Positions 1 to 40,905 of a stretch of DNA of 40,905 nt are shown here, one piece after another (within the stretch, counting starts at the first letter, position 1; each line of letters starts with the position of its first letter). The notes beneath the pieces were generated by a model. The model did not search any database and had not been told where the DNA came from. It worked only from the letters and a program-made list of their open reading frames with translations. Made by a program: the position numbers and the translations under genes. This stretch comes from a virus. The DNA is taken from IMG/VR virus record IMGVR_UViG_3300027854_000001, positions 1-40,905 of that record; one strand, written 5' to 3'.

Positions 1-127
1 CCCGGTCTTCAAAACCGGCTGATTATCGTGTTTTCAATAGGTTACGGGTGGTAGTTGTTTGCTGAAGTGTGCGCCGTTTGCTGTGGTTTGCAGCGATTAT
101 GCGATGGAATATGCGATGGTTTTTTAG
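1..127. repeat. Left copy of 127-bp terminal direct repeat
   Basis: Bases 1-127 are identical to bases 40779-40905. The repeat begins inside a tRNA-like anticodon arm and ends just before a hairpin, with no packaging-type features of its own. A length of 127 equals a k-mer size commonly used by assemblers, so the simplest reading is the overlap of a circular or circularly permuted molecule. A true short direct terminal repeat is possible but less likely. The unique genome would be 40778 bp. Confidence 0.95.
99..119 (+). other. Candidate integrase arm-type sites (P' arm), tandem pair
   Basis: ATGCGATGG occurs at 99-107 and again at 111-119, a 12-bp step, about 80-100 bp right of the attP anticodon-arm core (same bases at 40877-40885 and 40889-40897). 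A near copy lies on the other side of the core at 40726. Further reverse-complement copies occur at 13866-13874 in the control region and at 40603-40611 inside the integrase gene, so the word is not confined to attP. Confidence 0.45.
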
Positions 128-227
128 ACCCCAAGCAGTGCGGGGCAGGGCCTACTGAGTTCCATCACTGCTCGGGGTCAGACCGTGTGCCACTTTCAAC
201 CTTCGGGGGAGGTTGCCCGACACACGG
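127..227. ncRNA. Structured non-coding element (two large hairpins)
   Basis: Two strong inverted repeats follow each other. GACCCCAAGCAGTG (127-140) pairs with CACTGCTCGGGGTC (166-179), 13 of 14 positions. CCGTGTG (183-189) pairs with CACACGG (221-227) and encloses a second stem CAACCT/AGGTTG (197-202 with 210-215). The element lies just downstream of the last leftward gene (stop at 231) and just right of attP. Neither strand has a U-run after the hairpins, so it is not a standard intrinsic terminator. It may be the 3' end structure of the early transcript, a small RNA, or a REP-like palindromic element, since GGGGTCAGACC is reminiscent of palindromic families associated with REP transposases. 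Function is unknown. Confidence 0.45.
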
Positions 228-230
228 AAA

Positions 231-452
231 TCAAGCTGATGCCGCTGAAGCAATTTCTTCAGACAACAACACACGCAAAGTTCTTGCGTGCCCTATGGCG
301 CGAGAGGTTGCCAACGTTGCTTCTTGAACACCTCTGCACTTGTGAGGCATAGGGCATAGCTGTATTTCCTCACCCATCATCTCCAACCAACCACTAATCA
401 CTGTCAATTCGTTTATGAGTTTGTGGGCTTTCTCGCGCATTACAACAGTCAC
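231..452 (-). CDS. Small protein resembling a free-standing histidine-kinase DHp domain
   Basis: 73 residues. The start is GTG at 452, chosen because AAAGG lies 8 bases upstream; an in-frame ATG at 440 lacks a good ribosome site. Residues 10-24 read H-x3-N-x-L-T-V-I-x-G-x2-E, matching the first helix of DHp (HisKA-type) domains of bacterial sensor kinases. A second helix (about residues 47-68) with A-x-x-R-A and a Leu-rich end matches the returning DHp helix. The acidic residue that normally follows the phospho-acceptor His is Lys here, and there is no ATPase domain, so it cannot be a complete kinase. It might dimerise with, or titrate, a host histidine kinase; that is inference. It is the last gene of the leftward region, following a palindrome-rich spacer. 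Confidence 0.6.
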   Translation of the reverse strand: MTVVMREKAHKLINELTVISGWLEMMGEEIQLCPMPHKCRGVQEATLATSRAIGHARTLRVLLSEEIASAASA

Positions 453-487
453 AACTCCGACCTTTCTCTAGTTGCTAAGGGATTTGG

Positions 488-650
488 GGAGGGCACGAAC
501 GTTGGCCAAGATGGAGAGGTCCAACCCACCATCCGGGTAGAGGCCGCTAAACCTGTGCGATTCGTGCCCCGCCTTGAAGTGACCATAGTGCCACGTGTGC
601 ACATGTGGCACTATGGCACCAAAGTGCCAACTAGGGGCACGAACGTGCGG
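488..650. promoter_or_regulatory. Repeat-rich non-coding region (iterons and palindromes)
   Basis: The space between the genes at 231-452 and 669-845 carries three copies of GGGCACGAA: 491-499 and 635-643 (both extended to GGGCACGAACGT) and one inverted at 561-569. It also carries four GTGCCA/TGGCAC half-sites at 588-593, 606-611, 614-619 and 624-629; the last two form the palindrome TGGCAC-CAAA-GTGCCA. This could be an operator array controlling 231-452 or an iteron-type replication origin. An open frame across it (423-665) has no coding character. Confidence 0.55.
584..615. promoter_or_regulatory. 32-bp near-perfect palindrome
   Basis: The arms CATAGTGCCAC (584-594) and GTGGCACTATG (605-615) are perfect inverted repeats, and the central GTGTGCACAT continues the symmetry, so 15 of 16 base pairs match. 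It contains two of the four GTGCCA/TGGCAC half-sites of this region. The dyad is long enough to bind a dimeric regulator or to extrude as a cruciform. No U-tract follows, so it is not a normal terminator. Confidence 0.65.
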
Positions 651-668
651 CGAGTAGAATGCTGACGC

Positions 669-845
669 TCACAACCCAAAAAACTTTAACGTGCGGTTGC
701 CAATCAACGGCTCACCTGTGTTGAGGTACACGGCAGCAGACATCAGAATGTTATAGGCTGTGCATTTCTCTCTGTCGAAACCATCAACCTTGCAATCGAA
801 GAACAACGTATCAGCTTTTTGAGAAATCAGCTTGATTGCTTCCAT
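669..845 (-). CDS. Hypothetical 58-residue protein with its own promoter
   Basis: The ATG at 845 is preceded by GGAGG (854-858) eight bases upstream, an excellent ribosome site; an upstream in-frame GTG at 866 would bury that site and is less likely. The protein begins MEAIKLISQKADT and ends KFFGL. It has two Cys residues, an acidic N-terminal half, and no signal peptide, membrane segment or recognisable helix-turn-helix. The family is not recognised. It is separated from the replication operon by a strong promoter and an operator cluster, so it is probably expressed independently, perhaps in the lysogen. The gene at 231-452 could be on the same transcript. Confidence 0.7.
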   Translation of the reverse strand: MEAIKLISQKADTLFFDCKVDGFDREKCTAYNILMSAAVYLNTGEPLIGNRTLKFFGL

Positions 846-867
846 GTTGTTTGCCTCCGTGTTCACG

Positions 868-900
868 GTTAAACTTTAACATGTGCACAGGTGGTGTCAA
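868..900 (-). promoter_or_regulatory. Leftward promoter for 669-845 with palindrome over -10
   Basis: On the minus strand: TTGACA (900-895), a 16-bp spacer, TAAAGT (878-873), with TGT directly before it as an extended -10. The start point would be near 866, giving a 20-nt leader holding GGAGG. A perfect dyad GTTAAA-C-TTTAAC (868-880) covers the -10, a likely repressor site. A TGGTTAC box (917-911) lies exactly 10 bp upstream of the -35. The same arrangement recurs at 36729-36773. Confidence 0.65.
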
Positions 901-910
901 GTGGTCATTG

Positions 911-966
911 GTAACCACACGTGGGTTATTTACGTCTGTAACCAACGTTGGTTACTCCTGTAACCA
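911..966. promoter_or_regulatory. Operator cluster of GTAACCA/TGGTTAC half-sites
   Basis: GTAACCA occurs at 911-917, 938-944 and 960-966. An 18-bp perfect palindrome, GTAACCAAC/GTTGGTTAC, fills 938-955. A looser dyad, TAACC-N7-GGTTA, fills 912-928. The dyad centres are about 26 bp apart. The nearest half-site stands 10 bp upstream of the -35 of the promoter at 868-900, a position suited to an activator. The cluster slightly overlaps the end of the nuclease gene. The cognate protein is not known. Confidence 0.65.
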
Positions 967-1383
967 CTTGCAAATTGAAACAACAACATCAGCCGTGGTT
1001 GCAAACTTCTTGCATTCACGCGAAATGGGGTGCCACACCATCACGTAAGCAACACGCTTCCTCAGGGCCTTGTGATCCAACACCCAAAAGATGTAATGGG
1101 TGTGGCCCGCAGTTGCTAGACGCTTTGCCATGTCAAACTGTGTGGGGGATGCTTCGGCAACCATCGAAGGTGACCAATCCCCATCAAACATGAATCCGCC
1201 GCGCACACCTTTGGTCTTCGGCCCTATGAATTTGTACTCAAGCCAAAGAGTCTTCTTGTTGTAGGTCACTGAGGCATCAACCATGCCAATCATGCTTTTG
1301 TCTGCATGTTTAACAACCACGGCACCGGGCAGGGCTAAACGCAGACATTTTTGAAACTTGCTTGACACTATTGATTCATTCAT
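952..1383 (-). CDS. PD-(D/E)XK-type nuclease (Holliday-junction resolvase/VRR-NUC-like)
   Basis: 143 residues; ATG at 1383 with GGGAAC upstream. The N-terminal E-S-x-V (residues 3-6), the segment around KHADKSMIGMVDASV, and LWLEYK about 12 residues later reproduce the PD-(D/E)XK nuclease core: an N-terminal Glu, a catalytic Asp, then E-x-K. The length fits small phage resolvase or VRR-NUC-like enzymes that cut branched or recombination intermediates. It lies directly downstream of the DNA polymerase, so a role in replication or recombination intermediate processing is reasonable. The exact subfamily cannot be fixed by eye. Confidence 0.7.
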   Translation of the reverse strand: MNESIVSSKFQKCLRLALPGAVVVKHADKSMIGMVDASVTYNKKTLWLEYKFIGPKTKGVRGGFMFDGDWSPSMVAEASPTQFDMAKRLATAGHTHYIFWVLDHKALRKRVAYVMVWHPISRECKKFATTADVVVSICKWLQE

Positions 1384-1442
1384 GGGTTGTTCCCTTCTGT
1401 GTACATGGCTTCCCTCTGTCTAGCGGTTTGGTACAACACCTG

Positions 1443-3395
1443 TCACTTCCCTGAGCAAGCCCTCCAATTTGCACCGTACTCATCATTCCAACTGATTGGC
1501 ACACGGCACGGTATCTCTTGAATACGCAACACCTCACGCAACCGCTCATGCACCTTCTCATCACCCTTGGGTGTGTCGCCTGTGATTTCGTCATGCACAG
1601 GCATACGCAGCTTGTGAATGCCGATGTTGTTTCGTTCGTTATAGACCCGCAGAATCTTGCTCTTTACGATGTCTGCCTCAGAGCCTTGCAACCAACTGGC
1701 AAGGGCCTTATAGAAGCGGGTCTTCTGCCGGAAGCCGCCGCGCTGTTCATACTCTCCGTAACGTCTTCGCCTGCCTAACAGGGTAGGTACAAAGCCCTGC
1801 TTTTTAGCAAACTCAATAACGTATTCCATAGTCTTGCTTGCCGATGGGAAATTTGCATAGTATTGGTCCGCAAGATCGTTTACTTCTCTAGCAGGACAGT
1901 CAGTTGCATGGTTGTCATTATCCTCAAACTTCTTTAAGGTGTCCCGGTCACCTGTCCACCAAAAATAGGACGGTGGTTGACAGTTGCAGTCTTTGCCAAA
2001 ATTGTGAGCAAGCAACGCTCTGCCCATCCCCATCACAAGAGCAAAGTTGTTGGTCTTAGCATTCTGCCGTGACAGGCTGAAGAGGTCTGCAACCATTTGG
2101 TGAAAGTCAACGTCTTTTCCACCCTTCAACCAACGCTCATAGCCTTCATGGTATGCACGTATTAAGTCTTTGTCTTGCGACAGGTGAGCAAACAACCTGA
2201 ATTGAAGCTGTGACCCATCAGCCGCAAAGAAGTCGCAGCCGTCATCAGGGATCATCAACTCACGAATGATGTAACCCTCACCGTACTTCTTTATCTGGTT
2301 TTCAACCTTGAAGATGGTTTGAATGGGGAAATTCGTTGCCGAGTACCGACCAACCACAGTTCCCTGTTCCTCTTCCCCGGCCCGCAGTTGATAGAGTTGA
2401 AAATAGAGGATGTCATTAACAAGGGTCTGAGGGAACTTGTTGAAGTACTTTTGCTTAAGCTTCAACAACCGGCTGATGCGTGTGCCGGTCTGTATGCGCT
2501 CATCCTTGATGGTCTTCAGGAAGTCAAACGTGTAAGATGATTTGGCTTCGCCCTTTGAGCCGGTCAACGGTTGATTAGGTTCAAGCCCACAGGCAAGGAA
2601 TAGCCTGTCCCACGTGATGTTTTTACCGGGGTCAAGCTTCACGCCTGTCTTCTCCCACAGGCGCATGGTCAATTCACCGACCTCTGCAATGAGGTCTTGA
2701 AGCATCCGGTCACACTTTGGAAGGTCAAGCCTTGCGCCTGACCGTTCCATGTGGTTGTTTGCCCAAATCAACTTGCTTTCAAGGTCATCAACCTTTTGCA
2801 GTGATTCTCTATTGATATGGGGCCTCTGGCTCTGGTACACGTCCCACGTAAGAGAAGCATCATGCTCAGCGTATCCACCAACCATTGAGGCATGGTAGTC
2901 TGGCATTCTATCTTTTTCGAGTCTGTCATCTCGTTTTTGTGTTCCACAATATTCAACTCCCAAGTCGTCAAGGTTGAAACCTGAATACCTGTTTTCATTG
3001 AGTAGTGCGGCACCATGCGCCACATCATAAAGTTGATTCCCCTGTGCTTCAAGGTCCACACCCCAACGCAACATCACCTCAGCGTCAAAGCCGATGTTTA
3101 GACCTATGAGTTTTTTGTTGCGTAGTTCTCGCTTGCACCACTCTTTGACCTTCTCAGGGTCAAGGTTTCCCCCGGCATGACCCCACGGCAAGTAAACTCC
3201 TGAGCATTCCTCAGCTCGAAAAGAAAGACCGATGGGTGTATCCTTTCGTTTGTTCTTGCCGGTTGTTTCAGTATCAAACGCAAGTTCTTTCACCCCATCA
3301 AGGCAAGGCAACTCAGCCGGGGCAGTCCACGGCTTACGATCACCTGTGTTGGTGAATAAAAAGTATTGGCCTTTGAGTGGTTTTCGTGAAGTCAT
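1443..3395 (-). CDS. polA-like: Family A DNA polymerase with 3'-5' exonuclease
   Basis: 650 residues; replicative polymerase of the phage. Exonuclease motifs are intact: D41-x-E43, N100-x3-D104 and Y175-x3-D179. The polymerase palm follows: motif A DGSQLQFR with D393, motif B R443-x3-K447-x3-F451, motif C H601-D602-E603. There is no 5'-3' exonuclease domain, as usual in phage enzymes. Two positions depart from the Pol I consensus: the steric-gate Glu (E. coli 710) aligns with Gln398, and Tyr766 aligns with Met455. After motif B there is an insertion carrying C470, C472 and C500 that could bind a metal. A hairpin precedes the gene and no strong ribosome site is visible, suggesting limited expression. 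Confidence 0.95.
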   Translation of the reverse strand: MTSRKPLKGQYFLFTNTGDRKPWTAPAELPCLDGVKELAFDTETTGKNKRKDTPIGLSFRAEECSGVYLPWGHAGGNLDPEKVKEWCKRELRNKKLIGLNIGFDAEVMLRWGVDLEAQGNQLYDVAHGAALLNENRYSGFNLDDLGVEYCGTQKRDDRLEKDRMPDYHASMVGGYAEHDASLTWDVYQSQRPHINRESLQKVDDLESKLIWANNHMERSGARLDLPKCDRMLQDLIAEVGELTMRLWEKTGVKLDPGKNITWDRLFLACGLEPNQPLTGSKGEAKSSYTFDFLKTIKDERIQTGTRISRLLKLKQKYFNKFPQTLVNDILYFQLYQLRAGEEEQGTVVGRYSATNFPIQTIFKVENQIKKYGEGYIIRELMIPDDGCDFFAADGSQLQFRLFAHLSQDKDLIRAYHEGYERWLKGGKDVDFHQMVADLFSLSRQNAKTNNFALVMGMGRALLAHNFGKDCNCQPPSYFWWTGDRDTLKKFEDNDNHATDCPAREVNDLADQYYANFPSASKTMEYVIEFAKKQGFVPTLLGRRRRYGEYEQRGGFRQKTRFYKALASWLQGSEADIVKSKILRVYNERNNIGIHKLRMPVHDEITGDTPKGDEKVHERLREVLRIQEIPCRVPISWNDEYGANWRACSGK

Positions 3396-3409
3396 TTCAC
3401 AAAGAGAAA

Positions 3410-3438
3410 GCCCACGGTCTGAGTTACAAACCGTGGGC
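3410..3438 (-). terminator. Hairpin with U-rich tail upstream of DNA polymerase
   Basis: GCCCACGGT and ACCGTGGGC form a perfect nine-pair, GC-rich stem with an 11-base loop. On the minus strand the stem is followed by TTTCTCTTTG and then, 15 bases from the stem, by the polymerase ATG. It looks like a leaky intrinsic terminator or attenuator between 3459-4151 and the polymerase gene. Confidence 0.55.
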
Positions 3439-3458
3439 CAGGTGAATGCAGGTGTTGC

Positions 3459-4151
3459 TTACTTCTTCTTTTTGGTCACCGTTACAACTGTCGGCTTGGG
3501 AGACGGAGTTGCAGCCGGTGCCGCCTTCTTCCGTGCATCCTGAGGGTTGATGCAAGTTGCAATGCCCGCAGCAATCAGGGCATTTAGAATCTGCCCGATT
3601 GCATTCTTGGAAGGCTTGGAGGTTTCGCGGGTTTCCGGGGTGTTCTCAAATAGGGTTTTGATTGAAATACCACCGGGGTTGTTAGCAGCAAGCAGTGACT
3701 TGATGACCAAGTAACGCTGCCCACGCCAAGTGTTGTGATCTGCCCCATACGCGGCTTCGTACTTCGCACCATCAATGGTGTAAAGCAGAACTGTCCGGGT
3801 CTTCGATGCGGCCCGCGTCTTCTTGCTGAGGAAATCAGTGGTTGAGGTTGGGGCATTCAAAGCAACGCTGTACTGTTGCAATCGGTTTTGATGCCCCTTA
3901 ACAACTTCCTCTGGCACCGTACCAAGCTGCGTTGCGAACCACACATTCTGCACAACAGACTTCAGAATGGTGGTTAGCAGGTTCTTGTTGAACGGCTCAC
4001 AATGAATGCCGTTGGCTTTCGCAAGTGCAATCTTGTCTTCTTTCGACAAGGCCGCAACTGCGTCAAAGGTCTTGTGTGCGTCCTTCGGGTCAACCGCAAA
4101 CTTCAGGTTGCCTTGCACATAATGACCATGCTCTATGCGTCCTGTTTCCAT
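3459..4151 (-). CDS. Hypothetical protein with winged-helix-like C-terminus and Lys-rich tail
   Basis: 230 residues; ATG at 4151 with AAGGAG 10 bases upstream. The N-terminal 110 residues are helical and without a recognised fold. Residues about 145-200 (a Arg-Gly-Gln-Arg-Tyr stretch, then helices with KPSKNAIGQILNALIAAGI) have the pattern of a winged-helix DNA-binding domain. The tail is Ala/Pro/Lys-rich and ends in four lysines. It resembles, in style, the small basic winged-helix protein at 4263-4529. A DNA-associated role in replication or regulation is inferred from the fold pattern and position next to the polymerase; the family is not recognised. Confidence 0.8.
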   Translation of the reverse strand: METGRIEHGHYVQGNLKFAVDPKDAHKTFDAVAALSKEDKIALAKANGIHCEPFNKNLLTTILKSVVQNVWFATQLGTVPEEVVKGHQNRLQQYSVALNAPTSTTDFLSKKTRAASKTRTVLLYTIDGAKYEAAYGADHNTWRGQRYLVIKSLLAANNPGGISIKTLFENTPETRETSKPSKNAIGQILNALIAAGIATCINPQDARKKAAPAATPSPKPTVVTVTKKKK

Positions 4152-4237
4152 TCGTCGCCTTCTCCTTTGTATGTTAACAAAATTATGGGCAGTTGCTCTG
4201 ATTGTGCCGCTTGCAACCGCCCCGGGACGTGCGGCAT
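4133..4237 (-). CDS. Possible 34-residue small protein
   Basis: A short frame from ATG 4237 to TAG 4133 filling the space between 4263-4529 and 3459-4151 and overlapping the start of the latter. Its composition (begins MPHVPGRLQAAQ, ends GDEWKQDA) is plausible, but the ribosome site is weak. It may instead be a spacer carrying the ribosome site of the next gene. Confidence 0.3.
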   Translation of the reverse strand: MPHVPGRLQAAQSEQLPIILLTYKGEGDEWKQDA

Positions 4238-4262
4238 TACGTCAACATCCGGCGTTGATGAC

Positions 4263-4529
4263 CTAGGCTTTCGCCGGAAGCTTCGCAGCCAACAGACCCT
4301 TCCGCTTGAAGCGATTGAGATACACTCCAATCACTGAGGCCGCAACGTTCTTCGTCTTGAGGCTCTTTCCCAAGCGTCCACGGAGTTGCTTCGCCGTGAC
4401 CTTCCGCATACGCTTGATGGTCTTGAGAATCAACCGGCCCTGACCGGTCACCTTCCCAAGTTCCTTCACACCGGCAGAGGTGATAACAAATATAGCACCA
4501 CGCCGTTTGATTCGCTGCTTTTTGCTCAT
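4263..4529 (-). CDS. Small basic winged-helix-like protein
   Basis: 88 residues, strongly basic, with KKQRIKRR near the N-terminus and a C-terminal half (residues about 38-85) containing helix-turn-helix-like segments around VTAKQLRGRL and AASVIGVYLNRFKRKGLL, which resemble a recognition helix and wing. AAGGAG lies 9 bases upstream of the ATG at 4529. It probably binds nucleic acid, as a regulator or histone-like factor. No family could be named. It is co-directional with the replication genes. Confidence 0.75.
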   Translation of the reverse strand: MSKKQRIKRRGAIFVITSAGVKELGKVTGQGRLILKTIKRMRKVTAKQLRGRLGKSLKTKNVAASVIGVYLNRFKRKGLLAAKLPAKA

Positions 4530-4541
4530 GTATTCGTCTCC

Positions 4542-4760
4542 TTACGGCAAGATGCCGTGTTTTACTTTCTTTCGTGCGGCTTGGGTCAAAACCGCCTGCT
4601 TGCAACCACATCCCAAGATCAAACATCGGTCATGGATAATCATGCCCCGACTATGTGTAGTCAACGGGTGCTTGCAATCACCACAAAAAGAATCATCCAA
4701 ACCGTCAATCCTTGCTTCGCTGAGAAAGTCAACCACCGGCTCTGTTGCTAAATAATCCAT
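4542..4760 (-). CDS. Small Cys-rich (zinc-ribbon-like) protein
   Basis: 72 residues from ATG 4760; in-frame TTG codons at 4766 (GGGG 9 bases upstream) and 4781 are alternatives, so the start is uncertain. The centre has C-x2-C (FCGDCKHPL), a His, and then DRC-x4-CGC, which could ligate one zinc ion. The C-terminus is basic (AARKKVKHG). Function is unknown. A perfect hairpin (4782-4799) sits just upstream and may modulate its translation. Confidence 0.65.
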   Translation of the reverse strand: MDYLATEPVVDFLSEARIDGLDDSFCGDCKHPLTTHSRGMIIHDRCLILGCGCKQAVLTQAARKKVKHGILP

Positions 4761-4781
4761 AATCAATCGTACATGCCCCAA

Positions 4782-4799
4782 TGGTGTTTAGCAACACCA
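4782..4799 (-). promoter_or_regulatory. Intergenic hairpin
   Basis: TGGTGTT and AACACCA form a perfect seven-pair stem with a four-base loop in the 50 bp between the 32-residue gene and the Cys-rich gene. No U-tract follows. It could be an RNase processing site or a translation control element. Confidence 0.4.
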
Positions 4800-4807
4800 C
4801 TTTCGTG

Positions 4808-4906
4808 CTACTTGGTGTAAGGTCCGTAACCTTCTAGCCGGATACAGCCGTCTTTATACCAAAGTTTGTACAGCCGTCTATCAATCCACAACCAACAGCA
4901 ACTCAT
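4808..4906 (-). CDS. 32-residue small protein, translationally coupled
   Basis: The ATG (4906) overlaps the TGA of the upstream Fis-like gene as ATGA, the usual coupling arrangement, and the frame ends at TAG 4808. The product starts MSCCWLWIDRRLYK and is rich in Trp, Tyr and Arg. The family is unknown. It is supported by the junction and by filling an otherwise empty 120-bp gap in a tightly packed operon. Confidence 0.55.
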   Translation of the reverse strand: MSCCWLWIDRRLYKLWYKDGCIRLEGYGPYTK

Positions 4907-5121
4907 GGGGTTTCCAGTTGATAACGAATTTTAGCGTTCGTCCAACCAAGCAATCGGGCGGCTTTTTGTTTGTTACCATTGGCCGCTTCCAGAGCAAGCC
5001 GCGCCTTTTCTTTCAACTCAAGGCGCGGCTTCTCTGCCTCTGCATCCATGGCAGAGGCTCTGGCCTTTAACTCTTCAAAGAACTTTTGGTGATGAGGTCT
5101 TACTTTAACGTCAGTTCCCAT
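4903..5121 (-). CDS. Fis-type helix-turn-helix protein
   Basis: 72 residues; ATG at 5121 with AGGA 7 bases upstream, overlapping the metallophosphoesterase gene by 22 bp. The C-terminal 35 residues (ALEAANGNKQKAARLLGWT, then NAKIRYQLE) match the Fis/NtrC C-terminal helix-turn-helix (HTH_8) with its G-N-x2-x-A-A-x2-L-G signature. The N-terminal half is a charged helix suited to dimerisation. It may act as a nucleoid-type factor, regulator, or recombination helper in the way Fis helps site-specific recombinases. It is one candidate for the protein that binds the phage's orphan operators. Confidence 0.8.
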   Translation of the reverse strand: MGTDVKVRPHHQKFFEELKARASAMDAEAEKPRLELKEKARLALEAANGNKQKAARLLGWTNAKIRYQLETP

Positions 5122-5960
5122 TTCCCATTCCTCTCTAGCACAGCGCGGGGCATCTGAATTGATTGCGGGTTGGCACCCATGATGACCTCTGCATACGTGC
5201 CGTAATGGTCAAGGTAACTTGACCCGCGTGCACCGATGATCTTCTTAACAACCATCTCTGAGGCTTCACGCATCTCGCGTGATTCCTGCAACACCATGGC
5301 CTGATGCAAATGCCCCATCAGGTACAACTGCGAATCGGCCTGATTCATAAACTTCATTAGGCCATTCGCAATAGAGCCTTTGGTCTGCCCACCGCCGCTG
5401 CCGTGGAACATCGAAATCTTGAAGGGCTTATGGTCATCAAACCGTATGTCAATGTGTTGTTTGCCAGGTGAATACGGAAGCATGAGCACAGTTGCAATAG
5501 ACTTCCCAAGATCGCCAAACGTGGGAATGCTTCTGCGTTCATGATTTCCACCTACATAGCCAAGCACCCGGTGACGCAACGGGGCAACAAGTTTGCAGAA
5601 CTCCCACAACTCTTCTTGTGGATCACCTACCTGCTCAAACGGTGACCCCTTGCTTTGTGCATGGCCCGCATCCACCATGTCACCACCAAAAACCACATAG
5701 CGATTAGGTTTTGACAACACCCAAGCAATATCATCCACAAGCCGCGATACCTTGCAACGCTTGTGCCCATACTGCACATCGGTAATTTGCAGCAGTTCAA
5801 GTGTGTCAATATCCACACCGGCAAAATCCCATGCTAGGTAACGGGCCTGCCCACCAATCACCATGCTTTGTTGGAGCGTTGGTTCGTAATCCTGCAACTG
5901 CGATTGAACCTCAGCGAGAAAGTTTAGGGTTGTTGTTTCGTCGTGCAACTGTTTAGCCAT
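5100..5960 (-). CDS. Calcineurin-like metallophosphoesterase
   Basis: 286 residues from ATG 5960, chosen because AAAAGG lies 7 bases upstream and the longer frame runs through the excisionase-like gene. Metal-binding motifs are in order: TDVQYGH, GGDMVD, GNHERR, a lone His in FHGSGG, and GHLHQ. In the first motif the usual D-x-H is D-x-Q. Such enzymes hydrolyse phosphodiesters or phosphomonoesters using two metals. Phage relatives near replication genes are often annotated as DNA repair exonuclease-like or phosphatases; the substrate here is unknown. It overlaps the excisionase-like gene by 37 bp, so the two are co-transcribed. Confidence 0.9.
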   Translation of the reverse strand: MAKQLHDETTTLNFLAEVQSQLQDYEPTLQQSMVIGGQARYLAWDFAGVDIDTLELLQITDVQYGHKRCKVSRLVDDIAWVLSKPNRYVVFGGDMVDAGHAQSKGSPFEQVGDPQEELWEFCKLVAPLRHRVLGYVGGNHERRSIPTFGDLGKSIATVLMLPYSPGKQHIDIRFDDHKPFKISMFHGSGGGQTKGSIANGLMKFMNQADSQLYLMGHLHQAMVLQESREMREASEMVVKKIIGARGSSYLDHYGTYAEVIMGANPQSIQMPRAVLERNGKWELTLK

Positions 5961-6127
5961 TGTTCTACCTTTTCTTTTTGGAATCTGACAACAGCCCCAA
6001 TACGCACACACGGCAATGGGGATTCGCGCACGTCGCCTGACCGTGTGCGGTCCTTTGCTAACTCGTACACCTGCCACTTGCTCACACGCAGCAAGTTAGC
6101 AACCTCACTTGCCGTCAGGATTTCCAC
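5924..6127 (-). CDS. Excisionase-like HTH protein (AlpA/MerR-type, HTH_17)
   Basis: 67 residues; GTG start at 6127 with GGGGTG upstream. The sequence LTASEVANLLRVSKWQVYEL followed by a basic wing and VRFQKEKVEQWL is the classic excisionase-family winged helix-turn-helix. These small proteins bend DNA at attP and favour excision, or regulate early genes. Because the genome has a tyrosine integrase, a role as the directionality factor is likely, although it sits 7 kb from attP within the replication operon rather than beside the integrase. It overlaps both neighbours. Confidence 0.8.
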   Translation of the reverse strand: MEILTASEVANLLRVSKWQVYELAKDRTRSGDVRESPLPCVRIGAVVRFQKEKVEQWLNSCTTKQQP

Positions 6128-6422
6128 TTTTCACCCCATCCAAATAGCGTTGCAAGTTGGCAAGTGCCCTCCAAGCCGCCTTTGCTAAGTGTAAAGAGCC
6201 GTCATCGTCAACAGGGTTTTCCAAATGGTCTATCATGTGACGCACGATGCAATCAGGTTCATCAGTTGATTTCTCTTTGGCCCAATGCAACGGCTCGCCG
6301 GGGTTGTGTTGTTGATTGCCGATGAAAGACACATAAGCCACTTCTAGCAAAGCATCGGGGAAGTATGACAACACACCACTGTAGACGGGCCGCTGTTTGC
6401 GGGCTTGCTTGTCTTTAATCAT
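6105..6422 (-). CDS. dATP/dGTP diphosphohydrolase-like protein
   Basis: 105 residues; ATG at 6422 with AGGAAGG upstream and overlap with the HAD gene. The sequence follows the phage dATP/dGTP diphosphohydrolase (DUF5664-type) pattern: KQRPVYSGVLSYFPDALLEVA, then IGNQQHNPGEPLHWAKEKS, then DCIVRHMIDH and KAAWRALANL. All-alpha, MazG-related enzymes of this kind hydrolyse purine dNTPs to monophosphates, adjusting the pool for phage DNA synthesis. Related MazZ enzymes act in 2-aminoadenine phages, but no PurZ-type gene is present here. Its neighbour is another putative nucleotide phosphatase. Confidence 0.8.
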   Translation of the reverse strand: MIKDKQARKQRPVYSGVLSYFPDALLEVAYVSFIGNQQHNPGEPLHWAKEKSTDEPDCIVRHMIDHLENPVDDDGSLHLAKAAWRALANLQRYLDGVKSGNPDGK

Positions 6423-6786
6423 GTATCAACCTTCCTGTGTCGTGTTCAACTTGTATTGCGCGGTCATCGTAAATCGCTTTGCAGAAATAATCTTTGGTGT
6501 TGGTTATAGGCAACAGTCTACCTAAGTGCTTCAGACACCAATCCTGTATAGGTGCCATGACTTCAACCGGGTCAAGGGCACCATACTTTGGGTGATAGCA
6601 GTCCATGCGGGCGGTAAAGATTCGCACATCCTCACCGTCCGCAAGCCACTGCCTGACACGTTCAACCATGGCCGGAATAGGATTACCTGTCGCCCGGTAA
6701 TCCTGTTGCCAGTTACAGCCGAATGTTGCTAGAGTGCCGTCAAAATCAACGGCAATCCAACACTTATTGGTCAAAGTCTGTGTCAT
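6415..6786 (-). CDS. HAD-superfamily phosphatase
   Basis: 123 residues from ATG 6786 (AGGA 8 bases upstream; overlaps the SSB-like gene by 23 bp). Motif I is VDFDGTLA with the nucleophile and acid Asp pair, motif II is FTAR, and a late YDDRAIQVE supplies the acidic metal ligands. It is small with a minimal cap. Phage enzymes like this are usually thought to be nucleotidases or polynucleotide phosphatases. It overlaps the dNTP diphosphohydrolase gene, so a joint role in nucleotide turnover is a reasonable inference. Confidence 0.85.
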   Translation of the reverse strand: MTQTLTNKCWIAVDFDGTLATFGCNWQQDYRATGNPIPAMVERVRQWLADGEDVRIFTARMDCYHPKYGALDPVEVMAPIQDWCLKHLGRLLPITNTKDYFCKAIYDDRAIQVEHDTGRLIHD

Positions 6787-7489
6787 TGGTTTCCTGCTCG
6801 ATACCAGACACATCAACCTTGACACCGGCTTCTTGCAGCGCGGCGAAGTATTGCTTTGCCTGTTCGTACAGTGCAGCGGGTGTGAAGTTGCTACGTGAGA
6901 CCGTAACAACCTGATACTCACCCTTCTCACCGGGCTTCGCTTTGGACGTAAGCTTGTAAGTGTAGGCGTAAGCCGGAAGGTTCTTTTCGGCAATGAGGTA
7001 GTTCCATTGCTTTGCAGCCTTCAGGCCGGTTGATTTGAAGGAAACAACGATGGGTTGGATAGACCCGTCTTCCTTCAGGATGAGGCTCATGCGATTCTTG
7101 AACTCAGTGCAACGCGGCTTCTCACCGTTAATGAACAACAGATCAGAAGCAGGCGGTACATCCCCATCGTGGTACAGCTTCACGATGCTGCGGTCTTCTC
7201 CAAACTCAATGAACTGTTTGAAGAAGTGCAGCGGAATCACGGTTACCTGTTCGCCGTAAATCTCACCTGTTACAGAGTTGAAGAACTGCCCAACCTCAAG
7301 GTCCGGGTTATAGTTCTCGTTTGACTTCTTTAATTCAGGTGTCATAGCCTGAGCCAAGGACAAACGCGGGATAACCATGTCGCCTTGACCAACGTTCTCT
7401 TTCCCATCACGGTTGCCTGCATCTGCCTTCAGATACTCAGGCAGAGTTTCGAGCGAGTTATTTCCTCTGACTTCTAGTGCATTGCTCAT
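6764..7489 (-). CDS. SSB-like phage replication protein
   Basis: 241 residues; ATG at 7489 with GAGG 5 bases upstream. It has the pattern seen in phage proteins annotated as single-stranded DNA-binding or recombination-associated: a disordered start, then IPRLSLAQAMTPELKK, a segment VGQFFNSVTGEIYGEQVTVIP, a beta-rich centre, and an acidic C-terminal tail ending TNDTDFDQ. An acidic tail with a terminal aromatic residue is typical of SSBs that recruit partners. It lies between the helicase genes and the nucleotide enzymes. The assignment rests on pattern memory and context, not on a diagnostic motif. Confidence 0.6.
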   Translation of the reverse strand: MSNALEVRGNNSLETLPEYLKADAGNRDGKENVGQGDMVIPRLSLAQAMTPELKKSNENYNPDLEVGQFFNSVTGEIYGEQVTVIPLHFFKQFIEFGEDRSIVKLYHDGDVPPASDLLFINGEKPRCTEFKNRMSLILKEDGSIQPIVVSFKSTGLKAAKQWNYLIAEKNLPAYAYTYKLTSKAKPGEKGEYQVVTVSRSNFTPAALYEQAKQYFAALQEAGVKVDVSGIEQETNDTDFDQ

Positions 7490-7500
7490 GGACGCCTCTT

Positions 7501-7959
7501 TTATTTGGATTTGGTGTAACTAACTACTGCCACAGGGTCACCCTGTGTAATGCCGGGGGGAAGGCTGCCGGTCTCTTCCAACAGATTCTTGCTGATACTC
7601 TTTAAACGCTGATCGTAAATAGTCAACTCACTTTCCATGCCGCTTGCCTTCAGCCATGCAATGAAAGCATCCTTGTCTTCGGTCTTCAATGGGGATTCAA
7701 AGCGCACTGTTACACGGTGGCCGCTCTCAAAGTTCATGCTCTTCAAGTCTTGCTCTGAGAATCGCTCAGCAAAGATAGCCTCAATGACTGCAAGGCGCTG
7801 GTTAACGGCCTTCAAAGAAGAGTCAAGTGTTGCCTTCGTGTCTTTCAAATCACGGTATTTGTCTTCAAGGCCGTTAAAGTTCAACGGTAGATAGTCCGCA
7901 GAAATGCGGTTGAACTCTTCAGACTTGCGCTGTATCGTTTCTTCGTTCCACTTACCCAT
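7501..7959 (-). CDS. Conserved phage protein with coiled-coil N-terminus
   Basis: 152 residues; ATG at 7959 overlaps the helicase stop as TAATG with GGAGG 4 bases before. Residues about 28-66 form a heptad-like helix (GLEDKYRDLKDTKATLDSSL). The C-terminal half (RVTVRFESPLKTEDKDAFIAW and later SLPPGI) resembles a small phage family that regularly accompanies SNF2-type helicases and SSB-like proteins. Its biochemical role is unknown. A helicase or SSB accessory function is inferred only from this constant company. Confidence 0.7.
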   Translation of the reverse strand: MGKWNEETIQRKSEEFNRISADYLPLNFNGLEDKYRDLKDTKATLDSSLKAVNQRLAVIEAIFAERFSEQDLKSMNFESGHRVTVRFESPLKTEDKDAFIAWLKASGMESELTIYDQRLKSISKNLLEETGSLPPGITQGDPVAVVSYTKSK

Positions 7960-9509
7960 TATTCCTCCAAAAGAACTCGTTTCCAGTCTTGAGCCGTTCT
8001 CTTCTCTGCTTCCTCTTTGGCGCGGACACTAGCAACAATGTCATGCACTACGGTCTTCTGCCCGCGTGGGCCGGTCACAATCACATCAGCAAGCAGCGAA
8101 GTTTTCCGCACCCCTGTAGCCTGTATGCGGTCTTCGCTCTGTGATCGGGTCACACGGTCATAGTCTTGCGACAAGTAAACCGCTGTGTCGGCCTTTGACA
8201 GATTCAACCCGTACTTTGCGGCCTGAGGTTGAGCAACCAACACCAACGGGCCTGTGTAGCTGCTTGCTGGGTGTAATAGGTTATGACCTAGTTTTTTCTC
8301 ACCGTACAATAGACCATAGTGTATGGATTCTTTAACAAGCCGCTGCTCTAGTCGTTCAATCTCAGGCACGAAACGTGACCACACCACACATTTGAAGTCA
8401 GGTTGTTCTTCAAAGCGTTGAGCTAACCAACCCATCAGCATTTCCGTTGGTGCGTCATGTACTTCAATGGTCTGTGAATCAACAATGTCATAGTTGATGG
8501 GGTTAAACTTCATTTGAGGAAATAAAGCAACACCACCAAGAAACCCCGCGCAAATCTGAGCAAGCCTGATGCACTTCACGGCTGCATGACCAACAGCACA
8601 GACCCCGTTATCTATTTCAGCAACCAACTCATCACGCATAGAGCAATAAACCTTCCATGCCTTTTCACTCAGGGCCACAGGCAGCACAGCCGGAACCTTC
8701 ACCGGCATATCTAGTGCGTCTGCCAGGTATTCACAGTACGGGGCTGTGCGCCGTGCAAAGTCTTCTTCATTCTTGCGCTTGATAACCTCTATATGTGTGG
8801 CCACCGGCTTACGCTCACCTGTTTTCTCATCCGTCTTCCACTTATGAGGTACCTTGGCTGTCTCCGAATATCTTGCCCGGTAGTGATAGAACGACTTACA
8901 GCCAAGTATTTCTTTGTTAAGCAACTTGAACTTGCTGTAATAGCTCAGGTGTGAGTTGCCTTCCGGTGTACCGTCAAGCAATGTAACCCGCTTGATGGGG
9001 TCACCATTACGCAGTTCAATCATTGCCTTGGTTTGCTTACTCTTCCAGTTACCCAACACAGAACCTTCGTCAAAAACAAACCAAACGCTGCGACCGGCAA
9101 GAGCGGCCAATAGGTTGTCAACAAATGGAAAATTGTCATCAGGGCCTTGTTGCCGAAGATACTCAACACTAGCAACCACATAAGCAGGCTTACCATGAGG
9201 CAGCACCAACGAATTAAGTTTACGGTAGTCATAGGTTTTTGCTCCCGACCAATCGTGAGTTGCGAGTTCTCCAAAGTTCTTGTCTAACCAAACATCCTTT
9301 ACTTGTGCCGGTGCCACAACCAACAGCGTGTCAATCTCTTTGGCTTCAAAGAGAGTGCAGGCCGTGTCAATGACACACTTACTCTTGCCAAGCCTCATCT
9401 TCCAAAAGAGGCCATACACAGGGCTAGACACAAGCCGCTTCACACCGTGCAACTGATGCTTGTAAGGTGGAAGCTTGAAGCGGGATGGGGTGACCTCAAT
9501 CATTTCCAT
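7959..9509 (-). CDS. SNF2-family (SF2) helicase
   Basis: 516 residues from ATG 9509, overlapping the preceding gene; the longer frame to 9569 is unlikely because it runs deep into that gene. Motif I is WKMRLGKSK, motif II is WFVFDEGS (a variant of DEAH), motif III lies near LLDGTP, and the C-terminal RecA domain ends with motifs V and VI (AKYGLNLSKADTAVYLSQD, then RSQSEDRIQATG). This arrangement is typical of phage SNF2-like ATPases that move on double-stranded DNA and support replication or recombination. It lies between a PrimPol/helicase gene and the coiled-coil protein in one operon. Confidence 0.9.
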   Translation of the reverse strand: MEMIEVTPSRFKLPPYKHQLHGVKRLVSSPVYGLFWKMRLGKSKCVIDTACTLFEAKEIDTLLVVAPAQVKDVWLDKNFGELATHDWSGAKTYDYRKLNSLVLPHGKPAYVVASVEYLRQQGPDDNFPFVDNLLAALAGRSVWFVFDEGSVLGNWKSKQTKAMIELRNGDPIKRVTLLDGTPEGNSHLSYYSKFKLLNKEILGCKSFYHYRARYSETAKVPHKWKTDEKTGERKPVATHIEVIKRKNEEDFARRTAPYCEYLADALDMPVKVPAVLPVALSEKAWKVYCSMRDELVAEIDNGVCAVGHAAVKCIRLAQICAGFLGGVALFPQMKFNPINYDIVDSQTIEVHDAPTEMLMGWLAQRFEEQPDFKCVVWSRFVPEIERLEQRLVKESIHYGLLYGEKKLGHNLLHPASSYTGPLVLVAQPQAAKYGLNLSKADTAVYLSQDYDRVTRSQSEDRIQATGVRKTSLLADVIVTGPRGQKTVVHDIVASVRAKEEAEKRTAQDWKRVLLEE

Positions 9510-9765
9510 GTGCACCCAACGCATCATCATTGAGTGCAAGCGGATTGCGAATGAAAGTCTCAGTAACACCGGTCACAGTTGGTTGAGCACCGTGAAATTG
9601 CATACGGGTGCCAAGAGCGTCATACAATTCTTGGGCTTGCTCTGTGGTTAACTCCGCAGCGAAATATACAAACTGATCTAGCGAAGACTCACCAAAATAA
9701 CCACTTATGCAAACTTTCACCTGTTGCTTATGAGTCACTTCAACGTCAATGGCCGTATATCTCAT
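9496..9765 (-). CDS. Hypothetical protein, 89 residues
   Basis: ATG at 9765 preceded by GGGAGA 9 bases upstream; overlaps the helicase start and the preceding small gene. The protein begins MRYTAIDVEVTHKQQ and alternates beta-like and helical segments (a helix around TTEQAQELYDAL), with no motif I can name. It is probably cytoplasmic. It belongs to the replication operon by overlap on both sides. Confidence 0.75.
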   Translation of the reverse strand: MRYTAIDVEVTHKQQVKVCISGYFGESSLDQFVYFAAELTTEQAQELYDALGTRMQFHGAQPTVTGVTETFIRNPLALNDDALGAHGND

Positions 9766-9953
9766 GTTTGTTTATCTCCCTGTTTTCCTGAACCAACAAC
9801 TTCTTCGGCTTCTGACTTAGTGAAGTTGTGTCGCTTCATCATGCCGTTGACACGATCTTTGAATCTCCATTTCTTATCAGTCAACTCAGGCTCATCTTCC
9901 AAATCAGCAAGGAAGTCTTCAACCGAGTCAACGTCATCGTCAAAGTTAAGCAT
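9762..9953 (-). CDS. Small acidic hypothetical protein
   Basis: 63 residues. The ATG (9953) shares a base with the TAA of the PrimPol gene (TAATG), a clear sign of coupled translation. The first 28 residues are very acidic (DDDVDSVEDFLADLEDE) and the rest is basic and helical (FKDRVNGMMKRHNFTKSE). The charge split suggests a protein-interaction adaptor, but there is no known family. Confidence 0.75.
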   Translation of the reverse strand: MLNFDDDVDSVEDFLADLEDEPELTDKKWRFKDRVNGMMKRHNFTKSEAEEVVGSGKQGDKQT

Positions 9954-11992
9954 TACTTATCAAACTCCATTTGGGCTTTCTCAGCTAACCACCAAAAGAA
10001 CTTCTCACCCTTCTTGTCAATTCCGCCCTTGCCGCTTTCGGCTACCTTGGAGGCTTCGCGTTGCCAATTAAACTTTGCAACGTCAATACCTGCATCTTGC
10101 AAAGCTTCTTTCAAATATTCAGTTGGTTTTTGACCATCCCTCAGGATGTTCTTAACCAACATGCGTACAGTTTTGGCGGTTGACTTTTCAGCCTGTTTTA
10201 ATGGGGTTAAAACAGCACCTTCGATGTCTGACTTACTTACCCCACCCCACTCAACCAACACCACTTCTGACCGTTGACCTTCCCACTCGTATTCTTTCCC
10301 AACCGTCTTGTATTTCAGATTGGGAGTGTTAGAGCCGCGACCAAGACCGATGATGTGTGCAAACTTGTTTTCGTCTTCAGAGTCTTTGGCGCAGAACAGC
10401 GTTTGCCGCGCCACACCGGTAAAAGCCCGCGCACCTAATACGCGGTCAAGCAACTCCCCTTCAGTGCGCTTGTTTAGGTGGCCAACGCTCAGGATGCAAA
10501 CCTTGTGCTGATGGGCAAGGTTGGCAAGAGGCATAAGAAGCCCCGGCCTAACCTCATCCTCTTTGTTCATGCTCAGTCTGCCAAGATAGTTGGTAATTGG
10601 GTCAACGATGATTAGACCAATGTCGTTGTTGTCTTCAAGGTCTCTTTGCAGTTCCTTCACATCCTCATCAAGTGCCGTAGCAACATCAAAGGTTTTATCC
10701 CCCTTGGTGATTGTCGAAACAAACTCATACACCTGCGATAGATCGGCACCGGCAAAAGTCAGATGGGGTAGGATGTCAGTTGACCAATCATCTTCGCTTG
10801 ATAACAACAACACACCACGTCGCTCTGAAATGTTGGGAGAACCATCAGGCCAGTCACGGCCCGAAGTAAACCGCGCAATCAGATCACGTGTCAGAGGGCT
10901 TTTGCCTTCTGCACTTGCACCCGCCAAATGTACAAGTTGATTCCCAAACAAATAACCCGGCCACAACCATAATTTATGTTCCAACTTCCGGCCCAACGCC
11001 TGATTACGTCTGTGACCTCTAACAGCCTGTTCTCTTGTCTTGTCCACTCCCACGGCTCTTGCTTCATAGATTGGGTGGGGATAAGGCTCTTTGTCTTCGG
11101 CCAACTTCTTGATGACTTGCGCAACACTGTACTCAACGCAGCCGGTAGATTGGCAATGAAATCCCAGACCACCATCAGAAGACAGAATAAAATTAGTGGT
11201 TGTGCTATTTTGACCAACATGCGGCTCACCTTTGATGGGGCAAGTATTTACTCGATAACACTTGCCTAAGTTGTTTGTTGATACGTTATCAACACCAAGA
11301 CCGTAGAACTTCAAGAAGTCTTCAAGATCAAAGTCTTTGTGCAGCTTAAGGGTTTTGCTCTTTTGCTTCTCGCGTTCAACAGGCTCAGCTTGTTGCCGCT
11401 CTGCGGGCAACGCGGCCCACTGCTCAGGATCAATCGCCTTCAGTTCTTCTCTGATCTTGGCGCTGATGTGCCGCGCTGTGGCGAAAATATAGTTAAACTC
11501 TTCCCCGATGTCTCGCAGCTTGGTAAAGGCTTCACCAACGAGGTCGCATGTAAGTGCAAAGAATCTTGGAGAATTTTTAGGGTTCCAATACTGTAGACAA
11601 GTTTCGGTAAGTTGTTTGCCCCTGACCTGCCCCTTAAAAAAGACGTGAAGGCCCTGACCACTGACTGAATACTCAGACCATGAGGGAATACGCGAAAGGA
11701 GTAACATCGCTTCGTTACAAATCGCACCGGTCTTTGCATTCCTACAATGGTCGATATCCAAGCCGTGAATATCGCCTCCAAGAAAGTTGTAACCCAATCC
11801 TTGTTGGTCGTTTTCGAGCTTTGCCACGCAATCATCGAATGTGCTCCATGTACTAGGGTCTGAGTGGTTGCCAAGCGGTATCTTGGCTGTTCCACCTTCA
11901 GGCTTTGGTTTGAGGAAATAGCGCACAAAACGCTTTTCCTTCAGCATTTCAGCGGGCAGGCATTTTCTAAACTTCTGCTCATCAAAAAGCAC
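9953..11992 (-). CDS. PrimPol-type primase fused to RepA-like (AAA_25) helicase
   Basis: 679 residues; GTG at 11992 with AAAGG 7 bases upstream. The N-terminal domain carries D79-x-D81 (LDIDHC) and SVSGQGLH with H116, the catalytic set of archaeo-eukaryotic-type PrimPol enzymes such as phage NrS-1. A zinc-ribbon-like segment follows (C251, H258, C280, C285). The C-terminal ATPase has Walker A GASAEGKS (358-365) and Walker B IIVDP with D464, then a sensor-like VGHLNK, as in RepA/AAA_25 hexameric helicases. It would prime and unwind at the phage origin. It starts the core replication set in the leftward operon. Confidence 0.9.
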   Translation of the reverse strand: MLFDEQKFRKCLPAEMLKEKRFVRYFLKPKPEGGTAKIPLGNHSDPSTWSTFDDCVAKLENDQQGLGYNFLGGDIHGLDIDHCRNAKTGAICNEAMLLLSRIPSWSEYSVSGQGLHVFFKGQVRGKQLTETCLQYWNPKNSPRFFALTCDLVGEAFTKLRDIGEEFNYIFATARHISAKIREELKAIDPEQWAALPAERQQAEPVEREKQKSKTLKLHKDFDLEDFLKFYGLGVDNVSTNNLGKCYRVNTCPIKGEPHVGQNSTTTNFILSSDGGLGFHCQSTGCVEYSVAQVIKKLAEDKEPYPHPIYEARAVGVDKTREQAVRGHRRNQALGRKLEHKLWLWPGYLFGNQLVHLAGASAEGKSPLTRDLIARFTSGRDWPDGSPNISERRGVLLLSSEDDWSTDILPHLTFAGADLSQVYEFVSTITKGDKTFDVATALDEDVKELQRDLEDNNDIGLIIVDPITNYLGRLSMNKEDEVRPGLLMPLANLAHQHKVCILSVGHLNKRTEGELLDRVLGARAFTGVARQTLFCAKDSEDENKFAHIIGLGRGSNTPNLKYKTVGKEYEWEGQRSEVVLVEWGGVSKSDIEGAVLTPLKQAEKSTAKTVRMLVKNILRDGQKPTEYLKEALQDAGIDVAKFNWQREASKVAESGKGGIDKKGEKFFWWLAEKAQMEFDK

Positions 11993-12013
11993 AGGAGAAC
12001 CTTTCGGAGTTGG

Positions 12014-12160
12014 TTAGTGCTTCTTGGTGGTTGGCTCTTGCTTCTTCACATCGTGCTGTGACTTGCGCCCGCAGTTCTGCTTGAGACCTTTGTACTCCTG
12101 TGCCTTGAACTCAGGCACAGTGCATCGCATCAAACCACGGTTGGTAAGGATAAATTTCAT
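12014..12160 (-). CDS. 48-residue small basic protein
   Basis: The ATG (12160) overlaps the TGA of the upstream small gene as ATGA. The frame ends at TAA 12014, just before the PrimPol ribosome site. The product starts MKFILTNRGLMRCTV and has a Lys/Gln-rich C-terminal half ending TTKKH. No family is recognised. Tight coupling on the upstream side and coding-like composition support it. Confidence 0.65.
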   Translation of the reverse strand: MKFILTNRGLMRCTVPEFKAQEYKGLKQNCGRKSQHDVKKQEPTTKKH

Positions 12161-12330
12161 TGTGTTCTCACCACACCTTGTTGGGATATAATCTTGTAAC
12201 GTGCCTCAGCTTCGTTAAGGTGCTCTAACAACTCGCCTGATTCGGAATACCAACCCCAAGAGTCAGGAACACCAAACCAATAGGCAACAAAGCTGCCATC
12301 TTGTAAGGTCCAAACGGTTGCAGAACTCAT
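12157..12330 (-). CDS. 57-residue small protein
   Basis: ATG at 12330 preceded by AAGG 6 bases upstream; ends with TGA overlapping the next start. The product is aromatic in its first half (SATVWTLQDGSFVAYWFGVP, then SWGWYSES) and helical in its second (ELLEHLNEAEARYKI). It looks like a small folded beta-alpha protein. The family is unknown. It completes the unbroken operon between 12362-13063 and the PrimPol gene. Confidence 0.65.
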   Translation of the reverse strand: MSSATVWTLQDGSFVAYWFGVPDSWGWYSESGELLEHLNEAEARYKIISQQGVVRTQ

Positions 12331-12361
12331 AATTTACCTTCTTCGGGCGCATGACAAGTAG

Positions 12362-13063
12362 TCACCCATTGGAGCACTCATGGTTCTGCAAGACATATTT
12401 GCCCTTGCGGGTTACCTTGCGCGTCCTGTAAACAACAACATTCGCTTTCTTTAGACCATAAGCACGCGGCCCATGAAAGAAAGTTTTTGCTTCAGGTATT
12501 ACCGCTGTGATGGTGGTTGAGCAGGATGGGCAGAAGTTGCGCCTTAGGGGAGGCATTGAGAGAGTGTGGGGGAAGGCTTTTTGCTTGTCGCACCAATCGT
12601 TATCGTCAATGGTGGAATACTGTCTTGGTTCGGGGAATGAGTCAGGATCAAACCCATTGACCATTTTATAGGCGTACTCATGCTCTGGCATGTATTGGAC
12701 ATCAACACAGTAGCCTATATAGGTCTTGTGTAGCCCAACCTTGCGCCCATGTTCGTTGTTTGTTGGTTGACTGTAGTTGAAAGGCTGTGTGTCATGCAGG
12801 TATTCGTGACCGTAATCAAGGACTTGACCGGCAGAATCCCCAACACGAACAGCAAGGTCACCGGCTCTTTCGCCTAGTCCCATGCGCTGTAAACGCTTTT
12901 CCCATTCATTAAACAACTTGCGCCGTCGCGCCTCAGTTGCTTTCTGTGTTCGCGTTGTATTCCCTTCCACATAAGTACGAACAAACCACGTATATTGTTG
13001 ATTCGATTGAGGTTGTGTTAAGTTATCGTTGTATACACTTTGGGCGTTGTTGTTTTTAGACAC
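12362..13063 (-). CDS. Hypothetical first gene of the leftward early operon
   Basis: 233 residues; GTG at 13063 with AAGGAG 6 bases upstream. The N-terminus is Asn/Gln-rich; residues about 40-70 are basic and helical (ATEARRRKLFNEWEKRLQRM). The C-terminal third has FCPSC and a late HEC, possible zinc ligands. No family is recognised. Being first in the early operon it is probably expressed at once after infection, a place where phages often put host-takeover or regulatory factors, but there is no direct evidence of function. Confidence 0.8.
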   Translation of the reverse strand: MSKNNNAQSVYNDNLTQPQSNQQYTWFVRTYVEGNTTRTQKATEARRRKLFNEWEKRLQRMGLGERAGDLAVRVGDSAGQVLDYGHEYLHDTQPFNYSQPTNNEHGRKVGLHKTYIGYCVDVQYMPEHEYAYKMVNGFDPDSFPEPRQYSTIDDNDWCDKQKAFPHTLSMPPLRRNFCPSCSTTITAVIPEAKTFFHGPRAYGLKKANVVVYRTRKVTRKGKYVLQNHECSNG

Positions 13064-13107
13064 ACTTATCTCCTTGTGTTATTTATTGGTGAAAACCGGA
13101 ACTGCTT

Positions 13108-13202
13108 GAACATTGAAAAATGTTCTAGGCTGCGAGTGTTCTTACCTCAACGACTAGGGAATTTGTCAGGTGACGCTGACAACTCAGCCCTACAACTGAG
13201 GT
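13108..13202 (-). promoter_or_regulatory. Structured 5' leader of the early operon
   Basis: Three inverted repeats lie between the probable promoter and the first early gene: GAACATT/AATGTTC (13108-13125, seven pairs, four-base loop), TTGTCAG/CTGACAA (13163-13182, seven pairs), and an outer pair ACCTCA/TGAGGT (13144-13149 with 13197-13202) enclosing the second. On the minus-strand transcript they would form a folded leader of about 190 nt. The TGTCA/TGACA words may also be operator half-sites. No known riboswitch class is recognised. Confidence 0.45.
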
Positions 13203-13259
13203 GTCTATCCTGTGCCTAAAACATCATCGAAGTGGCTAACGGGGAATTGAAATGAGTGG

Positions 13260-13288
13260 ATAATAAGTCTGTGTAATATTGCTCACAA
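13260..13288 (-). promoter_or_regulatory. Probable early leftward promoter
   Basis: On the minus strand: TTGTGA (13288-13283), a 17-bp spacer, TATTAT (13265-13260), matching 4/6 and 5/6 of the sigma-70 consensus. It points at the early operon whose first GTG is at 13063 and would give a leader of about 190 nt. No other candidate closer to the gene was as good. Confidence 0.5.
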
Positions 13289-13546
13289 TGGCACACACGT
13301 GGGCACAGGTAGGAACAACGTCACGTCTGGTAACACATCAAGTAATGGTTACGGAAGTGTTAAAGATTGCGTGTAAATATTACATAGTGAGGCAGGTCGA
13401 CCTAGTAAGGGAGGTATAGATGTGTAGATGTAGGGGAGAATAGTAGTAAAGCCTATAGATTGTTAGGGTTAGCAACAATACAGTCATGAATACATGTGTA
13501 TAGGTAGTTGTAAAGTTGAGGTGACTGATGGAAGTGCTTTAGAATC

Positions 13547-13563
13547 ATATATATATATATATA
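13547..13563. repeat. AT dinucleotide run
   Basis: Eight uninterrupted AT units in the middle of the control region, followed by further TATA-rich sequence to about 13600. It could be a DNA-unwinding segment or simply low-complexity sequence. Confidence 0.6.
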
Positions 13564-13637
13564 CAATAACCTCCCTCCCTTGTTTCTATACATATATACA
13601 TACGGTACATAAGAGAGGCCCCATCGACCTTGCTTGA

Positions 13638-13654
13638 TTGACAAAAAGTGTCAA
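13638..13654. promoter_or_regulatory. Operator candidate 1 (TGACA-N5-TGTCA)
   Basis: TTGACA-AAAAG-TGTCAA is a perfect six-base inverted repeat with a five-base spacer. The same class of site, with the same spacing, recurs 123 bp to the right. The left half is also a consensus -35, so binding here could block a promoter. The cognate regulator is not identified. Confidence 0.6.
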
Positions 13655-13760
13655 TGTGGCTGAAAAGCACCACTCCCACGTCAAATGGTAACAACTCTTT
13701 AGTAATCAATGAGATGGCCCTTTTGTTCGTACTTATAGAGAGACGGCACAACCTTGCCCG

Positions 13761-13777
13761 GTGACAATATTTGTCAC
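13761..13777. promoter_or_regulatory. Operator candidate 2 (TGACA-N5-TGTCA)
   Basis: GTGACA-ATATT-TGTCAC, a perfect six-base inverted repeat with a five-base spacer, of the same class as operator 1. Two sites about 12 helical turns apart would suit cooperative binding with looping. This spacing argument is inference. Confidence 0.6.
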
Positions 13778-13807
13778 TCGCTAATTGATTACCAAAGTTT
13801 GTGCTCC

Positions 13808-13968
13808 CCGGTTTGGAAAACCGGAGTGTGGTTGTAAGTTGTTGATTCTGCGTGCGTTGTAAACACCATCGCATAGTCTATCGCACATTAATCAAATCCC
13901 CCGCACCACGCTCAACGCGAGACGTTGAGGCCAGATGTTGCCTGGCAGATCGCTTGATGGTTGCAACC
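13808..13968. promoter_or_regulatory. Array of four hairpins/palindromes
   Basis: In order: CCGGTTT/AAACCGG (13808-13824, three-base loop), CTCAACG/CGTTGAG (13911-13929, five-base loop), GCCAG/CTGGC (13930-13946, seven-base loop) and the palindrome GGTTGCAACC (13959-13968). They lie upstream of the rightward late operon and would be in its leader if it starts near 13800. Such an array could act as an RNA antitermination element (as put sites do in HK022), as protein-binding sites, or as an origin. The first hairpin resembles the tRNA-like stem of attP but is not part of a tRNA. Confidence 0.45.
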
Positions 13969-13975
13969 CCATCAC

Positions 13976-14005
13976 AAGGTAAGCGAAAAGGTAAGCGAAA
14001 AGGTA
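13976..14005. repeat. 12-bp tandem repeat, 2.5 copies
   Basis: AAGGTAAGCGAA occurs twice in tandem (13976-13987, 13988-13999) with a partial third copy to 14005. It lies between the hairpin array and the first rightward gene. It would encode Gly-Lys-Arg-Lys repeats only in a frame with no other sign of coding. Confidence 0.7.
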
Positions 14006-14113
14006 CTGCTTTTTATGGGTATTTTTGGCCGGGGGAGGCCCCCCAAGTTACCTAAGTAATCGGCCGGGCATGGTCCAAAAATTTATGGGTTGCCGGTAAG
14101 GATGGACTAACAA

Positions 14114-14266
14114 ATGGCGGATGATCGCGAGCGCTTGTTTTCGGATGAGGAAATTTGCGAGCTGCTGGAAAAAGCCGCAGCCATGGGATTTTCACTCGAG
14201 AAAGGAAGCGATCTCGAGCAGTTGAGCATTCGCGAGCTCGAGCGGCTGGTCAGCGTGGTGCACTGA
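14114..14266 (+). CDS. Small host-like protein with FSDEE-type helical motif (possible moron)
   Basis: 50 residues, ATG 14114 to TGA 14264-14266; AAGGA lies 11 bases upstream. The sequence RLFSDEEICELLEKAA followed by LEQLSIRELERLV resembles a short helical motif (F-x-D/E-E-E-x3-I-L-x2-A) found at the start of many membrane and signalling proteins of Acidobacteriota and other soil bacteria. It uses CTC-GAG for Leu-Glu three times, unlike its neighbours, and looks more GC-rich, suggesting recent acquisition. It is bounded by a hairpin downstream (14297-14337). A regulatory or superinfection role is possible but unproven. Confidence 0.55.
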   Translation: MADDRERLFSDEEICELLEKAAAMGFSLEKGSDLEQLSIRELERLVSVVH

Positions 14267-14296
14267 GTTCAGTTGAAAGACTTCCCTGTAAGGGAC

Positions 14297-14337
14297 GGGG
14301 ATGGTGACAGATACCTATGCCGTAATACACCATCCCC
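14297..14337 (+). terminator. Ten-pair hairpin between small genes
   Basis: GGGGATGGTG (14297-14306) and CACCATCCCC (14328-14337) pair perfectly around a 21-base loop. It separates the host-like gene from the lysis cassette. There is no U-tract, so it may be a Rho-type or processing element rather than a simple terminator. Confidence 0.4.
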
Positions 14338-14352
14338 ACGGATTAACGACAG

Positions 14353-14514
14353 ATGGCCTACAGATGTCAGTACCGCAACGATGTCGGTTGCCCTTGTCAC
14401 AAGTGGACACCTGAGGATGCAGACTATTGCAGCGAACACAAAGCCATGATGTTGCACATTGATGCCTTAGAGAAGGAAATCAACGACACCATACACAAGG
14501 CGCGAGAAAAGTAA
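14353..14514 (+). CDS. Small zinc-finger-like protein
   Basis: 53 residues; ATG 14353, and TAA overlaps the next ATG as TAATG. Cysteines and histidines are spaced C-x7-C-x-C-H ... Y-C-x2-H (CQYRNDVGCPCHKW and DYCSEHK), consistent with one bound zinc, followed by a helix (MLHIDALEKEINDTIHKA). The upstream ribosome site is weak. Function is unknown; coupling to the lysis enzyme gene suggests expression with the late cassette. Confidence 0.65.
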   Translation: MAYRCQYRNDVGCPCHKWTPEDADYCSEHKAMMLHIDALEKEINDTIHKAREK

Positions 14515-14897
14515 TGGACACATCACGCAATTACACATTTGAGCAAGCGACCGGTGATTTTCTTTCACCATCGAACGATGTTGTTGCGACTGGTTACGCA
14601 GGCCGTGATGCAGGGAAGAACAACCCTGACATGCAGAATGTGAAAGGCATTGGGCCTTTGCCGCGTGGTTGGTACACAGCGCAAGAACCACATGACGATG
14701 ATGTGGTTGGTAAATACGCAATGCGTTTGGTTCCTGACCCATCGAACGAAATGTTTAACCGAAATTCGTTCTTCATGCATGGTGACAGTAATGAGCATCC
14801 CGGTTTGGCTTCCCATGGTTGTATCGTTCTCCCCTGGCCAGTAAGAGAAGCGTTTTGGAATAGCGGAGACCATCGCATACAGGTGACGCATGGTTAA
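14514..14897 (+). CDS. Tlde1/L,D-transpeptidase-like peptidoglycan enzyme (probable endolysin)
   Basis: 127 residues. The C-terminal half has FFMHGD with H89 and, ten residues later, SHGCIVLP with C103, the His and Cys of L,D-transpeptidase-like (YkuD and DUF2778/Tlde1) enzymes. These act on the tetrapeptide stems of peptidoglycan. The N-terminal part (GDFLSPSNDVVATGYAGR and GIGPLPRGWYT) also fits the Tlde1-type fold. There is no signal peptide, so a holin or similar would be needed. The next gene encodes a spanin-like protein, which supports a lysis role. It could alternatively modify rather than degrade the wall. Confidence 0.75.
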   Translation: MDTSRNYTFEQATGDFLSPSNDVVATGYAGRDAGKNNPDMQNVKGIGPLPRGWYTAQEPHDDDVVGKYAMRLVPDPSNEMFNRNSFFMHGDSNEHPGLASHGCIVLPWPVREAFWNSGDHRIQVTHG

Positions 14898-15396
14898 GAC
14901 GTTCATAACAACGCATCTGTTTTACATCATCCTGATTGCGGTTGGTGTGGTGAGTTTCAGGATGTGGTTATCAGAGCACGATGCGCGGCTTGCCGCTGAT
15001 GCCAAGGTGAAAGAAGCACAAACGCAAATTGCGTCAATTGTTACGCAAGCAGCGGCACAGGTCAAAGTTGTTACCAAGGTGGTGCACGATGCGGTTACCC
15101 CATCGCAGGTGGTTGCTGCTGTCCCTACACTTACGGACGTTCCTTTGGCGACACGTGAAATTACCGGCAATCCGGTTGATGTTGAAGTTGCGGCACAACC
15201 TCTGATGCAGTTGGTTGGGGAGTTGAAGACGGCGCAGATTGAGTTAGGTGCGTGTCAACAAGTGAGTGTGCTGAAGGATCAGCAGATAGCCGCGTTGAAA
15301 AAGAAGCCGAAATTTTTTACTCGCTTGAAGCGTGTTGCTGAGGCTGTCGGTGTGGGAGTGGGAATCGGGTTGTTGTTAGGGGCGCACGGTCTGTAG
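14890..15396 (+). CDS. Spanin-like (Rz-type) membrane protein
   Basis: 168 residues; ATG 14890 overlaps the lysis enzyme by 8 bp. One N-terminal membrane segment (residues about 8-25, YIILIAVGVVSFRMWL) is followed by an Ala/Lys-rich helical region (ARLAADAKVKEAQTQIASIV) typical of an i-spanin coiled coil. The C-terminus is basic and then Gly-rich (VGVGVGIGLLLGAHGL), which may be a second membrane-active segment. With the neighbouring peptidoglycan enzyme it probably forms the lysis cassette. No obvious lipoprotein o-spanin partner was found. Confidence 0.65.
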   Translation: MVKTFITTHLFYIILIAVGVVSFRMWLSEHDARLAADAKVKEAQTQIASIVTQAAAQVKVVTKVVHDAVTPSQVVAAVPTLTDVPLATREITGNPVDVEVAAQPLMQLVGELKTAQIELGACQQVSVLKDQQIAALKKKPKFFTRLKRVAEAVGVGVGIGLLLGAHGL

Positions 15397-15440
15397 ATAC
15401 CGTAATCAAATCTACACAGCTTGCGATTTAGGGGCTGATT

Positions 15441-15620
15441 ATGGACTGGAAATTAAGAATTGCTGCCGTGGTCTTCGGCATGGATGAGGAAGGCGAGTAT
15501 GTTTCAGGCTATCGCACGGCTGCTTCGCGCAACAATGCTTTGGGTGCTAATCGCGCCTTACGCGGTAACGTTCGCGGGTGCTGCGTCCAATCAACTCGTT
15601 CTTGTCGCCAATCACGATAA
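15441..15620 (+). CDS. Possible overlapping small ORF in lysis cassette
   Basis: 59 residues; ATG 15441 has AGGGG 7 bases upstream, one of the better ribosome sites here, and begins MDWKLRIAAVVFGMDEEGEY. Its last two thirds overlap the start of the membrane-protein gene in another frame and become Arg/Cys-rich (RGCCVQSTRSCRQSR), as expected of a non-selected frame. It may be a leader whose translation controls the downstream gene, or a true overlapping gene. Confidence 0.35.
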   Translation: MDWKLRIAAVVFGMDEEGEYVSGYRTAASRNNALGANRALRGNVRGCCVQSTRSCRQSR

Positions 15621-15861
15621 GTTCCCTGTGATGCTCAATGAGCGGGTGCGTGTAAAGGCTGAGCCGGATGAGAACGGCATGATTGACAACACGCACTGTG
15701 TGATGACCAAGCAGACGCACCTGAATGTACTTGCGGACATCATTGACCTTCACACCGGGTGGTACTCCATCGGGGATTTGTTTCTGATGCTTGGAGATTG
15801 GTTGAGCAGTTTTTGCTCTTACGTGTGGTTAGGGTTGGTGCTCCAAAAACTCAGGGCGTAA
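15499..15861 (+). CDS. Membrane protein (holin candidate)
   Basis: 120 residues from ATG 15499 (GGAAGG upstream). It has an N-terminal hydrophobic stretch (TMLWVLIAPYAVTFAGAA) and a C-terminal one (about residues 96-114, around SYVWLGLVL), with a hydrophilic middle containing NHDKFPVML and HCVMTKQTHLNVLADI. Proteins of this pattern occur in many phages as unnamed conserved membrane proteins. Position next to the lysis enzyme and spanin-like gene makes a holin or pinholin role possible. There are two further holin candidates at 36787 and 39415. Confidence 0.65.
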   Translation: MFQAIARLLRATMLWVLIAPYAVTFAGAASNQLVLVANHDKFPVMLNERVRVKAEPDENGMIDNTHCVMTKQTHLNVLADIIDLHTGWYSIGDLFLMLGDWLSSFCSYVWLGLVLQKLRA

Positions 15862-15875
15862 CAAGGCAGGCGACG

Positions 15876-16187
15876 ATGACAGACAAGCAACGTGCAGATC
15901 ACGTACAGGCGAAGTATTGGAACGGTTACATTACTCGCACTGAAATTCAGAAGGTGTTTGAGGAAACAGCGGGAGTAATTCAGGCTCAGCAACAGACTCT
16001 TCAGAAGATGGACATGGTTATTAGCTGCATTGCTGAGAAGGTTGGATTGACCGCGCAAGATGTCAATGAGTGGGTTGCTAAGAAGGTTGTTGAAGTCGCC
16101 GCGAAGAATGGCGACGGTCAGGCAACTCCTGAAGTACAGGCGGAAGCATTGTCTCAAGAGCCTTCGCGGATTGTGCTAACCGACTAA
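15876..16187 (+). CDS. Hypothetical protein, 103 residues
   Basis: ATG 15876 with AAGG 9 bases upstream; TAA overlaps the next ATG (TAATG). The protein begins MTDKQRADHVQAKYWNGYIT and continues as helices (VFEETAGVIQAQQQTLQKMD) with a short acidic tail. There is no membrane segment or recognised domain. It is coupled to the FkbM-type methyltransferase gene. Confidence 0.75.
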   Translation: MTDKQRADHVQAKYWNGYITRTEIQKVFEETAGVIQAQQQTLQKMDMVISCIAEKVGLTAQDVNEWVAKKVVEVAAKNGDGQATPEVQAEALSQEPSRIVLTD

Positions 16188-16849
16188 TGCGAGTCTCAAT
16201 CAAAGGCAAGCCGTTTGAGGTACAGCCTGAGCCGTCCGACTATTGGAAGTGGATAGCGGAAGGTCGTTACGATCACGAATGGAAAGTTTACGACGGGGCG
16301 CTAACTAAGCAACACACGTTTGTTGACTTAGGTGCGTGGGTGGGTGCTCATAGTTTGTATGCATCCACCATCGCAGGGAGAGTAATCGCGGTAGAACCTG
16401 ACCCGGTTGCTTTCCCCATTGCGGAAAAGAATCTAGCGGGCTTTGACATTCACCGGCTTGCCATTAGTGGCAAGGTAGGTGACATAAAGCTTGGCAGCGG
16501 TTGGTTAGGTGCGAGTACAACGCGGGCCAATCCAAATGCAGGCAGCGGCATTGGGCCGTGGGATGAAGCCCACACGTGCGTTGTTCCTTGCACAACGTTG
16601 CGTGAGTTTTGCAAAGACATGCCTGACCCGCTCTTTATCAAGATTGATGTTGAAGGGTCTGAAGAAGAAATTTTGCAAGATGTTGAATTTTTTGCAAAAA
16701 GAAAACCAACGTTGTTGTTAGAGTTACACCCGTTTTGGTGGAAAGACGAAGCGCAGACGTGGGCAGACTTTGAAGCGGTGAAAGCGCTGTACAAGAATGC
16801 ACATGAGGTTCCACACCCCAACAGTAAAACATGGGTGCTGCATGACTGA
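16187..16849 (+). CDS. FkbM-family methyltransferase
   Basis: 220 residues. The SAM-binding loop is FVDLGAWVGAHSLYAS, the acidic end of strand 2 is AVEPDP, and the family hallmark IKIDVEGSEEEIL is present at about residues 150-162, followed by LLLELHPF. FkbM-type enzymes O-methylate sugars or small molecules. It is the first of three modification genes (two methyltransferases and a glycosyltransferase), all overlapping, which suggests joint synthesis or alteration of a glycan, either on the host surface or on virions. There is no sign of a DNA-methylase motif. Confidence 0.9.
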   Translation: MRVSIKGKPFEVQPEPSDYWKWIAEGRYDHEWKVYDGALTKQHTFVDLGAWVGAHSLYASTIAGRVIAVEPDPVAFPIAEKNLAGFDIHRLAISGKVGDIKLGSGWLGASTTRANPNAGSGIGPWDEAHTCVVPCTTLREFCKDMPDPLFIKIDVEGSEEEILQDVEFFAKRKPTLLLELHPFWWKDEAQTWADFEAVKALYKNAHEVPHPNSKTWVLHD

Positions 16850-17366
16850 GTTATGTAGGTTGGCGACGAAGTACAAGACAGACAAGATTCATTACACGCC
16901 TTTCTATTCTCTGTTGTTAGAGGGGCGAAGGGAATCAACCCATCGTGTTCTTGAAATTGGAATAGGCACACCGGAAGCAATGAAACATGTGCCGGGTTAC
17001 AGGCCGGGTGCCAGCTTGCGAATGTGGAAAGAGTATTTCCCTTATGCAGTTATTGATGGTGTTGATAAACAACACATACCAAACGTGCAAGAGGAACGCA
17101 TCAATGTGTGGGTTGCGGACCAAGGCAACGCGGGGCAGTTGAAGAACATTGTTAGTTATGACGGGTTTCAATACGATTTGATTGTAGATGATGGCAGTCA
17201 TCAAACGGAAGATCAGAGGATTAGTTTTGACACTCTGTACTCGTATTTGAAACCGGGCGGGCTGTACATTATCGAAGACATAAACGAAGAGTGGTTGAAA
17301 GTGCCTCATACATTCGCTTATGTACACGGTGAGTTGGTGGGTAGATGCGCGGTGATTCGTGGCTAA
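16842..17366 (+). CDS. Class I SAM-dependent methyltransferase
   Basis: 174 residues; ATG 16842 overlaps the FkbM gene by 8 bp. The sequence has VLEIGIGT (SAM-binding motif I), VIDGVDK, and FQYDLIVDDGSHQTEDQ with LKPGGLYIIED, as in Methyltransf_24-type or macrolide/sugar O-methyltransferases where the DDGSH motif binds a metal. It starts with TKYKTDKIHYTPFY, typical of the same group. The substrate is unknown; a sugar is likely from the context. It overlaps the glycosyltransferase gene. Confidence 0.85.
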   Translation: MTELCRLATKYKTDKIHYTPFYSLLLEGRRESTHRVLEIGIGTPEAMKHVPGYRPGASLRMWKEYFPYAVIDGVDKQHIPNVQEERINVWVADQGNAGQLKNIVSYDGFQYDLIVDDGSHQTEDQRISFDTLYSYLKPGGLYIIEDINEEWLKVPHTFAYVHGELVGRCAVIRG

Positions 17367-18738
17367 CACCAATATAAGCATGTTGGTTACGTCATGTGAC
17401 AGGCACGATCTGCTGAAGACTACGCTGGAAAGCTTTTATGCGGTGGTGGATATTGAGCCGCAAGAGTTGATTATTTATGAGGATTCCCCGGCAGAACAGC
17501 CGGAATGGTTGAAAGATTTCATTTGGAAGCAACGCGGCCTGAAGTGGATTTCAGGGCGTGAAAGGCGCGGGCAGGCTTTCGCTTGTGCGCTGCTGATCCA
17601 AGAAGCCAAACACGATTTTGTGTTTTGGTGTGAGGATGATTGGTTTTTTCAGAATCGCATCTCGCCTTTCATGCGCGAGTCAAAAGAGATTCTTAACCAA
17701 CACCCGCAGATAATTCAGGTTTCTCTCAGGGGTGACACAGGTTGGCACCCATTGGTGCATGAGGCGCTACATACGGCAACTCCGTATTGGCGGGGAGTGT
17801 GGGGCGGGTGGTCATGGAATCCGGGTCTTCGTCGCCTCTCGGATTGCCGTGCCATCTTCCCCGCAGTATCGCAACAGATCGGGCAGGACGGCTTGAAGCA
17901 TGAAGAAGCTTTAAGCAAGATGTTGTTAGATCAGGGAAGACGAATTGCGGACCTTAACCGGCCTGTGGTTACGCACATAGGCGGTGGACGTAGCAGAGCG
18001 ATTGAGAAGTTACCAACTCTGCCAAAGATTCTGATTGCTGTACCAACTTGCTTTTCGTTTGATTATGAAACGCGATGGGAGCACAAAGGGAATCCTGAGT
18101 ACGGCAAAGATATGCACGTCTCAGGGCCTAACGATCAGACACAGGCGGTAAGGGAGACTTGGGGCGCTGATGTTGCTGCGTTTGAGAATGTGGACCTTAG
18201 ATTTTTTTATGGTCGCCCGCGTGATGGTTATCCGCGTGAGCCGTTGGCTGATGAGATTTTTTTAGAGTGCCCTGATGCTTACGGGTCTCTTCCCAAAAAG
18301 ACGGTTGGGGTTTGTAAGTATGCCGCTGAGAACGGATACAAATTCGTTTATAAGTGCGACACCGATACATACGTCAACGTTGAAAAGTTGCTCATTGAAA
18401 TTCTGCAAAACCAGTTTGACTATGCCGGTTACTTGCATGGTGATGTTTGCAGCGGTGGACCTGGCTACTTACTTTCCCATTGGGCCTGCAAAGTAGTTGC
18501 AACACAAGGAAACAACCCGATTCATTGGGCCGAAGATGTACACGTGGCGAATACGTTGAAGAGTGCAGGAATTTCCCCATTGATGTTGGTTGGACATAGG
18601 CCGGGGTTTTCAGCGCACTTCTTTTTTGGAGATGGAAAAGCTTTTGATCCAAGCAAGATAACAGACGATGTAATCACGGCACACGCGGTATTTCCGGAGC
18701 AGATGCGACGATGGCACTCACTGTCAAAGAAAAAATAG
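17359..18738 (+). CDS. Two-domain glycosyltransferase (GT2-like + GT31-like)
   Basis: 459 residues; GTG 17359 or ATG 17380. The N-terminal domain (about 1-215) starts SMLVTSCDRHDLLKTTLESF and has the acidic motif CEDDW (91-95), as in GT2-type enzymes. The C-terminal domain (about 222-459) starts ILIAVPTC, then RETWG, LECPDAY, a D-x-D in KCDTDTYV (334-336), SGGPGYLLS and AEDVHV (E392-D393), which follow the Galactosyl_T/GT31 pattern better known from eukaryotes. One polypeptide may thus add two sugars. It probably acts with the two methyltransferases on a surface glycan (lysogenic conversion) or virion glycan. Confidence 0.85.
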   Translation: MANTNISMLVTSCDRHDLLKTTLESFYAVVDIEPQELIIYEDSPAEQPEWLKDFIWKQRGLKWISGRERRGQAFACALLIQEAKHDFVFWCEDDWFFQNRISPFMRESKEILNQHPQIIQVSLRGDTGWHPLVHEALHTATPYWRGVWGGWSWNPGLRRLSDCRAIFPAVSQQIGQDGLKHEEALSKMLLDQGRRIADLNRPVVTHIGGGRSRAIEKLPTLPKILIAVPTCFSFDYETRWEHKGNPEYGKDMHVSGPNDQTQAVRETWGADVAAFENVDLRFFYGRPRDGYPREPLADEIFLECPDAYGSLPKKTVGVCKYAAENGYKFVYKCDTDTYVNVEKLLIEILQNQFDYAGYLHGDVCSGGPGYLLSHWACKVVATQGNNPIHWAEDVHVANTLKSAGISPLMLVGHRPGFSAHFFFGDGKAFDPSKITDDVITAHAVFPEQMRRWHSLSKKK

Positions 18739-19148
18739 AGACGCTGGAAAAAGGCACTAAGTGGATCACCTTTACTGAGCCTCAGAAGTTGTTTCTTCTG
18801 AAGATGGCTGAGACTGATGACCTGCTTAATTCTTACCGTTATGCGTATCCTACCACTCAACACAATGGTTTGATTTTTGCAGCACAACGGCTAGTGCAAA
18901 TGGTAGGTATCAAGGAAGCGTTGGCTGAGATTGGTTGGGAACAAAGCAGGGCAGCGGTTTCAAAGAAAGAGGCCCTTGAGCTATTGTCTAAGCAGCTTCG
19001 CAAGAACGATATTGCACCGCTGCACCTTGCTAAGTTGTTGAGTGTTTACGCGAAGATGGCCGGTTGGGATAGTAAGGGCGGTACACCGGATGAAGAAGTC
19101 AACATGGATAAGTTGATTACAGCTATTGAAAGAAAAAGGAGAGCGTGA
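18711..19148 (+). CDS. terS-like: Terminase small subunit-like protein
   Basis: 145 residues; ATG 18711, overlapping the glycosyltransferase by 28 bp, with GGAG upstream. The N-terminal half (FTEPQKLFLLKMAETDD, then SYRYAYP and several helices) has the pattern of phage small terminase DNA-binding domains, and a later helix KKEALELLSKQLRK is typical of the oligomerisation region. It lies 0.8 kb upstream of the large terminase with three small genes between. It would bind the packaging site and recruit TerL. Confidence 0.75.
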   Translation: MALTVKEKIETLEKGTKWITFTEPQKLFLLKMAETDDLLNSYRYAYPTTQHNGLIFAAQRLVQMVGIKEALAEIGWEQSRAAVSKKEALELLSKQLRKNDIAPLHLAKLLSVYAKMAGWDSKGGTPDEEVNMDKLITAIERKRRA

Positions 19149-19342
19149 TGAGTAACCTAGCAGATGCAATGGTTCCCGCAAGCAAAGGACACAAACCTAA
19201 AGGCGCACATGGCAGGGCTGCTGTGCGTGCGTTAGGTCGCACCAAGACAACCGGTAATTTCAAAAGGATTGAGAAGGCAGAAGGCAAAGGCGCGGCTATT
19301 GCTGCTTATCAAAATGCACTGAAAGCACATAAGAGAGGGTAA
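19148..19342 (+). CDS. Small basic hypothetical protein
   Basis: 64 residues; ATG 19148 shares bases with the TGA of TerS (TGATG), with AAGGAG upstream. Composition is Ala/Gly/Lys-rich, beginning MSNLADAMVPASKGHKPK. It appears mostly disordered with a short helix near the end. It is probably a packaging or head-associated accessory protein by position; no family is recognised. Confidence 0.75.
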   Translation: MSNLADAMVPASKGHKPKGAHGRAAVRALGRTKTTGNFKRIEKAEGKGAAIAAYQNALKAHKRG

Positions 19343-19346
19343 CAAC

Positions 19347-19640
19347 ATGGCAGAACAATCAGGAACAGGGCGATATCCCAAGCCGCCCGCTTCGGAAGCT
19401 TGGGAAAGTTCGGATTTTAACGCGAATGACCCGGACCAAGGAAATTTCGGCTCACCATTCGCGGAAGCTGCTGGCAAGGATAGTCGCCCTAAAGTAGACA
19501 GCGAAGAAGGCCAAGGCATTTATGTACCTCATCCGGTTGAGGGTAGCAACTTTAGTGGTGGGCCTTCAGGTATTGATGGTGGATTTGAGCAAGGCGAGAT
19601 GCCGGGTACGGAAATCAACTACTTCGGATTCAAGGGGTAA
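19347..19640 (+). CDS. Disordered hypothetical protein, 97 residues
   Basis: ATG 19347 with GAGAGGG upstream. Rich in Gly, Pro, Ser, Asp and Glu (for example YPKPPASEAWESSDFNANDP), without hydrophobic core or motif, so probably unfolded alone. It lies between the terminase subunit genes. Possibly a minor structural or packaging-associated protein. Confidence 0.75.
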   Translation: MAEQSGTGRYPKPPASEAWESSDFNANDPDQGNFGSPFAEAAGKDSRPKVDSEEGQGIYVPHPVEGSNFSGGPSGIDGGFEQGEMPGTEINYFGFKG

Positions 19641-19645
19641 TTAAC

Positions 19646-19948
19646 ATGGCAGCCAACCTAAAACACATCAATGACCCATCAGACGAAGGTTCTATCCCTT
19701 CAATTGAGGCTCTGCGGGCTTCCCAACAGGCCGGTAGTGTTGGTAAGGGTACGCAGGATCAGGTCTACTGCGAAATGCAGGGTGATTTCAACATGGGGAT
19801 GGGTGAGTATGCGGACAGAAACTCTTCTTTCCAATCTCGCGCACACAACTACCCCATCGGGTCTGACTATGCAGTACGCGGTACTGAGATTGTGGAAGAA
19901 AATGTTTCTTCTGAGAAATCACAAGAAGGGTCTCAGCCTTGGGAGTAA
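19646..19948 (+). CDS. Hypothetical protein, 100 residues
   Basis: ATG 19646; overlaps the TTG start of the large terminase. Begins MAANLKHINDPSDEGSIPSI and contains a short helical segment and polar, low-complexity C-terminal part. Not recognised. Co-transcribed with terminase genes; a minor head protein is possible. Confidence 0.75.
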   Translation: MAANLKHINDPSDEGSIPSIEALRASQQAGSVGKGTQDQVYCEMQGDFNMGMGEYADRNSSFQSRAHNYPIGSDYAVRGTEIVEENVSSEKSQEGSQPWE

Positions 19949-21522
19949 GTGAAATTCTTGAGCAGAAGCTTGCGGAAAGGGCAAAAGCCCGCACCGACAG
20001 GCTGTTTCTAGCTTGTGATGTGCTTGGTTACGACTTCACAGCAGAGACCCATCAAGAGTTGTTTGATACTTACCCTGAATTTAGGGAAGACGTACCTTGG
20101 GCAGAGCAATTTGAGAAGGGTGACACGCTGATTTTGTGGCCGCGTGGTCATTTCAAGAGCACTGCGGTTGTTGTTTTGGCAATTCAGGCTATCTTAATCA
20201 ACCCCGACATCAGAATTTTGCTGATGCAGGGAACAATTAAGGTCACTAAGAACCTTCTCAAAGAAATTGCTTCACATTTTGACGGCACACACAGCCGGTC
20301 TAAGTTAAAAGAGTTGTTTCCTGAGTTTTGCGGCAACAAAAAGGAATTACAACTCTCTTCTGACCGATTTACGACACCGGCCCGCGTAAGAAAGCAGTTA
20401 CAGCAAGCAACTTGCACTGTTGCGTCGCCAAAATCCATAAAGACAGGTCAGCACTATGATTTGGGTTTCTTCGATGACCTCGTTAACGATGGAAACTACC
20501 GAAACCCTCTACTGCTTGACAAAGTGGAAGAGGATTTCAACATGGCAAGGCCGCTTGTTGATCCGGGTTGCCCGCGTTTTGTTTCCGGCACTCGCTATGC
20601 GTTTGGCGACTTGTACGAAAACATTATACGTCGCAACAAGGGGGAATGGCAGGTTAGTGTTAAGACGTGTTGGCGAGAAGATGGAGTAACCCCACGCTTC
20701 CCTCAGTACAAAACGAAAGATGGGCGGTTGGTTGGGTTGACCCGCGAAATACTGATGCAGATTGCATCAGACTCACCGGGGATATTTGCATCACAATACC
20801 TCAATTACCCAATTGCATCTTCACAGCAAGTTTTGCCTGAGCATGTGTTGCTTGCGGCTGTGATTGCAGAGAAAGACGCACCGGCTTTGTCACAGGCGAT
20901 CTTGTTTGTTGACCTGGCCTCTGAAGGTGAGCAACCTGACGATTCCGTTTGTATCGCGGGGAAGGTTGACAACATAGGCCGGATGTACATGGTGGATGGC
21001 AACGGCGGAGTTTTGCCGGTAGCTTCGTTGGCTGTGCTCGTTATCAACATGGTGTTGAAGCACAGGCCAATGAAGATCATGGTTGAGAAGACGGCAAGCG
21101 CAATTTACTTCGTTGAGTACCTGAAGGTTGTTTGTAAGTCACGAAACATTCAAGTACCCATTGAGTACATCAAGGTTGACAACAAGCCTGATGCGAAAAA
21201 CAAGCGGGTTGAGGCTCTTGCCGGTCACGTAAAGAACAAGCGGTTTTTCTTCTTTGCGGGTTTGCCGGGTTGGGAAAAGTTTGTAGAGCAAGCAAAGCAG
21301 TTTCCAAAAGGCAAACACGGTCATGATGATTGGCCGGATACAGCCGGGTTGATGGCTCAGGTGCTATCGACTAAGTACGTGGGTCAGGCGACACACATAC
21401 CGGTTTCAAAGAATCCGATGATTGACCTGTTAGCGCGTGACCCGGTGATGCAGGGGATTGACAACATGGGTCAGGAAACAACGCAGGATTACGGTGATTG
21501 TGGCTCTGAGTTTGCGTGTTGA
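19939..21522 (+). CDS. terL: Terminase large subunit
   Basis: 527 residues; TTG start at 19939 with AAGGG 8 bases upstream. The ATPase domain has a Walker A variant PRGHFKST (68-75) and Walker B GFFDD (176-180). The C-terminal RNase H-like nuclease has its first metal Asp in ILFVDLASEG (D325) and late acidic residues in HGHDDWPD. It pumps DNA into the prohead and cuts it. The layout is like that of podovirus terminases. Confidence 0.95.
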   Translation: MGVSEILEQKLAERAKARTDRLFLACDVLGYDFTAETHQELFDTYPEFREDVPWAEQFEKGDTLILWPRGHFKSTAVVVLAIQAILINPDIRILLMQGTIKVTKNLLKEIASHFDGTHSRSKLKELFPEFCGNKKELQLSSDRFTTPARVRKQLQQATCTVASPKSIKTGQHYDLGFFDDLVNDGNYRNPLLLDKVEEDFNMARPLVDPGCPRFVSGTRYAFGDLYENIIRRNKGEWQVSVKTCWREDGVTPRFPQYKTKDGRLVGLTREILMQIASDSPGIFASQYLNYPIASSQQVLPEHVLLAAVIAEKDAPALSQAILFVDLASEGEQPDDSVCIAGKVDNIGRMYMVDGNGGVLPVASLAVLVINMVLKHRPMKIMVEKTASAIYFVEYLKVVCKSRNIQVPIEYIKVDNKPDAKNKRVEALAGHVKNKRFFFFAGLPGWEKFVEQAKQFPKGKHGHDDWPDTAGLMAQVLSTKYVGQATHIPVSKNPMIDLLARDPVMQGIDNMGQETTQDYGDCGSEFAC

Positions 21523-21531
21523 GGTAACTAG

Positions 21532-23502
21532 ATGCCTGGTTTTGACACATTATCAACAGCAGTTGATCTAAGTGCAGCGTTAGCCCCATTAACCCCTGAA
21601 AAGGTTGAATTTGATAACGCATGGGATGACGAAACCGCCCTTGGTATTGTTCTTGCTGATGTTGATGCTGCACTTGCTTATGAGCAAGCAAAGTCGTTTG
21701 TAACCTCCATTCAGGTTGCAGACGATTTGATTCGCGGTTATGTCCGTGTGAGGCCGTGGCCCAACACCGACAAGCCCCGCTCTGCTCTGTCAATGCCTGT
21801 GGTGCTTGAAGCGGTTGAGAAGATCATGCCGCACTTGCACCTAAGCATTTTTGGCTCAGGTAAAGACCCATTCCACGTTGAGGCAGTTGGTAAAACCAAA
21901 AAGGAAGCGGCTTCAGCTTGGCAATCGTTGCTTCGTTGGGCCGTGAAGGTCAGTGACTTCAAGGAAGGCTCACGCCTGACCATGAAGACCTGTTTGCAGT
22001 ATGGGTGGGCCGGTGGTTTCACAGGTTGGGAGTCACAGGAAGTTGTTAACAAGAAATATCGCAAAACCGCAGACGGCAAAATCGAGCGTGATCCAACTGC
22101 GAAATCAGAGGTTATAGCGAAGCCCACGTATGAGGCCGCCAATCTCAAGAACACGCTTTATGATCCTTGCTGCCCGTCGCAAGACCCGCGTAAGTGCCGC
22201 TTCGTTGTTAAGCGCATACCCATCACGGCTTATGACCTTGATGATTTGCGGGCCGATGACACCTACAAGAACGTACCAACGCGAGAAGAATTAAAGACCA
22301 TCCTTGCGAATAAAGAGGAACCTACCAAAGATTCAACCGTTTCTTTGAAGCCGAATCAGACGCGGGAATTACAGGCTCAGGCAGATACAATGCCTGCCTC
22401 CAAAGACCCGTTGATGTCTAATTTGGAGTTGATTGAGTACCGCACTGATGACCGCGTTGTTACGGTGCTTCAGCGGGTGATTGTCATTCGTAATGAAATG
22501 ACCGATGAGGGTAAGGGCTGTGTTGGGTGTGCCTTCATTGATGTCATTGACAGTATGTTTGGTTTTGGTATTGCCCGCCTGTTGAACGGTGAGCAACGTT
22601 TACAACAGGGTGTGTTGAATACTTGGGTTGATTCGCTTGCGCTTGTCCTCAACCCATCATTTCAACAGATCAAAGGCACGCTAGGCAACGGTAATCAGAA
22701 TATTAGCATTGCACCTGGCAAGGTTGTCACGGTTGAAGGCGAGTTGAAGCCGTTAGTTGCTACGGATGTCAGCAAGACGGCCAATGACGCGATTGAGCTA
22801 TCTTCGCAGCGTGCTATGAAGCGTGTTGGTGCTGAAGGCGGCTCTAATATGCCCACTCAGGCCATGCGTACCGGCTCAGGTGTGCAGGCGTTTCAGGGCG
22901 ATATTACGCAGCGGCTTCAGTACTTCATGGAAATTTACCTTGATATGGTTTTTATTCCTGTATTGAAGGCTTTCCTTGCTCACGCGAAAGAACACCTGAC
23001 CCCGGATCAGATTAACCAAATTCTCGGAGATGAAACAGGTAAAACGTTTGAGGGTGACATTCTTGATGTTTACAACGCTGATGTGAAAATTGAAATTATC
23101 AGTGGTGTGAAACTAACAACCAAGCAGGCAGCCGCGCAAGCCGCGCCTTTGATTCTTCAGTTTCTTCAGAATGCGGCTGTGCAGGATTCGTTGCAGGTAC
23201 AGGCGCGAAAGTTTGATTATGCAGGCTTCGCTGAGGAATATCTTGAGTTGATGGGTTGGGACATTGACCAACTCTTTGTTGCAATGACTGATGCAGACCT
23301 GAAGCGTGCTCAGGAACAGAATCAGGCCATGAGCCGCGCTAACGGAATGATGCAGCTACAACAGCAGAAACATTCGGATGATCTTGACACGATTGATAAG
23401 AAGTCAGCAGATCAAGCCTCTATTGCTGTACTTCGTTCGCACCTGAAGGTTGAAGAGCAGAAGGGGCTTGATGCGATGGAGGGCAACAACAGTGGACAAT
23501 AA
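21532..23502 (+). CDS. Portal protein (podovirus type)
   Basis: 656 residues; ATG 21532 shortly after TerL. Features include DLIRGYVRVRPW, an N-terminal wing, a central region with VDSLALVLNPSFQ, and a helical C-terminal barrel with Gln-rich sequence (RAQEQNQAMSRANGMM). The large size fits P22/N4-like podovirus portals, which form the dodecameric DNA channel and, through the barrel, a pressure sensor. Position between terminase and scaffold/capsid agrees. Confidence 0.9.
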   Translation: MPGFDTLSTAVDLSAALAPLTPEKVEFDNAWDDETALGIVLADVDAALAYEQAKSFVTSIQVADDLIRGYVRVRPWPNTDKPRSALSMPVVLEAVEKIMPHLHLSIFGSGKDPFHVEAVGKTKKEAASAWQSLLRWAVKVSDFKEGSRLTMKTCLQYGWAGGFTGWESQEVVNKKYRKTADGKIERDPTAKSEVIAKPTYEAANLKNTLYDPCCPSQDPRKCRFVVKRIPITAYDLDDLRADDTYKNVPTREELKTILANKEEPTKDSTVSLKPNQTRELQAQADTMPASKDPLMSNLELIEYRTDDRVVTVLQRVIVIRNEMTDEGKGCVGCAFIDVIDSMFGFGIARLLNGEQRLQQGVLNTWVDSLALVLNPSFQQIKGTLGNGNQNISIAPGKVVTVEGELKPLVATDVSKTANDAIELSSQRAMKRVGAEGGSNMPTQAMRTGSGVQAFQGDITQRLQYFMEIYLDMVFIPVLKAFLAHAKEHLTPDQINQILGDETGKTFEGDILDVYNADVKIEIISGVKLTTKQAAAQAAPLILQFLQNAAVQDSLQVQARKFDYAGFAEEYLELMGWDIDQLFVAMTDADLKRAQEQNQAMSRANGMMQLQQQKHSDDLDTIDKKSADQASIAVLRSHLKVEEQKGLDAMEGNNSGQ

Positions 23503-23755
23503 AGACCTTATGGCGATGAGGGCCTCGTTGATTGAAACAACAGCTTCGCGGGGATGGTCTTATGTTGAAAAGTTTTCTGAAACTATTGTAAGAGAGTTGG
23601 AAAGTGCGGCCATAGCTGAGGAAGATGACACTAAGGCCCACGGCTTGCGGCGAGATGCGCGGGGTGCGCGAAAGTTCAAAGATGCGCTCTTTCAACGCAT
23701 TCAACTTGCACGCAATCAAGAGCCTGAAATGTTTTTGGAAGTAGCAACCGACTAG
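23492..23755 (+). CDS. Small helical hypothetical protein between portal and scaffold
   Basis: 87 residues; GTG 23492 with GGAGGG 8 bases upstream, overlapping the portal end. Helical and highly charged (for example ETIVRELESAAIAEEDD then LRRDARGARKFKDALFQRI). No family recognised. Its place suggests a head-assembly accessory. Confidence 0.75.
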   Translation: MDNKDLMAMRASLIETTASRGWSYVEKFSETIVRELESAAIAEEDDTKAHGLRRDARGARKFKDALFQRIQLARNQEPEMFLEVATD

Positions 23756-23766
23756 GAGATTAAAAC

Positions 23767-24666
23767 ATGGCGACAACCACTGTTACACCTGATCTTGAAA
23801 CAATTTCGATGGATGATTTGAGGAAGCTTGCTGAAGAAGAAGCCGCTAAAGCATCTACTACTACATCCATCGTGGAAGAAGCGAAGCCTGAGGAAGTAAA
23901 AGAGGTTGTTGAGGAAGTAGTTGAACAGCCAAAGACTTTCTTCTCTGAGCGCACCATTGATCTTGGTGACGGTGCCGGGGTGCAAGTATTCAAGGGTAAG
24001 GGTGATACGCGGGAGGCCGCATTAGAAGACCTATCTGACAAGCTTGCGGAGGCACAGAAGAACGCCACGAAGAAGATTCGTGAGCAGGCGGAAGCACTCA
24101 AGGCGAAGCCCGTTGAGAAGATTTATACGGCTGATGAGGAATCGCTGTACTCGGCTGAGTTGCTTAAGGCTCCAACGGTTGCTTTCAAAAAATTGTTCAA
24201 GGAAGTAACCGGAGTTGATGTCGAAGAGTTTAAGACGGTAACGGCACGTGAAAAAGCGTTTCAGGCCGGTCAAGAAAAGAAACGCATTGCCGATAACTTT
24301 GTTGCAATTAACCCTGACTTTGCGGATACAGAGCGCAACGGGCGGTTGATTAACAAATGGTGCGAGTTGCACAACGATTTTAGTTTTGAAGGTTTGAACA
24401 AGGCTTACCAAGACCTTAACGAAAGCGGATTGCTTGATGTGAAAGGTGAGGAAGCGGGACACGTGCAGGAAGAAGATAAGTCTGTAACTCGGATTGAGCC
24501 AAAGACTGAAGTTACCCCATCGCGTGTAACGAAGAAGGCCAGCGGAATATCAACACAACGAAAAACGGTTGTGCCGGTAGCTGCTTCGACTTCTGAGGAA
24601 GATATGTATGCGTTGCCATTAGAGGAACTTCGCAAGCGTGCTAACCAGCAACTTGCAAGCCGCTAA
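23767..24666 (+). CDS. Scaffolding-like protein
   Basis: 299 residues, strongly acidic and Glu/Lys/Ala-rich, with long helices (LRKLAEEEAAKASTTTSIVE, then EALKAKPVEKIYTADEE) and a basic, helical C-terminus (LPLEELRKRANQQLASR) of the type that contacts capsid protein. It lies directly upstream of the major capsid gene. Low sequence complexity makes the call positional and compositional. Confidence 0.8.
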   Translation: MATTTVTPDLETISMDDLRKLAEEEAAKASTTTSIVEEAKPEEVKEVVEEVVEQPKTFFSERTIDLGDGAGVQVFKGKGDTREAALEDLSDKLAEAQKNATKKIREQAEALKAKPVEKIYTADEESLYSAELLKAPTVAFKKLFKEVTGVDVEEFKTVTAREKAFQAGQEKKRIADNFVAINPDFADTERNGRLINKWCELHNDFSFEGLNKAYQDLNESGLLDVKGEEAGHVQEEDKSVTRIEPKTEVTPSRVTKKASGISTQRKTVVPVAASTSEEDMYALPLEELRKRANQQLASR

Positions 24667-24709
24667 CCAACCCATCAATCTTTAACTTTTTCATCTGAGG
24701 TAACACAAC

Positions 24710-25771
24710 ATGTTTAACCTAGTAAAATTTGTGGCACAACTTTGGTTGCAGTCGTTTATCAACTGCATCTTTAAGGGTGCGCTCCCCACTGCTGCATCAG
24801 TAATTAGCAGCGGCTTGAGTGGCTATCCCACGGTCTACTATGACCGTACGGCGCTAGACACTCTGCAAGCAAATCTGTTCTTCTATCCCGCGTGTGAGCT
24901 ACGGCCCATGCCTGATATGAGCGGCGTTGCTATGCAAATCTTCAACTATACGAAGATGGCCGCTAACACTACGGCTGTCACGGAAGGCACTCCTGCTTCC
25001 GGTCAGACGCTTTCTCAAAACACCAAGACCATCAACCTGTCGAACTATGCGGATTACGTATCGTTCTCCAACAAGGTGGTCCTTACCGCAATCAGCGACA
25101 CCGTTGCTGAGGGTGCGGCTCTGTTGGCCTATCGTGGTGCGTTGTCTGTTGACAACATCATCTCGACTGCGGTTGACACTGCTGCTAACTCTGACAGTGT
25201 TGCTTGCATCGATGTCAACAACGGCAGTTACATGACTGCTGCGCTTGCTCGACAGGCTGTTTGGCAGCTTCGCTCTAAGGACGTGAAACCCAAGAAGAAC
25301 GGATTGTTCTTCTCTCTGATTCACTCCCTCAGTGCGTATGATCTTGTCAACGATAGCTCTGCGGGTGGCACGCTTGACTTGCAGAAGTATTCCGACACGA
25401 CTGCACCCCGCAACCAAGCCCTTGTTGGTATTCAGGGTCAGCGCATCGGCAACATCGGTGGTACTGAGTGGTACGAAAGCAACGCAGTGCCCACCGAAAC
25501 CAACTGGCAGTCCACTTCTAAGATTGCCTATCACAACTACACCTTCGGGTGGCAGGCGTTTCTTGCATCTTCATTGGGAAGAACAAACTTGAATCAAAAG
25601 AACTTCTCCGTGACGGTGCGCCGTTACGATCAGGGCAACAGCATTGATGTCGCTGGCCTGATTTCGGCTGCTACCTTCTACAATTTTTTCTTTGGCGTGG
25701 TCTCTTCTCCAGACACCGCAAACTCAATCAACCACTTCCGCCGAATCCGCGTGGAATCTTCGATTGGGTAG
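24710..25771 (+). CDS. Major capsid protein, N4-gp56 family
   Basis: 353 residues; ATG 24710 with GAGG and a 9-base spacer. The sequence AANTTAVTEGTPASGQTLSQ, then YADYVSFSNKV, and ALSVDNIIS follow the N4-gp56-type HK97-fold capsid pattern. A terminal FRRIRVESSIG is also typical. It would form the icosahedral shell. A perfect hairpin lies 25 bp after the stop. Confidence 0.9.
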   Translation: MFNLVKFVAQLWLQSFINCIFKGALPTAASVISSGLSGYPTVYYDRTALDTLQANLFFYPACELRPMPDMSGVAMQIFNYTKMAANTTAVTEGTPASGQTLSQNTKTINLSNYADYVSFSNKVVLTAISDTVAEGAALLAYRGALSVDNIISTAVDTAANSDSVACIDVNNGSYMTAALARQAVWQLRSKDVKPKKNGLFFSLIHSLSAYDLVNDSSAGGTLDLQKYSDTTAPRNQALVGIQGQRIGNIGGTEWYESNAVPTETNWQSTSKIAYHNYTFGWQAFLASSLGRTNLNQKNFSVTVRRYDQGNSIDVAGLISAATFYNFFFGVVSSPDTANSINHFRRIRVESSIG

Positions 25772-25796
25772 CCATCAAGAAAAATTGTGTGCTTGC

Positions 25797-25820
25797 GGGA
25801 GTCCTGTATATAGGACTCCC
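25797..25820 (+). terminator. Hairpin after the capsid gene
   Basis: GGGAGTCCT and AGGACTCCC form a perfect nine-pair stem with loop GTATAT. It follows the capsid stop by 25 bp and precedes the next gene by 39 bp. There is no U-tract, only AAAGGCTATATAG, so it is either a partial terminator that lowers downstream expression relative to capsid or an mRNA-stabilising 3' end. Confidence 0.55.
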
Positions 25821-25859
25821 AAAGGCTATATAGATAATCTTTGTTCTAAAGGAAACTCT

Positions 25860-26126
25860 ATGAGTGTACCTATGTTCATTAACATCTATTCAAGTGGCAA
25901 CATCTGGGTTAGTAATGAGGCAGGCCAAGACCCCAAGACCTATAAAGGTACTCAGGGCGAAAGTGGTACGCTTGTTACTTGTATCAAAGTTAACTCCAAT
26001 GCCTCCCATCAGAAGGTCGCAACACTAACCGGCAGCGGCAATGCTTCTGCATCGGCCTTGGCTGAAACGCTTGGTCTTGGTACAGGTGCTTCAGGCAGTC
26101 GCCATACTGTAAAAGAAATCACCTAA
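25860..26126 (+). CDS. Hypothetical virion protein, 88 residues
   Basis: ATG 25860 with AAAGGA upstream. Begins MSVPMFINIYSSGNIWVSNE; predicted beta-rich and then Gly/Ser/Ala-rich. It lies just after the major capsid gene, a usual position for a head-decoration protein. Not recognised as a family. Confidence 0.75.
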   Translation: MSVPMFINIYSSGNIWVSNEAGQDPKTYKGTQGESGTLVTCIKVNSNASHQKVATLTGSGNASASALAETLGLGTGASGSRHTVKEIT

Positions 26127-26129
26127 ACC

Positions 26130-26462
26130 ATGGAAGAGGTTGACATCAGAGCACCACTTTATTACGTGTTGGGCCGCGACATAGCTCACGGTGATTTAGT
26201 GGCGGCTCATTTTGTCTTCACCATCACACCATGTGCAACCGGGGTTGTTAGTCGCCACAGTGACAAGCAGTTGATTGAGCATTTCGTCTTTCAGACGCTC
26301 AAAGCAGACGATGAGACGGCTTGCGAAGAGTTAGCCGCTCACTTATCTCGCTCAACCGGCTGTCCTATGTTGACTGTTGGTGATGGCAAAGATATGACGG
26401 CTGTTTTCCACGATGGGAGTAGAGAGACGATATGCTTATCCAACCTGACCGCAATGAATTAG
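26130..26462 (+). CDS. Hypothetical protein, 110 residues
   Basis: ATG 26130, three bases after the previous stop. Begins MEEVDIRAPLYYVLGRDIAH, with beta-strand-like segments, HxLIEHFVFQTLKADDE and a helix. It overlaps the next gene by 31 bp. No membrane segment. Probably a minor structural or assembly protein by position. Confidence 0.75.
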   Translation: MEEVDIRAPLYYVLGRDIAHGDLVAAHFVFTITPCATGVVSRHSDKQLIEHFVFQTLKADDETACEELAAHLSRSTGCPMLTVGDGKDMTAVFHDGSRETICLSNLTAMN

Positions 26463-26986
26463 GCGACAAACGGTTAGACCCAAAAGAGGGTGTTGCGCGT
26501 AAGCGTGAGGAATGCCTTGCGATGGCTGCAACTCGCCGTCTTCCCCATCAAGCGGAATTGGAAGACCCTACACGTGCGCTAGGGCCGCGCTTGCAATTCA
26601 GTGAGTTTGTTTCTCGGCTGAAGCGGGTTATTCCTGCGCTGAAAGTGTTGGATGGATCACCCGGCAGTGTTGCTCTGTATTTTCCGCGCAATAGTGAGGA
26701 ATTACAGGAAGCAACACAGGCTTGGACGGTAGACCGTGATGTGTTTTTTCTTGCTAATAAGTATGTTGGTGGCTTCCCAAAGCAAGAAATTCAGGAGTAC
26801 AGCACCGTTGACATTGATAACGCGATGCTGGCAACGAAAGAGCACCGGGGTTGGAGGTCTGTGTTGATGAACCTCATAACTGCCGGTGTTGTTAGCTATC
26901 AGGCAGTGGTTAAAGAGTTTGGCGACACAGGAACGGATAGGCGCGGGTGGCGGTGGCGATCTGAGTTAAGAAGCTTCACAAATTAA
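26432..26986 (+). CDS. Hypothetical structural-region protein, 184 residues
   Basis: ATG 26432 with GGGAG upstream, overlapping the preceding gene. Charged N-terminus (RNELGDKRLDPKEGVARKRE) and a mixed alpha/beta body including VALYFPRNSEELQEA and WRSVLMNLITAGVVSYQAV, ending basic with several Trp residues. Family unknown. Located in the head-to-tail gene block. Confidence 0.75.
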   Translation: MLIQPDRNELGDKRLDPKEGVARKREECLAMAATRRLPHQAELEDPTRALGPRLQFSEFVSRLKRVIPALKVLDGSPGSVALYFPRNSEELQEATQAWTVDRDVFFLANKYVGGFPKQEIQEYSTVDIDNAMLATKEHRGWRSVLMNLITAGVVSYQAVVKEFGDTGTDRRGWRWRSELRSFTN

Positions 26987-26999
26987 AGGAGACGATCAA

Positions 27000-27440
27000 A
27001 TGAGTAATCAAATTTTGAGCCTTACGGCGGCTGATTTGAATGCAATGATTGCGGCGGCTGTAACAGCCGCTGTGGTGGAATCGAAGAAACCGGCACCAAA
27101 GACTGAGCAGGAACTTGCGGCCATTGAAATGGCACAGGAGCACCGTAAACAAACGGCGCAAAGCCTGATTGCTCAGAAAGAGAACGAAAGGGCTATTCAA
27201 CGCATTTGCGCTCACGAACACAGTAAGCGTGAAGGCGGGGGCACCCATTGCGTTCATGTGCGAGAGGAAGACCCGCGTTCACCCGGCTTTATTTTGTGTC
27301 AGAAGTGTCAGGGTCGCATCAGGCCGGGGGTTGCTGATGTTGATGGGCTTCCGTTTCAGCGTGACCGGGGAGCAATTTACGACAATGCGTTGTTTAACAG
27401 GCTCTTCCAAGACTGCGGCGAAGCTTCTTTGATGGGGTAA
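27000..27440 (+). CDS. Zinc-ribbon-like virion-region protein
   Basis: 146 residues; ATG 27000 with AAGGAG upstream. An Ala-rich helix at the start is followed by a helical charged region and then a metal-binding-like segment: ICAHEHSKREGGGTHC and later ILCQKCQGRIRPG (C-x2-C). Such proteins appear between capsid and connector genes of some podoviruses. Role unknown. Confidence 0.75.
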   Translation: MSNQILSLTAADLNAMIAAAVTAAVVESKKPAPKTEQELAAIEMAQEHRKQTAQSLIAQKENERAIQRICAHEHSKREGGGTHCVHVREEDPRSPGFILCQKCQGRIRPGVADVDGLPFQRDRGAIYDNALFNRLFQDCGEASLMG

Positions 27441-27443
27441 CAA

Positions 27444-28553
27444 ATGCCTTCTACAATCACATTGCAGACCGTTTCTAATTTCTGTTCCACCCATGCCGAT
27501 TTACTTCCTCTTACTGGCGTGGGTGGTTTTACGTCAGAGCCTTTTCTTTCTATTGCCAATGACGCTGTAGCAGAGATTATTAATGATGAGCAGGCTTGGA
27601 AGTTCAACAGCGTTGAGTTGTTTGATGCAGTTCAAACTTTTCAACCGCTGATAACTTCCACCAACAAACAGGATTACCTGTTTGCGGGTGCGTCTGCTTT
27701 TGTATTGCAGGTTAGTGGGGCACAGCAAGTGCAATCGAGTGGTGCAGCGATTGACCTAATAGCAAACGGTGGGGTCACAGTGTCAGGCGGGGTTGTGACG
27801 GTGAAGACTCTTGAGCCTCACCGGTTTGCTGTTGGTAACGTGGTGAACTTGGTGGGACTGTTCTTCACTACCGGAACAGCGGCCAACTATAACTCAACCT
27901 ATACCGACAATGGCAATTCGGCAAGTTGGTCAACCGGTTACACCATCACGACTGTGACAGCCAAAAGCTTCAGCTTTGCAGCCGGTACGGGTCAGAACAA
28001 TGCAGACGCGGGCGGGGCACCGGGCTTTGGTCTTTTGAACGGTGCCACTTCCCCCAACACACCCGCCTTTGGTTGGTTAACCGGTGCAACCATGATGGAG
28101 TTGAATAACAACTCTAGTCCTGCAAATTGGAGACAGATGAAGGCGGTTAAGGAACTTCCGAAATGGCAGCGTGTGTCTGATCCTGAGAAGGTTGCCATGG
28201 TTCAAGACCTTGGTACAGGGGTCTTGAAATTTCGTTTTATGCAGATACCAGGCGGGGTCATTTGGGCGGTTAACCTGATTTACCAACAGGCAGCCCCGCT
28301 GTTCACTTCGATGTCTAACACGTGGTCACCCATCCCCGATAACTACGGTGATTTGATTCGACAGGCCGCGCTGTACCGGTGTTACCGGTACTTGAATCCA
28401 AACTCACCATCAACAGTGAATGAGAAAAAGAAACTTGAACAGGTGATTGCGAAGTCACAGGGTCACGATGATGCGGAAGAATCAAACGTGTACCTGCAAC
28501 CAACCGAAGGTCTTGTTGATGACTACTGGCCTTCTTACGGCGGAACTTACTAA
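27444..28553 (+). CDS. Head-tail adaptor / connector protein
   Basis: 369 residues; ATG 27444. The helical ends (for example FLSIANDAVAEIINDEQAWKF at the start and DLIRQAALYRCYRYLNPN near the end) match podovirus adaptor proteins such as P22 gp4 or tail-tube protein A. The centre (about 85-215) is an inserted beta-rich, Gly/Asn-rich domain. It would form a ring below the portal. It directly precedes the large tail-hub gene. Confidence 0.8.
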   Translation: MPSTITLQTVSNFCSTHADLLPLTGVGGFTSEPFLSIANDAVAEIINDEQAWKFNSVELFDAVQTFQPLITSTNKQDYLFAGASAFVLQVSGAQQVQSSGAAIDLIANGGVTVSGGVVTVKTLEPHRFAVGNVVNLVGLFFTTGTAANYNSTYTDNGNSASWSTGYTITTVTAKSFSFAAGTGQNNADAGGAPGFGLLNGATSPNTPAFGWLTGATMMELNNNSSPANWRQMKAVKELPKWQRVSDPEKVAMVQDLGTGVLKFRFMQIPGGVIWAVNLIYQQAAPLFTSMSNTWSPIPDNYGDLIRQAALYRCYRYLNPNSPSTVNEKKKLEQVIAKSQGHDDAEESNVYLQPTEGLVDDYWPSYGGTY

Positions 28554-31412
28554 ATGATTCCTCAGGGCGCACAAAAAGGAAAGCACATAGACAGGTGGAT
28601 GACGGGCCTTGTTACCAACAGGGCCGTAACCGCTATGCCTTTCCGCCGTTCGTATGGGACAATCATTCAGTATTACGATGCTCTGATTGGCGGAAGCAAC
28701 GTAGAGCTAAGCCCTGAGAATACCCTTGTTCGCCGTCCGGGTTGGACCGCGTTCAACTCTGTTGGTTACAGTGGAACTCCGCAAGGCTTTTGTAGCGCGA
28801 TCTTGAACGGCACGCAATATGACTTCCTTGCGACTTCCACCAACGTTTATCAGTTCGATGCTACACACATGAACTCGCTGTTTTCTAAAACAGCAACCGC
28901 ACAGACGTTCTTTCAACAAGTCGGAAACGTTCTCTTCTTTTCGGATGGGGTAAACAACAACAAGGCGTGGACTGAGACCAACGGCGGCTTTACCGTCCAA
29001 AACAACGGCATTGCAACCCCAACATCTGCACCCACCATACCTAATTTGAATCTGTATGACTCTGCTGGCGGAACGCAAACAACTCACGCTTGGGTGCCCA
29101 ATTACACCTTTGTTGGTGGGGCGAGTGGGCAGAATCAGTATTACTTTCTTGCACCAACCGGTGAAATCTTTTGGGCTGTTGTTCCTCAGGGTGCGACACT
29201 AACCAGCGGTGCGGTTGCACCTAATTGGGCCTCAGTGTTTGGTCTGTTCGGTGGCACCATTACAGATGGTCAGATGGTGTGGGCCAATTGCGGTCAGATT
29301 GGATCATGGGCCGCTGCCAAGGCATTTGTTAATGCTTCCTATTTAGCAACTCACCCACAGAATCAGGTTTCTGTTCAAGCCACCATTACAACCGGTGGCT
29401 CTTCTGGCAACTTCAACTGGCAGGTGAGCGGCGGGGCACAGGGCAACGCGGGTGCGGCGGGTTTTGCGAATAGCTCAGGTCACACAGGGAACACCAACAC
29501 TCTTTTCATTGAGGGTCTTGGCTTCAACATTCCGACCGGGGCAGTGATTCAAGGCATTCAGGTCACGGTGTATCGTGGTGCAAACCGCGTCAACGCTGTG
29601 TCTGATGTTACCGTGAAGTTGTTGAAGGCGGGCAGCGCAGTTGGTAACAACAAGGCCGCAAGTGGCTTCTGGCCTCAGGTGGAATGGAATAACTACCTCA
29701 TCCCTGTTGCCGGTCAGGGTGTGCCTATCACTTACGGGTCTACAACAGACCTTTGGGGCACTTCGTGGGCACCGTCAGACATTAACAACGCGGGTTTCGG
29801 CATTGAAATAATTGCGAACCAAGCAAGCAGTGCAACGACTGCTGCCGGTATTACTTACGTCAATGGCAATGATCAGATTCCGGTCACTATCACTGTTTAC
29901 TATGGCCCCGGCACATCTCTTTCGGGTGCGGTGTACGCTCAGGTAATTCAGGACAGCAACGGCAACCTTCAGCGTGTGAAGACCGGTGGAACTTCAGCGG
30001 GCGGTGCTCCAACTTGGAGCACTACGATTGGTGGAACAACCACAGACAACACGATAACTTGGGAGTGTATTGGAACGGCTAATCAACTGCCTGTGTTGTT
30101 CGGTTGGAATTATGCGTATGGTTACCATACGACAGGCGCAACACAGCACCTTTCTACCATGTCACCACAGTTGACCGTATCCGCACCCATCGTTGGTACG
30201 GGTGTACAAATTCAGGGTACAGGCTCAAGTGACACACAAGTTGACAGGGATGACCTGTATCGCACGGCAGACGGCGGAAGCCTGTTGCTTTACGATCAGT
30301 CAGCAACGAACGTTGCGGCAACTACGTGGACGATCAATGACAGCACAGCAGACAGCGGCTTAAACTTCCTGTTGCTTGGTCCGGTCGCACATGCCAATGA
30401 CCCGCCACCGGTGGGCGCAACCATTCTTGCCTTTTACATGGGCCGAATGTGGGCCGCTGTTGGTAATCTTTTGTACTTCAGTGCCGGTCCTGATTGCGTC
30501 AATGGGGATGGTAACCAGGCTTGGCCGCCTGCAAACGTGTTCACGTTGGAAGCACCCATTACCGGTTTGGCACCTACCACACAAGGATTGGTGACTTATA
30601 CCAGCAAACACATGGGAGTTGTGCTCGGAGGCCCGCAGACGGCAACCTTCTGGAACCAAACGTTGAGTCCTAATTACGGCATCTTGTCACCGAATTGCCT
30701 CACGCAAGATGGGGATGAGATGGTGATTTACACAACTCAACAGCAGTTGTTTGCAATCTCGCCGTCAGGCAAGAATGAGGTTGGTTTCAACGTGGCACCA
30801 ACGTTGGCAGCCACTTTCCCAACCGCTTCATCGTACTTAGCTATCCACCGGCAAGGGCAGGATCAGGGCTTGTTTATTTGTGATGGGTCTGCCAACTCAG
30901 AGCGTTACAACATGACCTCTGAGGCATGGGATGTGGTTGCAACCCCATCAACCGGCATGGGTCCAATAGCAAGCATTGACTTAGCACAAGGCACCCCGGC
31001 CCGCGCATTAGTTACGGCAGCGGGTGGTGTGATCCTGAAGCGTGACCCAACCTCTTACAGCGATAACGGCTCTGCTTACGCGGCCTTCGCCATTGTTGGC
31101 AGCGTTGTGTTGTCAGAGTCAGGTGAACCGCCGGCAATTGTTGAAAATATCTTTGTAACTTCGGCTGCGGTTGGCACAGCCCTGACTGTTTCAGTGCTAC
31201 CTAATGAAATCTCTGGGTCTTTCACTTCGTTGGGCACTGCCATAGCTGAGCCGTGGCAGTTGCCCGCGTCAAGCACCATCAACATGCAGAGATATGATTG
31301 GAAAAACAATCAATCTGCTAAACCTCAGTTGGTTAAGCACCTTCAGGTAACAATTACGCTGCCTGCAACTGACACAGTGAAGAATGAGATTTACACACTG
31401 TCAATTATATGA
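28554..31412 (+). CDS. Large tail-hub/stabilisation protein (P22 gp10-like) with inserted domain
   Basis: 952 residues; ATG 28554 overlaps TAA of the adaptor by the stop's last bases only. The N-terminal part (ALIGGSNVELSPENTLVRRPG and WTAFNSVG) and C-terminal part (ITGLAPTTQGLVTYTSKHMG and the later Asn/Gln-rich strands) match tail-hub proteins that follow adaptors in podoviruses. A beta-sandwich-like insert occupies about residues 255-455 (IEGLGFNIPTGAVIQGIQV, WGTSWAPSDINNAGFGIEII, ITVYYG) and resembles a domain common in phage surface proteins. It would seal the portal and hold the fibres. Confidence 0.85.
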   Translation: MIPQGAQKGKHIDRWMTGLVTNRAVTAMPFRRSYGTIIQYYDALIGGSNVELSPENTLVRRPGWTAFNSVGYSGTPQGFCSAILNGTQYDFLATSTNVYQFDATHMNSLFSKTATAQTFFQQVGNVLFFSDGVNNNKAWTETNGGFTVQNNGIATPTSAPTIPNLNLYDSAGGTQTTHAWVPNYTFVGGASGQNQYYFLAPTGEIFWAVVPQGATLTSGAVAPNWASVFGLFGGTITDGQMVWANCGQIGSWAAAKAFVNASYLATHPQNQVSVQATITTGGSSGNFNWQVSGGAQGNAGAAGFANSSGHTGNTNTLFIEGLGFNIPTGAVIQGIQVTVYRGANRVNAVSDVTVKLLKAGSAVGNNKAASGFWPQVEWNNYLIPVAGQGVPITYGSTTDLWGTSWAPSDINNAGFGIEIIANQASSATTAAGITYVNGNDQIPVTITVYYGPGTSLSGAVYAQVIQDSNGNLQRVKTGGTSAGGAPTWSTTIGGTTTDNTITWECIGTANQLPVLFGWNYAYGYHTTGATQHLSTMSPQLTVSAPIVGTGVQIQGTGSSDTQVDRDDLYRTADGGSLLLYDQSATNVAATTWTINDSTADSGLNFLLLGPVAHANDPPPVGATILAFYMGRMWAAVGNLLYFSAGPDCVNGDGNQAWPPANVFTLEAPITGLAPTTQGLVTYTSKHMGVVLGGPQTATFWNQTLSPNYGILSPNCLTQDGDEMVIYTTQQQLFAISPSGKNEVGFNVAPTLAATFPTASSYLAIHRQGQDQGLFICDGSANSERYNMTSEAWDVVATPSTGMGPIASIDLAQGTPARALVTAAGGVILKRDPTSYSDNGSAYAAFAIVGSVVLSESGEPPAIVENIFVTSAAVGTALTVSVLPNEISGSFTSLGTAIAEPWQLPASSTINMQRYDWKNNQSAKPQLVKHLQVTITLPATDTVKNEIYTLSII

Positions 31413-32371
31413 GCCTGAGCGTACCTAACAACCCACCTACCGTAAACCCCGGTGTAAGTCAACCGGTTTCTTCCGGTACTTTGTTTGGTGCTCAAATAGC
31501 ACGAACACAGGTTAATCAGGTTAAGGGGATAGGACAGAACAACGCACTAGGTGCGGGGATACCTAAGCAGGTTTCAAATGTACAGGTCTCCGTTGCCAAT
31601 GCTCAGGCCGGGGCAACTTGCACGGTCACGGTGTTGTTTCGCAGAGACCCAACTGACAAGACTTTTTCAGGCGTCAACGTTTTTGTAAAAGGCTATCAAG
31701 GCAACGGGCAGTTGGTGCAAGTTGCTTCCGGTGCTGATTCGCCCTGTAAGTTTGTGTTGAACAACACAGGAGAAACCGTAAGCTTCACTATTCAGACATA
31801 CGGCAACAGTGGCAGTGCCCCATTGAATCAGGCACCGACTAGCAGCGGCACATTGCCGAAGAGTACAACGGGTGGTTTCGGAAGCAGCACAACGAACTAT
31901 TACAGCGTAACCAACCCACCCCCGGCAGCCGGTACGCCTGTCGTTAAGTTTACGGCGAGTGCTCAGGCCGCACAGCTTGGGAATCAGTCGTTAGTTGCGA
32001 GTGTGCCTGCAAACGGTTTGTACCTTATATCTGGTTACTTGAAGTTGACTCAGGCGGCATCTGCATCAAGTCAGATTGGGCCTGTTGGTGTGATCTTCAC
32101 TGATCCTGATGGGACGGCGCAAACAGGTTCTAGTTTGGGTGGTGGAATTTTCTCAGGTATGTTGATACCTGGCATCAATAGCATTAACGGCACCGTCACA
32201 TCGGGTGGAAATGCAAACAACAGCACATCAAGCAATGGCACGCAGTCAGTAATACCTTATACCTTTATGGCGAAGGCAGCCACAGCAATTCAATTCACGT
32301 GTCAGTACGCAAGCGTTGGTGCAACATCTGCACAGTATGAAATTGAGATTCTTTTAGAAGGTCCATTTTGA
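31409..32371 (+). CDS. Tail fibre-like protein with shared C-terminal domain
   Basis: 320 residues; ATG 31409 overlaps the tail-hub stop (ATGA). Low-complexity Ser/Thr/Gly/Gln sequence and beta strands in the N-terminal half. The C-terminal domain (about 185-320; GLYLISGYLKLTQAAS, then FTDPDG, then FMAKAATAIQFTCQYASVG) resembles the C-terminal domain of the SGNH fibre at 37778-39415, suggesting a shared head or attachment module. Probably virion surface exposed. Confidence 0.75.
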   Translation: MSLSVPNNPPTVNPGVSQPVSSGTLFGAQIARTQVNQVKGIGQNNALGAGIPKQVSNVQVSVANAQAGATCTVTVLFRRDPTDKTFSGVNVFVKGYQGNGQLVQVASGADSPCKFVLNNTGETVSFTIQTYGNSGSAPLNQAPTSSGTLPKSTTGGFGSSTTNYYSVTNPPPAAGTPVVKFTASAQAAQLGNQSLVASVPANGLYLISGYLKLTQAASASSQIGPVGVIFTDPDGTAQTGSSLGGGIFSGMLIPGINSINGTVTSGGNANNSTSSNGTQSVIPYTFMAKAATAIQFTCQYASVGATSAQYEIEILLEGPF

Positions 32372-32748
32372 TTAGACCCGCACAACCCGAAGACGCAGCA
32401 ACCTATGCTGAGTGGTTGAAACAGGCCGAAGGCATCAACCTAGTAGACAGGAAGGTGTATAAGTATCCCACCTGTCAGACGTTGGTTGTAGAGAAAGACA
32501 ATCAACCGCAGTTAATGAACTCGTTCCATGCAGTGCTTGTGATGGAGGCTTTAGCACCTAGACCCGATATAACCCCATTACAAGAAGCCCGCGCACTTAA
32601 TGAGTTGTTTGAGAAGGTGAAACAGGTTGCGCGTGAGGCAGGAATCAAAGAAGTTATGTTTGGATGCCGCGACGAACGGTTAGGCAAGTTTATAGAAGGG
32701 CGCGGATTTGAACGGTTAAATTTTCCGTGTTTCAGGTTCAAGATATGA
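32368..32748 (+). CDS. GNAT acetyltransferase-like protein
   Basis: 126 residues; TTG 32368 with AAGG 6 bases upstream. Starts IRPAQPEDAATYAEWLKQA, as in GNAT N-acetyltransferases, and ends with a helix (ALNELFEKVKQVAREAGIKE) and FIEGRGFERLNFPCFRF, the last strands of the fold. The Q/R-x-x-G-x-G/A acetyl-CoA loop is not clear, so activity is uncertain. Podoviruses often carry such a gene between fibre and ejection-protein genes. Confidence 0.65.
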   Translation: MIRPAQPEDAATYAEWLKQAEGINLVDRKVYKYPTCQTLVVEKDNQPQLMNSFHAVLVMEALAPRPDITPLQEARALNELFEKVKQVAREAGIKEVMFGCRDERLGKFIEGRGFERLNFPCFRFKI

Positions 32749-33404
32749 ATTGGACAGCAACAGTTGAGCGTTACTTAGCAGAAGGCCGCACCGTGTCAGG
32801 CGGTAAGGGCGACAACACTGCCCAAAGTACTGAGAACTCGCAAAGCGGCTTTACGCAGACTTTGCAGGGCATCTTTGCAAACAACAACGCAAATCAGCAA
32901 CAGCAACTCAATTTCCTGAATAGCAAGTTGCAGTCTGCCATTACTAACCCACAGGGTTACAGCCCGCAGACGTTAGCCGCGATGCGGACACAAGCGACTG
33001 AGGCAGCCGCAACGCAGAATGCACAGGTGAATCAGGCTGTTAACAGCAAATTTGCCGGTGAGACCGGGGCAACGTCTCTACCATCGGGTGTGCAGGAGCA
33101 GATACAGGCCCAAACAGCCAATGCAGCAGAGCAAGGTTTGAATAACGCTCAGTTGGGCATTACTGAGCAGAACGGTCAACTTCAAAATGAAAATCAATGG
33201 AAGGCCATTCAGGGCGAAGAAGGCGTTGCCGGAATGGAAAACCCTGAAGGCATGGCCGGTGCTGCCAATCAAGGTGCCGGTGAGGTTAGCAACTTGAGCC
33301 AAGCAGTTACACAGGCCAATGGGCCCACCATTGGCAGCATCCTTGGTGGTGTGTTTGGTTCCGGTATCGGTGCGGCAGGATCATATTTCGGGGGTAAAAA
33401 ATAA
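32745..33404 (+). CDS. Internal virion (ejection-type) protein 1
   Basis: 219 residues from ATG 32745, which overlaps the preceding TGA (ATGA). Rich in Gln, Asn, Ala and Gly with helices (QQQLNFLNSKLQSAITNPQ) and a C-terminal Gly-rich hydrophobic stretch (GSILGGVFGSGIGAAGSYFG), as in membrane-interacting ejection proteins of podoviruses. It is the first of three such genes in a row, the usual podovirus arrangement. Inference is from composition and order. Confidence 0.7.
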   Translation: MNWTATVERYLAEGRTVSGGKGDNTAQSTENSQSGFTQTLQGIFANNNANQQQQLNFLNSKLQSAITNPQGYSPQTLAAMRTQATEAAATQNAQVNQAVNSKFAGETGATSLPSGVQEQIQAQTANAAEQGLNNAQLGITEQNGQLQNENQWKAIQGEEGVAGMENPEGMAGAANQGAGEVSNLSQAVTQANGPTIGSILGGVFGSGIGAAGSYFGGKK

Positions 33405-35224
33405 TGAGCGCAGCAGATACTTCAATGCCGGAAACTGACCCGGTACCACAGGCACCCCCATCAAGCAATCTTGGGAATGTTATGGTGCAGGGTTCTTCAG
33501 GTCCAACGCAAGTCAACACCAATGCACCTGACTTTAATCAGGACAAATCCGTACCTAGTGAATCGCAGGCACCACAACCAACTAGCCGGTTAAAGTCTGT
33601 GCTTGCGGCTGTGGCAAACGTAGCGGAGACCGGGCTTTCTGGTATTCCCGACAAAGGAAGGCCAAGCTTCGTTACTGGTTTAGGTTCGGGAGCTAGGGCT
33701 GAACAAGCCGCGCAAGCTAATCAACAGGCCGTTAAATTTCGTGACCTCGATTCGCAACTCAGGATCGCCCAGATGCACAACGATGACCTGCGTTTACAAA
33801 ACCAGACTCAGGCGCAGCAAAATGCCAATGATAAAGAATGGCGGGATCGTCACGATTGGCTTGAAGATAAGGGATACGACGATACCACCATTCCAAATCA
33901 CGCGGATGCCGTAACCAACCACATGCAGGCAATGACCGCTGCAAACGGCTCTGTCTCAGTTACGCCGGGGTCTTCGGTCAATCCTGATGGGAACACGATC
34001 CATATTCCGACAGACACACAAGAGACTCGTGATGCACAGAAGAAATTGTACGATACGTTTTCTCCTGCTTATGGTTTGGGATCAAGACCTGAGAATCAAG
34101 ACTTTGTGCCGGGTAAGCAGATTGATATTTTGCAACACTTAATGCAAGGTAAGAATCCCGATGGCTCCCCAATCAACCATGACAAGTTGCCGGGGATGAT
34201 TGCTTCCTATCAAACGCAGAGGGACACTCTAGCGCAGAAGGGCAGCACATCTCCCGATGTGTCGAAGCAACTCGATAACACAATCGGTATTCTGAAAGCG
34301 CAGCAAGATTACTTGGACAAACATGCGGCGAGTGTAAAAGCACAGGATAAACAATCTCAGCTTGATGTGGAAAATAATCCTGAGAATCAGGCTGCTGCTG
34401 CACGCGGGGCCGCATTGAAAACAGGTGCCGAAGCTGCTGCGAAGAATAAAGCAGATCAGGCCACGATGGGGAATCAGAACCTTACCGGGTCTGCTTTCCT
34501 CGCGACTCTACCAACGCAGCGTGCATCTACGGTGCAGGCCATTGGTGAAGGCCGCATGGAGTTGACCCCATCAATGCTTCGCTCGAAAGACGGTCAGGCA
34601 CTCGCGCAGCAAGTTGCTACCGCGTACCCTGATTTCGATCAGAGCAAAGCTCAGTCTTACTTCAAGACGCGACAGGATTTCACTTCGGGTAAGACCTCGA
34701 CAGCTATAAACTCTTACAACACAGCCATAGCACACCTTGGCACAATGTACGATCACGTCTCCGGTACAAACTCATTGCAGCTTAACAACCCGGCTGCTGA
34801 TGTGCATAGGCAGTTAGATTTGGATAAACAACTGGTTTCGACAGAGCTTGCCAAGGCTGTTTCTAACGGGCAGATGACTGAAGGTGAGAAGAATCAGATT
34901 TTAAGTTCCGTCTCTGGTTACACCGTGGGCAGCTACCAATCGCGAATCAAGGAAGCAGTGCAGTTGCTCAATGGCAAGCTGGAATCTTATCAACAGCAGT
35001 GGAATAACGGCGCACCTCCGGGCGCTGTCTCGAAAGTGCGTATCTTGTCACCGCAAAGTGAAGCCACCATTGCGCGAATCAACGGGCAGGCTGCTCCTAA
35101 TCAACAAGGGCAGACTGCTCCGAATCAACAAGGGCAGGGTTCACAGGGTTCGCAATTCAGCCACGTGAGTGCCAGCGGGAAATTCGGATGGAATGGAACG
35201 CAGTGGGTTCCGACAGGGAGATAA
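33404..35224 (+). CDS. Internal virion (ejection-type) protein 2
   Basis: 606 residues; ATG 33404 shares a base with the preceding TAA (TAATG). The N-terminus is Pro/Ser-rich, then long Gln/Ala/Asp-rich helices (QAVKFRDLDSQLRIAQMHND), and a C-terminal low-complexity part with a duplicated APNQQGQ motif followed by a short aromatic end (FGWNGTQWVPTGR). This is typical of podovirus ejection proteins delivered into the host on infection. No enzymatic motif was found. Confidence 0.75.
   Translation: MSAADTSMPETDPVPQAPPSSNLGNVMVQGSSGPTQVNTNAPDFNQDKSVPSESQAPQPTSRLKSVLAAVANVAETGLSGIPDKGRPSFVTGLGSGARAEQAAQANQQAVKFRDLDSQLRIAQMHNDDLRLQNQTQAQQNANDKEWRDRHDWLEDKGYDDTTIPNHADAVTNHMQAMTAANGSVSVTPGSSVNPDGNTIHIPTDTQETRDAQKKLYDTFSPAYGLGSRPENQDFVPGKQIDILQHLMQGKNPDGSPINHDKLPGMIASYQTQRDTLAQKGSTSPDVSKQLDNTIGILKAQQDYLDKHAASVKAQDKQSQLDVENNPENQAAAARGAALKTGAEAAAKNKADQATMGNQNLTGSAFLATLPTQRASTVQAIGEGRMELTPSMLRSKDGQALAQQVATAYPDFDQSKAQSYFKTRQDFTSGKTSTAINSYNTAIAHLGTMYDHVSGTNSLQLNNPAADVHRQLDLDKQLVSTELAKAVSNGQMTEGEKNQILSSVSGYTVGSYQSRIKEAVQLLNGKLESYQQQWNNGAPPGAVSKVRILSPQSEATIARINGQAAPNQQGQTAPNQQGQGSQGSQFSHVSASGKFGWNGTQWVPTGR
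35093..35140 (+). repeat. 24-bp tandem duplication in ejection protein gene
   Basis: Two adjacent 24-bp units (35093-35116 and 35117-35140) encode APNQQGQT and APNQQGQG. In-frame expansions of this kind vary between related phages. Confidence 0.75.
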
Positions 35225-35230
35225 TTTCAA

Positions 35231-36613
35231 ATGTCAACAGCAGTTCAAATTCCATCTCCGCCCGATGGTAGCGGCATTGTTGCTCAACCATCAGGCGCCC
35301 CGCCTCCGCCCGATGGTAGCGGCATTGTTGCTCAACCATCAGGTGCAATTCCACCTCCGCCCGATGGTAGCGGCATCGTCGCTCAGTCTACACAGCAACC
35401 TCAAACAACTCAGCCGGGGTTTTTAGATCGGCTTGGAGTAGGCGGAATCCTTGATTCCGTCAAACAAGCAATGGCTTCTGGTGTACAGGCTCACGAAGCC
35501 GCAAGCAAACAATTCGACAACGGGGATTATGCAGGTGCATTTAAAACTTTAGGTAAGGCCCTTGTCATTGATCCTGTGACCGCCGAACTAAAGAACACAG
35601 GCGCGGGATACGTGTATCACGCCACTAAAGGCTTCGTGAACTCCGCGCAAGATGTTGCTCACGGCAACTATGGGCAGGGCTTCACCGATCTGGTACACAC
35701 GGCTTCGCCCTTTCCATCGGCGGTTGCCGAAGACACGGTGAATCAGAACTATCCGGGTCTGGCAGGTGACGCTGTGTTGGCTGCGACGGCTGCTTTAGGT
35801 GCCAAAGCATCGTTAGCGGAAGGCGGCGCGGCTCCTGAAATTGCAGAAGCAACACCAAAGGCAGGGCCTCTGCGACAAATCTGGCAGGGTGAAAAGGTCG
35901 CTCAGGCTCCCGCTAAGGCTGCTTTACAGGGCGGCGCTCAAGCGTCGGCTGCCGATGCCGGGGTAGCCGGAACAGCCGATACAGCCGGAAGTGTACGCAC
36001 ACTTCTCGACAACCCAATTGACGCCTTATCTAAGAACGAACGTGCCGCTTACGACACCATTAACAAGGCTGCCGGAACAGACCTAAAGGCGCTGTACGAT
36101 TACAGGACGCAACTGCAAGACGCTCTTGATGACCCTACAAACATTGGGCAGAAAGCGAATTTGCAATCGGAATTGAAAACCACGGAAGGCCAGATTGCCG
36201 ATGGGGAGAAGTTAGCTACGAGCAATGGGGTTGATCCTGACACTCTCAATCAGGCCAAAGGCATGACGCAGCAACGTTATGCGATGGAAGACGTTGCTAA
36301 AAAACTCTTCAGCAATGAAAGTGTGGTTAGAGGCAACATGGCTCACGGTGCTCCTGAGACAATCAACATCGACAGCGCTCTGCGACAGGTTGAAAACCTC
36401 GACAAGCCTTCAAGGTTCGCTCCCAGAGGCGCACCGACACGTTTAGAACAGGCTTTTGGTGAGGATGGGGCACAGGCTCTGAAGCAATCCCTGTACGACG
36501 CGCAGAAGGCAGGCCAGACAGCACTGACGAAGCAAGTCTGGGCTAAGCGCATCGCAAGTGTCACAGGTGCGGCAAGCGCTACTTACGAGGCTCTAAAGGG
36601 TATTTTTCGATGA
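35231..36613 (+). CDS. Internal virion (ejection-type) protein 3 with Pro-rich N-terminal repeats
   Basis: 460 residues; ATG 35231. Starts with three repeats of a PPPDGSGIVAQPSG unit (residues about 9-52), then an Ala/Gly/Gln-rich helical body (for example LLDNPIDALSKNERAAYDTI and KANLQSELKTTEGQIADGE) and a basic C-terminus (KRIASVTGAASATYEALKG). It completes the block of ejection-type genes. The repeats could bind a partner protein in the host. Its 3' end overlaps an antisense microprotein gene. Confidence 0.75.
   Translation: MSTAVQIPSPPDGSGIVAQPSGAPPPPDGSGIVAQPSGAIPPPPDGSGIVAQSTQQPQTTQPGFLDRLGVGGILDSVKQAMASGVQAHEAASKQFDNGDYAGAFKTLGKALVIDPVTAELKNTGAGYVYHATKGFVNSAQDVAHGNYGQGFTDLVHTASPFPSAVAEDTVNQNYPGLAGDAVLAATAALGAKASLAEGGAAPEIAEATPKAGPLRQIWQGEKVAQAPAKAALQGGAQASAADAGVAGTADTAGSVRTLLDNPIDALSKNERAAYDTINKAAGTDLKALYDYRTQLQDALDDPTNIGQKANLQSELKTTEGQIADGEKLATSNGVDPDTLNQAKGMTQQRYAMEDVAKKLFSNESVVRGNMAHGAPETINIDSALRQVENLDKPSRFAPRGAPTRLEQAFGEDGAQALKQSLYDAQKAGQTALTKQVWAKRIASVTGAASATYEALKGIFR
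35256..35388 (+). repeat. Three in-frame Pro-rich coding repeats
   Basis: A 40-bp core beginning CTCCGCCCGATGGTAGCGG is identical at 35256-35295 and 35304-35343; a third, diverged and shorter copy lies at 35355-35386. Periods are 48 and 51 bp, so reading frame is kept. Each encodes PPPDGSGIVAQ. Confidence 0.85.
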
Positions 36614-36665
36614 AGTACAGCAGAAATAAAACGACCAGTGACGGAATCAAGATGTAAGGATTCAT
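36579..36665 (-). CDS. Antisense membrane microprotein (28 residues)
   Basis: The ATG at 36665 has AGGAGG with a good spacer, the strongest ribosome site in this part of the genome. The product MNPYILIPSLVVLFLLYFI continues as a short basic tail ending PRK: one transmembrane segment. An in-frame ATG at 36722, at the predicted transcription start, would give a 47-residue form with an extra hydrophobic N-terminus (MKNILIVMLLTNVAGG); a leaderless start there is possible. It runs against the late operon and overlaps the end of ejection protein 3. The dedicated promoter at 36729-36756 supports expression. Its role (for example superinfection exclusion) is unknown. Confidence 0.65.
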   Translation of the reverse strand: MNPYILIPSLVVLFLLYFIEKYPLEPRK

Positions 36666-36728
36666 GGTTGTTTGTCCTCCTGCGACGTTGGTTAACAACA
36701 TCACAATCAATATGTTTTTCATGTTCAA

Positions 36729-36773
36729 AGTGTAACACACGCGCAAGCCTAGTCAACATAACGAAAGTAACCA
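36729..36773 (-). promoter_or_regulatory. Antisense promoter with upstream TGGTTAC box
   Basis: On the minus strand: TGGTTAC (36773-36767), 10 bp, TTGACT (36756-36751), 16-bp spacer, TACACT (36734-36729) with TGT directly before it (extended -10). Predicted start near 36722. The arrangement and distances match those of the promoter at 868-917 exactly, so both are likely under the same control. The region 36614-36786 otherwise holds only the microprotein gene and the ribosome site of 36787. Confidence 0.65.
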
Positions 36774-36786
36774 ACAGGTAATCAGT

Positions 36787-36996
36787 ATGGAGCACCACGA
36801 ACGCAGGGAACACAATTATCAGATGGCTCAAGACATCGGCTATATCAAAGGGATGTTAGAGGGGCTGTGCGGGCCTGAAGGCCGCGTAACGAAGATTGAG
36901 GCTGCACAGACGCGGCATTGGTGGTTAACGGTTGCTATTGGCCCTGCACTAGCAATTCTCCATCAGGTGCTCAGGAAGGTAGGAGTCAATGTTTAA
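36787..36996 (+). CDS. Small membrane protein (holin candidate)
   Basis: 69 residues; ATG 36787 with AGG upstream. A polar, helical N-terminus (HHERREHNYQMAQDIGYIKG) and one hydrophobic C-terminal segment (WWLTVAIGPALAILHQVL). Single-TM proteins of this shape occur in many phage lysis or tail regions. It could be a holin or a fibre-region membrane protein; it overlaps the next gene by 8 bp. Confidence 0.6.
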   Translation: MEHHERREHNYQMAQDIGYIKGMLEGLCGPEGRVTKIEAAQTRHWWLTVAIGPALAILHQVLRKVGVNV

Positions 36997-37381
36997 TAAA
37001 CTTGAAGCTTGGTTGCGAAGGATCATTGCCGAAGAGGTTACGGCGATCTGTCACGAAGTTGCGAAGCTTGACACTTCGCTTGAAGCTGAGCGCAAAAAAC
37101 TAGTGTCGGCTGTCTCTGTGCATGTCAAATCAACTCTCAATGAATTGGAAGCGGGAGTTGTGAAGGTGTTTGAAGGCAAAGCAGAAGAGATTGAGAAAGC
37201 CTTTGAGTCAGAGGTTGCAGCCGCGCAACGTGATCTGAAGAAGGAATGTGAAGACGCGCTAACGGCCTTCCGTGCTCGGATTGAGCAGACCTTTACCGAC
37301 ATAACCAACAACTCGCCTTCCCATTGGAAGGCCGATACGGATACGGTCAAAGCAGAGCAGGCGTTGAGAAAGGCGAAGTAA
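36989..37381 (+). CDS. Coiled-coil hypothetical protein
   Basis: 130 residues; ATG 36989. Almost wholly helical with heptad-like Leu/Val/Ala spacing (LEAERKKLVSAVSVHVKSTL then FESEVAAAQRDLKKE). Overlaps the upstream small membrane protein. It could be an elongated oligomeric structural element or partner for the upstream protein. No family known. Confidence 0.75.
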   Translation: MFNKLEAWLRRIIAEEVTAICHEVAKLDTSLEAERKKLVSAVSVHVKSTLNELEAGVVKVFEGKAEEIEKAFESEVAAAQRDLKKECEDALTAFRARIEQTFTDITNNSPSHWKADTDTVKAEQALRKAK

Positions 37382-37382
37382 T

Positions 37383-37775
37383 ATGGCTGTCGGCAAAACA
37401 TACGATGGTGTGGGAAGTCGCAACGGCATTCTTGGTTTGCCCGACAGTAACGGTGCGTCTTACCAAGCCGATGTTGACCCAAGCAACAATTTGCACGTTA
37501 ATGTGCAGACTGAGCCGGGTGGTGTGCTAAATGCCACAGGGCAAGTATCTGTTGGTAACACTGCAACACAGATCATAGCGGCGGGCACCCGACAAGGTGT
37601 AATGATAACCAACCCATCATCTTCTGTGACAGTTTTTCTCGGAGGTAGTGGTGTAACAACAGGTAACGGTGACGAACTATTACCCGGCACCTCCAAGACT
37701 TATCCTATAGTAAGTGCTGTTTACGGCATTGTTGCTTTAGGTTCGCAGACAGTTTCATACGTTGAGGTTGTGTAA
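37383..37775 (+). CDS. Conserved virion beta-rich protein
   Basis: 130 residues; ATG 37383. The C-terminal half (TATQIIAAGTRQGVMITNP then SVTVFLGGSGVTTGNG and YGIVALGSQTVSYVEVV) matches a small beta-sandwich module seen repeatedly in phage head-fibre or tail-fibre regions. The N-terminus is polar. It lies directly upstream of the SGNH fibre gene and is probably a surface component of the virion. Confidence 0.75.
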   Translation: MAVGKTYDGVGSRNGILGLPDSNGASYQADVDPSNNLHVNVQTEPGGVLNATGQVSVGNTATQIIAAGTRQGVMITNPSSSVTVFLGGSGVTTGNGDELLPGTSKTYPIVSAVYGIVALGSQTVSYVEVV

Positions 37776-37777
37776 TT

Positions 37778-39415
37778 ATGCTTCCTTTAATGGCTAGTGG
37801 TGGGGGTGGTACACCCAACTCTGTTTCCCCAACGTCAGTGTTCCCTTCTGCTGTCACTTCGCTCAATGCGTATGGTGACAGCATTATGGCGGGCACTGTT
37901 CTGCCTTTTGAAAAGATGGTGTGGGCTGAGTTGGTGTCTCAGGCATTACTCAATGCGGCCCTTGCTAACAACTTTGGTACTTCCGGTGCTCGTATCATGG
38001 GCACTGGTTTTTGTGCGTCTGCTTATGCTCAGACCCCAACGGCAGCGGTTGGCTCCATCATTCTGTCAGGTGCAAACGAAGTTGCGGATTGTGTAGGCTC
38101 AGCCACAAATCAGGCAACCATTCAGAGTGCTCAACAGGCTGTGCTTGTTTGGTTAGCTCTGCCCGCTTCACAAAAGGTTATTTATTCGTCAATGAGCACC
38201 ACAGGCTCCGGATGGAGCACGCACACGGCTGTGCAGGTTGGTAACGGCTTAGGCGAGTCGTTTGACAACACGGTTAATGACACCATCTTTGCGACCGTGA
38301 CCGGCTCAGTGATCTATGTGGCCGGTGAAACCCATTCCCCTTACACCAGTCAATTTAGTGTTAAGGTTGATGGGGTTTCGCAAGGCACCTTCAACATTAG
38401 CAATGCACTGAGCAATTCAACCACGGCTTGCCCATGGTGCCTTCGCTTTACTGGATTCACAGCCGCGTCACACACAGTCACCATCACCATTACCACTGGC
38501 ACCGGTAACAACTATACCTTCATTCAGTGGGTTGGTGCAAACGGTACGTCTTCACAGACGCCGTTTGTTGCTGCCTGCACCACGTTGCTTCAGGCCAGCA
38601 ACGCGACCACCATCGGCACGATGAACACCAACCTTTCAACGGTCATCACAAACCTTGCCGCTGATGGGTTGAACGTCGTTAAGGTAGATACCAACTCTGT
38701 GCTTGCACAGAGTCAAACGCCTGATCAATATCAGGACATTTACTATACAGGTGGGGCAGCGGGGTTGCATCCCAGCATTCTTGGTAATGAGATGTTGGCT
38801 GCGTATTTTGTTAAACAGATGTACACGGCAACATCTTTCCCCGCATCTCAGGGAAAGAATGCAGACATATTTACACAGGAGTTGCTAACAGCCGGTGTGA
38901 CAGCAGCGGACCTTGCTGTGTTAGTCAAGCAATTCAGATTCGGTTGCCCACCAACCGGTCAGACCCAAAACAATAATGGGTATCTTGTTACACAGATTAT
39001 ACAATCAACAGGTCAACCCCTTCAGGCCACGCTGAGAAACGTCTTAGCGTCATCTAGTTTCAACGGCACGGCACTTGCGGCTATACAGTCCGGTGTGTCA
39101 TTGGTCGCAGCCGGTGCCAACATTTCAGCCGGTCTGTACAGGATCAGTTACTCAGCCACCATCACACAGGCGGCAACCACATCTTGCACGCTTGGCGGTA
39201 TGACGGTGACGTACACCGACAATGACACCAACGCGAGTGTGACAACGCTGGTAGGTCCAACCAATTCAACAAACGCCATTGGGTCGCAGGTCAATGGTTG
39301 TGTGGTGATTAACGCGAAGACAGGTACGGCAATCACCTTCAGCTTTGGTTACGTCTCATCAGGTGCGACAGCCATGCAGTACGCTTTGCATGTGGGAACG
39401 GAGTTGTTAGGATAA
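37778..39415 (+). CDS. Tail fibre/receptor-binding protein with SGNH hydrolase domain
   Basis: 545 residues; ATG 37778. An SGNH (GDSL-like) esterase domain: nucleophile S35 in AYGDSIMAG, a Gly in NFGTSG, G-A-N-E (98-101) as block III, and H331 in LHPSILGN. The Asp that normally precedes the His by three is Ala328, so the triad may be a dyad. A beta-sandwich insert (about 150-260) interrupts the domain. The C-terminal about 110 residues resemble those of the fibre at 31409-32371. It probably binds and deacetylates a surface polysaccharide. Confidence 0.8.
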   Translation: MLPLMASGGGGTPNSVSPTSVFPSAVTSLNAYGDSIMAGTVLPFEKMVWAELVSQALLNAALANNFGTSGARIMGTGFCASAYAQTPTAAVGSIILSGANEVADCVGSATNQATIQSAQQAVLVWLALPASQKVIYSSMSTTGSGWSTHTAVQVGNGLGESFDNTVNDTIFATVTGSVIYVAGETHSPYTSQFSVKVDGVSQGTFNISNALSNSTTACPWCLRFTGFTAASHTVTITITTGTGNNYTFIQWVGANGTSSQTPFVAACTTLLQASNATTIGTMNTNLSTVITNLAADGLNVVKVDTNSVLAQSQTPDQYQDIYYTGGAAGLHPSILGNEMLAAYFVKQMYTATSFPASQGKNADIFTQELLTAGVTAADLAVLVKQFRFGCPPTGQTQNNNGYLVTQIIQSTGQPLQATLRNVLASSSFNGTALAAIQSGVSLVAAGANISAGLYRISYSATITQAATTSCTLGGMTVTYTDNDTNASVTTLVGPTNSTNAIGSQVNGCVVINAKTGTAITFSFGYVSSGATAMQYALHVGTELLG

Positions 39416-39576
39416 TGTTTGAGAAGATTGAAAAATACGTCAACCTGTTGGTGAAAATAGAGGCCCATGCAATCCTGATGATCCTCACAGGTGTCTTCAT
39501 GTGTCTTCACGGCAACAAAGAAGAAGGTCAGCTAATCATCGGTGCTGGCCTTGCCGTCTTCAAAGGGCACTCTTAA
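39415..39576 (+). CDS. Small membrane protein (holin-like)
   Basis: 53 residues; ATG 39415 overlaps the fibre stop (TAATG). Contains a hydrophobic segment (AHAILMILTGVFMCLHG) and a second weakly hydrophobic one (QLIIGAGLAVFKGHS). The pattern is that of short phage proteins at the end of fibre operons, sometimes annotated as holins. Its 3' end overlaps the convergent integrase gene by 17 bp. Confidence 0.65.
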   Translation: MFEKIEKYVNLLVKIEAHAILMILTGVFMCLHGNKEEGQLIIGAGLAVFKGHS

Positions 39577-40678
39577 CCTTTTCTTCTAACAACCTCATTC
39601 CCTTCAAAGCTTCTTCGGGCATTGCACTCTCATAGTGTTGCTGCGTGACCTGTGTCGTACTGTGGCGCAGCACATCGCGGCCGGCGTTGCTGTTCCCTGT
39701 CAGCGCCCGCAACATCGTCCCAACTCCGCGTCTACCTGCATGGTAGCCCTTCCACGGCAGCCCTGCTTCTACCAGGCAGGGCCGTATCGTTCTAACAGCA
39801 ACGTCCTTCAGGTCTAGGGGGTTGCCTCTCTCGTTCGGAAAGACCCACAAGGCAGAAGTGCTCTTGCCCCGCCACAGCCCCAAAAACAGCCTCACAGGAG
39901 CGATTAGGGGCACAGGCGCGGCACTCTTCAGGGTCTTGGGGGTCACGATATGCCCGCGCACACATGCCCGTCTAACGTGAATAGCATGGTCATCAATATC
40001 ACCCCATTGTAAACCTGCAATCTCACCTTTCCGCAACCCTGCAAAATAGGATAGAGCCATGATGAGTTGACACATTGGATGGTCAACAAGGGCTGAGATG
40101 ACATTCTCAATCTCTTCCAAAGTGTACGATTCTGTCTCACCGTTCGGTAGGGTCTTCCCCAACACCATCGCATCACGGATGGGGTTTGTTTCGCAAGACC
40201 CTATAGCAACCGCATGAGCAAACAAGGCGGAAGCCAGAAACTTTACATGCTGCACGGTACGCGGCCTTAATCTCTTCGCTAGTTGGGTTATCAAAAGAGA
40301 GAAGACCGATGTCTTGTAATTGCTCAATAACTGCTGTGCAAAATGCGTCTTTAGGTGTTGATTCCATATTTGCGTGTACCCCTGCACGGTTGATGGTTTG
40401 AGGTTGGTGGTTATGAACGGCAAATACACCGTATCCCAAAATTCAACCACGGTAAGGCTCTTGACCTGTGGTTGTTCTGTGTTGACCGTTCGCATGAAGT
40501 CTTCGCACAATTCCCGCACTTTCTTAGCGGTTGGTGCTCCGCAGCCTGCGTTGCGATCTTTGCAGCACAGCATGTGCGATTTCTGCTTGCGGGTGCCGTC
40601 CACCATCGCATAGTATCTGACGTGGAAGGCGTTGCTGGCTTCGTAAATGTAACCGCGTTGGTGCCTCATGCAACCCAT
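39560..40678 (-). CDS. int: Tyrosine-family integrase
   Basis: 372 residues from ATG 40678 (an in-frame ATG at 40669 and a TTG at 40687 are alternatives; no clear ribosome site). The N-terminal region has a Cys-containing, probably arm-binding, domain (SHMLCCKDRNAGCG) and the core-binding SAM-like domain follows. The catalytic domain has the first Arg in AGLRKGEIAGL, the His/Arg in YHAGRRGVGT, and the His and nucleophile Tyr in LRHSTTQVTQQHYE. It would catalyse integration at the selC-type attP about 75 bp upstream. Convergent with the late operon. Confidence 0.92.
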   Translation of the reverse strand: MGCMRHQRGYIYEASNAFHVRYYAMVDGTRKQKSHMLCCKDRNAGCGAPTAKKVRELCEDFMRTVNTEQPQVKSLTVVEFWDTVYLPFITTNLKPSTVQGYTQIWNQHLKTHFAQQLLSNYKTSVFSLLITQLAKRLRPRTVQHVKFLASALFAHAVAIGSCETNPIRDAMVLGKTLPNGETESYTLEEIENVISALVDHPMCQLIMALSYFAGLRKGEIAGLQWGDIDDHAIHVRRACVRGHIVTPKTLKSAAPVPLIAPVRLFLGLWRGKSTSALWVFPNERGNPLDLKDVAVRTIRPCLVEAGLPWKGYHAGRRGVGTMLRALTGNSNAGRDVLRHSTTQVTQQHYESAMPEEALKGMRLLEEKVKSAL

Positions 40679-40706
40679 CGTAAGCAACTACCAGAAGCAA
40701 CACAAG

Positions 40707-40720
40707 AGCACGAAAGTGCT
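40707..40720 (+). other. Small hairpin between integrase and attP
   Basis: AGCAC and GTGCT form a five-pair stem closed by a GAAA tetraloop. It lies in the 60-bp space between the integrase start and the tRNA-Sec half. No U-tract follows on either strand. It could be part of the integrase leader or an integrase/excisionase binding site. Confidence 0.3.
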
Positions 40721-40725
40721 ATGAC

Positions 40726-40734
40726 ATGCGATGA
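40726..40734 (+). other. Candidate integrase arm-type site (P arm)
   Basis: ATGCGATGA, one base different from the two ATGCGATGG repeats on the other side of the attP core. It lies about 50 bp left of the anticodon-arm core. Direct repeats flanking a core are typical arm-binding sites of tyrosine integrases. The assignment is inferred from position and repetition only. Confidence 0.45.
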
Positions 40735-40751
40735 AAATTCTGTAAGTTGTT

Positions 40752-40796
40752 GGAAGCGAAGGGAATCCGGTTGGTTCCCCCGGTCTTCAAAACCGG
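40752..40796 (+). other. attP: 5' half of a selenocysteine tRNA gene
   Basis: Read on the plus strand, the segment folds as the 5' half of a bacterial tRNA-Sec: an 8-nt acceptor strand GGAAGCGA (40752-40759), a long D-stem GGGAATC/GGTTCCC (40761-40767 with 40773-40779) closed by the minimal loop CGGTT, and an anticodon arm CCGGT-CTTCAAA-ACCGG (40780-40796) whose loop carries the Sec anticodon TCA (40787-40789). A six- or seven-pair D-stem with a tiny loop is characteristic of tRNA-Sec. No variable arm, T arm or matching 3' acceptor strand follows, so this is half a gene. It lies about 75 bp upstream of the integrase start, as expected of an attachment site. Inference: integration occurs in the anticodon region of host selC and the phage supplies the new 5' half. 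The anticodon-arm portion also occurs at 2-18. Confidence 0.8.
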
Positions 40797-40905
40797 CTGA
40801 TTATCGTGTTTTCAATAGGTTACGGGTGGTAGTTGTTTGCTGAAGTGTGCGCCGTTTGCTGTGGTTTGCAGCGATTATGCGATGGAATATGCGATGGTTT
40901 TTTAG
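40779..40905. repeat. Right copy of 127-bp terminal direct repeat
   Basis: Exact copy of bases 1-127; see the left copy. Joining the two places the integrase gene next to attP and then the distal end of the leftward early operon, a sensible temperate-phage order, which supports circularity. Confidence 0.95.

Follow-up and report, generated by a model that had tools for sequence, protein, structure and literature searches.

In phage lambda, the early protein CII activates a few dispersed promoters (pI, pRE and paQ), that of the integrase included, through sites around the -35 hexamer, and the cI message, which serves a lysogeny function, is transcribed as a leaderless message from PRM, an activator-dependent promoter. 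Regulons built on a shared operator, as well as leaderless genes for lysogeny, are familiar arrangements in phages. In mycobacteriophages, a short operator, the stoperator, is present at several intergenic places of the temperate phage genome, as outlined in PMC9283540.

The locus analysed here appears to hold a phage regulon of an ordinary type, whose operator has apparently not been described before. The window, i.e. the whole stretch of 40,905 bp that was analysed, is a circular viral record with an end overlap of 127 bp, in which a polymerase A, helicase and primase block lies on the minus strand, the structural genes lie on the plus strand and a tyrosine integrase is encoded. An earlier note on this DNA had described two minus-strand promoters, here named P1 (917-866) and P2 (36773-36722), with the same TGGTTAC box, the same 10-bp gap to the -35, the same 16-bp spacer and a TGT extended -10. 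This layout was found to be correct to the base, with all of these elements present at both promoters. The distance of about 5 kb between them on the circle was confirmed by the circularity of the record and its end overlap, and the perfect 18-bp palindrome reported upstream of P1 is present at 938-955 (GTAACCAACGTTGGTTAC). P1 and P2 are the sole sigma-70-like sites in their own stretches (one each; shuffled sequences gave 0.6 and 0.5). The features are listed below, together with two further promoters, P3 (4831-4760) and Pint (40717-40669); two relatives of the window are hereafter named G001 and G002.

P1, 866..917, minus strand: TGGTTAC at 917-911, 10 bp, TTGACA at 900-895, 16 bp, TGT-TAAAGT at 878-873, 6 bp, GTG at 866
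P1 core, minus strand: imperfect AC-N4-GA centred on -42.5
Array, 938..966, no strand assigned: three 7-bp half-sites in alternating orientation, 11 bp apart
Array dyads: palindrome GTAACCA-ACGT-TGGTTAC at 938-955 and perfect dyad TGGTTAC-TCCT-GTAACCA at 949-966
Small ORF behind P1, 669..866, minus strand: start at GTG 866 (leaderless) or at ATG 845 after GGAGGCAAACAAC
P2, 36722..36784, minus strand: TGATTAC-CTGT-TGGTTACTTTCGT; TGGTTAC at 36773-36767, 10 bp, TTGACT at 36756-36751, 16 bp
P2, downstream part, minus strand: TGT-TACACT at 36734-36729, 6 bp, ATG at 36722; counterpart in G001 at 1567-1630
Small protein behind P2, 36579..36722, minus strand: 47 aa from ATG 36722, with a hydrophobic stretch
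P3, 4760..4831, minus strand: GGTTAC at 4831-4826, inverted box ACGAAAGT at 4806-4799, 4 bp, TTGCTA, 17 bp, TACGAT, 5 bp, ATG at 4760
Small Cys-rich protein behind P3, 4542..4760, minus strand: 49% identical to its G001 counterpart
Winged-helix-like protein behind P3 (4263 protein), 4263..4529, minus strand: basic, 88 aa, candidate regulator
Pint, 40669..40717, minus strand: ACTTTCGT at 40717-40710, 4 bp, TTGTGT, 17 bp, TACGAT, 7 bp, ATG at 40669
Tyrosine integrase gene, 39560..40687, minus strand: ORF from TTG 40687, likely start at ATG 40669

A family match was looked for with the ORF at 669..866 and none was obtained; the gene behind P2 has an alternative start, a second ATG after GGAGG, which gives 28 aa. 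The array overlaps the stop codon of a nuclease-like ORF (952-1383), and the fourth box copy of the P1 cluster lies at 960-966. An inverted repeat with 17-bp arms (94%) lies at 583-616 of the window; CCACGTGTGCACATGT of this repeat matches the P1 spacer (879-894) in 15 of 16 bases and is possibly another operator.

TGGTTAC was found 18 times in the window, against 4.7 expected. The coding copies numbered 13 versus 7.5 with shuffled codons (13 or more in 6 of 200 shuffles) and the noncoding ones 4 versus 0.6 expected; outside the listed ORFs the word was present only at 911, 938, 949, 13346 and 36767, with a further copy, at 960, where an ORF ends. Since codon usage accounts for about half of the 13 coding copies, taking all 18 as sites was dropped. 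The 14 promoter-like sites of the window make up 91 pairs and, as a 7-mer or longer was common at one offset in 10 of 2635 within-genome promoter pairs, about 0.35 such pairs are expected here. The sharing of a 7-mer at the same offset by two promoter-like sites is not significant and is weak evidence alone; hence, it was not retained as proof. The weight is carried by the four copies in 911-966, whose start positions fall within 49 bp (p ~2e-5 if 18 positions are placed at random), and by the relatives. The palindrome GTAACCAACGTTGGTTAC, which is peculiar to the window within the viral collection (viral_contigs), was also dropped as the operator, since the dyad at 949-966 and an AC-N4-GT core suit the relatives better. 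The copy at 13346 lies in a stretch of about 1 kb between the early and late blocks (13070-14110) that has an AT run and no convincing genes, and is presumably the main early/late control region.

The closest relative, G001, is colinear with the window (polymerase 68%, capsid 94% and integrase 66% identical), G002 has the replication block in common with it (polymerase 41% identical), and 13 further records, several of which are fragments or near copies of each other and hence do not amount to 13 independent controls, have structural genes in common with it. The window and these 15 relatives are the 16 records compared; of the 18 loci found, L036-L039 were left out (two partial, two distant). 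When viral_contigs was queried with the integrase, polymerase, nuclease or 4263 protein, no relatives other than G001 or G002 were retrieved, no close relatives were found among cultured phages, and no host was found by scanning genome_contigs. In G001, the translation of L014 14417-14700 (G001 34417-34700) resembles a read-through tRNA gene; ARAGORN calls none.

The P2 sequence of the window, TGATTACCTGTTGGTTACTTTCGTTATG-TTGACT-N16-TACACT-TTGAAC-ATGAAAAACATA, corresponds to TGGTTACCTGCGTGGTTACTTTCGTAAG-TTGCAC-N16-TATGAT-TTGAAC-ATGAAAAACATA in G001, where TGTGTTA and TTTGAACATGAAAAACATA are identical and TGGTTAC is doubled, the second copy lying closer to the -35 by one base. Identity of the divergently placed neighbour (36787-36996) to its G001 counterpart is as low as 35%, over 37 aa. 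Behind P2, the two phages have genes that differ after a common MKNIL start, the product being the 47-aa protein in the window and, by eye, an exported-looking protein of 94 aa in G001, the only record of viral_contigs with the promoter-start sequence. The same promoter and MKNIL start are thus followed by different genes at L013 1628-1912 and at 36579-36722 of the window, and the P2 site, opposite the late genes, is a possible cargo-exchange site. At the same place in G003 (L019, 10759, minus strand), behind the homologue of 35231-36613, a leaderless-type promoter without the box lies on the opposite strand and drives a short hydrophobic start, MKVLII.

At the P1 position of G001 (39290) and G002 (25526), a promoter was found behind the nuclease-like gene, its -10 being separated from the start codon by 6 nt. 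It has no TGGTTAC array but one GTAACC, about 70-75 bp or 95-100 bp upstream of the start. Hence, the expectation of the earlier note that close relatives keeping the promoters would also keep the box proved right for P2 in G001, with its doubled box, and wrong for the P1 array in G001 and G002. Downstream of the G001 promoter come a small ORF and then the integrase, and the box of this promoter, ATGGTACTTTCGTGCCC, is similar to the Pint box of the window, ATAGCACTTTCGTGCTC; therefore, the promoter fits Pint at least as well as P1. The putative site ACTTTCGT is present at Pint in the window and at this promoter in G001. CCGGTCTTCAAAACCGG, present at the ends of the record (window 1-18, equal to 40779-40796) and some 110 bp away from the start of the integrase, is likely the attP core; it resembles the anticodon arm of a selenocysteine tRNA. 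No tRNA gene was called in the window.

The shorter word GGTTAC was present in all nine promoter regions of the window, G001 and G002 (15 copies versus 1.2 expected) and is the commonest 6-mer there, although the Pint copy lies inside a gene and was discounted and three of the regions had been chosen for the box. Among the six regions not chosen for the box, five had GGTTAC within 140 bp upstream (7 copies versus 0.64 expected, P ~0.0002); at the starts of ordinary ORFs (at least 100 aa) the count was 17 of 217. No copy was found within 140 bp upstream of Pint.

A second element, ACNTTCGT, lies 4 bp upstream of the TTG of the -35 at P2 and Pint of the window, at P1 of G001 and at P3 of G002; it was found at 3 bp at P2 of G001 and inverted at 4 bp at P3 of the window, and P1 of the window lacks it and has AC-CAAT-GA in its place. 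The offset of 4 was also observed at a doubtful site of G002 (41350), before a 29-aa frame, probably by chance. When AC-NTTC-GT was placed relative to the TTG of promoters with a start codon 5-7 nt behind, five sites were obtained at offset 4 and two at the 15 other offsets together, these two including P2 of G001 (offset 3) and one more among the 16 records. ACNTTCGT occurred within 45 bp of GGTTAC seven times in the window, G001 and G002 (1.36 expected, P 0.0001), all seven pairings being at P1, P2 or P3 regions, versus 1 of 70 sites in the other 13 records (1.5 expected). At P2 both elements overlap (GGTTACTTTCGT) and are not independent there. The composite element is restricted to phages with the 4263 gene.

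Taking the start codon as +1, AC-N4-GT cores (GA at P1) are centred between -41.5 and -44.5 at seven of the nine promoters; no core was found at -42 at P3 of G001 or P1 of G002. Of the six promoters that carry ACNTTCGT or its inverse, five have a poor -35, in which 3-4 of 6 bases match; P2 and P1 of the window have 5 and 6 matches, respectively, and promoters without the core have 5 or 6 of 6. The tetrads of lambda CII sites (TTGC-N6-TTGC around the -35) were found in none of the nine promoter regions. The elements, their placing and their recurrence at promoters in three phages were computed on the same sequences where the elements had been found, after they had been seen, and only G001 and G002 share them with the window, so that few evolutionary events are counted. 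On this comparison, the reading of a regulon with a shared operator on few promoters is supported and enlarged. The earlier note had proposed a small regulon of accessory genes, independent of the early and late operons. Its small size stands, with a shared box at few promoters, P2 kept in G001 and GGTTAC recurring, but the integrase is included and the genes are hence not only accessory. The independence was given up, because the same elements are found at Pint and at P3, before the 4263 block that leads to the polymerase.

A start codon follows the -10 by 5-7 nt at all nine promoters, a spacing that was itself a selection criterion for several of them. This spacing suggests that the messages are probably leaderless or nearly so. 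Throughout the 16 records, a 6-nt gap between -10 and start codon was found in 10 of 100 promoter-start pairs with gaps of 0-40, versus about 2.2 for each other gap. The best case is P3, where the alignment of the window and G001 proteins begins in both at the Met right behind the -10. P1 of the window and some promoters of G011 and G015 have an ATG led by a Shine-Dalgarno sequence within 25 nt, and these messages may have only very short leaders. GGAGGCAACNATG comes immediately after several promoters of G015 (L060-L064) and G011 (L054-L055), which gives leaders of only about 10-15 nt made up of Shine-Dalgarno and start.

A regulator of these promoters should be encoded by the window, G001 and G002. 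Of the three proteins put forward as regulators in the earlier note (4903, 4263 and 5924), only the 4263 protein is present in both relatives and it is therefore favoured; the 4903 and 5924 proteins gave no tblastn match in the 15 relatives (E 1e-4). The 4263 profile matches only the window, G001 and G002 among the 16 records, and in all three the gene is located behind P3, directly before the 3459 gene, whose product, also common to the three phages, is a second candidate regulator. The 4263 protein was modelled as a small winged helix with medium confidence (pLDDT 77); a fold search with this model gave only weak matches, none in PDB below E 0.2, and the protein has no match in Pfam. The 5924 protein (5924-6127) matches excisionase-type HTH_17. 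None of the ORFs scanned was recognisable as a CI-like repressor.

Taken together, the sequence comparisons make it somewhat probable that the window and its two relatives possess a small set of sigma-70 promoters with a common operator, a phage-encoded activator and leaderless messages. The common operator would consist of GGTTAC half-sites plus the AC-NTTC-GT core about 4 bp upstream of the -35. A phage DNA-binding protein, most likely the 4263 protein from the P3 block, would bind it as a dimer or in tandem, contact RNA polymerase from about -42 and raise expression of the integrase, the small genes behind P1 and P2 and its own block, and the extra half-sites of the P1 array would load several dimers. 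The messages would begin at the start codon or next to it. We infer activation rather than repression, as well as the identity of the regulator and the transcription starts. Activation is considered about twice as likely as repression, because the core occupies the position of class II activator sites and the -35 is poor at five of the six promoters with the core, as expected if a bound activator replaces the -35 contacts.

Nevertheless, the box might be the operator of a phage repressor that would keep this set of promoters off in the prophage or turn them down late, with the P1 array serving cooperative binding or roadblocking. P1 and P2, with a good -35 and an extended -10, would be strong without help and fit repression equally well, a second ACTTTCGT spans the -10 of P3 in G002 and suits repression there, and cooperative repressors usually have alternating half-sites at an 11-bp spacing. 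This explanation is rather unlikely; most cores lie upstream of the -35, not over the promoter, next to poor -35 hexamers, and the scanned ORFs provided no CI-like repressor. It is improbable that two ordinary sigma-70 promoters merely share a common word of the window by chance. TGGTTAC is indeed frequent in the window, the expected number of same-offset 7-mers is not negligible (0.35), and G001 has no genome-wide excess (14 versus 12 for the reversed word), but the cluster of four copies, the conservation of P2 and the recurrence at other promoters argue against it.

Two other binding proteins were considered. Many bacterial activators typically bind a short dyad near -42, and the phages might merely use the control of a host regulator. 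This is very improbable: the 13 related records, some of them with the same leaderless promoter type, lack the composite element (GGTTAC is absent from all eight such promoters), and the element goes with the phage early block. These arguments are weak, since hosts may differ. The least probable explanation is binding of an excisionase/Cox-like protein, coupling the integration state to the promoters. Tandem half-sites suit such proteins, the HTH_17 match of the 5924 protein is of the excisionase type, and the presumed att region, where the ends of the record meet, lies between P1 and Pint. However, none of the 15 relatives has a 5924 homologue, though G001 and G002 carry the elements, and the att region is remote from both P2 and P3.

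A literature search for TGGTTAC with phage and promoter returned nothing, and ACTTTCGT was not named as a phage operator in the title or the start of the abstract among the matches listed. With the activator reading, a likeness between two promoters that was seen by eye becomes an operator model that names a candidate regulator, and a concrete and cheap test is offered of how a group of uncultured phages links integration to the expression of small accessory genes. If it is true, the box could serve to locate the cargo genes of related phages where homology is of no help.

Like the mycobacteriophage stoperators, as these are outlined in that report, the element described here would be a short repeated operator in a temperate phage genome. 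Stoperators are there described as asymmetric, genome-wide and bound by the immunity repressor, whereas here the sites are few and tied to promoters and no repressor was recognised; many oriented sites across the genome were not found, the noncoding copies being few and the coding ones partly due to codon usage. Class II activator promoters (CRP/FNR type, and lambda CI at PRM) resemble those of the window in a core at -41.5 to -44.5, mostly beside a poor -35, and differ from them in that AC-NTTC-GT with GGTTAC half-sites and a candidate regulator are found here. As in the case of lambda cI and PRM, leaderless messages would arise from activator-dependent promoters, but several accessory and integration genes of uncultured phages are concerned. 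A further likeness is to the lambda CII regulon, in which, as in the model proposed here, an early phage protein serves few dispersed promoters including that of the integrase, although CII sites (TTGC-N6-TTGC) lie astride the -35 and the 4263 protein is without a Pfam match. We tentatively suggest, as a rather unlikely possibility, that in these uncultured temperate phages the 4263 protein represents a so far undescribed family of winged-helix activators and is their counterpart of CII, with one composite operator near -42 that turns on a leaderless regulon made up of the integrase, its own block and exchangeable cargo, in which the promoter and the protein start are kept while the cargo changes.

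Follow-up and report, generated by a model that had tools for sequence, protein, structure and literature searches.

The 5′ half of a tRNA-Sec gene in a probable phage attachment site of reversed polarity

An IMG/VR virus record ends, just beyond its integrase gene, in DNA that resembles one half of a selenocysteine tRNA gene. This raises the question of what such a half gene does beside an integrase, and what integration through it would mean for the host selC gene.

A tRNA-Sec half gene beside a tyrosine integrase gene

The window, that is, the whole 40,905-nt stretch analyzed (IMGVR_UViG_3300027854_000001), is a circular phage genome with a unit of 40778 bp. A repeat search revealed a 127-bp end repeat at 1-127, with a second copy at the record end (40779-40905) that starts 1 nt before the anticodon arm of the half gene. 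Because the record is circular, the attachment site is assembled as an intact, contiguous attP. Profile matches include a terminase, a portal, a major head protein, a DNA polymerase, a helicase, a primase and a tyrosine integrase. Two other regions were recorded. Upstream of the terminase, at 16187-18738, an FkbM-type methyltransferase, a second methyltransferase-like ORF and a glycosyltransferase-like protein (Galactosyl_T) stand in series and possibly represent surface- or capsid-modification cargo. Inside the replication gene cluster, at 6764-7959, two proteins match Pfam families named after Pam3 phage gp34 and gp33.

The integrase gene occupies 39560-40678 on the minus strand, with an ATG at 40678 and an alternative ORF start, TTG, at 40687. 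Its product is assigned to phrog_1 integrase (E 7.5e-38) and matches Pfam PF00589 (E 5.8e-6). The ORF is open over 375 aa and the catalytic region is intact on inspection of the translation by eye, so the phage carries an intact tyrosine recombinase gene.

Divergent from this gene and about 73 bp away lies a segment at 40752-40796 (+), GGAAGCGAAGGGAATCCGGTTGGTTCCCCCGGTCTTCAAAACCGG, which, judged on sequence and predicted fold, is confirmed as a tRNA-Sec gene 5′ half. It comprises the acceptor strand, a long D-arm and a UCA anticodon arm, folds into a D hairpin and an anticodon hairpin, begins at the mature 5′ end (GGAAGCG) and ends where the anticodon arm ends. The Rfam tRNA-Sec model (RF01852) scores 22.9 bits over 40752-40813 (+) (E = 7.3e-4, with this single family searched against the whole record), which is under the cut-off of 47 bits, as expected because the 3′ half is absent. 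Pairing within the match is good in the D-arm and in the CUUCAAA anticodon arm, both of which are intact. No T-arm or 3′ half follows 40796, and ARAGORN found no complete tRNA in the whole window. A 3′ acceptor-like stretch following the anticodon arm was considered and rejected, as its pairing is at chance level, no better than that of shuffled sequence.

Comparison with natural selC genes agrees with this identification. The 17-mer at 40780-40796 (CCGGTCTTCAAAACCGG) recurs without a mismatch as the anticodon arm of natural selC at three loci: L004 and L005, whose genes score 73.9 and 82 bits with RF01852, and L083, whose gene is called tRNA-SeC by ARAGORN. By our own arithmetic, chance would produce any particular 17-mer about 5e-6 times in 41 kb, counting both strands. 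These results bear out the initial annotation, which had placed a tRNA-Sec 5′ half without its 3′ half at exactly these coordinates and had suggested a covariance-model fold as a check. Natural selC 5′ halves match the full 45-nt segment at 33-36 of 45 positions.

Layout of the attachment site and its counterpart in a sister phage

The half gene places tRNA-gene sequence over a palindromic core next to the integrase gene. The putative attP core, 40780-40796 (+), coincides with the palindromic anticodon stem and lies outside the integrase gene; its 7-bp loop CTTCAAA is at 40785-40791, with the anticodon TCA at 40787-40789. The end repeat starting at 40779 may, as a weak and post hoc reading, mark the left edge of identity with attB: a contig breakpoint would be expected there if reads from lysogen junctions made the assembly graph branch at this position.

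A separate assembly provides the most informative comparison. G004, retrieved through its terminase, is a circular 41.95-kb phage, also with a 127-bp end repeat, whose terminase and integrase are 81% and 66% identical to those of the window phage and whose DNA is similar over most of the genome. Its attP, likewise oriented away from the integrase gene, carries GGAGATGTGGCCGAGAGGCTGAAGGCGGCGGTTTGCTAAACCGG, the 5′ half of a tRNA-Ser(GCU) gene (Rfam tRNA, 19.9 bits), which also stops after the anticodon arm. In both phages the site holds the 5′ part of a tRNA gene up to its mature 5′ end, without the 3′ part.

Alignment of the two sites shows that the flanks are conserved around the exchanged halves. 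Upstream, a block at 40703-40722 (+), CAAGAGCACGAAAGTGCTAT, aligns with CAAGGGCACGAAAGTACCAT of G004 at an equal distance from the tRNA half; the portion CAAGRGCACGAAAGTRCYAT is present in both and ends 29 nt before the tRNA start. The core is common to both as CGGTYTKCWAAACCGGCT, and conserved TTTTCARTAGKTTACGGG follows it. On the P′ side, a block at 40809-40826 (+), TTTTCAATAGGTTACGGG, aligns with TTTTCAGTAGTTTACGGG. The upstream block, which contains a small palindrome at 40707-40720 (+), AGCACGAAAGTGCT, is possibly an arm-type or operator site. The motif GCACGAA[AC]GT, which could be a phage operator, occurs four times in the window (0.24 expected), at 493, 637, 4799 (-) and 40708, the last preceding the tRNA half. 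Two 12-nt direct repeats, GATTATGCGATG/GAATATGCGATG, were found by repeat search at 40873-40896 (+), with a third, partial copy on the opposite side of the core at 40726-40736. They are possible arm-type sites, an assignment that is tentative because ATGCGATGG-like words are over-represented across the whole window.

A different tRNA half at the same place between conserved flanks makes an attP of reversed polarity very likely, as the initial annotation had proposed in calling this an attP with a polarity opposite to the usual one. The homologous arrangement in G004 also rules out an assembly chimaera. On sequence comparison, a conserved attP chassis with an exchanged tRNA half would look like the picture of an integrase that switched target, and it is unlike a fossil or a free RNA.

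The second of these, an RNA transcribed from attP with a function of its own, either a mini-tRNA lacking the T-arm or a decoy for SerRS, SelA or SelB, draws on two observations: G-U pairs allow sequence downstream of the anticodon arm to close the acceptor stem, and both halves (Sec and Ser) derive from SerRS-charged tRNAs. Against shuffled sequence, this acceptor-closing pairing gives p of about 0.10 in the window and 0.37 in G004. With the CCA end, the T-arm and an evident promoter all absent, and with the sequence occupying the att position, such a role is barely credible.

The fossil alternative, in which the half gene is a relic of a past imprecise excision and not a current attP, bears on the search for lysogens. 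The initial annotation had predicted prophages with this integrase beside selC; none was found in a scan of genome contigs or in 398 Pseudomonadota genomes. The scan of genome contigs gave just two distant integrases and no integrated relative, and the 398 genomes held no related integrase. A single-protein query found no close relatives of the integrase among viral contigs; a first profile search gave G004 alone and a second gave G004 and weak partial matches. Pattern searches with the P′ block and an integrase motif returned G004 and unrelated matches, and nothing else. The lack of observed lysogens would fit a relic, and tRNA fragments near integrases are common. The half is structurally intact, however, and the other tRNA half between conserved flanks in G004 indicates that the position has been maintained while its content was swapped. 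We therefore regard a relic as very unlikely and continue to read the site as a probable current attP.

The same searches bear on the host. The core 17-mer is present in only one of the 398 Pseudomonadota genomes which, together with the lack of a related integrase in them, does not favour this phylum. Some structural proteins have their nearest named relatives in Tunturiibacter phage Tunturi_3, which weakly suggests Acidobacteriota as a possible host phylum. Other polarities occur within the wider phage group: G012, a relative with a 51% identical terminase and a non-orthologous integrase, holds a 3′-half-like fragment of tRNA-Arg(ACG) in the usual polarity at G012:36978-37048 (L077:3979-4049). 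Polarity may thus go with integrase type.

Predicted integration into selC and expression of the rebuilt gene

Taken together, 40703-40905 very probably serves as attP for a temperate tailed phage, and the phage integrase would recombine in the anticodon arm of host selC with reversed polarity. We infer that the phage integrates, where the crossover falls and that the product is transcribed from phage DNA. Crossover would take place in the 7-bp anticodon loop within the palindromic stem; an anticodon loop serving as a 7-bp overlap in such a stem is a standard tyrosine-recombinase core (PMC4383910, PMC8371274). The phage would contribute the 5′ half (acceptor strand, D-arm and anticodon arm), and the host would retain the 3′ half (variable arm, T-arm and 3′ acceptor strand). 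The integrase-proximal junction would then hold a complete tRNA-Sec gene of hybrid origin, preceded by the phage DNA between the integrase gene and the tRNA start. At the far end, the host 5′ half and the host promoter would remain as a truncated remnant joined to phage DNA.

In silico recombinants are consistent with these predictions. ARAGORN reports a tRNA-SeC for fusions of the phage half with the L004, L005 and L006 3′ halves, and none for attP by itself or for the predicted far-end junction. Furthermore, the 3′ acceptor of L004 complements every position of the phage acceptor strand, GGAAGCG.

These results also bear on a lysogeny that disrupts the tRNA gene, in which phage and host would share only a short core and the rebuilt tRNA would be dead, with a full tRNA supplied elsewhere or the host left without tRNA-Sec. 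The core may span just about 17 bp (40780-40796), and the DNA upstream of the half lacks a clear promoter. tRNA-Sec is not essential in many bacteria, and its loss is often tolerated. A related strategy, tRNA-dependent lysogeny, is established in actinobacteriophages (PMC10865867). Yet ARAGORN finds no complete tRNA in the window with which the phage could replace the lost one, and keeping the acceptor strand and D-arm intact ahead of the core would be pointless were the hybrid dead. The tRNA-SeC calls obtained with natural selC 3′ halves likewise speak against a dead hybrid. Disruption is accordingly quite unlikely, and reconstitution of selC remains the preferred reading.

Whether the rebuilt gene would be expressed is a separate matter. 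The initial annotation held that host tRNA-Sec would be transcribed from phage DNA. The geometry does put the rebuilt tRNA downstream of phage DNA, but no convincing promoter was found there: the 73 bp between the integrase gene and the half contain no sigma-70-like promoter clearly above shuffled sequence, the best pair being equalled in 27% of shuffles. In G004 a better sigma-70-like candidate, TTGTCA-17-TATACT, lies 169 nt upstream. The hybrid gene may be silent just as well as expressed from phage DNA.

Prophage influence on host selenoprotein synthesis can be put forward here as a hypothesis: if transcription passes to phage DNA, lysogeny could affect it. A more specific version, in which a promoter or operator on the phage (such as the palindrome AGCACGAAAGTGCT) takes control of host tRNA-Sec during lysogeny and selenoprotein synthesis is tuned or switched off until excision restores it, is in our judgment unlikely. 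If true, it would represent an active-lysogeny switch acting on the 21st amino acid of the genetic code.

Comparison with known tRNA-targeting systems

The initial annotation had presented the arrangement as unusual. It does belong to a minority class, recombination with the 5′-distal part of tRNA genes being described in the literature as considerably rarer, but it is less novel than was implied: integration with a 5′ half is documented, and in the Islander collection 159 of 3919 islands carry a 5′ tDNA fragment (PMC4383910). Islands with a displaced 5′ tDNA fragment go back to Zhao and Williams (2002), as cited in PMC6563490. Like the window phage, these islands bring the 5′ part of a tRNA gene and use a tyrosine integrase; anticodon-centred att sites are common among tRNA islands. 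They differ in that the phage case is deduced from attP alone, that its target is selC and that a sister phage carries a tRNA-Ser half.

A second parallel is archaeal. The attB of pTN3-like elements corresponds to a tRNA-gene 5′ half, and transcription of the rebuilt tRNA comes from the element side, driven by the integrase promoter in a manner "seldomly encountered in bacteria" (PMC8371274). When these elements integrate, their integrase gene is cut into int(N) and int(C), whereas the attP of the window phage lies outside an integrase gene that stays whole; moreover, the phage is presumably bacterial. The actinobacteriophages with tRNA-dependent lysogeny similarly have an attB overlapping a tRNA gene and a tyrosine recombinase, but they encode a whole replacement tRNA and the host gene is not rebuilt, whereas the window phage encodes none (PMC10865867).

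Elements of the usual polarity beside selC (L004, L005 and L006) share the target gene and the identical anticodon arm. In both L004 and L005 selC is intact, and the integrase gene lies to its 3′ side. L006, a viral contig of 73% GC, carries at 8025-8041 (-) a tRNA-Sec 3′ half only, from the anticodon arm on, and the 5′ half of the window phage is its mirror image.

A small open-access literature search turned up no report of selC entered in this polarity and none of sister phages whose halves are exchanged, and such an absence is weak evidence. Reversed, 5′-half integration is a known minority class for which selC is a new target here, and selC would join the few tRNA genes that elements enter from the 5′ side. 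One attP chassis with two halves, Sec and Ser, in sister phages suggests how an integrase can change target: by a half-gene swap.
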